Of a stretch of 37,392 bases of DNA, positions 1 to 37,392 are shown piece by piece. A program made the translations under genes and the position numbers. Origin of the DNA: Gemella bergeri ATCC 700627 (GTDB lineage: Bacteria; Bacillota; Bacilli; Staphylococcales; Gemellaceae); the NCBI RefSeq assembly GCF_000469465.1, contig NZ_KI271858.1:1-37392 (forward strand), given 5' to 3'. Under the pieces are notes generated by a model that was not told where the DNA came from, did no database searches, and saw nothing but the letters and a program-made list of their open reading frames with translations. Numbering within the stretch: the first letter of the stretch is position 1; each line of letters opens with the position of its first letter.

Positions 1-30
1 CTATCAGTCCTATATTTTGTAGATCCTAAA

Positions 31-1218
31 TTATTTAATGATTGAAGTAACAACACCTGAACCTACTGTACGTCCACCTTCACGAATTGAGAAACGAGTT
101 CCTTCTTCGATAGCGATTGGAGAAATAAGTTCAACATTGATAGCTACGTTATCACCAGGCATTACCATTTCTGTACCTTCAGGTAATGTAACTACTCCAG
201 TTACGTCAGTTGTACGGAAGTAGAATTGCGGGCGGTAGTTACTGAAGAATGGAGTATGACGACCACCTTCTTCTTTAGATAATACATACACGTCTGCTAC
301 GAATTGAGTATGTGGAGTAATTGTTTTAGGAGCTGCTAAAACTTGTCCACGTTCGATATCTTCACGAGCAACACCACGTAATAAAGCACCGATATTGTCT
401 CCTGCTTCAGCGTAATCTAATAATTTACGGAACATTTCTACTCCGGTTACAGTTGTAGAAGCCGGTTCATCAGTTAAACCAACGATTTCTACTACATCAC
501 CAACTTTAACTTGTCCACGTTCAACACGTCCTGTAGCAACTGTACCACGTCCTGTAATTGAGAATACGTCCTCAACTGGCATCATAAATGGTTTTGCATT
601 ATCACGTTCTGGAGTTGGGATATATGTATCAACAACTTCCATAAGTTCAATAATAGCTTTTTCTGCTTCAGGATCACCTTCAAGAGCTTTAAGAGCAGAA
701 CCTTTGATTACAGGTAGATCATCTCCATCATATCCGTATTCAGATAATAGTTCACGAACTTCCATTTCAACTAGTTCTAATAACTCTTCATCATCTACCA
801 TATCGCATTTGTTTAAGAATACTACAATTTTAGGTACCCCAACGTTACGTGATAATAAGATGTGTTCACGAGTTTGAGCCATAGGACCATCAGTAGCAGC
901 GATTACCAAGATAGCTCCATCCATTTGTGCAGCACCTGTGATCATGTTTTTAACATAGTCAGCGTGTCCTGGGCAGTCAACGTGTGCATAGTGACGTGTT
1001 GGAGTTTCATATTCGATATGAGAAGTGTTAATTGTGATACCACGTTCTCTTTCTTCAGGTGCATTATCGATAGAAGCATAGTCTTTAGCTTCTCCACCAT
1101 AAGTTTTAGCCAAAACAGTTGCAATAGCTGCTGTTAAAGTTGTTTTACCATGGTCAACGTGACCAATTGTTCCAATGTTAGCATGTGTTTTACTACGGTC
1201 AAATTTTTCTTTTGCCAT
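31..1218 (-). CDS. tuf: Elongation factor Tu
   Basis: GTPase that carries aminoacyl-tRNA to the ribosomal A site in the cytoplasm. The 395-residue product has the full family length and all GTP-binding motifs: GHVDHGKT at 19-26, DCPGH at 82-86 and NKCD at 137-140, followed by the two beta-barrel domains. It starts at ATG behind AAGGAGAG. It is the last gene of the str operon, 115 bases after fusA. A TTGTAA/TATCAT-like pair lies in that gap, so an extra tuf promoter is possible but weak. Intact and typical; identification is certain. Confidence 0.99.
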
Positions 1219-1317
1219 TTTATAAAATCTCTCCTTAAAGTTAATTTAATATACATTAGCCACATAGTATTCTATGATAACTATATTTTATAATGTTACA
1301 ATAAAAATTGCAACTAT

Positions 1318-1352
1318 AAAGGGTAACTATTTACTACCCTTTATTTTTTTTG
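1318..1352. terminator. Hairpin over the fusA stop codon
   Basis: Perfect 8-bp arms AAAGGGTA/TACCCTTT with a 9-base loop. A T-run follows only when read on the plus strand, where it would stop antisense transcripts. Read in the operon direction there is no immediate T-run, so it more likely acts as an mRNA end or processing hairpin between fusA and tuf than as a full terminator. Confidence 0.45.
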
Positions 1353-3409
1353 ATAATTTCTTCTGAAATTGATTTTGGTACTTCTTCATAGTGATCAAAT
1401 GTCATTGTGTAAGTACCACGTCCTTGAGTTGAAGAACGTAAAGATGTTGCGTATCCGAACATTTCAGATAGCGGTACTTGGGCAGCTACCACTTGTGCAT
1501 TACCACGAGCTTCCATACCTTCCACACGACCACGACGTGAAGTAATATCTCCCATAATATCTCCTAGATATTCTTCAGGCATAACTACTTCAACTTTCAT
1601 AATCGGTTCTAAGATAACAGGATTACATTTTTTAGCTGCTTCTTTAAGTGCTAATGATGCTGCTACTTTAAACGCCATTTCAGATGAGTCGACATCATGA
1701 TATGATCCATCAAACAATTTAGCTTTAACATCAATTAATTCGTATCCTGCCAATACACCGTTTGCCATAGAATCTTTAAGCCCCGCTTCTACCGCCGGAA
1801 TATATTCACGAGGAACTACCCCACCGACAATAGCGTTTTCGAATTCAAATCCTGCTCCCGGTTCATTTGGAGTGAATTCAATCCATACGTCCCCATATTG
1901 TCCACGACCACCAGATTGACGAGTGAATTTACCTTGTACTTGTGCAGATTGTTTGAATGTTTCACGGTATGATACCATAGGCGCCCCTACTGTACATTCA
2001 ACTTTAAATTCACGACGCATACGATCTACAATAATATCTAAGTGTAATTCACCCATACCGGCAATGATAACTTGTCCGGTTTCTTCATCTGTACCTGCAC
2101 GGAATGTTGGGTCTTCTTCTTGAAGTTTCTGTAAAGCTGTAGCCATTTTATCTTGGTCAGCTTTAGATTTCGGCTCAACAGAAAGTTGAATAACCGGTTC
2201 CGGAAATTCCATTGATTCCAAAATAACTTCGTTTTTCTCATCACAAAGTGTATCACCGGTAGTAGTGTCTTTAAGACCTACTGCTGCTGCAATATCCCCT
2301 GCATAAACTTCTGAAATTTCGTTACGAGTATTAGCGTGCATTTGTAATATACGTCCTACACGTTCACGTTTACCTTTTGTTGAGTTTTTAACATATGAAC
2401 CAGATGATAAAACACCTGAATACACACGGAAGAATGTAAGTTTCCCTACAAATGGGTCAGTCATAACTTTGAATGCTAATGCTGAAAACGGTTCTTCATC
2501 TGAAGAATGTCTTTCTACTTCTTCATCTGTATCCGGATCTGTCCCTTTAATAGCCGGTACATCTAATGGTGATGGTAAGTAGTCTACTACTGCATCAAGC
2601 ATTGGTTGTACCCCTTTATATTTGAACGCCGAACCGCACACAACCGGGAAGAATTCTACTGATAAAGTAGCTTTACGAATTACAGCTTTTAGATCTGCAA
2701 CTGTAATTTCTTCTCCACCTAAGTATTTTTCCATAAATTCTTCATCAAATTCTGCTACAGCTTCGATTAATTTTTCACGATATTCTTCGGCTTGATCTTG
2801 ATATTCCGCCGGAATTTCTTTAACAACAAGATTTTCACCAACGCTACCCTCATTATAGATAGCTTTCATTTCTACAAGATCAATAACACCTTCAAATTGG
2901 TCTTCTGCACCGATTGCTAATTGAATCGGATGTGCATTTGCTTGTAGTCTGTCATGAATTGTTCCTACTGAATATAGGAAGTCAGCCCCTGTTTTATCCA
3001 TTTTATTAACGAATACAATACGAGGAACCCCATAAGTTGTCGCTTGACGCCAAACAGTTTCAGTTTGTGGTTCAACACCAGATTGAGCATCAAGAACAGC
3101 AACAGAACCGTCAAGTACACGTAATGAACGTTCAACTTCGACTGTAAAGTCTACGTGTCCTGGTGTGTCAATAATATTGATTCTGTGATTTTTCCATTCG
3201 GCAGTTGTTGCAGCAGATGTAATTGTAATCCCACGTTCTTGTTCTTGTTCCATCCAGTCCATTTGTGAAGCACCTTCATGTGTTTCACCTATTTTATGAA
3301 TTTTCCCAGTGTAGAACAAGATACGCTCTGTTGCAGTAGTTTTACCTGCGTCAATGTGAGCCATGATACCGATATTACGAGTATCTTTTAAAGAAAATGC
3401 TCTAGCCAT
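1334..3409 (-). CDS. fusA: Elongation factor G
   Basis: Translocase GTPase that moves tRNA and mRNA through the ribosome and helps ribosome recycling. The 691-residue protein has AHIDAGKT at 17-24, DTPGH at 81-85 and NKMD at 135-138, and the full set of EF-G domains to the C-terminus. A GAAAGGAG site precedes the ATG. It lies between rpsG and tuf in the classic str order. The last codons and the stop fall inside an 8-bp inverted repeat (1318-1342). The domains III-V region, where fusidic acid resistance changes usually lie, shows no obvious disruption, but I cannot call alleles from one sequence. Confidence 0.99.
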
Positions 3410-3470
3410 GAGTCAATTTTCTCCTTTCATATAATGTTTAAATATTTTTGACAATGTCTATTTTATAGTG

Positions 3471-3497
3471 AAAAACTCAAGCTAAGATCCTAGCTTG
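3471..3497 (-). terminator. Terminator-like hairpin between rpsG and fusA
   Basis: In operon direction the arms CAAGCTA and TAGCTTG pair perfectly around a short loop and are followed by AGTTTTTC. This has the form of a weak intrinsic terminator or attenuator inside the str operon, 60-90 bases before the fusA start. It may set the ratio of ribosomal protein to elongation factor mRNA. The role is inferred. Confidence 0.5.
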
Positions 3498-3513
3498 ATA
3501 TTCACCTTATTTA

Positions 3514-3984
3514 TTACCAACGATAGTGAGCAAACGCTTTATTAGCTTCAGCCATCTTGTGAGTATCTTCACGTTTTTTAACTGCTGAGCCTGTATTGTT
3601 TGCTGCATCTAGGATTTCATTAGCAAGACGTTGTTCCATAGTTTTTTCTCCTCTTAAACGAGAGTAATTAACTAACCAACGCAATCCCAATGTAATTCTT
3701 CTTTCAGCACGTACTTCCACCGGTACTTGGTAGTTAGAACCACCTACACGACGAGCACGTACTTCTAGTACAGGCATAATGTTGTTTAATGCTTCATCAA
3801 ACACTTCCATAGCATCACGACCTGATTTTTCTTTGATTATATCAAATGAAGAATACAGAATTCTTTGAGCTGTACCGCGTTTACCATCTAGCATTAATTT
3901 ATTTATCAATTTTGTAACTAATTTTGAGTTATAAATTGGATCTGGCAAAACATCACGTTTTGCAACCGGACCTTTACGTGGCAT
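3514..3984 (-). CDS. rpsG: 30S ribosomal protein S7
   Basis: Primary assembly protein of the 30S head that contacts 16S rRNA and the E-site tRNA. The start is set at the ATG beginning [10 protein letters not shown], giving 156 residues, the usual length. That ATG has GAAAGGAGGC seven bases upstream, while an in-frame ATG six codons earlier lies upstream of this ribosome site and is not used. The C-terminal [14 protein letters not shown] is typical of Bacilli. It is the second gene of the str operon. In other bacteria S7 can repress its own operon, so the leader and hairpins here may be its targets. Confidence 0.98.
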
Positions 3985-4033
3985 AATGTTGCCTCCTTTC
4001 ACGAAATTCTTTTATCAAATTATTTTCAAATTA

Positions 4034-4453
4034 TTATTTTTTCTCTTTTGGTTTTTTAGCACCGTATAGAGAACGTCCTTGTTTACGGTCGTTAACTCCT
4101 GCAGTATCTAAAGCTCCACGAATAATGTGGTAACGTACCCCCGGTAAGTCTTTTACACGCCCTCCACGAATAAGTACAACACTGTGTTCTTGAAGGTTGT
4201 GTCCGATACCCGGAATATATGCTGTTACTTCGATTTGATTTGATAAACGAACACGCGCATATTTACGTAAAGCTGAGTTAGGTTTTTTAGGTGTCATAGT
4301 CCCAACACGAGTACATACTCCTCTTTTTTGCGGAGAAGAAATATCAGTTTCTTTCTTTCTTTGAGAGTTATACCCTTTGTTAAGAGCTGGTGAATCTGAT
4401 TTTGATACTTTTGATTTACGAGGTTTACGAACTAATTGATTAATAGTTGGCAT
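4034..4453 (-). CDS. rpsL: 30S ribosomal protein S12
   Basis: Decoding-centre protein of the small subunit. At 139 residues it has the longer Bacilli form with an extra basic segment near residues 26-40 compared with E. coli. The two lysines whose replacement gives streptomycin resistance are both present: K56 in TPKKPNS and K101 in GGRVKDLPG. The sequence therefore looks like a streptomycin-sensitive allele. A strong GGAAAGGAGG site precedes the ATG. It is the first gene of the str operon, behind the promoter at 4584-4612. Unlike many Bacilli, rpoC and an L7Ae-like gene are not directly upstream. Confidence 0.98.
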
Positions 4454-4492
4454 TTCTTTGGTTTCCTCCTTTCCATAAAAATTTTATTTTTA

Positions 4493-4576
4493 TTATGAAT
4501 CACATATCCAGGTGGTTCATAAAATTACAATTTTTTTTAGCCTAGCGGCTTTACACAGAGCGTTTAAAACACTCAC
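4493..4576 (-). promoter_or_regulatory. Structured 5' leader of the str operon
   Basis: The roughly 120-base leader holds three inverted repeats. The first (4558-4574) pairs GAGTGTTT with AAACGCTC with almost no loop. The second (4539-4550) is AGCC/GGCT with loop GCTA. The third (4493-4522) pairs TTATGAA with TTCATAA and continues with CAC/GTG around an 8-base loop. Such a leader could bind S7 or S12 or stabilise the message; no ligand is shown by the sequence. Confidence 0.45.
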
Positions 4577-4583
4577 GTACTAA

Positions 4584-4612
4584 ATAATAACATTTTTTTT
4601 TTTTATTGTCAA
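4584..4612 (-). promoter_or_regulatory. str operon promoter
   Basis: On the minus strand there is a perfect -35 TTGACA (4607-4612), a 17-base A-rich spacer and a -10 TATTAT (4584-4589). This is the strongest-looking promoter in the window, as expected for ribosomal protein and elongation factor genes. Transcription should begin near 4577. Confidence 0.85.
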
Positions 4613-4619
4613 TAGTTTT

Positions 4620-4918
4620 TTTAATTTTTTCTACTACCTTATATCCCTATTTAATAATATCTTATTTTTACACATAACCGGGTGTATCGCAAAAATTATC
4701 TAAATAAAAATTTTTATATAAACACCATTATTTTTTGTTTGTTTATGTTAAAATTATTTACGTCAAATATCCTTTTGTAATTTATTGTTTTCACACTTTT
4801 TATTATATTTGAGTATTTGTCTTTTTGTATACAATAAATAATACGGGAATGGAGTTTTTTCCATTCTCGTATCATTATACAACCAAAAAAACTGGTTGCT
4901 CCACCTAATTCTTTTTTC
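4620..4918. other. Non-coding AT-rich gap between the str promoter and the DUF438 gene
   Basis: About 300 bases without a credible gene. The only clear structure is a 13-bp imperfect hairpin at 4841-4872 (arms ATACGGGAATGGA and TCCATTCTCGTAT), which lies downstream of the DUF438 gene and probably ends its transcript. A small CAACCA/TGGTTG hairpin with a T-rich loop sits just before it. The rest is low-complexity AT sequence with no recognisable signal. Confidence 0.6.
4841..4872 (-). terminator. Terminator-like hairpin after the DUF438 gene
   Basis: Arms of 13 bases with one G-T pair enclose a six-base A/T loop. The following TATTTATT on the minus strand is a poor T-run, so termination may be partial or the hairpin may protect the mRNA end. 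Confidence 0.5.
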
Positions 4919-6262
4919 TTACTCTATATCACGATAATAATCGCTTGTTATTTCACGATATGGTTGTATATCCTGAACATATTCAAGGACACCTTGAAAT
5001 TCATTGTTATTATCATATACTCCTGCATAAGTTATATGGACAAACTTATCACGTGATTTAGATTTAAACCACATTTCATATTTATCTTTTTTTCCATCAC
5101 GCAAATTTTTAAAAATTGTACGTACTTTTTCTAAATGTTGTGGAGGATGACAAAGTTCAACATTACGCCCAATTTGACTTGGAGTGCGTTTAAATATCAT
5201 CTCATCACTTGGCACATTATCATTATAATATTGAAATATATCATCTTTGTTAACAAAGGTAATTTCCATCGGTAAGTGGTTAAGTATTAAATTTGCTTGT
5301 TCTACTGACAAATATCCGTTACCAAAAGATTGTTCACTATTTCTGTCAACAACCTTATTCTCATTTTTTTTAGGTTTAAAAGTGATGGTAATCTCACCTT
5401 CCGGAGTGTCTACAATTTTTTGTATTAAATTATTTTCTTCATTAGATATTTTTTGTGTTTCTTTTGAATTTTCTATTTCTTTTCCAAATGACTCCCTATG
5501 TGGAACCCATTTTTCTGTCGGTTTAATTATTGCATACCCATACGCATCACTCTCTTTAGCTATGTTTAACCAATCATCTTGATTAAATGTTTCCATAAGA
5601 ATCATAAGCAATATGGATTCTTCCTTAAAAATCATTTCTTCAAATTCTTTAACAAAAACTTCAAAACTTGCTTTAACTTTTTCTATATCAACATTAGGAA
5701 GTTTTTCTGCATCTTTTGAGGCATTATTAAATAATTTCCGTATTTTATCATCCACACCCCACATAACTTTAGGTGGTGCTGTATGACCATAGCGTTCCAT
5801 AATAGGGAACATCAATTCTTCTTTTCGACGATAATGTATATCAAACTGACCTAATAAATTTAATTGACGAAAAAGTCCCTTTAACACTTCTTTTTTAGTC
5901 ATTTCATCCGTTATTTTTACATAATTTGTCAAAATACGTCTTATACGCATGATGGTAGCTCTAAGTGCAAAATTTTCTTGTTTAAATATTTGAACAGGGT
6001 GTCCCGGATGTTCTGTATCCGCAATTTCTACATTTTTTATTGCCCCTTTAAAAAGATTGGCATGAACATTACATAATTTCATTACATCTTCAAATGTAAC
6101 ACCTGAGTTAGAATTCATAAGTTCATGTTCCATAAGGCTAATTTCTATCGCCGATACTCCTGAAAAATGCTTATCAAATTCTTCTTGAACAGATTCTGCA
6201 CTCTCTCCATTATGCAAACGTAACAAAATAGATTTTAAAACCTCTATACGTTTAGTAGCCAT
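4919..6262 (-). CDS. DUF438 / hemerythrin-like / PAS domain protein
   Basis: A 447-residue cytoplasmic protein with three regions. Residues about 1-75 match the DUF438 fold. Residues about 85-230 look like a hemerythrin-type helical bundle (HPVQIF..EN, then HYRRKEELMFP and YGHTAPPKVMW), which in relatives holds a di-iron site. Residues about 315-440 form a PAS domain (ITFVNKDDIFQYYND, RNVELCHPP, HITYAGVYD). Family knowledge suggests sensing of oxygen, nitric oxide or redox state. Its ATG overlaps the stop codon of the DUF1858 gene (TAATG), so the two are translationally coupled. The reaction or partner is unknown. Domain assignment is firm, function is inference. Confidence 0.85.
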   Translation of the reverse strand: MATKRIEVLKSILLRLHNGESAESVQEEFDKHFSGVSAIEISLMEHELMNSNSGVTFEDVMKLCNVHANLFKGAIKNVEIADTEHPGHPVQIFKQENFALRATIMRIRRILTNYVKITDEMTKKEVLKGLFRQLNLLGQFDIHYRRKEELMFPIMERYGHTAPPKVMWGVDDKIRKLFNNASKDAEKLPNVDIEKVKASFEVFVKEFEEMIFKEESILLMILMETFNQDDWLNIAKESDAYGYAIIKPTEKWVPHRESFGKEIENSKETQKISNEENNLIQKIVDTPEGEITITFKPKKNENKVVDRNSEQSFGNGYLSVEQANLILNHLPMEITFVNKDDIFQYYNDNVPSDEMIFKRTPSQIGRNVELCHPPQHLEKVRTIFKNLRDGKKDKYEMWFKSKSRDKFVHITYAGVYDNNNEFQGVLEYVQDIQPYREITSDYYRDIE

Positions 6263-6495
6263 TAATCCAGTCCTACCACTTCATATCCATTTGCTTTCAA
6301 TGTAGAAATTATTTTTTCCAACTCTATCCCTGCCAACTTAGAACCCATTTTCAACGATGTTTTTCTACCTATGGTATTTCTCATAATAGGATTGGCTAAC
6401 GGTTTAAACCCTAAATCTACTAAAATATCCAACACCTCCGGATGTTTATCTACAACCTCTGCTACCGGAATACTCACATCAATAATATTATCCAT
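6262..6495 (-). CDS. DUF1858 domain protein (ScdA N-terminal-like)
   Basis: A 77-residue protein with the pattern IDVSIPVAEVVDKHPEVLDILVDLGFKPLANP typical of DUF1858, the small domain also found at the N-terminus of the iron-sulfur repair protein ScdA/YtfE. It lacks the usual cysteine of the ScdA domain. It is the first gene of a two-gene operon with the DUF438/hemerythrin protein, overlapping by one base. A GAGG ribosome site precedes the ATG. The pair probably acts together in repair or sensing linked to iron or nitric oxide, but this is inferred from the association and from ScdA, not shown here. Confidence 0.8.
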   Translation of the reverse strand: MDNIIDVSIPVAEVVDKHPEVLDILVDLGFKPLANPIMRNTIGRKTSLKMGSKLAGIELEKIISTLKANGYEVVGLD

Positions 6496-6529
6496 TTTAC
6501 TAACCTCATTTCTTTTTTCCTGTGGATTT

Positions 6530-6538
6530 ATTATATCA
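6530..6538 (-). promoter_or_regulatory. Extended -10 promoter of the DUF1858-DUF438 operon
   Basis: The minus strand reads TGATATAAT, a perfect TATAAT (6530-6535) with the TG extension. No good -35 is present at 17-18 bases, which fits an extended -10 promoter. The start site would be about 35 bases upstream of the ATG. Confidence 0.6.
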
Positions 6539-6667
6539 CATCCTAAAATTTTTCTCTAACAATTATAAATATTTATTATTAATTGATATATTTGTAAATA
6601 TATATAATATGGTTCACTTATTTTTACAACATTTTTAAATTGTAAATCTTCACTTTAAGCATTTTTA

Positions 6668-6695
6668 TTGTTTTTCTTTAATGATATGTTATAAT
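6668..6695 (+). promoter_or_regulatory. Promoter of the thiamine uptake operon
   Basis: TTGTTT (6668-6673), a 16-base spacer and TATAAT (6690-6695) preceded by TG at 6687-6688, so it is also an extended -10. Transcription would start about eight bases later, right at the first stem of the riboswitch. Confidence 0.7.
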
Positions 6696-6700
6696 AACTT

Positions 6701-6788
6701 ATACGGGAGTCTGTAAACAGTCTGAGAGGAAATTTTATAATTTCGACCGAACCTGATCTGGATAATGCCAGCGTAGGGAAGTTAATCT
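6701..6788 (+). promoter_or_regulatory. TPP riboswitch (THI element)
   Basis: The conserved THI-box core is plain: CGGGAGTC, then CTGAGAGG at 6722-6729, and GAACCTGATCTGGATAATG with GCCAGCGTAGGGAAG up to 6781. These are the pyrimidine- and pyrophosphate-sensing helices that bind thiamine pyrophosphate. It lies between the promoter and the first gene of the transport operon and should switch the operon off when TPP is plentiful. The identification is certain from the motif alone. Confidence 0.96.
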
Positions 6789-6804
6789 TAAAGACCATAA
6801 TTAG

Positions 6805-6832
6805 ACCCCTTAAACTTATAAGGAGGTTTTTT
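6805..6832 (+). terminator. Riboswitch expression platform: terminator that also hides the ribosome site
   Basis: ACCCCTTA (6805-6812) pairs with TAAGG-A-GGT (6819-6827) around a six-base loop and runs into six T residues. The 3' arm is itself the ribosome site AAGGAGG (6820-6826) of the first gene. One hairpin can therefore both end transcription and block translation when TPP is bound. Confidence 0.75.
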
Positions 6833-6835
6833 ATT

Positions 6836-7120
6836 TTGCAAAATTGCAGTATCGCTTTACAAATTCTTCCATTGGAAAAAGATGATATTGGAAGATTAAA
6901 AACTATTGATAAAGTTATAAACTTTATTTTATCAAAACATTCCACCGCCGTCGTTACGCCGTTTGAAACGGTAATCGAAGGTGATTTTAATGACTTAATG
7001 GCGACTTTAAAAGAATGTTTACTTATCGCTGGGGAAAATTGCAATAATATTTTTGCTAATGTAAAAATTAATTACGGGAGTATTTTAACGATTGATGAAA
7101 AAATTAGTAAATTTAATTAA
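6836..7120 (+). CDS. MTH1187-family thiamine-binding protein
   Basis: A 94-residue cytoplasmic protein of the MTH1187/YkoF-like ferredoxin-fold family. Family features visible are CSIALQILPL at the start and the central HSTAVVTPFETVIEGDFNDLMATLKEC. Family members bind thiamine or related compounds and are common in thiamine-regulated operons. The start is TTG at 6836 with AAGGAGG nine bases upstream; no ATG fits this ribosome site. It is the first gene after the TPP riboswitch and overlaps the permease gene, which confirms a link to thiamine or its pyrimidine precursor. The exact ligand and role are not shown by the sequence. Confidence 0.85.
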   Translation: MQNCSIALQILPLEKDDIGRLKTIDKVINFILSKHSTAVVTPFETVIEGDFNDLMATLKECLLIAGENCNNIFANVKINYGSILTIDEKISKFN

Positions 7121-7880
7121 TAAATATACCAGTGCTATTACTATGATCTTTCTACTTATTATTTGGCAAGGAGCGGGATATTTGAATCTACTCCCAAAAT
7201 ATATAATTCCTACTCCGACAGAAATAATACATGCTTTTATAAAAAATTATAAAACATTAATTTTTCATAGTAAAATTACTTTAATAGAGGCTATTATCGG
7301 GTTATTTTTAGGAATCGTAATAGCTTGGCTCTTAGCTTTAATAATGGATAGCATCCCCGCCTTTAATAAAGCCATTTATCCGCTTTTAGTTTTAACACAA
7401 ACTATCCCAACTATAGCTATAGCACCTATACTTGTTTTATGGTTAGGCTACGGCCTCACACCTAAAATAGTATTAATAATACTTACTACAACTTTTCCGA
7501 TTATTGTCAGTATTCTCGATGGTTTTAGAAATTGTGATAAAGACATGATTACTCTACTCAAACTTATGAATGCCGGCAAACTCCAAATACTCTGGCATGT
7601 CAAAATCCCGAATAGTCTTTCATATTTTTATGCAGGGCTTCGTGTAAGTGTATCATATGCTTTTATCGCTGCAGTAGTTGCCGAATGGCTTGGTGGTTTT
7701 GAAGGACTTGGTGTTTATATGATTAAAGCTAAAAAATTATTTGAATATGATACTATGTTTGCGATTATTATTCTAGTATCAATAATTAGTTTGCTAAGTA
7801 TTCAATTAGTAAAACTAAGTGAAAAGAAAATTATTAAATGGAAATATATAGGAGACAATTATGAAAAAAATAATAGTTAG
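7095..7880 (+). CDS. ABC transporter permease, thiamine/HMP precursor type
   Basis: Inner-membrane subunit of 261 residues with about six hydrophobic segments and the BPD-type loop around MNAGKLQILWHVKIPNS that contacts the ATPase. It resembles the SsuC/ThiX permease group. The start is taken as ATG 7095, with TTG at 7092 as an alternative and a GGGAG site upstream; it overlaps the preceding gene by 26 bases. The next gene starts 20 bases before its end. Position in a TPP-controlled operon points to uptake of thiamine or a pyrimidine precursor such as HMP. The substrate itself is inferred. Confidence 0.88.
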   Translation: MKKLVNLINKYTSAITMIFLLIIWQGAGYLNLLPKYIIPTPTEIIHAFIKNYKTLIFHSKITLIEAIIGLFLGIVIAWLLALIMDSIPAFNKAIYPLLVLTQTIPTIAIAPILVLWLGYGLTPKIVLIILTTTFPIIVSILDGFRNCDKDMITLLKLMNAGKLQILWHVKIPNSLSYFYAGLRVSVSYAFIAAVVAEWLGGFEGLGVYMIKAKKLFEYDTMFAIIILVSIISLLSIQLVKLSEKKIIKWKYIGDNYEKNNS

Positions 7881-8859
7881 TTTATTTGCTGTTGTTCTTG
7901 CTGTAACACTTACAGCTTGTGGTACTAATAAACAAAATACAGAACAAAAAAAAGATTTAAAAAAAGTGGATTTCGTTTTAGATTGGGCGATAAATACAAA
8001 TCATACCGGACTTTTTGTTGCAAAAGAAAAAGGTTATTTTGCTGAAGCAGGTATTGATTTTGATATTAAACCGGCACCGGAAGACAGTACTTCTGATTTA
8101 ATTATTAATAATAAAGCGCCATTTGGAATTTATTATCAAGACACTATGGCTAATAAACTTTCTAAAGGAGCAGGGATCACTGCTGTCGCTGCAATAATAG
8201 AGCATAATACTTCCGGTGTTATTTCATTAAAAAAAAGTAACATTAAAGAACCTAAAGATTTAGTAGGTAAAAAATATGGAACATGGAATGATCCTGTGGA
8301 GCTTGCCATGATTAAATCATTAGTTGAAAAACAAGGTGGAGATTTTAGCAAGATAAAACTCACCCCTAATACAGACACTAATTCTGTCACTCCAATGGAA
8401 AATGGAGCATTTGATGCTGCATGGATTTATTATGCGTGGGATGGTAAGCTGGCTGAATCTATGAATCTAGATATTAACTACTTCTACTTAAAAGATTTTG
8501 CTAAAGAACTGGACTACTATTCTCCGGTAATTATCGCTAACAACGATTATTTAAAAGAAAACAAAGAAGAAGCAAAAAAAGTTATTCAAGCAATTAAGAA
8601 AGGATATGTCTATGCAATGGAACATCCTGAAGAAGCTGCTGATATTTTAATCAAAAATGCACCGGAATTAAAAGAAAAACGTGATTTTATAATTAATTCA
8701 CAAAAATATTTATCAGAACGTTATGCAACGGATAAAAATAAATGGGGCGAATTTGATGCTGAACGTTGGAATGCTTTTTACCGTTGGGTAAACAAAAATA
8801 ACATCGTTGAAAAACCTCTAGCAGATAACACAGGATTTACCAATGACTTTGTAAAATAA
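7861..8859 (+). CDS. ThiY/NMT1-type substrate-binding lipoprotein
   Basis: Extracellular binding protein of 332 residues anchored by a lipobox, LTAC with Cys20, after a basic and hydrophobic signal (MKKIIVSLFAVVLAVTLTAC). The mature part carries the NMT1/THI5-like pattern: KVDFVLDWAINTNHTGLFVAKEKGYF near the start and PVELAMIKSLVEKQGG in the middle. Relatives such as ThiY bind formylaminopyrimidine or other thiamine precursors. The ATG follows TAGGAGACAATT. It overlaps the permease gene by 20 bases and the ATPase gene by one base, so the transporter is translated as a coupled set. Confidence 0.9.
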   Translation: MKKIIVSLFAVVLAVTLTACGTNKQNTEQKKDLKKVDFVLDWAINTNHTGLFVAKEKGYFAEAGIDFDIKPAPEDSTSDLIINNKAPFGIYYQDTMANKLSKGAGITAVAAIIEHNTSGVISLKKSNIKEPKDLVGKKYGTWNDPVELAMIKSLVEKQGGDFSKIKLTPNTDTNSVTPMENGAFDAAWIYYAWDGKLAESMNLDINYFYLKDFAKELDYYSPVIIANNDYLKENKEEAKKVIQAIKKGYVYAMEHPEEAADILIKNAPELKEKRDFIINSQKYLSERYATDKNKWGEFDAERWNAFYRWVNKNNIVEKPLADNTGFTNDFVK

Positions 8860-9581
8860 TGACTGTATTATCAATAAAAAACTTAACTTATAGTTATCCA
8901 AATAATGATATATTAAAAAATATTAATATCCATGTTAACAGTGGAGAGATAGTTTCCATCCTTGGGGGAAGCGGTATCGGTAAAACAACTTTGTTTAATC
9001 TTATCGCCGGCATAATAGAACTTAGTCAAGGGGAAATAGCAATAGAAAATAACACTAACTTTAAAGGTAAAGTCAGTTATATGCTACAAAAAGATTTATT
9101 ACTCGAACATAAAACTGTTATCGGTAATATTATTCTTCCTTTACTAATAAAGAAAATTAAGAAAAAAGAGGCCGAAAAAGAAGCTATTGAAAATTTAAAA
9201 CTCTTTAATCTTTACGAATATAAAGACAAATATCCCAGCGAACTCAGCGGCGGTATGCGTCAACGTGTTGCACTTCTTAGAACTTATATGTTCAAACAGA
9301 AATTATTTTTACTGGATGAACCGTTTAGTGCTTTGGATGCAATTACCAAGATATCCCTTCACAGTTGGTTTTTAGATATTAGTCGTACTTTGAACTTGAC
9401 TACATTACTTATCACCCATGACATAGATGAGGCTATTGAGCTTAGTAACAGAATATATATCATTAAAAATAAACCGGGAGAAATAGTTTCTGAATTAACT
9501 ATTAATCTTGACAAGACTAAAGATAAAGACGAACAAAAACTGCAATACAAAAAAGAAATCTTAAACATTCTTGGGTTATAA
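8859..9581 (+). CDS. ABC transporter ATPase, thiamine precursor uptake
   Basis: Cytoplasmic ATPase of 240 residues that powers the transporter encoded just upstream. Motifs are the Walker A GGSGIGKTT (about 36-44), the signature LSGGMRQRVALLR and Walker B LFLLDEPFSALD, followed by the switch histidine in LLITHDIDEA. It belongs to the nitrate/taurine/ThiZ group. Its ATG overlaps the lipoprotein stop codon (TAATG). It is the last gene of the riboswitch operon; the intergenic repeat at 9583-9758 follows directly and may end the transcript. Confidence 0.92.
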   Translation: MTVLSIKNLTYSYPNNDILKNINIHVNSGEIVSILGGSGIGKTTLFNLIAGIIELSQGEIAIENNTNFKGKVSYMLQKDLLLEHKTVIGNIILPLLIKKIKKKEAEKEAIENLKLFNLYEYKDKYPSELSGGMRQRVALLRTYMFKQKLFLLDEPFSALDAITKISLHSWFLDISRTLNLTTLLITHDIDEAIELSNRIYIIKNKPGEIVSELTINLDKTKDKDEQKLQYKKEILNILGL

Positions 9582-9582
9582 A

Positions 9583-9758
9583 AGGTTGATCTAAAAGCTA
9601 CAAATTCAAATAGAATTTTCTTATTAGCGGTTGACCATAGCGGTTCATTGATTTTGATATTCGCTTTAAGGAGCTTCTTCAAAATCTAATGAGCCGTGCA
9701 GAGAGCGACTTATAAAATCTATTTCCAATGAAATCACGATTTTCAAGTCGCTTTCTCT
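9583..9758. repeat. Structured intergenic repeat, copy A
   Basis: About 176 bases that align along nearly their whole length with 15019-15187. Shared blocks include GATCTAAAAGC/GACCTAAAAGC, ATAGAATT, TATTAGYGGTTG, TTGATTT, TTCAAAAT and GAAATCACGATTTT. The 3' part folds into a nested hairpin: AGCGACTT (9704-9711) with AAGTCGCT (9745-9752), and an inner ATTTC-CAAT-GAAAT stem. The copy fills the gap between the convergent thiamine operon and the CLC gene and overlaps the CLC stop codon. No open frame is shared by the two copies. Confidence 0.75.
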
Positions 9759-10908
9759 ATTCATAAATACTGTATTTTCGGTTAATAAAATAAATAATTA
9801 ACGCAGGAAACGATGCTAAAAACATTAGCTTAATTCCAAACACTTCTAATACTAATAAAATCGGTGTTAAAAATGATTTTGTAGCAGATGAAAAAACTAA
9901 TGAGTACCCTATACCTGCTAAAATATAAATCGGTAATCCTAATGTTTCGGATAATACAACTCCCAAACTTGCACCTATCGCAAATAATGGAGTTACCTCT
10001 CCACCGCTAAAACCAACAGCTGTACATATTACTGTTAACAACAATTTCAAAATAAAATCATACCTTGTTATTTGATCGGTATCAAAAAAAGAAAAATTTA
10101 TTAAATTTGTCCCCAATGACGTATACCTAAATTGAGTTATAAAGCTGATAATTATAAATAACCCTATCAAAATCCAAGTAATAATTTTACTTATCCCTGT
10201 TATTTTTTTTAGAAATTTCTGAATAATCACAAACAACATTCCAACTAAAATAAAACATATACTTGCCATTACAATTTTTAAATACATTTCCAAGGTTATA
10301 TTTTTAAAACTAAAATCAGCAAAAACAAAAAACTTTTCTAAACCTAATAAATCTGACACCTTTGTAGCAGTAAAGGAAAATACTACGTAAGATACTAATT
10401 CGCATAAAAACACCCTTGTGATTTTTATTTTTTTTCTAGTTATCTCTAAGATAAAAAATAATGCTGCTAACGGCGTTTGAAATAACACAGAAAACCCACA
10501 AATCATACCCAATCTAATTAAATAACTGCATTGATCGGCACTAAATTTTTCATCTGCAAAATTTTTCCCAATCGTTCCGCCAAGCTGAACCGCAACACCT
10601 TCTCTTCCTACACTTACCCCTGTTAAATGTGCAAAAAATGTATTTATTACCAATAAAATCGGAAAATACCAACTTATTTTTTTAGTATTTGTCTGTATGC
10701 CGGTAATTAAATATTTCATTCCTATATCACCGGTTTTAAAATATCTATTACTATGTTTAGTAAATATCAATACAACCGGAGTTAAATAGATTAAATATTG
10801 ATAATAATTTTTTCCATACTCTATTAAAAATAATAATACTTGACCAAAGTATGAACAAGTTACACTTGTCAAAAAGACAATTATTAATGCTCTTATATAA
10901 AATTTCAA
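9757..10908 (-). CDS. CLC-family transporter, probable fluoride/proton antiporter (CLC-F type)
   Basis: A 383-residue membrane protein with about ten hydrophobic segments. It has the CLC gate motif as GREGV (101-105, Glu103) and, near the C-terminus, GFSGGEVTPLF (299-309). The EVTP sequence, and a methionine (Met64) 39 residues before the gating glutamate, are spaced like the methionine, glutamate and Val-Thr pair known from the CLC-F fluoride exporter of Enterococcus casseliflavus (recalled from the literature, not aligned). Export of fluoride is thus the best guess; a chloride transporter is the alternative. The start is TTG with AAAGGGG 12 bases upstream. No fluoride riboswitch is visible upstream. 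Confidence 0.75.
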   Translation of the reverse strand: MKFYIRALIIVFLTSVTCSYFGQVLLFLIEYGKNYYQYLIYLTPVVLIFTKHSNRYFKTGDIGMKYLITGIQTNTKKISWYFPILLVINTFFAHLTGVSVGREGVAVQLGGTIGKNFADEKFSADQCSYLIRLGMICGFSVLFQTPLAALFFILEITRKKIKITRVFLCELVSYVVFSFTATKVSDLLGLEKFFVFADFSFKNITLEMYLKIVMASICFILVGMLFVIIQKFLKKITGISKIITWILIGLFIIISFITQFRYTSLGTNLINFSFFDTDQITRYDFILKLLLTVICTAVGFSGGEVTPLFAIGASLGVVLSETLGLPIYILAGIGYSLVFSSATKSFLTPILLVLEVFGIKLMFLASFPALIIYFINRKYSIYE

Positions 10909-10994
10909 TTAAAATCAATACCCCTTTCTACTCAATTAATATTAAATTTTCTAAACCTTGTATATTTCTTTTTAATTTTTATGCTAAACTACCT

Positions 10995-11046
10995 AAAAAA
11001 GTGGAATAAAAAATCTTGATTTTATAAATCAATTTTACTATCCCAC
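10995..11046 (-). terminator. Terminator of the first yitT-like gene
   Basis: Long hairpin with arms 11001-11020 and 11028-11046 (GTGGGATA...TATTCCAC ends, with a few mismatches) followed on the minus strand by six T residues. It lies about 100 bases after the YitT stop codon and before the CLC gene. Confidence 0.8.
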
Positions 11047-11148
11047 TCTTGTAAATCTGTTAAACTTTTTATAAACTCGGTTAAAAAATATATTACAATT
11101 AATGCAATGCGTCCTATTTTATCACTTTTAAACCACTTAAATCGTTTT

Positions 11149-12054
11149 TTATTTCTTACTCTTCTTAAATTTTATTTTCTTAGGTTGATCAAAACTAAAT
11201 CCTTCCCCTATTACATCGTGAACTTCGGTAATAGTTAAAAATGCGTTTGGATCTATTTCATATACCAATGACTTTAATCTACCTATCTCCGTTCTTGCAA
11301 CAACACAATAACCTATATTCATATCTTGGCGTGAGTAACTACCTTGACCTTTTAAAAATGTTAACCCACGTTTCATATCTGTATTGATTTTTTCTGTTAT
11401 TTCATCTATTTTTTTAGACATTATCATAACACCTTTACCCGGAACTCCACCTTCAACAAAAACATCAATTAACTTAGTGCTAATGTAAACATAAATTAAA
11501 GTATATAAAATTGCAGGATAACTTTTTAATGCCATAAAGTTTAGGAGCAAAATTACTCCGTCTATTATTTGGATAACTCTGCCCACAGAAATACCAAAAT
11601 GCAACTGAATAATTTTAGCTATAATATCGACACCACCGGTAGTACCACCAAAAACAAAAACAGTACCTAACCCAACACCTGCTATAATTCCACCAAAAAC
11701 AGCAGCTAACAATCTATCTCCACCAATATCTATTACAACATGATAATTTTCAAAAATATTTATCCAAAGTGTCAACATAATAATACCATAAATCGTATAA
11801 ATCATTGTTTTTTTATCCAACATTTTATACCCCAATACTAATAATGGAATATTTATCAGCAAAGTCCCATATGATACCGGAAATCCAAAGGCATACCATA
11901 AAAATAATGCTATTCCGGCTCCGCCGCCTTCTGCAAGATGATTCGGTACATTAAAATGTAAAAGTGCAAAAGAATACACTGCACATCCGAGCATAATAAA
12001 AAATAATTCTTTTGCAATTCTTTTTTTATTAACTACCTTTTTTTCTTGTTTCAT
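11149..12054 (-). CDS. YitT family membrane protein (DUF161/DUF2179), copy 1
   Basis: A 301-residue protein with about five N-terminal transmembrane segments, including the family pattern HFNVPNHLAEGGGAGIALFLWYAFG and VFGGTTGGVDIIAKI, and a soluble C-terminal DUF2179 domain (MIMSKKIDEITEKI..GRGLTFLKGQGSYS-like, ending VHDVIGEGF). The family is widespread in Firmicutes with no settled function; transport or export has been proposed. A second, quite different member is encoded at 16872-17750. Monocistronic, with its own terminator. The C-terminus ends in a lysine-rich tail. Confidence 0.92.
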   Translation of the reverse strand: MKQEKKVVNKKRIAKELFFIMLGCAVYSFALLHFNVPNHLAEGGGAGIALFLWYAFGFPVSYGTLLINIPLLVLGYKMLDKKTMIYTIYGIIMLTLWINIFENYHVVIDIGGDRLLAAVFGGIIAGVGLGTVFVFGGTTGGVDIIAKIIQLHFGISVGRVIQIIDGVILLLNFMALKSYPAILYTLIYVYISTKLIDVFVEGGVPGKGVMIMSKKIDEITEKINTDMKRGLTFLKGQGSYSRQDMNIGYCVVARTEIGRLKSLVYEIDPNAFLTITEVHDVIGEGFSFDQPKKIKFKKSKK

Positions 12055-12165
12055 AACAACCTCCCGAAAATATTAATCACATAATAATTATATCAATATA
12101 TTTTTTAAAAAACAATATTCTTCAAAAAATATTTTTGAATTACCGAAAAAAATCTTATATTTTTT

Positions 12166-12194
12166 TAGACATTCTCAACATTTTATACTATAAT
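12166..12194 (+). promoter_or_regulatory. Promoter of the phosphatidylserine synthase gene
   Basis: TAGACA (12166-12171), a 17-base spacer and TATAAT (12189-12194), about 30 bases upstream of the ATG at 12224, which has a GGAGGG ribosome site. Confidence 0.65.
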
Positions 12195-12223
12195 TATATG
12201 TATCAATATTGGAGGGATAAGTC

Positions 12224-12742
12224 ATGAATAAAAATTTCATACCGAATTATCTTACCCTTGGAAATATATTCTGTGGTTTTACTTCTATATTAACCACTAT
12301 TCATGGGTATTATATATGGTCTAGTGTCTTTATTTTTTTAGCAATGCTTGCTGATAGATACGATGGTATCGTTGCAAGAAAATTAGGTGTTTTTTCTGAT
12401 CTTGGAAAAGAATTAGATTCTTTATGCGATGTTGTGAGTTTTGGTGTTGCCCCAGCAGTTCTTGTTTTTGAAAAATTTGTAACAATTGATAAACCTTCTA
12501 TTTCCTTAATGGTTATTGTCGCTGTTATTTGTGGAATTTTTGCATGTTGTGGTGCTTATCGCCTAGCAAGATTCAACGTTACTACGATGAAAAAAGGTTT
12601 TTATCAAGGTGTCCCTATTACGACATGCGGAACTATTTTGGCTATCATATCATTATTCGGATTACCTAGTATTATAATGCTGATACTTACTCTTTTAGGT
12701 TCTTACTTAATGGTAAGCAGTATAAAAATTAAAAAAATATAA
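12224..12742 (+). CDS. pssA: CDP-diacylglycerol--serine O-phosphatidyltransferase
   Basis: Membrane enzyme that makes phosphatidylserine from CDP-diacylglycerol and L-serine, the precursor of phosphatidylethanolamine. The 172 residues include the complete CDP-alcohol phosphotransferase motif: D47-G48, A51-R52, G61, D65 and D69. The N-terminal NKNFIPNYLTLGNIFCGF is typical of PssA. The rest is hydrophobic helices. No phosphatidylserine decarboxylase gene lies beside it, so the fate of the product is not seen here. Monocistronic, with a bidirectional terminator after it. Confidence 0.93.
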   Translation: MNKNFIPNYLTLGNIFCGFTSILTTIHGYYIWSSVFIFLAMLADRYDGIVARKLGVFSDLGKELDSLCDVVSFGVAPAVLVFEKFVTIDKPSISLMVIVAVICGIFACCGAYRLARFNVTTMKKGFYQGVPITTCGTILAIISLFGLPSIIMLILTLLGSYLMVSSIKIKKI

Positions 12743-12745
12743 CTT

Positions 12746-12785
12746 AAAAATTAAACTCAGAAATTAATCTGAGTTTTTAATTTTT
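12746..12785. terminator. Bidirectional terminator between pssA and the hydrolase gene
   Basis: Perfect core AAACTCAGA/TCTGAGTTT with a short loop, flanked by A-run and T-run on the two sides (12746-12761 and 12768-12785), so it can serve both convergent genes. Confidence 0.85.
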
Positions 12786-12840
12786 ATTAAACAAAATCAA
12801 ATTGCATGAACAAAATAAAGCATACTTATCAAATTTAATT

Positions 12841-13605
12841 TTACTCCAAGCAACTGCTAATTACTTCAACTAAACCATTAGGATTATCCCATGCCATAGA
12901 GTGTCCTGCGTTAGAAACTATTTTAACAACAATTCCATTCTTTGGCAACTCCTCTAAATCGTCATTCGGCAGAGTTTTTTCTCCGAAAATAAAATATTTC
13001 GGTATTGAAAAGCTATAAAACATCTTTCGCCAAGACACTTCCCTATCACTAACTGCATCTTTTGAGATTTGATATGCTGCTTCCGGTAGCCAGTTTTTAA
13101 GTGTTGCCGCCCACATTGTATTTTTACCGCTTTCACACAACTCTATCAATCCTTTTAGTCTTTTTTGGTAATCTTCCTCTGTATATTGTGCTACCGCCCA
13201 ACTACTACGCCCTTTTTTTGCAGGATCTAAATTAGGTTCTGTTAAAATAAGTTTTTCTATTTTTTCTTGGCACAAGGAACATAATTCTATTGAAATAGCT
13301 CCTCCCAAGCTATGCCCAAAAAGTATAACCTTGTCTAAATTCAAATCTTCCAAAAATTCACTTAAATATTGTGCATGATTTTTCACATTATACACAAAGT
13401 TCAGTGGTTTATCGCTGTATCCGGCTCCCAATAAATCAATTAAAATCTTTCTATGCCCCAAAAATTTTTTATTTGCCGCTATTTCAACATAATCAAATGA
13501 TCCGGCACAACCCAAACCATGAATAAATATTATAGGTGTTTGTTCCCCCGGAAAATCATTATACCTAATTTTATAATTTCTATTTCTTAATTGATATTCT
13601 TTCAT
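12841..13605 (-). CDS. Alpha/beta hydrolase
   Basis: A 254-residue cytoplasmic hydrolase. Visible are the oxyanion region FIHGLGCAG (about 28-36), the nucleophile elbow GHSLGG with Ser99, and the catalytic histidine in NAGHSMAWDNP (His235). An acid residue probably lies in the TLPNDDLEEL stretch. There is no signal peptide. The substrate cannot be told from the sequence; relatives act on esters, lactones or peptides. It is alone in its orientation between pssA and the FemX-like gene. Confidence 0.88.
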   Translation of the reverse strand: MKEYQLRNRNYKIRYNDFPGEQTPIIFIHGLGCAGSFDYVEIAANKKFLGHRKILIDLLGAGYSDKPLNFVYNVKNHAQYLSEFLEDLNLDKVILFGHSLGGAISIELCSLCQEKIEKLILTEPNLDPAKKGRSSWAVAQYTEEDYQKRLKGLIELCESGKNTMWAATLKNWLPEAAYQISKDAVSDREVSWRKMFYSFSIPKYFIFGEKTLPNDDLEELPKNGIVVKIVSNAGHSMAWDNPNGLVEVISSCLE

Positions 13606-13705
13606 AAGTATATTCCCCCATACCTTTTTTATTTTATTATATCATTTATTTACCTCTTCTTCATTTCCTAAATGGTTATTTCTTTTTTTTTCGGTGTATT
13701 TATTA

Positions 13706-13711
13706 TATAAT
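13706..13711 (+). promoter_or_regulatory. -10 element of the FemX-like gene
   Basis: A perfect TATAAT at 13706-13711. It would place the start of the mRNA near 13718, downstream of which the AAGGAG site and ATG 13749 lie. This supports ATG 13749 over the in-frame ATG at 13719. A clear -35 is missing. Confidence 0.5.
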
Positions 13712-13748
13712 CGTATAGATGTTAAAAAATTACATAAGGAGTTTTCTA

Positions 13749-14999
13749 ATGATATTTACCGAAATTAGTAATGATGAATTAAGAAATTTTCAACAAGAAA
13801 ATAACAAACGTTATTTATTTTCACAATCCTTTGACTTTGCTAATGTATTAAAAACCAAAAAACAAAATTATAAAATATTAGCCGTTAAAGACAACAATAA
13901 GATACTTGCTTATGGAGTATTTATCTATTTTCGATATAAAAAATATTTTTATAAAGTTACAGCGCAACATGGACCAATTATGGATTATTCTAATACAAAA
14001 TTGGTTAAATTTTATTTTGAACAATTAAAAAAATATTATACAAAAAACCTAAGAGTTTTATGTGTTAGAGTAAATCCATTTTTAAATGAAAAAATTTATA
14101 ACGATGTTAAATTTATTGAGTATAATGAGGAAGCTGTTTCTACAGATAATATTCTAACATCTTTTGATTACAAAGCACTTAACGATGATTTATTTACAAA
14201 TCCGACATTAGCACCTCGTTGCCTTTACTCAACTGAATTAAAACCAGACTTAACTACAGATAACCTTATAAAAAATATCTCTACAATGGCTAAGCGTTCA
14301 ATTAACAAAGCTCTTAAAGAAAATATTATTGTTAAAGAAATTGATATTTTTGATAACTATTATTCAAAAATATTTGATAATATAAATAAAAATACTGAAA
14401 AAAGAATAAATTTCGAAGTAAGAGATAGTACCTATTTCAAAATTTTAAAAAAAATTTTAAAAGACAAACTTCATTTAATGGTTTCTTATTTAGATTGTGA
14501 TTTACTTATTTCTAACCTAGAGAAAGAGAATTTATCTATTATTAATGATAAAAGTAATTTAGTAGAAAAGTTAAATAGCAAAAAAATAAATAGAGATAAA
14601 ACTTTAAACAAAATAGCGAAGTTAGAAGAATCTATTATCTTTAATAATAATAAAATATCAAAAATAACAGACCTTAAAAATATTTACGGAAATATAATTT
14701 ATCTATCTTGTGCAAGTTTTATTGAATCAAATCAAGACTTTATATACTTTTCCGGTGGTATGATAAAAGAATTATCTAAATTTAACGGTACATATGCTAT
14801 TATGTATGAAATGCTTAAATATGCTATCGAAAGAAATTTTAAGTATTTTAACTTCTATGGTACTTCTAAAGATTTCGATTCTGAAGATGCAGCCGATTAT
14901 AGCGTACTTCAATTCAAACGTAATTTTAACGGTAATATTGAATATTTTATGGATAATTATGAAATTCGTAATGCTATTGGAAAAATTTGGAAAATATAA
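13749..14999 (+). CDS. FemX/MurM-like peptidoglycan bridge aminoacyltransferase
   Basis: Cytoplasmic enzyme of the FemABX family that adds amino acids from aminoacyl-tRNA to the lysine side chain of lipid II, building the interpeptide bridge. The 416-residue protein has the FemAB double acetyltransferase-type fold and a long charged coiled-coil arm at about 245-310 (NLEKENLSIINDKSN onward), as in tRNA-contacting family members. The C-terminal FNFYGTSKDF...VLQFKRNF is characteristic. The start at 13749 has AAGGAG seven bases upstream. It is monocistronic and ends close to repeat copy B. Whether it adds Gly, Ala or Ser cannot be told. Confidence 0.88.
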   Translation: MIFTEISNDELRNFQQENNKRYLFSQSFDFANVLKTKKQNYKILAVKDNNKILAYGVFIYFRYKKYFYKVTAQHGPIMDYSNTKLVKFYFEQLKKYYTKNLRVLCVRVNPFLNEKIYNDVKFIEYNEEAVSTDNILTSFDYKALNDDLFTNPTLAPRCLYSTELKPDLTTDNLIKNISTMAKRSINKALKENIIVKEIDIFDNYYSKIFDNINKNTEKRINFEVRDSTYFKILKKILKDKLHLMVSYLDCDLLISNLEKENLSIINDKSNLVEKLNSKKINRDKTLNKIAKLEESIIFNNNKISKITDLKNIYGNIIYLSCASFIESNQDFIYFSGGMIKELSKFNGTYAIMYEMLKYAIERNFKYFNFYGTSKDFDSEDAADYSVLQFKRNFNGNIEYFMDNYEIRNAIGKIWKI

Positions 15000-15018
15000 A
15001 ATTTATAGTAAAAAGAAA

Positions 15019-15187
15019 CAGGATTGACCTAAAAGCCGAAAATTATAATAGAATTCGTCTATTAGTGGTTGTTGATTTAAATAGACTTTAAAAAACTTTT
15101 TCAAAATTTAATAAAAATATGTAGGAGCGACTTAACAAAATTGATTTCTAACGAAATCACGATTTTATCAAGTCACTCCTGTTTTTT
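15019..15187. repeat. Structured intergenic repeat, copy B
   Basis: About 165 bases related to copy A at 9583-9758. Its ends are imperfect inverted repeats: CAGGATTGACCTAA at the left and, read on the other strand, CAGGAGTGACTTGA at the right. The 3' half is a nested hairpin: AGGAGCGACTT (15123-15133) with AAGTCACTCCT (15170-15180) and an inner GATTTC-TAAC-GAAATC stem. The outer mismatch becomes a G-U pair if the minus strand is the RNA. A T-run follows on the plus strand, so this copy probably ends the FemX-like transcript. Confidence 0.75.
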
Positions 15188-15386
15188 AAATATCTACAGT
15201 GCAATAGTTACCTTATTAATATTTTTTTCATATTCATTCTTTCTTTTATATATGTTAAAACAGCTAAATTTAATTGGTATCTATCAATAATTGTAGGATT
15301 ATTTTGGCTACCGATTACCATAATATATCTAAATGAAAATTGTTATAATCAAAATTAATATATTTTATCACCTGTTTAATATTCTC
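15188..15386. other. AT-rich gap after repeat copy B, possible decayed membrane ORF
   Basis: No intact gene. Two short stretches in different plus-strand frames read as hydrophobic peptides (SAIVTLLIFFSYSFF at about 15200-15245, then WYLSIIVGLFWLPITIIYL at about 15280-15335, stop at about 15358). They could be one small two-helix membrane gene broken by a frameshift, or chance in AT-rich DNA. Confidence 0.25.
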
Positions 15387-16565
15387 TTAAATTTCAATAT
15401 TAAGACGATCTTTTATAGCTTTAACGGTTTTTTTGTAGTTATCTAAAAAGAAAGTATCTATATCGCTATCAAGAATTAAAAGTTTATCTTTAAACCCATC
15501 CTGCTCAAGTAATTCAATAAGATGATTTGTGAAACCGTCACGAATATCTTGGCTTGCCATAGTCATATCACGAAAACCGTCATTAACATAAGCTGATTTC
15601 GGTGGAATAAGAACAATAAGATCCCATTTTTCTTTTGAGATAGCCACCTTATATGATAATTTAAGTGCTTGATATTCTTCTTCCGAGATAACACCTTTAA
15701 GATAGTAATCTACGTAAGCCATAGTCACGGTAGCATTAGTATCTACAAATACAATACCTGAGTGGCTACCACTATCAATAACATTTGAAGTCTGTTCATT
15801 CTGATTAGCAAAAAGACGAATATAATCATTAGTGTCCAGTTCATCATCACGAACATTATAAACTTCCTGATAATGACGTGCATATTCAAGAGATATTGGA
15901 GCATTAAAAACACGCCCAAGATCTTTTATAAGTGTTGTTTTACCGCCTGATGCAGAACCTACAACCAACACTTTTTTTGTAAAATGACGTCGAAAAGGCA
16001 TAGTAATATAACGCCAATAAACTAGGGGATTTTTACGAATTTCAGTTCCGGATACCGGAACTAAAGTACGATCAATAATTGTAATTGCTACTTCTTTTTC
16101 TCTAATTTTACCAAAATCATTAATTTGATCCTTAACAACACAATACTCATTAGCAAATACCTTTTTAAAATAACTAAGCAAAGGTTTTTGGTAATCTTCT
16201 TCTCCCACATAAAATGTCATTTCTTCAAATTGATAATCAGTATTGTCCTTAATAAGTTTATGAAGAGTTTTAAGCCAAGGCTCCCACCCGTTTGGATAAG
16301 CTAACATACCTTCTTCATCAAGTTTATCTACTACTACAAGTTCATCATCATGAAAAACTTCTCTAACATAACGAAAACGGCGATTAAGATGAAGACCATC
16401 ACGTGTTCCACGATCTTCTTCAGTATTTGTTCCTGAAACAATAATTAAAACCCCATCATTTTCCCGTTTTGCTTTTGTTATAAAATCTACATGCCCTGTG
16501 TGCATTGGGGCAAAAGTTCCAAATACTACTGCTAATTTCTTTATTTTTAATAATTTATGCTTCAT
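15387..16565 (-). CDS. nadR: NadR-type bifunctional NMN adenylyltransferase / ribosylnicotinamide kinase
   Basis: Cytoplasmic NAD salvage enzyme. Residues about 10-190 are a nucleotidyltransferase with GTFAPMHTGH (16-25) and VSGTEIRKNP (171-180). Residues about 195-392 are a P-loop kinase with GSASGGKTT (203-211) that phosphorylates nicotinamide riboside. The N-terminal helix-turn-helix of the enterobacterial repressor form is absent, so this is an enzyme and not a regulator. Length is 392 residues. AGAGGA lies about ten bases upstream of the ATG. No PnuC-type transporter gene is in the window. Monocistronic. Confidence 0.93.
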   Translation of the reverse strand: MKHKLLKIKKLAVVFGTFAPMHTGHVDFITKAKRENDGVLIIVSGTNTEEDRGTRDGLHLNRRFRYVREVFHDDELVVVDKLDEEGMLAYPNGWEPWLKTLHKLIKDNTDYQFEEMTFYVGEEDYQKPLLSYFKKVFANEYCVVKDQINDFGKIREKEVAITIIDRTLVPVSGTEIRKNPLVYWRYITMPFRRHFTKKVLVVGSASGGKTTLIKDLGRVFNAPISLEYARHYQEVYNVRDDELDTNDYIRLFANQNEQTSNVIDSGSHSGIVFVDTNATVTMAYVDYYLKGVISEEEYQALKLSYKVAISKEKWDLIVLIPPKSAYVNDGFRDMTMASQDIRDGFTNHLIELLEQDGFKDKLLILDSDIDTFFLDNYKKTVKAIKDRLNIEI

Positions 16566-16871
16566 TTTTTACATTCCTCTTAACATATTAACATACTTTT
16601 AATAAATTCCATAAACTGATTTATATTTTAAAAGTTTATTAATCATTTTCTCTAATTCTTTTGTAAAAGTTTAATTTTATTTCAGATACTATTTTTATTA
16701 TAAAGCACCCCTAAAGTTAATTCTTTTCTTAATCTAACTTTCGAGGTACTTTATTTTAGGTATTTCTTTCTAAATTAAGAATATTTATATTTATTATAAT
16801 ACATTTTTCATTATCTTAATCAGAACTTTATATTGGATACAAATTATAGTTTCCTCGTACTAACTATATTT
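16566..16871. other. Non-coding gap upstream of nadR
   Basis: About 300 AT-rich bases with no gene. On the minus strand there is an inverted repeat AAAGTTA/TAACTTT (about 16707-16742) followed by AGGGGTGCTT, which faintly recalls the 5' end of a THI element, but the rest of that riboswitch is not there. This stretch should contain the nadR promoter; I could not place it with confidence. Confidence 0.4.
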
Positions 16872-17750
16872 TTATAACCTATACGAATGTTCTTTGAAAT
16901 TCCCCATAATTGTATTAACAGCCGTTACCGTAATAAACGCATTCGGACAATTTCGTGCCACTAATTTTTTTAATTGATACATTTCATTTTGTTGTATAAC
17001 GACTATAATCATACGTTTTTTCATATGACTATATCCCCCTTCAACATCAAGAACTGTTGAACCTCGATGTAATTGATAATTAATAATCTCTACCATTTTC
17101 TCCGGACAATCACAAATAATTGTACATTGAATATAAGCTGAAAATAACTTTTGAACACCTTTCATCGTTTGATTTCTTACAAAGCTCATCACCAAAGCAT
17201 ACATTACATATTTAATATCAAAGAAAATCCAAACTATTAAATAAATTGTAATATCTTGTATTAGAAAGACTGTCGGTAAGTTGACTTTTGTTTTTCTTGA
17301 TAAAAACTTACCTGTTATATCCGTCCCTCCGGTTGAAGCGCCACCGACTAATAAACAGCACATTGCAAGCCCTGAGATAATTCCACTAAATATTGCCGCT
17401 ACCAAAGAATCTCCCAAGTAAACCGGTGTGATAAAACGAGGTAAATTATTTATTAAAAATGATGAAACGCTAATTACTAATCCTGTGAGTAAGATAAATC
17501 TTCTACTAATATATTTATACCCTATATAAAATAACGGTAAATTAAATAAAAATTGTGCCGTCCCTATTTTTATTCCTATTAATTTATTCAGAACTAAGCT
17601 AAGTCCCAATGCACCTCCGGCACCAATGTTATTTGCCGGTATAAGTATCCCTGCATAAATTGAAAATAAAAATGTTCCCAGTATTAAAAGAAAAATATTT
17701 TTCAAACTCTTATGTTTATTTGTTTCGTAAATTACATTCGACAACATCAT
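16872..17750 (-). CDS. YitT family membrane protein (DUF161/DUF2179), copy 2
   Basis: A 292-residue protein of the same family as the product of 11149-12054: several N-terminal transmembrane segments with GILIPANNIGAGGALGLSLVL and LLVGGASTGGTDITGKFL, then a soluble C-terminal DUF2179 domain (IIDYQLHRGSTVLDVEGGYSHMKKRMI-like). The two copies are clearly diverged and so are old paralogues, not a recent duplication. ATGATG follows AAGGA; the first ATG is used here. Function is not established for the family. Confidence 0.92.
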   Translation of the reverse strand: MMLSNVIYETNKHKSLKNIFLLILGTFLFSIYAGILIPANNIGAGGALGLSLVLNKLIGIKIGTAQFLFNLPLFYIGYKYISRRFILLTGLVISVSSFLINNLPRFITPVYLGDSLVAAIFSGIISGLAMCCLLVGGASTGGTDITGKFLSRKTKVNLPTVFLIQDITIYLIVWIFFDIKYVMYALVMSFVRNQTMKGVQKLFSAYIQCTIICDCPEKMVEIINYQLHRGSTVLDVEGGYSHMKKRMIIVVIQQNEMYQLKKLVARNCPNAFITVTAVNTIMGNFKEHSYRL

Positions 17751-17861
17751 AGTAACTATTCCTTATTTTTAATTTTTTAGCTTCTTTTATTGTAATACAA
17801 AATAAAAAAAAATCAAGAGATACGAAAATAGAAATTTACAATTTTAATTATTGTAATTTTG

Positions 17862-17870
17862 TGTTAAAAT
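17862..17870 (+). promoter_or_regulatory. Extended -10 promoter of the cysS cluster
   Basis: TGTTAAAAT, that is TAAAAT (17865-17870) with a TG extension, about 50 bases before the cysS start. An ACAAT/ATTGT inverted repeat lies just upstream. The short leader leaves no room for a cysteine T-box. Confidence 0.45.
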
Positions 17871-17921
17871 TTAAGTAATAAGTTTATAAATTTGTATTAA
17901 TAGTAAATAAGGAGAGCAATA

Positions 17922-19319
17922 ATGATCAAGCTGTATAACACTTTAACCAGACAAAAAGAAAAGCTAAATACCATTGAAGAAGGGAAAATAAAAATGTATG
18001 TCTGTGGTCCTACGGTTTACAACTATATTCACATTGGTAATGCCCGTCCTATTATTGTTTTTGATGTTGTTAGAAAATATTTAGAACATAGTGGTTACAC
18101 TGTTGATTTTATTTCTAACTTTACCGATGTTGATGATAAAATTATTAAAGCAAGCCATGAAGAAAATATTTCAACAGCTGAACTAACCGATAAGTATATC
18201 AAAGCCTTTTTCAAAGATTACGACGCTTTAGGATGTAAACGTGCTACTAAAAATCCACGTGTAACTGAATACATAAATGAAATTATCACTTTTATTAAAC
18301 AACTTGTTGATGAGGGATTTGCCTATGAAGCAGAGGGAGATGTCTATTTTAGAACACGTAAAAAAGAAGATTATGGAAAATTGAGTAAACAATCTATTGA
18401 TGACCTTATTAGTGGTGCTAGAATTGAGATAGGTGAACACAAAGAAGATCCTCTTGATTTCGCATTGTGGAAAAAAGCAAAACCCGGAGAAATAAAATGG
18501 AATAGCCCATTTGGTGAAGGACGCCCCGGTTGGCATATTGAATGTTCTGTTATGGCAAAAGAGACTTTAGGAGCTACCATTGATATTCATGCAGGAGGTC
18601 AGGATTTAACTTTTCCTCATCATGAAAATGAAATCGCTCAATCTGAGTGCCATAATCATGCACCTTTCGCTAATTACTGGATGCATAATGCTTTTATTAA
18701 TATAGACAATGTTAAAATGAGTAAATCACTTGGTAACTTCCGCCTTGTTAAAGACATTATTTCCGAAATTGATCCGATGGTACTGCGTTTATTTATGTTG
18801 AGTGTTCACTATCGTACTCCAATTAACTACACAAATGAAAACATTGAGTTAGCCCGAATTAATTTTGAAAAATTAAGAACAGCTTATCATAACTTACAAT
18901 TTAGGTTAAGCAATGAAATGTCCGTTGAACAGTTGGATAATGCTGTTATAAATGCTATAAATCATGAACTTGAACAATTTGAAATGTATATGCAAGACGA
19001 TTTTAATACTGCAAATGCTCTATCATCGTGGTATGAAATTGTAAGAATTAGCAATTCTTATACTGCACAAGATAATGTTAATAAAGAAACGCTTGAACTT
19101 ATAATTGCCGCTTTTGAAACTTATAGCAGCATTTTAGGTATTAATGTAAAAGAAAATAGCAATATCAACAGCATCTATATTGAACAACTAATTGAACGAC
19201 GTGAACAAGCACGTAAAAACAAGGATTTTGCACTTGCGGATAAAATTCGTGATGATTTAAAAGAACAAGGAATTGTATTAGAAGATACAAAGCAAGGAGT
19301 AAGATGGAAAAAGCAATAA
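17922..19319 (+). CDS. cysS: Cysteine--tRNA ligase
   Basis: Class I synthetase that charges tRNA-Cys. The 465-residue protein has the zinc-site cysteine in CGPTVYNY (Cys28), the HIGN signature at 37-40, [10 protein letters not shown] and the KMSKS loop at 265-269, all intact. AAGGAG lies ahead of the ATG. It opens the conserved Bacilli cluster cysS-mrnC-rlmB-rae1 and overlaps mrnC by 16 bases. No serine acetyltransferase gene (cysE) lies upstream, unlike in Bacillus. Confidence 0.98.
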
Positions 19320-19735
19320 CATTTAAATTTACAGAAAAAAACTTTGACAATCCAAAACAAATGCAGGCACTTACCCTCGCTTATATTGGTGATAGTATTT
19401 ATGATATTATAAGTCGTGAATACATTATGAAACATCATCTTGGTAAAATAAATGATCTTCACCATACGGTGTCAACTATCGTTTCAGCTCGGGCGCAAGC
19501 CAGATTTATGATGTATTTATTGGAAGAAAATTTTTTAACAGAGGAAGAAAAAAAAATTTACAATCGTGCTAAAAATCAAAAAAATAACTCTAAAGCAAAA
19601 AATTCAAGCATTATGGAATACAAACTAGCCACAGGTTTAGAAGCTGTTTTTGGTTATTTGTATTTAGAAAAAAACTTTGAAAGATTGGAGGAGATGTTTA
19701 ATCACATCATTAAATTTTATGAAAAAAAACAATAA
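19304..19735 (+). CDS. mrnC: Mini-ribonuclease 3
   Basis: Dimeric endoribonuclease, an RNase III catalytic domain without the double-stranded RNA-binding domain, that matures the ends of 23S rRNA in Bacilli. The 143-residue protein has [13 protein letters not shown] with the catalytic Asp30 and a second acidic cluster around [17 protein letters not shown] inside the end of cysS serves its ATG. The start of rlmB lies inside its 3' end. Confidence 0.94.
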
Positions 19736-20528
19736 ACACTATAAAGAATTACGTCAAAAAAATAAATCTCAATACGAATCTCAAAACGATGACACTGAAA
19801 TTGACAAAGAGGTAATAGCAGGACGTAATGCAATACTCGAAGCAATAAAGTCAGGACGTGAAATTAATAAAATACTTTTTCAAGAAGGTATTGAAAAAGG
19901 ACGTTTAAAATCTATTTTCACTATTGCAAATGAAAAAAAAATTATTTGCCAAGAAGTTCCAAAGCGTAAACTTGATAACTCAACTACCGAACGACATCAG
20001 GGAGTTATCGCTTATGTTGCACCATATAATTATTTTGAACTCGACGAAGTGATAAACACTTTGGAAATTAATAAAAATACTACATTACTAATCCTAGATC
20101 ACATCGAAGACCCTCATAACCTTGGAGCAATTATTCGCTCCGCTGAAGCATGCGGTGTTAAGGCGGTTATTATTCCGAAACGTCGTGCAGCTGTTATTAG
20201 TCAAACAACTGTTAAAGCCTCAGCCGGTGCTATTGAGTATATACCGGTAATACGTGTGTCAAATCTAGCTGATACGATTAAAAAACTTAAACAAGTCGGT
20301 TTTTGGATTGCAGGAACAACACTTTCAGAACGTTCTGAAGATTATACCAAAATTGCTAAAGACGTACCGCTAGCTATTGTTATTGGTAATGAGGGTACAG
20401 GTATAAGTAAGGTAATTGCTGATGAATGTGATTTCTTATACCATTTACCGATGCTTGGGAAAATACAAAGTCTTAACGCATCCGTTGCCGCCGGTATAGT
20501 GATGTATGAAAGAATAAAAGATAATTAG
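19719..20528 (+). CDS. rlmB: 23S rRNA 2'-O-methyltransferase (TrmH/RlmB family)
   Basis: SPOUT-class enzyme that methylates a guanosine ribose in 23S rRNA. The product, about 269 residues, has the N-terminal substrate-binding domain (EVIAGRNAILEAIKSGREINK) and the SPOUT motifs ILDHIEDPHNLGAIIRSAE, VIGNEGTGIS and LPMLGKIQSLNASVAAGI. The start is uncertain: ATG 19719 has no ribosome site of its own, and a TTG at 19677 lies before a GGAGGAG. It overlaps mrnC and is probably translationally coupled to it. Specific target not shown. Confidence 0.92.
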   Translation: MKKNNKHYKELRQKNKSQYESQNDDTEIDKEVIAGRNAILEAIKSGREINKILFQEGIEKGRLKSIFTIANEKKIICQEVPKRKLDNSTTERHQGVIAYVAPYNYFELDEVINTLEINKNTTLLILDHIEDPHNLGAIIRSAEACGVKAVIIPKRRAAVISQTTVKASAGAIEYIPVIRVSNLADTIKKLKQVGFWIAGTTLSERSEDYTKIAKDVPLAIVIGNEGTGISKVIADECDFLYHLPMLGKIQSLNASVAAGIVMYERIKDN

Positions 20529-20539
20529 GAGGATAAACT

Positions 20540-21424
20540 ATGATACTTTTTATTGATTACAACGATATAGACAATTTTTTAACAAAATTCAAAAAAACAA
20601 CTGAAACTGAAGTTATTAAAATAACACCTATTCCTAATACTCCAACAAAGATCACAAATAGTAAGTTTGGCGGTGTTTTTTACCTACCAAAAAATGCAGA
20701 AATTCCCACTAATAATAAAGGTGAACAGTTAACATTTCTTGCTCAAATAAATTGTGAAGAATTACCGAAAAATAATATTTATCCAAAAAGTGGTATTATG
20801 CAATTTTGGATTTACGGTGGAAGTCCTGATTTAGGTGCTGATTTTGAAGTCGACTACAACAATATTAATTCTAATACTAATAAACGAGTACTTTATTATC
20901 CCGATGTTACCGAGCATTATAGCGAAGATGAAGTAACTACATTATATCAACCAAAAAGTTTTGAAGAAGAAACTGGAAATACTACGTTAACTCCACTAAT
21001 GAAAGGTTCTCCTTTCGGATTATCATTTGAACTAGACAAACAATCTATGACACCATCAGATCACCACTTCGATGCTCATTTTGTTAAAGAATGGAATAAA
21101 AGATTTCCATCATTTAAAATAGAGTTAGATTGGACGGAGCTATATATATATGATGAAGAACTTTATGATTATATAGAAGAACAATTTAATGAAAATTTCT
21201 CCGCTGCCCAAATAGGAGGTTTCCCTTCATTTACTCAATGGGATCCACGTTTTAAAGATGAATTTAAAGATTATAATATTTTATTGCTTCAAATTAATTC
21301 ATATGATAATCCTGAATGTAAAATTATGTGGGGAGATTGTGGTGTAGGTAATTTCTTTATTACCAAAAAACAATTAAAAAAACTGGATTTTTCTAAAATT
21401 CTTTATACTTGGGATTGTTATTAA
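20540..21424 (+). CDS. DUF1963 (YwqG-like) protein
   Basis: A 294-residue soluble protein with the DUF1963 pattern: SKFGGVFYLPKN and LTFLAQINCEELP in the N-terminal half, QFWIYGG, then GGFPSFTQWDP and LLLQINS...CKIMWGDCGVGNFFI near the end. The family has no settled function. AGGAGG lies before the ATG. The gene is inserted between rlmB and rae1, which are usually adjacent in Bacilli, with gaps of 11 and 33 bases, so it is likely to be transcribed with them. Longer than typical YwqG at about 260 residues. Confidence 0.85.
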   Translation: MILFIDYNDIDNFLTKFKKTTETEVIKITPIPNTPTKITNSKFGGVFYLPKNAEIPTNNKGEQLTFLAQINCEELPKNNIYPKSGIMQFWIYGGSPDLGADFEVDYNNINSNTNKRVLYYPDVTEHYSEDEVTTLYQPKSFEEETGNTTLTPLMKGSPFGLSFELDKQSMTPSDHHFDAHFVKEWNKRFPSFKIELDWTELYIYDEELYDYIEEQFNENFSAAQIGGFPSFTQWDPRFKDEFKDYNILLLQINSYDNPECKIMWGDCGVGNFFITKKQLKKLDFSKILYTWDCY

Positions 21425-21457
21425 ACAATTTTATTATTCTAAGAAAGGAGAGATAAC

Positions 21458-21985
21458 ATGAAAAAACAATACTTATTCATTGATGGATATAATCTTCTTT
21501 TTCGTATGAAAGAATATGATTTAATAAAAAGTTCTACATTTCCTACTGAACGTGATATACTTATTGATATATTAAAAGAATATGCAAGTGGAAATAACTA
21601 TATTGTTTACTGCGTCTTTGATGCATATTTAACTCGTTCTAAAGAGTATATTAAAGAAGAAGCACCAATTAATATCGTCTATACTAAAACCGGCGAAAAG
21701 GCGGATCAATGGATAGAGCGTAAAACACGTGAACTTCGTATTGAACATTTCGTTGATATTATTGTTGTTAGTGATGATCATGATGAACGGGATACAACGC
21801 TTGGTTACGGTGCAATATTACGTGATTGCCATCGTTTTATTAAAGATTTAAAAGAACGCAAGCAAAATGTTTCTCACCTTTCTAAAAAACATAATAAAAA
21901 AAAATTAAGAAATCGTCATATTCGCATGAGCGATAAAGATAGAAAAAAATTAGAAAATTTTCTTATTAATGGCGATAAATTATAA
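21458..21985 (+). CDS. rae1: NYN/PIN-domain endoribonuclease Rae1 (YacP)
   Basis: A 175-residue ribonuclease of the YacP/Rae1 group, which cuts mRNA in the ribosomal A site in Bacillus. Visible are YLFIDGYNLLF with the first acidic residue of the active site, YIVYCVFDAY, EKADQWIERKTREL and VVSDDHDERD. The C-terminus is very basic, fitting rRNA or mRNA contact. GAAAGGAGA precedes the ATG. It ends the cysS cluster and is followed by a strong terminator. The assignment rests on sequence plus conserved gene order. Confidence 0.9.
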   Translation: MKKQYLFIDGYNLLFRMKEYDLIKSSTFPTERDILIDILKEYASGNNYIVYCVFDAYLTRSKEYIKEEAPINIVYTKTGEKADQWIERKTRELRIEHFVDIIVVSDDHDERDTTLGYGAILRDCHRFIKDLKERKQNVSHLSKKHNKKKLRNRHIRMSDKDRKKLENFLINGDKL

Positions 21986-21987
21986 TG

Positions 21988-22052
21988 AAAACGGAAGTAA
22001 AACAAATCAAAATTTTTGAAAAATTGATATTATAATTTTACTTCCGTTTTTT
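21988..22052 (+). terminator. Terminator of the cysS-rae1 operon
   Basis: AAAACGGAAGTAAAA pairs with TTTTACTTCCGTTTT, followed by more T residues. The loop side holds a second hairpin (ATCAA/TTGAT), giving a long nested structure. Confidence 0.9.
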
Positions 22053-22278
22053 AAATTAAATTTTATATCCGATTCTCAGGTTTTAAATAAATCATTAATT
22101 TTTTGTTAAGTTGAATTTATTATATTCCTTTATTCCCACTGTTGATAATCTAATATTAGTATGATTTTTATATTTTCAATATAATTTCAGATAAAATATT
22201 TCTTTTAACAAATAAACACTCTACAACCAGTTTTAAACTTAAAAAACTGAAAACTTGTTATATTATGCTTTTCCTATA

Positions 22279-23631
22279 TTATCTCATAGTCACAAATTCT
22301 TCTGAACCTGTTGGATGAATTGCTACCGTATCATCAAAATCTTTTTTTGTCGCTCCCATTTTTATAGCTACAGCAAAACCTTGAATCATTTCATCAACAC
22401 CAAAACCGATACCATGCAGTCCAACAATTTTTTCTTCCGCACCAACTGTTACAAGTTTCATTGTACTTGGTTGACGATTATTCGTAACCGCTGAGTACAT
22501 TGGTGTAAATGATGATTCATATACTTTAACATTTTGTTTACCAAATTCTTTTAATGCTTTTTCTTCTGTATAACCTATTGCGGCGATTGGTGGATGTGAA
22601 AAGATAACCGTTGCTACATTGTTATAATCTAAATATTCGTTTACTTTACCATTGAATAATCGCTCTGACAAACGACGACCTGCTGCTACCGCTACCGGAG
22701 TAAGTGCAAGGCGTCCGGTTACATCACCTACGGCATAAATCCCTTCAACATTCGTATTTTGATATTTGTCTGTTTCAATAAAACCACGTTCATTTAACTG
22801 AACTCCAACCGCTTCTAAATTTAAACCTTGTGTTAATGGACTTCTTCCAATAGCCCACACCAGCAAATCTACTGTTGTTTGTCTATCATCTTCTAATATT
22901 AATGTTAAACTATTATCGGAATTTTTCACTACTTTTTTCGGTACAGCGTGAGTATGTAGAGTTAGCCCCTCTTTTTCGATAACTTTTACCAGTGTATCAA
23001 CTATATCTTTATCAAATGTTCTCAGCGGTGAATGTTTTCTCACAAATAAGTGCGTGTTAACGCCTAGACCATTGAATACACCGGCTAATTCTACGGCGAT
23101 ATATCCTGCACCGACTACAGCAATACGTTTCGGTAATTGTTTCAATGCAAATACTTCATTCGAAGTTATCCCATATTCTGCACCCTCAATATTAGGAATA
23201 GTCGGTTTCCCTCCTGTTGCAATTAGAATATGATTAGCCGAATATTGTTCACCGTTTACTTCTACAGTATTTTTATTTATAAATTTAGCAAACCCTTTAA
23301 TTACATCTACATTATTATTGCTTAATCCACGTTCATAAGAACCATGTATTCTGTCAATATAAGCACTGCGGCTATCTACTAATTTTTCAAAATCAAATTT
23401 TAGATTATCAAATGTAAAACCATAATCTGCTGCATATAATTTTAGACTTTCTGATATTTGAGAGGCGTGCCACATCACCTTTTTAGGCACGCAACCAACA
23501 TTAACACATGTTCCTCCCAATTCGCCTCGTTCAATTAATAAACCTTTTTTACCATACATTGCAGCACGATTAATCGAAGCAATTCCTCCGCTTCCGCCAC
23601 CAATTGCAATATAATCATAATGTTTTACCAT
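22279..23631 (-). CDS. gor: Glutathione-disulfide reductase
   Basis: FAD flavoenzyme that reduces oxidised glutathione with NADPH. The 450-residue protein has the FAD motif GGGSGG (11-16), the redox pair in [13 protein letters not shown] (Cys42 and Cys47), the nucleotide motif [11 protein letters not shown], and the active-site HPTGSEE (His439, Glu444). An arginine after the second Rossmann motif (VRKHSPLR) fits NADPH use. No glutathione synthesis gene is in the window, so glutathione may be imported. An AAGGGG site precedes the ATG. Other disulfide reductases of the family are the alternative. Confidence 0.9.
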
Positions 23632-23900
23632 ATCTTTTCCCCTTGTAAAAATTTCAATATATTATTTTACACTTTTTCTTATAAAATTAATACTTAATAC
23701 TTTCTGTAAGTATATTATGCACTATTGAAATATTTTTTTCAATAGAAGTGCTTAGGGAAAAAATCATAATTCTTCAAAGTAATTTTCTAAAAATTGTGAT
23801 TTCTATTTACTTCCTACTATTATTTAGAAAAATCATTTTGCGTGATAATGTTACTACTTAATAGTATAATCTTAATTATATAATACTGCGAGGTGATATA
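23632..23900. promoter_or_regulatory. Divergent control region between gor and the thioredoxin-like gene
   Basis: Contains a perfect 9-bp inverted repeat CTATTGAAA/TTTCAATAG (23722-23745) with a six-base loop on the gor side, and a longer weak hairpin at about 23749-23820 (AAATCATAATT with AATTGTGATTT). The latter recalls the GAAATCACGATTTT block of the repeats at 9583 and 15019 when read on the minus strand. Promoters for both genes must lie here; TATAAT at about 23863 could serve the plus-strand gene. Confidence 0.45.
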
Positions 23901-24227
23901 ATGTTCGACTATATAGAATATTTAAAAACTATTGAAGAGTTTAAGACAATTAAAGAAAATAACGAAAAAGTAGTTTTTGTTTTTTCAGCAAATTGGTGTC
24001 CGGATTGCCTAATGTTGGATAAATTTTTTGAAGAAACTGTAAATAAATTTTCTGATATAAAATTTATTTACATTGATAGAGATAAATTTCCGGAAATTAT
24101 TCAAACACTGGATATTTTTGGAATTCCGTCATTTATCGCTTATAAAAATAATAAAGAAGTTGCTAGATTTGTTTCAAAAATAGCAAAAACTCAAAATGAA
24201 GTTGAAAATTTTTTATTAAAAATTTAA
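23901..24227 (+). CDS. Thioredoxin-like protein
   Basis: A 108-residue cytoplasmic thioredoxin-fold protein with the redox motif WCPDC (32-36) and the cis-proline stretch IFGIPSFIAY. The CPDC pair differs from the CGPC of classical thioredoxin, which shifts redox potential, and resembles the 'thioredoxin family protein' group next to thiol stress genes. GAGGTGAT lies just before the ATG. It is divergent from gor, with a shared control region, so both probably serve thiol balance. No signal peptide. Confidence 0.88.
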   Translation: MFDYIEYLKTIEEFKTIKENNEKVVFVFSANWCPDCLMLDKFFEETVNKFSDIKFIYIDRDKFPEIIQTLDIFGIPSFIAYKNNKEVARFVSKIAKTQNEVENFLLKI

Positions 24228-24323
24228 CTTTTTTCACAAACAAAATCTACATGACAAACCGGTTTGTTTTTTTCTGATAAAAAGTAATTTCCAGAATTTA
24301 TTTCACAGTGCCAAAACCAGAAG

Positions 24324-24369
24324 AAAAAGAGTTATCTGAATTTAACTTTAAATTCCGATAACTCTTTTT
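24324..24369. terminator. Bidirectional terminator between thioredoxin-like gene and dusB
   Basis: Arms AAAAAGAGTTATC..GAATTT (24324-24343) and AAATTC..GATAACTCTTTTT (24350-24369) pair over 20 bases with one mismatch, with A and T runs at either end, so it can end both convergent transcripts. Confidence 0.92.
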
Positions 24370-24373
24370 AGTT

Positions 24374-25366
24374 TTATACTAATATTTTATTTTTATTATC
24401 TATATAATCAAGAAACTTTTCAAATAATTGTTCCATCTCTTCATATTTGTTGAGATGATTAAGTTCTTTTTTTACCTTTGTCCCACCTTTAATCCCTTTC
24501 ATATAATAAGAGGCATGTTTTCTCATTTCGTGTACTGCCACTTTTTCCGGTTTAATTTCCATAAGTCTTCTTAGATGTAGTAAACAAACATCTATTTTTT
24601 CTCGTGGAGTTGGCTCAGGTGTTAATTCTCCTGTTTCTAAATACTTCACCGTTCTATATAGCATCCATGGATTACCCAACGCTGCTCGTCCTATCATCAC
24701 CGCATCACAACTCGTTTCATCAAGCATTTTCTTTGCAAGTTCCGGACTTGTTACATCCCCATTACCGATAACAGGAACTGTTAATTCTTTTTTCACATCA
24801 CGAATAACATCCCAATTTGCTTTCCCGCTATACATTTGCACCTTTGTTCTCCCGTGAATTGCTATTGAAGAAGCTCCGGCGCGTTCTGCATTTTTTGCGT
24901 TATCCATCACATAAATATGCTCGTCGTCCCAACCCATACGCATTTTTACCGTTACAGGTTTTTCCACTGCATCTACTATTCGTGAAATCACTTCATAAAC
25001 TTTTGTAGGATTTAATAATAATTTACTACCTGCATCCGACTTTGTTATCTTCGGGACAGGACACCCCATATTTATATCAATAATATCGGCTTGAGTATTT
25101 TTATCAACATATTTTGCAGCTTCTACCATACTCTCTATATCTCCACCAAAAATTTGAAGGCTAAGAGGATGTTCTCGTGGATCAATATGTAGCATATTCA
25201 TTGTTTTTTGATTATTAAATAAAATTGCTTTATCGCTTACCATTTCAGCACATACTAATCCGGCACCAAACTCTTTGGCTGTTAATCTGAAGGCTGCATT
25301 ACATACCCCTGCCATTGGAGCAAGCACCACCCTATTCGGTATTTCTACTTCTCTTATTTTAAACAT
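24374..25366 (-). CDS. dusB: tRNA-dihydrouridine synthase
   Basis: FMN enzyme that reduces uridines in the D-loop of tRNA. The 330-residue protein has APMAGVCNAAFR at the start, the catalytic cysteine in NMGCPVPK (Cys102), SIAIHGRTKVQMYSG and DAVMIGRAALGNPW. The helical tRNA-binding C-terminus follows. It is the third gene of a folB-folK-dusB operon, 15 bases after folK, an arrangement seen in other Bacilli, where more folate genes usually stand upstream. Confidence 0.95.
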   Translation of the reverse strand: MFKIREVEIPNRVVLAPMAGVCNAAFRLTAKEFGAGLVCAEMVSDKAILFNNQKTMNMLHIDPREHPLSLQIFGGDIESMVEAAKYVDKNTQADIIDINMGCPVPKITKSDAGSKLLLNPTKVYEVISRIVDAVEKPVTVKMRMGWDDEHIYVMDNAKNAERAGASSIAIHGRTKVQMYSGKANWDVIRDVKKELTVPVIGNGDVTSPELAKKMLDETSCDAVMIGRAALGNPWMLYRTVKYLETGELTPEPTPREKIDVCLLHLRRLMEIKPEKVAVHEMRKHASYYMKGIKGGTKVKKELNHLNKYEEMEQLFEKFLDYIDNKNKILV

Positions 25367-25381
25367 CAGTTATCCTTTCAC

Positions 25382-25852
25382 TTATAATTTTTTATACACC
25401 TTAATCTGACTATCAAGTTTATCTAAAGAATTTTTTACACTCCTATTATTTATTAATATATCACCGCATATTTCTAAGATTGGTAACAAAACAAAGTTTC
25501 TCTCGTGTAAATACTTATGTGGAACTATTAATTTTTCATCGTTAAAAACTTCACCATTAAATTCTATAATATCTATATCTATTGTTCTGTCGCCCCAATG
25601 TTCTTTTCTCACTCTGCCAAGATTATGTTCTATTTGTTGAATATCTTCAAGCAGCTCATATGCTGATTTTTTATAATCAACAACAATACACATATTCAAA
25701 AAATTATTAGTAGCAACACCTCCCCATGCGGAAGTTTCATAAATACTGCTACTTTTTTCAATTTTTATACCGACTTTTTCTATATTTTCTAATGCCGAAA
25801 TCAAATACTGTTCTCTTGGCTCTAGGTTCGTACCCAATGCTAAAATTATCAT
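25382..25852 (-). CDS. folK: 2-amino-4-hydroxy-6-hydroxymethyldihydropteridine pyrophosphokinase
   Basis: Folate biosynthesis enzyme that transfers pyrophosphate from ATP to hydroxymethyl-dihydropterin. The 156-residue protein has ALGTNLEPREQYL, SSIYETSAWGG, and the metal-binding HWGDRTIDIDIIEF, followed by PHKYLHERNFVLLPI. All catalytic residues appear intact. Its ATG overlaps the folB stop (ATGA). folP and folE are absent from the window, so the pathway must be completed elsewhere. Confidence 0.95.
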   Translation of the reverse strand: MIILALGTNLEPREQYLISALENIEKVGIKIEKSSSIYETSAWGGVATNNFLNMCIVVDYKKSAYELLEDIQQIEHNLGRVRKEHWGDRTIDIDIIEFNGEVFNDEKLIVPHKYLHERNFVLLPILEICGDILINNRSVKNSLDKLDSQIKVYKKL

Positions 25853-26232
25853 AATAAATTATCAAACTCCACACGTGTTATAGTCAACCTAGTACCGCAT
25901 TTATCAAAAGAATACTTTAACGGAGCGTTAGGTTTATTTATTTCTACTTTGATTGCTGTAACTTCAGAAAATTTATTAAAAATATTTTTAACAATTTCTC
26001 CTGCTAATCGTTCCAATAAATTAAATGTATTTACTGTTGCTGTTTTTACCACTACATCCGCCATACTTGCATAACTTATACTGTCATTCATATCATCACT
26101 GAATAATGCCTTAGTATAATTTACATCACATTCAACATCAAAAACAAATTTTTGTCCCAATTTATTTTCTTCATTAAACAAGCCGTGATAAGCAAATACT
26201 TCTAAATTTTTTATAAATAATTTTGACTGCAT
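25849..26232 (-). CDS. folB: Dihydroneopterin aldolase
   Basis: Folate enzyme that splits dihydroneopterin to hydroxymethyl-dihydropterin and glycolaldehyde, supplying the substrate of FolK. The 127-residue protein has LEVFAYHGLFNEENKLGQKFVFD (catalytic Tyr-His region with Glu), ISYASMADVV and NLLERLAGEI, plus VEINKPNAPL. First gene of the folB-folK-dusB operon; AGGAG lies a few bases before its ATG. A hairpin at 26345-26386 separates it from the secreted protein gene upstream. Confidence 0.94.
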   Translation of the reverse strand: MQSKLFIKNLEVFAYHGLFNEENKLGQKFVFDVECDVNYTKALFSDDMNDSISYASMADVVVKTATVNTFNLLERLAGEIVKNIFNKFSEVTAIKVEINKPNAPLKYSFDKCGTRLTITRVEFDNLL

Positions 26233-26344
26233 ATAACACTCCTTAAAACTTCATTACATAACTACAAAATTTTACCATATTTTCAATTTTTTCTCTATTA
26301 AAGTGTATTCTCATTTTCTATCAAGTTAAAATAAATATTTTAGA

Positions 26345-26386
26345 ATAACACACCAGGTAAATTCCTATAATTACCTAGTGCGTTAT
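26345..26386 (-). terminator. Hairpin at the stop codon of the 723-residue secreted protein gene
   Basis: Arms ATAACACACCAGGTAA (26345-26360) and TTACCTAGTGCGTTAT (26371-26386) pair with two imperfect positions. The stop codon lies inside it. The T-run on the minus strand is poor, so some read-through into folB is possible. Confidence 0.6.
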
Positions 26387-28554
26387 CTCAAGTAGTAAAG
26401 CGGTCCTAATATTCTTCTAATATTTTCTGTAGACTCCAATTCAAGAATTAGTGCTTCATCTATACTTTTTATTTTAGAACTCGTTATTATATCATCTACC
26501 GTTTTTGAAAACAGACTAAATTCAAATATTGGAGTAATTTTTAAATCGGAGGTTGGTACAATATTATATAATTCTTTTTCAGCAATTTTTTCTCCGGCAA
26601 AAATTTCCTTATAACCATTTTCCGTACTAATTTTAACATTTTTATTTGCAGTAAAATAGGATAAATTATAATGGCTTTTAGGCGATACCAAAATTTTATT
26701 ATCTTTTGTTGCCATCCCTATACTATCAAATTCATCTACTTTTAAAATATTTTGATTTTCTTTTGATAACTCTACTGAACCGGTTTGAGTTTTTAAAAAT
26801 TCTATATTAAATATCTTCCTATAAATTGCTGTAAATTCAAGATTTTTTCCTTTTTCCGCTATTACAGCTCCCAGTTCATTGGTCTGTAATAATTTATTTT
26901 TAGATACTTGAACTTTATTTGAATTTTCATCTAATATAGTATAATCCCTATTGGCTTGCCAACCTAAAAATTCTCGTTCAGTTTCTCCCGTTGCTGTTGG
27001 AAGATTAACTGCACTATCTATTCGGGAATTATATAAGACTTCTTGTCCGTCTGATAAGAATTTGTCAATCCCCTTTCCGATAAATTTCACATTAACCCAT
27101 TCTTCTTCTATTTTTTTAAAGTAGATTTCTAAAACAATATCTTTATCAATATATGAGGATTCATCGACTACTTTTTTATTTATTCTAAATACTACTTTAT
27201 AACCGGAATTCGGTTTCACCTTTTCTCTTAATTTCTTTAAAAGGTCTCCTATTTTTTTTGTTTGGCTCCATTTAATATCCGTATCTTTTATATCATCTGA
27301 CACTTTTCCAAAACGTTTATTATAGTCATCTTGCCTTACACTTACTATATTAGTATTTTCTTCGTAATTAGCCTTTACAACTATACTTTCGTCAACCGTT
27401 TCATCTGCTAATGATGCAATATCTTTTATTTTTTCACCATTTTTTTTATATAAGCTATAGCTTACAATATGATACTTTTCTTTATAAAAAAAGCTATTAT
27501 CTATTTTTTCCAACTTTTCTCCGGTAACTAAGTTTTGTTCTTTAGTGCCTTTTCCGTTATCTAATGTTAACTTAGTATTAAATTTTGCTTTTATAGTAAT
27601 ATTATTCGTTATTTCATCGTCATTGGAAGTATTAACTTCTATGTCATCTAAATAATAACCACGAAAAGTATAGTTACTGTTTTTTTCGAAATTACTTTTA
27701 AAATTATTGTTTTTAAAAAACTCTGATAACGGTGTATTTTTCTTAGCAGAATATTCTTTGTTTTCAGTTTTATACTCTGTTGGAAATTCTACTTTCACAT
27801 TTCTCCAATTATCCTTATTTTTCACTAGATTTATTATTACTTTTTCAGCGTTATAAGGAATAGTCAAAATATTACCGTTCAGAAGAGTTTCTTTATTATC
27901 TACTACCACCTTAGCATGGTTATAAGTATAATATTTGTCTGTTCTATAGTGCTGTCGCAATTCATAAGGATCTATCTGTATCTCATCTTTAGTTGGTAAA
28001 TTTATTAAAGTTATATTTTTATCTTTTACAGTTTTTTCATCTTCCATAACGGCTAAACGTATAGTTTTTTTTGTATAGTAATAATCACTTGATTTAGAAT
28101 ACTTTACTTCTCTAATATTTCCATTATTATCAATGTTAAAACTCATAACCTTAAGAAAAAATTTTGTATTCGGCTTTAATTTGTTTAATAAACTGCGATC
28201 TGTTATTTTTCCGGTTCCTGTTTTATTGATTGCTATTCTAAATAATTCCGTTGGAATTTTCTCATCATTTGATGAATAAAAAATCAGATAATTATATGAA
28301 CTTTTATTATAATCTAACAATTCTGCTGTATAGTCTAACTCATCTATTGTTTGTGTTGTTATATTAGTATTTATTTTAGGAGGAGAATATTCCAAAGTTT
28401 TTTGAAATATATCAGTATCAAAAATATTTTTTTTCAGCATAGTATCTAAGATGCTGGTATTATAATCCGTATAAAAATCAGCATGCACTGTTTCACTACT
28501 TATACTTGCAAATCCTAAACATACCAAACAAGATAATATTAACTTATACTTCAT
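26383..28554 (-). CDS. Large secreted protein with InlB-like repeats, no cell-wall anchor
   Basis: A 723-residue exported protein. The first 25 residues are a signal peptide (MKYKLILSCLVCLGFASISS then ETVHA, cleavage likely after VHA). Central segments resemble listeria/bacteroides-type InlB B-repeats: YTFRGYYLDDIEVN...TIKAKFN near 300-335 and REFLGWQANRDY...LEFTAIYRK near 525-580. The C-terminus SIDEALILELESTENIRRIL has no LPXTG, no membrane helix and no obvious wall-binding repeats. It could be released, or held by an unseen domain. A GGAGGAG site precedes the ATG. I do not recognise a known named protein; adhesion is only a guess. Confidence 0.7.
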   Translation of the reverse strand: MKYKLILSCLVCLGFASISSETVHADFYTDYNTSILDTMLKKNIFDTDIFQKTLEYSPPKINTNITTQTIDELDYTAELLDYNKSSYNYLIFYSSNDEKIPTELFRIAINKTGTGKITDRSLLNKLKPNTKFFLKVMSFNIDNNGNIREVKYSKSSDYYYTKKTIRLAVMEDEKTVKDKNITLINLPTKDEIQIDPYELRQHYRTDKYYTYNHAKVVVDNKETLLNGNILTIPYNAEKVIINLVKNKDNWRNVKVEFPTEYKTENKEYSAKKNTPLSEFFKNNNFKSNFEKNSNYTFRGYYLDDIEVNTSNDDEITNNITIKAKFNTKLTLDNGKGTKEQNLVTGEKLEKIDNSFFYKEKYHIVSYSLYKKNGEKIKDIASLADETVDESIVVKANYEENTNIVSVRQDDYNKRFGKVSDDIKDTDIKWSQTKKIGDLLKKLREKVKPNSGYKVVFRINKKVVDESSYIDKDIVLEIYFKKIEEEWVNVKFIGKGIDKFLSDGQEVLYNSRIDSAVNLPTATGETEREFLGWQANRDYTILDENSNKVQVSKNKLLQTNELGAVIAEKGKNLEFTAIYRKIFNIEFLKTQTGSVELSKENQNILKVDEFDSIGMATKDNKILVSPKSHYNLSYFTANKNVKISTENGYKEIFAGEKIAEKELYNIVPTSDLKITPIFEFSLFSKTVDDIITSSKIKSIDEALILELESTENIRRILGPLYYLR

Positions 28555-28588
28555 TATTCTCCTCCTTTCATAATTATAGACAACTACT

Positions 28589-28617
28589 ATTATATTACCT
28601 AAAAAATTTCACGTCAA
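28589..28617 (-). promoter_or_regulatory. Promoter of the secreted InlB-like protein gene
   Basis: TTGACG (28612-28617), a 17-base spacer and TATAAT (28589-28594) on the minus strand. This is one of the best promoters in the window, so the secreted protein may be well expressed. Confidence 0.8.
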
Positions 28618-28942
28618 TTATTATACAGAAAAATATTAAAATCTAGTTAAATGCGATTTAGATTTGTTAAATTAACAACTACTCTATATATGTAAAACGA
28701 TATTAATTATATAAAAATCAAAAGCTGGTCTTATTATTAATAATAAAAATACAAACAGCTTTCTCTTTGTTCATGTACTTTGGCGTCTTGATTATGTTAT
28801 TTATGAAAATAAAAAAATACAGAAGATATTTTTGTATAAATAGCGGTGTGTCACACTCTTAAATAATCACCATGCAAAATCGGTTTGTAATATATTTTAT
28901 TCACGGTAATTTCCTAACAAACAGAGCCAACAATATAAGATT
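28618..28942. other. Non-coding gap upstream of the secreted protein gene
   Basis: No gene seen. It contains an inverted repeat AAAGCTG/CAGCTTT (28721-28727 and 28756-28762) enclosing a palindrome of TTATTATT/AATAATAA (28731-28746), followed on the minus strand by TGATTTTTAT, which has terminator form. The sequence ATGCAAAATCGGTTTGT (28871-28887) resembles ATGACAAACCGGTTTGT at 24251-24267, a short similarity of unknown meaning. Confidence 0.45.
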
Positions 28943-28967
28943 TTATATCTTACATTGTTGGTTCTGT
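28921..28967 (-). terminator. Strong hairpin at the end of the KTR gene remnant
   Basis: Arms 28921-28941 and 28947-28967 (ACAGAGCCAAC...GTTGGTTCTGT) pair at 19 of 21 positions with a five-base loop, followed on the minus strand by TTTGTT. The 3' end of the KTR reading frame runs into it. Confidence 0.8.
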
Positions 28968-29141
28968 ATCTTTGCGTCCATCTCTTTAATTATGGTTACT
29001 TTTAATTCTTTTATATTGACTAAAGTTTCTAATTTACACATGGGGCAATAAAGAGGAAATTTTTTAAATTCTATGTTTTTTCTCAATTTAATTCGAGTTT
29101 TTCTTTTATATAGAACACAATACCCATTCTGTGGCATTCAA
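28943..29141 (-). pseudogene. Cysteine-rich KTR protein gene, frameshifted
   Basis: The downstream frame reads KTRIKLRKNIEFKKFPLYCPMCK...VTIIKEMDAK, the typical core of small 'cysteine-rich KTR' proteins that are often carried by Tn916-type conjugative elements. The expected N-terminus EWVLCxxC is also present but in another frame: TTG at 29141, behind GGGAG, reads NATEWVLCSI and then hits a stop. Restoring two bases (TG) in ATATAAAAG would join both parts and restore the second cysteine of the first CxxC pair. So this looks like a gene broken by a two-base deletion. The ATG at 29137 is in the wrong frame for the N-terminus. An accessory-element relic. Confidence 0.7.
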
Positions 29142-29218
29142 TTATTAACTCCCTGCATCTTCCTCAAAATTTTATAAAAATACTATGCTGTAAGTTAAAA
29201 GGTGCATAACCATTTATC

Positions 29219-29345
29219 TCAAAGTTTCAGTATTGCGATAATCTCATTTCCATCCATATCACCGGTTTCAGTAAAGCCAAATGAATGATATAATTTACGG
29301 GCTACTTCATTTTCAGGTTCATATGACAGCCAGCAATACTCTGCT
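29219..29345 (-). pseudogene. 3' fragment of a GNAT acetyltransferase gene
   Basis: In one minus-strand frame the 41 codons before TGA at 29219 read KAEYCWLSYEPENEVARKLY followed by HSFGFTETGDMDGNEIIAIL and KL. This is the C-terminal part of an N-acetyltransferase of the spermidine/diamine type (the N-x-x-A-R-x-L-Y-x-x-x-G-F motif). The 5' part is missing: the frame abuts the stop codon of the ABC membrane gene exactly. It has no start or ribosome site and is surely non-functional. Confidence 0.75.
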
Positions 29346-29996
29346 TTACAAATCAATTTCTTCAAAATCCTTTATAGCTTTCTTATATGAAAACCATGTA
29401 CACAATATAAATATGATGACACCAATTACAAATATAACAACCTGCGGTATACTTAAATTTGAAGGTTCATTCAAACTTTCTAAACCGGGAATATGATGTA
29501 ACACTTCCCCCACCACTATTACAATAGAACTAACTATACAAAATATTACAAAAGGTTTTCCAATTTTATAAGCTGTCTTAAAAAAGCCTGCGAGAAAAAT
29601 ACTGTTAAATATTGCAAATATAATTATTATATATCCAAGATAAGCCACATTTGCATTCATCAATTCTTTTATAGCATAAGGAGCAACATTACCTGAAACT
29701 TTCATCCTAATAACCGTTAGTAGTGTACATAGGATAAAAGCTATAAATTCGATAAATAAAACAAATAGATATTTAGCTGTAACCACATCTTGTTTCTTAA
29801 CCGGTAACATTACCGTATATGTAATATCATCGTATTCTCGAGTCTGCTGGTAAGTATAAAAAATACCAAGACAGATAAAAAATGTACCAACTAGAATAGG
29901 ATATCTTGGAATCATTGTCATAGCTGAAAAAGCGATAAACCAATAACTCAAAGAGTTTGCTGTCAGCTTCATTTCTTTATAAAAAAGTTTTTTCAT
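29346..29996 (-). CDS. ABC-2 type transporter membrane protein
   Basis: A 216-residue membrane protein with about six hydrophobic segments and the N-terminal KLFYKEMKLTANSLSYWF and TREYDDITYTVMLPVKKQDVV patterns of small ABC-2 permeases. The ATG at 29996 overlaps the ATPase stop (TGATG), with GTG at 29999 as an alternative. It is the third gene of an AbrB-ATPase-permease unit. The substrate is unknown; relatives are called export or bacitracin-type transporters, without proof. The gene ends directly against a GNAT fragment, so its 3' flank is a recombination junction. Confidence 0.85.
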   Translation of the reverse strand: MKKLFYKEMKLTANSLSYWFIAFSAMTMIPRYPILVGTFFICLGIFYTYQQTREYDDITYTVMLPVKKQDVVTAKYLFVLFIEFIAFILCTLLTVIRMKVSGNVAPYAIKELMNANVAYLGYIIIIFAIFNSIFLAGFFKTAYKIGKPFVIFCIVSSIVIVVGEVLHHIPGLESLNEPSNLSIPQVVIFVIGVIIFILCTWFSYKKAIKDFEEIDL

Positions 29997-30730
29997 CACA
30001 AATTCACCTCTTCTCTTTCAATATGTGCCATAATATCTTCAAGTGTCGGTGTACCACCTATTTCCTCGGTATAATGGCGGATAAATTCTTCTTTCTTCGT
30101 TGATAAAAGTAATTCTCCGTTCTTAATATAGGTAATAGTATCCGCACATTTCTCTAAATCACTGGTGATATGAGTAGAAAATAAAATTGCTACTCCCTTA
30201 GCAGCAAGCTTTCGAAAAATTTCATTCATTTCATCTCTTGATACCGGATCAAGTCCACTTGTAGGCTCATCCAAAATCAAAAGTTTCGCATGATGAGAAA
30301 GAGCCAAAGTAAGGTAAAATTTCACTTTCATACCCTCAGAAAGTTCTATAATCTTCTTATTTTCGTCAAGCTTAAATGCGGTAAGATAATGACGATACGC
30401 CTCATCATCCCAATTGTCATAGAAAATACGAGTAATGGCTACAATATCTTTTAATTTTTTCCTTTTATAGTAATTGATTCCACCTACTGCATAACCGATC
30501 TGTTGTTTAATTTTATCCTCATTATCCAGATAGTCCATTCCAAGAATACGAACGCTACCTGCATTAGGATGTACAAGATTTAAAATAGACTTAAGTGCTG
30601 TTGTTTTCCCCGCACCATTTCTACCTATAAATCCCATAACCTCACCGGCTTCAATACGAAAACTGGTAGGTTTTAATTTAAAAGCTGAATAAATTTTTGT
30701 AAGTCCATTTACTTCCAAAATATATTCCAT
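29996..30730 (-). CDS. ABC transporter ATPase
   Basis: A 244-residue ATPase with Walker A GRNGAGKTT, the signature LSEGMKVKFYLTLAL (LSEGM in place of the usual LSGGQ), Walker B LLILDEPTSGLDP and the H-loop LFSTHITSDLEKCADTI. It belongs to the ABC-2 export group. The start is set at the ATG 30730, one base after the stop of the AbrB-like gene and preceded by GAGG; an upstream extension in frame has no ribosome site. It overlaps the permease gene downstream. Confidence 0.9.
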   Translation of the reverse strand: MEYILEVNGLTKIYSAFKLKPTSFRIEAGEVMGFIGRNGAGKTTALKSILNLVHPNAGSVRILGMDYLDNEDKIKQQIGYAVGGINYYKRKKLKDIVAITRIFYDNWDDEAYRHYLTAFKLDENKKIIELSEGMKVKFYLTLALSHHAKLLILDEPTSGLDPVSRDEMNEIFRKLAAKGVAILFSTHITSDLEKCADTITYIKNGELLLSTKKEEFIRHYTEEIGGTPTLEDIMAHIEREEVNL

Positions 30731-30731
30731 A

Positions 30732-30944
30732 TCATTCACCCTCTTTCTCTTCAAAAGCTGCTTCCATCAAATGTGCAAACGCTCCTTTTGGTGGTATAGC
30801 AATACCTCGTTTTTCATCACCAAGAAGTAGAATTGTGTCACCGGATTTAATATCAAATACTTCCCGTGCCTGTTTAGGTATTACTATCTGACCTTTTTCT
30901 CCAACTGTAGCTATCCAAGCATATTTTCCCTTTGGTGCTTTCAT
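30732..30944 (-). CDS. AbrB/SpoVT/MazE-type transcriptional regulator
   Basis: A 70-residue swapped-hairpin DNA-binding protein: WIATVGEKGQIVIPKQAREVFDIKSGDTILLLGDEKRGIAI is the complete AbrB fold. The start is ATG 30944, with AAGGAG ten bases upstream. A longer in-frame reading to 31139 crosses the promoter and operator and is rejected. It leads the ABC transporter genes and probably controls them and itself through the tandem repeat at 30964-30999. No toxin gene is adjacent, so a MazE role is unlikely. Confidence 0.9.
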   Translation of the reverse strand: MKAPKGKYAWIATVGEKGQIVIPKQAREVFDIKSGDTILLLGDEKRGIAIPPKGAFAHLMEAAFEEKEGE

Positions 30945-30963
30945 GATAATTAATCTCCTTAAA

Positions 30964-30999
30964 GTATGATTTGTATAACTTGTATGATTTATATAACTT
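30964..30999. repeat. Tandem 18-bp repeat, probable AbrB-like operator
   Basis: Two adjacent 18-base units, GTATGATTTGTATAACTT (30964-30981) and GTATGATTTATATAACTT (30982-30999), differ at one position. They lie between the -10 box and the ribosome site of the AbrB-like gene, covering the expected transcription start. A dimer or tetramer of the regulator binding both units would block transcription. Confidence 0.75.
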
Positions 31000-31028
31000 A
31001 TTATACTATGTAATCTTAAAAAAAACAA
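31000..31028 (-). promoter_or_regulatory. Promoter of the AbrB-ABC cassette
   Basis: TTGTTT (31023-31028), a 17-base spacer and TATAAT (31000-31005) on the minus strand. The start site should fall at the first repeat of the operator. Confidence 0.75.
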
Positions 31029-31147
31029 GTGCTGATTATGTAATAAATTAGCCGCTATCGAGATAAGTAGTGATTTAATTTGTTTTAATTTATTTTCTCC
31101 ATGTTCCAGATTTGACATAGAGCCTTTATTATTATACAACCAATAAA

Positions 31148-31184
31148 GAAACTCCCAACTTTTTAATTGAGAGTTTCTTCACCG
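31148..31184 (-). terminator. Terminator after ppdK
   Basis: GAAACTC..CAA and TTG.GAGTTTC pair at ten of eleven positions around a short loop, followed on the minus strand by TTTATTG. It separates ppdK from the AbrB cassette. Confidence 0.8.
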
Positions 31185-31194
31185 ACATTAACTA

Positions 31195-33831
31195 TTATTT
31201 TGTTGTTGCACTTTCTTCTGCTCCAATAGCAGCTTTAGCAGCTGCTATACGTGCAATAATTACACGATAAGGTGAGCAAGATACATATCCAAGTCCAATT
31301 TTTGAACATAGTAGGATTGATTTTTCATCTCCACCGTGTTCACCACAAATACCAAGTTTGATATTAGGTTTCGTTTGTCTTGCTTTGTTTACTGCGATTT
31401 CCATTAATTGCAAAACTCCACTTTCATCTAAGTGAACGAATGGATCAGATTCTAAGATATTTTTCTTTTTATAAATATCTATAAATTTCTCTGCATCGTC
31501 ACGAGAATATCCAAATGTTAATTGAGTTAGGTCATTTGTACCAAAACTGAAGAAATCTGCATGTTTTGCAACTTTATCTGCAATCAAACAAGCACGTGGT
31601 ATTTCAATCATTGTTCCAACTTTGTAATTGAAATCTGTAGCATATAAATGAATTTCTTTTTCTACTAACTCAACAATTTTTTCACGTAAATAAGAAATTT
31701 CTTTTTCTAATCCCACTAACGGAATCATAATTTCGACCGTTACTTCATGACCGTCTTTTCTTGCTCTAATTGCTGCTGCACTGATTGCTTTTGCTTGCAT
31801 TAAATATATTTCCGGATATGTCATACCTAAACGACAACCACGGTGACCCATCATTGGGTTAAATTCTGCGATACTTTTAATTTTTGCATTTAGTTGTGCT
31901 ACTGTTACACCAATTTCTTCCGCAATAACTTCTATTGTTTTATCATCTTTTGGTAAAAATTCATGTAGCGGTGGATCTAATAAACGAATATTTACTGATT
32001 TACCGTCTGCGGCTTTAAATATTTTGTAAAAATCTTCACTTTGAATTGGTTGAAGACGATCCAAAAATTTCACGCGTTCTTGTGTATCGGCAGCAAGAAT
32101 CATTTTTCTTACTAAACTAATACGATCTTCTTCAAAGAACATATGTTCGGTTCTGCATAATCCAACTCCTTCAGCTCCGAAATCAAAAGCAACTTTTGCA
32201 TCCGTTTCATTATCAGCATTAGCAAATACACGCATTTCTCGAATTTCATCTGCCCAGCTTAATAATTTTTTGAAACGTTCACTGAATTGTGCCTCTACTT
32301 TTTCTACTTCGCCTGAATATACTTTACCACTACTTCCGTCTACCGAAATTACATCACCTTCATTCAACACTTCATCTGATACACGTAATGTTTTATCTTT
32401 ATAATCTATAATCATATTTTGGCAACCACAAACACAACATTTACCCATACCACGAGCTACTACCGCAGCATGTGACGTCATACCTCCGCGTAATGTAACG
32501 ATAGCTTGAGAACTTACCATTCCCTCAATATCTTCCGGCGATGTTTCTTCCCTTACCAATATTACCGGATATTTTTTCGCAGCTTCAACAGCTTCTTCTG
32601 CTGAAAAATAAATATGCCCTGTAGCAGCACCAGGTGAAGCTGCTAATCCTTGTGTTAATTGTTTTGCATTTTTTAAAGATTTTTCTTCAAATGTCGCATG
32701 TAATAATTTGTTTACTTCATCAGAACCTATTCGTAAAATAGCCTCTTCTTTGGTGATAACACCTTCTTCTACCAATGAAACAGCAACTTCTACTACAGCG
32801 TTCGGTGTTCTTTTAGCATTACGTGTTTGTAAAATATAAAGTTTTCCATCCTCAATAGTAAACTCAATATCTTGCATATCTTTGTAATGTTTTTCTAATT
32901 TTTTAGAAATATCTACAAACTCTTTATATAAATTCGGCATATCTTCTTCAAGAACGCTTATATTTTTTGGTGTTCTAATACCTGCAACAACATCTTCTCC
33001 TTGAGCATTAATTAAATATTCACCAAATAATTCATCTTCTCCGGTTACCGGATTTCTACTAAATGATACCCCGGTACCGCAATTTTCTCCCATGTTACCG
33101 AATACCATAGCTTGAATATTAACTGCTGTTCCTAATTTATCGCTAATACTGTGTAAACGTCTGTACACTTTAGCACGGTTGTTATTCCATGATTTAAATA
33201 CTGCTTCAACCGCAAGCATTAATTGTTCTTTTACACTCATCGGAAATTCTTTTCCGGTTTCCTTTTTGTAAATAGCTTTAAACTCTTCTACTACTTTGAA
33301 CAAATCTTTTTCATTCATATCGCTATCTTGTTCATAACCATTTTCTTGTTTTACACGTGTTAATACTTCTTCAAATTTATACTTTTCTACACCCATTACC
33401 ACGTCAGAAAACATTTGAATAAAGCGACGATAGCTGTCGTAAGCAAAACGATAATTATTATTTTTCTTAGCTAATACTATAGTTGTTTCATCATTTAAAC
33501 CGAGGTTCAAAATTGTATCCATCATACCCGGCATTGAATAAACTGCACCACTTCTTACTGATACTAATAGTGGATTTTCAAGGCATCCTAACTTCTTGCC
33601 GATTTCTTTTTCCAGTATTTCTAATTGTTCGTTAATTTGTTTTAAAATTTCAGGTTTAATACGTTCTCCATTTTCATAATAGCTATTACAACTTTCCGTA
33701 GTAATAGTGAACCCCGGTGGTACATTAATTCCAAGAGATTTCATCTCTGCAAGGTTTGCACCTTTTCCTCCTAATAAAGAACGCATATCTTTATTACCTT
33801 CGCTAAAATTATATACATATTTTTTTGTCAT
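31195..33831 (-). CDS. ppdK: Pyruvate, phosphate dikinase
   Basis: Enzyme that interconverts pyruvate, ATP and phosphate with PEP, AMP and pyrophosphate. The 878-residue protein has the ATP-grasp domain (GGKGANLAEM near 20), the phosphohistidine domain with GGMTSHAAVVARG (Thr452, Ser453, His454), and the C-terminal TIM barrel with GICGEHGGD and the catalytic cysteine. His454 carries the phosphate; Thr452 is the residue that the regulatory protein encoded upstream would phosphorylate. It is the last gene of ccpN-ppsR-ppdK. All key residues are present. This gives the cell a reversible PEP route in place of, or beside, pyruvate kinase. Confidence 0.97.
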   Translation of the reverse strand: MTKKYVYNFSEGNKDMRSLLGGKGANLAEMKSLGINVPPGFTITTESCNSYYENGERIKPEILKQINEQLEILEKEIGKKLGCLENPLLVSVRSGAVYSMPGMMDTILNLGLNDETTIVLAKKNNNYRFAYDSYRRFIQMFSDVVMGVEKYKFEEVLTRVKQENGYEQDSDMNEKDLFKVVEEFKAIYKKETGKEFPMSVKEQLMLAVEAVFKSWNNNRAKVYRRLHSISDKLGTAVNIQAMVFGNMGENCGTGVSFSRNPVTGEDELFGEYLINAQGEDVVAGIRTPKNISVLEEDMPNLYKEFVDISKKLEKHYKDMQDIEFTIEDGKLYILQTRNAKRTPNAVVEVAVSLVEEGVITKEEAILRIGSDEVNKLLHATFEEKSLKNAKQLTQGLAASPGAATGHIYFSAEEAVEAAKKYPVILVREETSPEDIEGMVSSQAIVTLRGGMTSHAAVVARGMGKCCVCGCQNMIIDYKDKTLRVSDEVLNEGDVISVDGSSGKVYSGEVEKVEAQFSERFKKLLSWADEIREMRVFANADNETDAKVAFDFGAEGVGLCRTEHMFFEEDRISLVRKMILAADTQERVKFLDRLQPIQSEDFYKIFKAADGKSVNIRLLDPPLHEFLPKDDKTIEVIAEEIGVTVAQLNAKIKSIAEFNPMMGHRGCRLGMTYPEIYLMQAKAISAAAIRARKDGHEVTVEIMIPLVGLEKEISYLREKIVELVEKEIHLYATDFNYKVGTMIEIPRACLIADKVAKHADFFSFGTNDLTQLTFGYSRDDAEKFIDIYKKKNILESDPFVHLDESGVLQLMEIAVNKARQTKPNIKLGICGEHGGDEKSILLCSKIGLGYVSCSPYRVIIARIAAAKAAIGAEESATTK

Positions 33832-33866
33832 GGTCTTCCCCCCATATTTTTGTTTAAACTTACTTT

Positions 33867-34676
33867 TTATATTTCTAATCCACGTTCTCTCATTATATTA
33901 ATAACGAGCTCCGCAGTCTCCTCTATTGCCTTGTTTTGAACATCAATAACAGGGCAACCCATTTTCTCCATTATATCCATTGCGTATTCTAATTCTTCAA
34001 AAATTTGAACTTCATCGGTATAATCAGTTCCATGATCTACACCTAACGCTTTTAAACGTTCTCCCCGCAATTTATTTAACTGTTCTACAGAATTTGTTAA
34101 ACCAATAATTTTTCTTTTAACTTCGTATAATTGTTCCGGTAAAATTAAATCCTGAACAATAGGTACATTCATTACTTTAATGTTTCTATTAGCTAAATAT
34201 AAACTAAGTGGTGTCTTAGATGTTCTTGATACACCAAGAATAATTATATCCGCTTCTTTTAATCCGTTAATATCTTTTCCATCATCATACTTAACAGCAA
34301 ATTCCAATGCATCTACACGTTTAAAGTATTCTGCTCCCATTTTTCTTATTAAACCTGGATTATTTTCCGGTTTAACTTTTAATTTTTCTTCAAAAATATT
34401 TAATATATCAGTTAGTAAATCAATAACTACTATCCCTTTAATTTTAGCTAATTCTTTTACATAACTTGCCAGCTCTTTATCTACCAATGTTTGAACGATA
34501 ATATCATCTTTTTCTATATTAGCTAAAATTGATTCAATTTTGTCCTTTGTTCCTACATTGGAATTTTTTAAAATTTTGTAACTATCATCAGAATAAGAAA
34601 ACTGAACTAACGCCGCATCTACAACATCTTTGGCAGTATTTCCTATAGAATCCGATATAATATGCACAGTTAACAT
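33867..34676 (-). CDS. ppsR: PPDK regulatory protein (bifunctional kinase/phosphorylase, DUF299)
   Basis: A 269-residue enzyme that both phosphorylates (with ADP) and dephosphorylates a threonine on PPDK, switching it off and on. It has the P-loop ILGVSRTSKTPLS with GVSRTSKT at 148-155, LTVHIISDSIGNT at the start, and IIGLTNSVEQLNKLRGERLKALG near the C-terminus. It lies just before its predicted target ppdK and one base after ccpN, so regulation is encoded beside the regulated enzyme. Start is ATG 34676. Family members acting on PEP synthase are the alternative, but no ppsA is near. Confidence 0.93.
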   Translation of the reverse strand: MLTVHIISDSIGNTAKDVVDAALVQFSYSDDSYKILKNSNVGTKDKIESILANIEKDDIIVQTLVDKELASYVKELAKIKGIVVIDLLTDILNIFEEKLKVKPENNPGLIRKMGAEYFKRVDALEFAVKYDDGKDINGLKEADIIILGVSRTSKTPLSLYLANRNIKVMNVPIVQDLILPEQLYEVKRKIIGLTNSVEQLNKLRGERLKALGVDHGTDYTDEVQIFEELEYAMDIMEKMGCPVIDVQNKAIEETAELVINIMRERGLEI

Positions 34677-34677
34677 A

Positions 34678-35295
34678 CTACCCCTCCAATATCTCCAATA
34701 ATATTTTTATTAATGTAGTTTTAGAAATCTTTCCTACGATAATTCTGCCGCCTGATTCTTCCCTTACTACCGGCAAACAGTCAATTTCGTGTAAAATAAT
34801 CTTTCTAAGTGCATCACTTACCAAATCATCTTCATGAATGTAAACAACATTAGGCACCCTTGTCATAGCAAGTGCTATAGGCAATTTATCAGCCTCTGCG
34901 TTACGTGATAATTTAAGCATATCTTTTCGCGATGTTACACCAACTAAATGATTATCTTCATCAACAATAAAAATAGTTCCTACATCATAAATAAATAATT
35001 TTGATAATACATCTGAGTAACTAGCTGTGCTTCTGGCAGTTATAGCAATTCCCATTACTTCTTTTATTAACTTACTTTTAAATTCCTCCCTTTTTTCTCC
35101 CGGTGAAAAGTCGTAATTGTAGTAATAACCAACATTAGGTTTAGCCTCCAATACTTCTAACATTCCTAATACGGCTAAATCATTTCTTAATGTTGATTTC
35201 CCCAAAGATAGCTTTTCAGCAATCTCATCACTAGTAATCGGTTCGAAACTTTTCACTATTTCTATTATCGCCTTTTGTCTATCTGTAAGTTTCAT
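34678..35295 (-). CDS. ccpN: CcpN-like HTH and CBS-domain regulator
   Basis: A 205-residue repressor with an N-terminal winged helix (TSDEIAEKLSLGKSTLRNDLAVL) and two CBS domains that sense adenine nucleotides in relatives. In Bacillus, CcpN represses gluconeogenic genes when glucose is present. Here it precedes ppsR and ppdK in one transcript, which suggests control of the PEP-pyruvate node. AAGGAGG precedes the ATG. A 15-bp inverted repeat overlaps its promoter and is a candidate operator. Confidence 0.92.
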   Translation of the reverse strand: MKLTDRQKAIIEIVKSFEPITSDEIAEKLSLGKSTLRNDLAVLGMLEVLEAKPNVGYYYNYDFSPGEKREEFKSKLIKEVMGIAITARSTASYSDVLSKLFIYDVGTIFIVDEDNHLVGVTSRKDMLKLSRNAEADKLPIALAMTRVPNVVYIHEDDLVSDALRKIILHEIDCLPVVREESGGRIIVGKISKTTLIKILLEILEG

Positions 35296-35325
35296 TGTTC
35301 CTCCTTTATTTATATTACATTAACA

Positions 35326-35354
35326 ATTATACAATATATTACATATTAATTCAA
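35326..35354 (-). promoter_or_regulatory. Promoter of ccpN-ppsR-ppdK
   Basis: TTGAAT (35349-35354), a 17-base spacer and TATAAT (35326-35331) on the minus strand, about 30 bases before the ccpN ATG. Confidence 0.75.
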
Positions 35355-35380
35355 TAAAAAAATAAAATTAATATGTAATA
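35337..35380. promoter_or_regulatory. 15-bp inverted repeat over the ccpN promoter
   Basis: Arms TATTACATATTAATT (35337-35351) and AATTAATATGTAATA (35366-35380) are perfect complements with a 14-base A/T spacer. One arm covers the spacer and part of the -35 of the ccpN promoter. It has the form of a two-site operator, possibly for CcpN itself. Confidence 0.6.
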
Positions 35381-35494
35381 ATAATTCTTTAATGTGTTTC
35401 TTTCGAGTTTTTTTCTATAAAAACACGTTTAATTCAATGTTATAATGTTATATTAATATCCAATTTTTTCTATTACAAAATATATATAATTTTA

Positions 35495-35523
35495 TTTCCA
35501 TTTAAAGCTGTCTATGATATAAT
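35495..35523 (+). promoter_or_regulatory. Promoter of the YtxH-like / LPQTG micro-protein pair
   Basis: TTTCCA (35495-35500), a 17-base spacer and TATAAT (35518-35523) with a TG extension at 35515-35516. AGAAAGGA follows before the ATG at 35568. Confidence 0.65.
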
Positions 35524-35567
35524 TAGTAGGGTAACCTATTGGAAAATTTATAGAAAGGACTTATTCT

Positions 35568-36152
35568 ATGTCAAAATTATCTAAACTTTTTGTTATTGGA
35601 ACCGGTATTGCGGTGGCAAATTATTACACAAAAAATCCTAATAAAATAGAAGAACATGCTGAATTTGTTAAGAAAAAATCTAAAGATTATTATGGTTATA
35701 CTAAGTGTATGATTAGCTATACTAAAAAAAATGGTATCGAAGATGCAGCTAAATATATGTATAATGATTTTAAAAACGTTGTGAATAAAACCAAGGATAA
35801 TCTGGAAAAAAGGTATAATAACGCCGTTGAGTATGGGAAAGAATTGTCTGAGAATGTTTCTCAAATTAAAGAACAAGCATGTGATGTAAAAGAATATTCA
35901 AAAGGATTGAAAGAGAACATTGCTATTGCAAAAGAAATCAGCGAAAAAACACAACCTGCACTAGATTCTTATAAAAAACATATGCAAACAACTCTAAATT
36001 CTATTAAGGATCAGGTAGAAAATATTAAACAAACGGTGGTAGATTCTCAAACACAGAAAAAATTAGAAGCATTTAAAAAGAATGCGATTGAAACACTAGA
36101 AAATGTTAAAGAACAAGTACAAACAGATGTACTACATAATAATAATAAATAA
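35568..36152 (+). CDS. YtxH-like helical protein
   Basis: A 194-residue protein with a short hydrophobic stretch near the start (KLFVIGTGIAVANYY, about 6-20) followed by long, charged, probably coiled-coil helices up to residue 190. This layout and the repeated spacing of hydrophobic residues recall YtxH/apolipoprotein-type envelope stress proteins. It has no signal peptidase site and no sorting signal. It is the first gene of a two-gene unit with the LPQTG micro-protein, 12 bases downstream. Function not known; membrane attachment by the N-terminal segment is inferred. Confidence 0.7.
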   Translation: MSKLSKLFVIGTGIAVANYYTKNPNKIEEHAEFVKKKSKDYYGYTKCMISYTKKNGIEDAAKYMYNDFKNVVNKTKDNLEKRYNNAVEYGKELSENVSQIKEQACDVKEYSKGLKENIAIAKEISEKTQPALDSYKKHMQTTLNSIKDQVENIKQTVVDSQTQKKLEAFKKNAIETLENVKEQVQTDVLHNNNK

Positions 36153-36164
36153 GAGGTATATTAT

Positions 36165-36317
36165 ATGGAACTATTATCTACTAGCACCCTTCCACAAACA
36201 GGAGAAATAGCTAAAAATTACGGAATTTATATTGGTATTGTAATCATTATTCTCGTTATAATTTTTCTTATTTGGAGAAAAATTAAAGACAACAACGATG
36301 AAAACAAGCAAGATTAG
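36165..36317 (+). CDS. 50-residue micro-protein consisting of a sortase signal
   Basis: A short ORF starting MELLSTSTLPQTGEIAKN. It has LPQTG at residues 9-13, one hydrophobic helix at about 21-37 (IYIGIVIIILVIIFLIW) and the basic stretch RKIK with a charged tail. That is a full cell-wall sorting signal but with only eight residues before it and no signal peptide. AAGAGG sits eight bases before the ATG. It follows the YtxH-like gene by 12 bases and its stop codon lies in a strong terminator. The layout predicts an N-out membrane protein from which sortase could link a 12-residue peptide. It could instead be a relic of a larger surface gene, but start, ribosome site and frame are intact. Confidence 0.65.
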   Translation: MELLSTSTLPQTGEIAKNYGIYIGIVIIILVIIFLIWRKIKDNNDENKQD

Positions 36318-36339
36318 TTTCTTGCTTGTTTTATTTTTG
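36301..36339 (+). terminator. Terminator after the LPQTG micro-protein gene
   Basis: AAAACAAGCAAG (36301-36312) and CTTGCTTGTTTT (36321-36332) pair perfectly over 12 bases with an eight-base loop, followed by ATTTTTG. Confidence 0.92.
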
Positions 36340-36346
36340 AGTTTTC

Positions 36347-36362
36347 CTTTTAGGTCAACCCT
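36347..36362 (-). repeat. Possible end fragment of the intergenic repeat
   Basis: On the minus strand GGGTTGACCTAAAAGG matches the left end of repeat copy B (GGATTGACCTAAAAGC) at 14 of 16 bases. The rest of the element is not recognisable. Like the other two copies it lies between convergent genes. Confidence 0.35.
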
Positions 36363-36380
36363 TTCTATTTTACTTAATAA

Positions 36381-37238
36381 CTATCTTTTGTTATTTTGAT
36401 ACGCTTTAACCGCATTATCTATTTCTGTTTCTGTTTCTTTTTTTATTTTTAAAATTTCATCTTTTTTAGTTGCTTTATCTATTCTGTCAAAAGCTTGTAA
36501 TCTAATTTTTTTTAATTTTTCCACTAAATTATTATAATCTGCTTCAAAAGACTCTTCACCTGTTAGAAGGTTTTGTTTATGTACTTCTCCTAATGATTCT
36601 AATTTCTTATTAGCATAATCATTTAATTCTTTTTCTACATAGAATTTAAATGGTACAACTGGTTTAGATAATTCTTTTATAACCTCATATCTCACTTTAT
36701 TGATTTGTGCATCAGTTGTTAATGAAGAAAGTTTTTCTATTGCTTCTTTTTCAATTTTTTCCAAATTTTCTAATGCATTTTTTCTCTCTTCTTCCGTTAG
36801 AGATTTCATTTTATTTATTTTTTCTTTTTGGTATTTAATTTCTTCCATTAATCCTTTTGCAAAATTTTTAGCTTTATCATTTTTAAAATTTTTTAAAGAT
36901 TCTAGTCTTGATTCTTCATGGAACTTATTGTCCAATTCTAACAATTTATCAAAATCATCTTCCGTATCAATTTTTTTTCTATATTCCTCTTTTCTTTTTT
37001 CACTTAAACCTGTTTTATTTAGTTCCTCTTTTGACGCATTTCTATGTTTTATTAATTCTTCGCCTGTTAATTTTTTACTGCTTTGTTTGCCAAGACCCGA
37101 TTGAGTTACTGCTGTATCAGTAGTGTTCGCTGCATGTGCTTCAACTGCACTTCCTCCGATTGCTACTCCCAATCCGACTAAAACAGAAGCTACTCCTATT
37201 TTATATTTTCTTATAGAAAATTTTTCTTTATTTCTCAT
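36381..37238 (-). CDS. YSIRK-signal secreted helical protein without a sorting signal
   Basis: A 285-residue exported protein. MRNKEKFSIRKYKIGVASVL begins a classic YSIRK-G/S signal (FSIRK..GVASVLVG), with cleavage likely after AHA at 36. The mature part is charged, lysine- and glutamate-rich helices with loosely repeated units (LTEEERKNALENLEKIEKEA; DRIDKATKKDEILKIK), like GA/DUF1542 helical repeats of surface proteins. The C-terminus AVKAYQNNKR has no LPXTG, membrane helix or basic tail, although YSIRK proteins are usually wall-anchored. The start is the ATG at 37238 with AGAGGA; the in-frame extension upstream runs over the promoter. The ligand is unknown. Confidence 0.85.
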   Translation of the reverse strand: MRNKEKFSIRKYKIGVASVLVGLGVAIGGSAVEAHAANTTDTAVTQSGLGKQSSKKLTGEELIKHRNASKEELNKTGLSEKRKEEYRKKIDTEDDFDKLLELDNKFHEESRLESLKNFKNDKAKNFAKGLMEEIKYQKEKINKMKSLTEEERKNALENLEKIEKEAIEKLSSLTTDAQINKVRYEVIKELSKPVVPFKFYVEKELNDYANKKLESLGEVHKQNLLTGEESFEADYNNLVEKLKKIRLQAFDRIDKATKKDEILKIKKETETEIDNAVKAYQNNKR

Positions 37239-37270
37239 TTTATATTCCTCTTTTTTCTTAAATTTTATAT

Positions 37271-37328
37271 TAGGGTACATCAACCCTAGAACATTGTTTA
37301 TAATAACATATAATTTAATATTTTTCAA
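37271..37328 (-). promoter_or_regulatory. Promoter and leader hairpin of the YSIRK protein gene
   Basis: TTGAAA (37323-37328), a 17-base spacer and TATTAT (37300-37305) with TG extension on the minus strand. The leader then has a perfect TAGGGT/ACCCTA hairpin (37271-37288) 30 bases before the ATG, which may stabilise the message. Confidence 0.7.
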
Positions 37329-37392
37329 TATAAATATACTTAAAATTTAACTTTTTTATTGTTTTTTTAATATTATTAATAGTTAAAAAGTA

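Follow-up and report, generated by a model that had tools for sequence, protein, structure and literature searches.

A conserved Gemella microprotein gene suggests a cargo-free sortase substrate

Introduction

Sortase is a major enzyme in relation to virulence and biotechnology, and ordinary sorting signals reach the membrane by means of a signal peptide. Hall is said to have described, in 2019, a circuit in Streptococcus gordonii that involves C-peptides and the kinase SGO_1180. Two reports present SGO_1180 as a kinase that senses the membrane LPXTG C-peptides left by sortase (PMC11502775, PMC11326707), and the C-peptides of that circuit derive from full adhesins. Among known mini sortase substrates are the CscD proteins, LPXTG proteins that are described as extremely short, with 90-140 residues, that carry a Sec signal peptide and a spacer of 40-60 residues before LPXTG, and whose genes lie in csc/WxL clusters (PMC1534035). 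This group probably corresponds to the family modelled as NF053819 (EF2685/EF0750). In addition, the NCBIfam model NF058583 (LAXTG motif-containing small protein) has 54 positions, and thus curators have already noticed proteins that are scarcely longer than a sorting signal.

Here we describe a gene whose product is reduced almost entirely to such a signal. A preliminary description of this gene had claimed that no system of its form was known. This holds for a sortase substrate devoid of both signal peptide and cargo, given that the open-access literature searched contained no signal-less or cargo-less LPXTG microproteins, no association of YtxH with sortase and no dedicated protein regulator of sortase of such form. 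However, CscD and NF058583 are recognized mini substrates, and to that extent the claim was too broad.

A 50-residue sortase signal downstream of a helical protein gene

The window, by which we mean the whole stretch of 37,392 nucleotides analysed from Gemella bergeri ATCC 700627 (contig NZ_KI271858.1), contains an ORF that is evident from the ORF list and translation and encodes the 50-amino-acid microprotein MELLSTSTLPQTGEIAKNYGIYIGIVIIILVIIFLIWRKIKDNNDENKQD (Table 1). The sequence bears out its anatomy as first described, with an ORF-specific ribosome-binding site and ATG, an LPQTG motif preceded by only eight residues, a single helix and a basic tail, and inspection of those eight residues revealed no signal peptide. 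Thus, the sortase A substrate features present are the motif, the helix and the basic tail, whereas export would have to proceed without a signal peptide. Cleavage between T and G is predicted to release 12 residues.

Table 1. Coordinates of features at the microprotein locus
Feature	Position	Strand	Basis	Remarks
Candidate promoter of the two-gene unit	35495..35523	+	Consensus scan	TTTCCA-17-TATAAT, extended -10
Partner protein gene	35568..36152	+	ORF	194 aa, all-helical, weakly YtxH-like, weak N-terminal hydrophobic stretch
Shine-Dalgarno site	36151..36156	+	Sequence	AAGAGG; 8 nt upstream of ATG; overlaps stop codon of partner gene
Microprotein ORF	36165..36317	+	ORF list and translation	50 aa
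N-tail	36165..36188	+	Translation	MELLSTST, 8 residues; sequence and length vary among relatives
Sortase motif	36189..36203	+		LPQTG; LPXTG in 10/11 Gemellaceae orthologues
Transmembrane helix	36219..36275	+	Hydropathy	Residues 19-37; Kyte-Doolittle 2.89
Basic/mixed tail	36276..36314	+	Translation	RKIKDNNDENKQD; probably cytoplasmic (positive-inside rule)
Intrinsic terminator	36301..36332	+	RNA fold	Bidirectional; 5' arm formed by last codons and stop of microprotein ORF
YSIRK/DUF1542 protein gene	36381-37235	-		284 aa; no LPXTG anchor

The microprotein exceeds the cut-offs of two general models for sorting signals, scoring 28.5 bits as a protein and 27.9 bits in a genome scan against the NCBI LPXTG model TIGR01167 (cut-off 15.9 bits) and 22.5 bits against Pfam Gram_pos_anchor PF00746 (cut-off 20). 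Its score of 30.8 bits against NF053819 falls short of that model's cut-off of 47, and it therefore does not belong to this family as defined. Although CscD/EF0750 proteins are likewise unusually small LPXTG proteins with closely similar sorting signals, the Gemellaceae microproteins have no signal peptide, place only 6-8 residues before the motif rather than the long CscD spacer, and have no csc genes in view nearby. The proteins of NF058583 are similarly barely longer than a sorting signal, but their motif differs, and this model was not among the matches listed for the window microprotein.

The partner gene ends 12 nt before the microprotein gene, and the two likely form a two-gene operon, because a plausible extended -10 promoter precedes the partner gene. 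The promoter candidate matches 10 of 12 consensus positions, which is weak on its own since the chance frequency in this region is nearly as high. The terminator is strong (-18.9 kcal/mol, z -4.95). Thus, co-transcription with the upstream gene, as originally proposed, appears likely, but the description of that gene as YtxH-like needs to be qualified, given that its product scores 16.2 bits against Pfam YtxH PF12732, under the gathering cut-off of 37.5. An AlphaFold model of the partner is all helix and of low confidence (pLDDT 52.5), so its fold is uninformative.

In the window the microprotein ORF is in frame with the stop codon of the partner gene, and we considered whether a fusion of the partner to LPXTG might arise by read-through. 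This was rejected, because the intergenic gap ranges from 12 to about 105 nt in relatives and the phase is not conserved. Among the neighbourhoods read, no kinase adjoins the microprotein locus, and no two-component system or other reader of C-peptides is linked to it. The convergent gene for a YSIRK signal peptide and DUF1542 protein has the same arrangement in a close relative (G006), an arrangement not shared by the other relatives read.

Conservation and loss within the Gemellaceae

Intact orthologues are present in 11 of 15 Gemellaceae genomes (G000-G007, G010, G011 and G013). These encode proteins of 42-52 amino acids that begin with their own ATG, preceded at a short distance by a GAGG-like site, and that align at the start methionine, the sortase motif, the tyrosine and tryptophan positions and the basic tail, with a conserved KNYGxYIG...W pattern. 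In all 11 carriers the gene is located directly 3' of the same helical partner gene, and the genes beyond this pair differ between the two Gemellaceae genera. Close pairs give pN/pS values of 0.06-0.20, and those of the partner gene are comparably low. The window gene differs from its counterpart in G006 by four synonymous and three nonsynonymous changes over 31 and 119 sites, and a second pair (G005 and G002) by eight and two, respectively. Given such small counts per pair, we rely on the concordance among several pairs and on the conservation of the start codon and the ribosome site.

Finding the short frame unbroken in this position in 11 of 15 genomes, with low pN/pS, goes beyond what chance would produce, and we conclude that the ORF is a real coding gene. 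The preliminary description had made this depend on whether its length, its start and its location behind the helical gene are conserved and on a bias towards synonymous change, and both expectations were borne out. It had also warned that the frame might prove to be the 3' end of a normal LPXTG protein; this was never the case in the relatives read, where upstream stops led us to reject the idea. Another short LPXTG-like frame in the same genome does resemble the C-terminus of a larger protein.

The partner gene is found in all 15 genomes, including the four that have no intact microprotein gene. One of these (G008) retains, after the helical gene, a remnant that was read by eye as ILPVKDREAIIDYNIYNIVIIILITFFLLKNIKK, in which the start codon is gone and the TG of the motif is destroyed, and this copy is a decayed pseudogene. 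Since this genome has a sortase and 22 LPXTG-type signals and yet carries a decayed copy, a working sortase does not by itself make the gene necessary, and it is dispensable in at least one lineage. Nothing recognizable is located downstream of the helical gene in the other three (G009, G012 and G014). The last of these has LPXTG signals and no sortase was found in it, although its assembly is 66% complete. Outside the Gemellaceae set, no further short frame strongly similar to the window microprotein was found in the Staphylococcales.

Sortase motifs and the presence of sortase

The motif is LPXTG, with Q, N or H at the variable position, in 10 of the 11 Gemellaceae orthologues, and LTNTG in the remaining one (G013). 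Ordinary sorting signals of the first genus are LPXTG, apart from one LAQTG in G008. Those of the sister clade are mostly LSNTG or LSKTG (G010), LTKTG (G011) and LSNTG or LSSTG (G013), with a few LPNTG, LTNTG and LANTG signals. Thus, LTNTG is within the motif range of the sister clade and is still sortase-like, and we rejected the possibility that it reflects lost sortase recognition in a genome whose ordinary signals are LSxTG. The other two orthologues of this clade keep the classical LPXTG. The prevalence of LSNTG, LSKTG and LTKTG over LPXTG in these three genomes (loci L280-L305, L170 and L175) is an observation in its own right and points to a natural shift in sortase motif, with an intact SrtA in the alignments for G010 and G013.

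A PF04203 sortase is present in all 11 microprotein carriers. Two genomes (G009 and G012) have LPKTS signals, no detected PF04203 sortase and no microprotein. This pattern, which comes from few and phylogenetically related genomes, agrees with dependence of the microprotein on sortase A. The LPKTS(A) signals in these two genomes occur at nine loci (L168, L169, L174, L178, L181, L185, L188, L192 and L194), and the genomes did not match a fragment of Gemella SrtA either; their sortase is either divergent or missing through a gap in the assembly.

A strongly hydrophobic helix at a fixed distance from the motif

Ordinary Gemella LPXTG proteins share the motif, helix and basic tail of the microprotein, but have large ectodomains and weaker and shorter helices. 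The maximum Kyte-Doolittle value over 19 residues has a median of 2.57 in the microproteins; for ordinary Gemellaceae sorting signals, of which 38 were compared, the median is 1.63 (Mann-Whitney p about 1e-6, which is indicative only because relatives are not independent). From the leucine of the motif to the first basic residue there are 29 residues in all 11 orthologues, whereas ordinary signals have 24-30, mostly 25-27. An N-out signal anchor would be consistent with the positive-inside rule here, given a helix of this hydrophobicity, a short N-tail that is close to neutral and a C-tail that is basic. The hydrophobicity and fixed spacing would therefore suit self-insertion without a signal peptide, and the N-out topology suggested initially appears plausible.

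Stand-alone short forms in the Lactobacillales

A search of 395 Lactobacillales genomes for a ribosome site and ATG followed directly by LPXTGE yielded stand-alone forms of 35-43 amino acids in eight genomes from three families, and a reversed control pattern gave zero among the matches listed. Examples are MLPQTGEVIMNWLPYIGIALVVVVVFLLFKKKKSNDDEEQDEQ, MLPQTGEIIKNWLPWIGLAIILIVANVAWFFKYRKKK, MLPNTGEKIMSALPWIGGAIIVIAVLIYLYKSNKK and MLPQTGEAVTWSLVVIGLIVLVAGIALILKDKNGKH, the extreme form being only Met, LPXTGE, a helix and a basic tail. One form matches NF058583 weakly (18.1 bits, cut-off 65). Among five related species, pN/pS is about 0.1 in diverged pairs, and near-identical pairs are uninformative. 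Neighbours vary and include an OppA-like gene with pepT, the end of an opp operon, and glmM with cdaA-like genes; no helical partner gene was seen beside these forms. Two unrelated microgenes (L202 6801-6911 and L112 4546-4677) both adjoin opp oligopeptide-transporter genes, one of them together with pepT, and this link is perhaps a coincidence.

Part of the likeness between the Gemella and Lactobacillales forms comes from their belonging to one subtype of sorting signal, and therefore common descent is not established; the two may have converged. In G229, from the same Lactobacillales genus, an ordinary frame of 120 aa that includes a signal peptide ends in LPQTGEIIKNYGFIGI... A mini sortase substrate in G545 (L133) has a signal peptide and about nine mature residues before LPNTGE, which places it between the CscD-like proteins on one side and the cargo-free form on the other. 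One Lactobacillus match (L086) was rejected as an ordinary 577-aa LPXTG protein. A phage or plasmid origin was likewise rejected: phages gave no match for the window protein, plasmids gave none for a Lactobacillales form, viral contigs likewise gave none, and none of 13 viral contig matches to the M-LPXTGE DNA pattern encodes such a membrane protein.

Proposed mechanism and alternative explanations

We judge it to be nearly an even call that the conserved microprotein is a self-inserting, cargo-free sortase signal with a regulatory role exerted through sortase occupancy or through its C-peptide, as far as such a role can be read from comparative sequence data. By the rules for membrane proteins, the short N-tail would cross the membrane without a signal peptide to give an N-out/C-in topology, which would place LPXTG where sortase A works. 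Sortase A would then form an acyl-enzyme with the microprotein, for which STSTLPQTGEIA is a candidate substrate peptide, and would join to lipid II a stub of 10-12 residues, or of five in the Lactobacillales, while a C-peptide of Gly-Glu, helix and basic residues would stay in the membrane. With so tiny a stub and a C-peptide left behind, the purpose would most likely be regulatory. The output might be sortase engagement itself, by occupancy, tuning or competition, the last in line with the competitor or decoy role suggested in the preliminary description, or a C-peptide read by a membrane partner, as SGO_1180 reads adhesin C-peptides. The microprotein would in the latter case be a dedicated C-peptide precursor, although the Gemella locus has no linked kinase, and the S. 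gordonii circuit is an analogue in mechanism rather than a relative. The Gemella helical protein may be the C-peptide reader or a co-regulated client.

The linkage to the helical protein gene could instead indicate that the microprotein is a small membrane partner of that protein, needed for its assembly, anchoring or stability, with the sortase motif having no other role than processing or turnover of the complex. The constancy of this linkage in 11 of 11 carriers despite differing other neighbours, the invariant helix geometry and the conserved KNYGxYIG...W pattern all fit such a partnership. However, four genomes have the partner gene without the microprotein, the Lactobacillales forms lack an adjoining partner, and the motif is kept with a variable X, as sortase recognition predicts. 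On balance we regard this explanation as unlikely, though it deserves serious weight.

It is improbable that the N-terminal peptide, MELLSTSTLPQT, whether linked to the wall or released, is itself the product and acts as a surface or signalling peptide. N-tails are alike within Gemella (MNLLSxxTLP) and some Lactobacillales forms adjoin opp peptide-transporter genes, but there is no opp linkage in Gemella, and the N-tail varies across 6-8 residues (MNSLYNT and MKLLAR, for example) and shrinks to a lone methionine in the Lactobacillales. Since the wall-linked part is as short as MLPQT there and variable in Gemella, what is conserved is probably the sortase signal embedded in the membrane; and since M-LPXTGE starts occur beside unrelated neighbours, the piece joined to the wall cannot be the product that all forms share. 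Thus, a 12-residue peptide on the wall, one of the outcomes originally envisaged, is less well supported as the point of the gene.

Slightly more doubtful still is the idea that the microprotein is a usual mini-LPXTG surface protein like CscD/EF0750 which lost its signal peptide and is now slowly decaying. NF053819 is the top subfamily match, a graded series leads from a signal peptide with a long spacer down to about nine mature spacer residues, and the G008 copy has in fact decayed. Nevertheless, the score is below the model's cut-off, purifying selection across species is strong, the geometry is fixed, and the helix appears suited to insertion without a signal peptide. Finally, a chance ORF or non-coding conservation of a terminator or 3' UTR can be set aside almost entirely, for although the 3' end of the ORF overlaps a terminator stem, synonymous bias and a start, Shine-Dalgarno site and frame kept in 11 genomes contradict it.

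The regulatory reading can be widened to a class of cargo-less sortase substrates without signal peptides that regulate sortase, as decoys or as sources of C-peptides, in the Gemellaceae and several Lactobacillales families. We offer this extension as possible but distinctly tentative.

Significance

The Gemella gene points to a sortase substrate that has no cargo and would act upon the sortase pathway and not as a wall protein. If this is true, a sorting signal can insert into the membrane and meet sortase without a signal peptide, and the microprotein would test C-peptide signalling as a general principle. A natural cargo-free substrate would also give an intrinsic means of controlling sortase activity.
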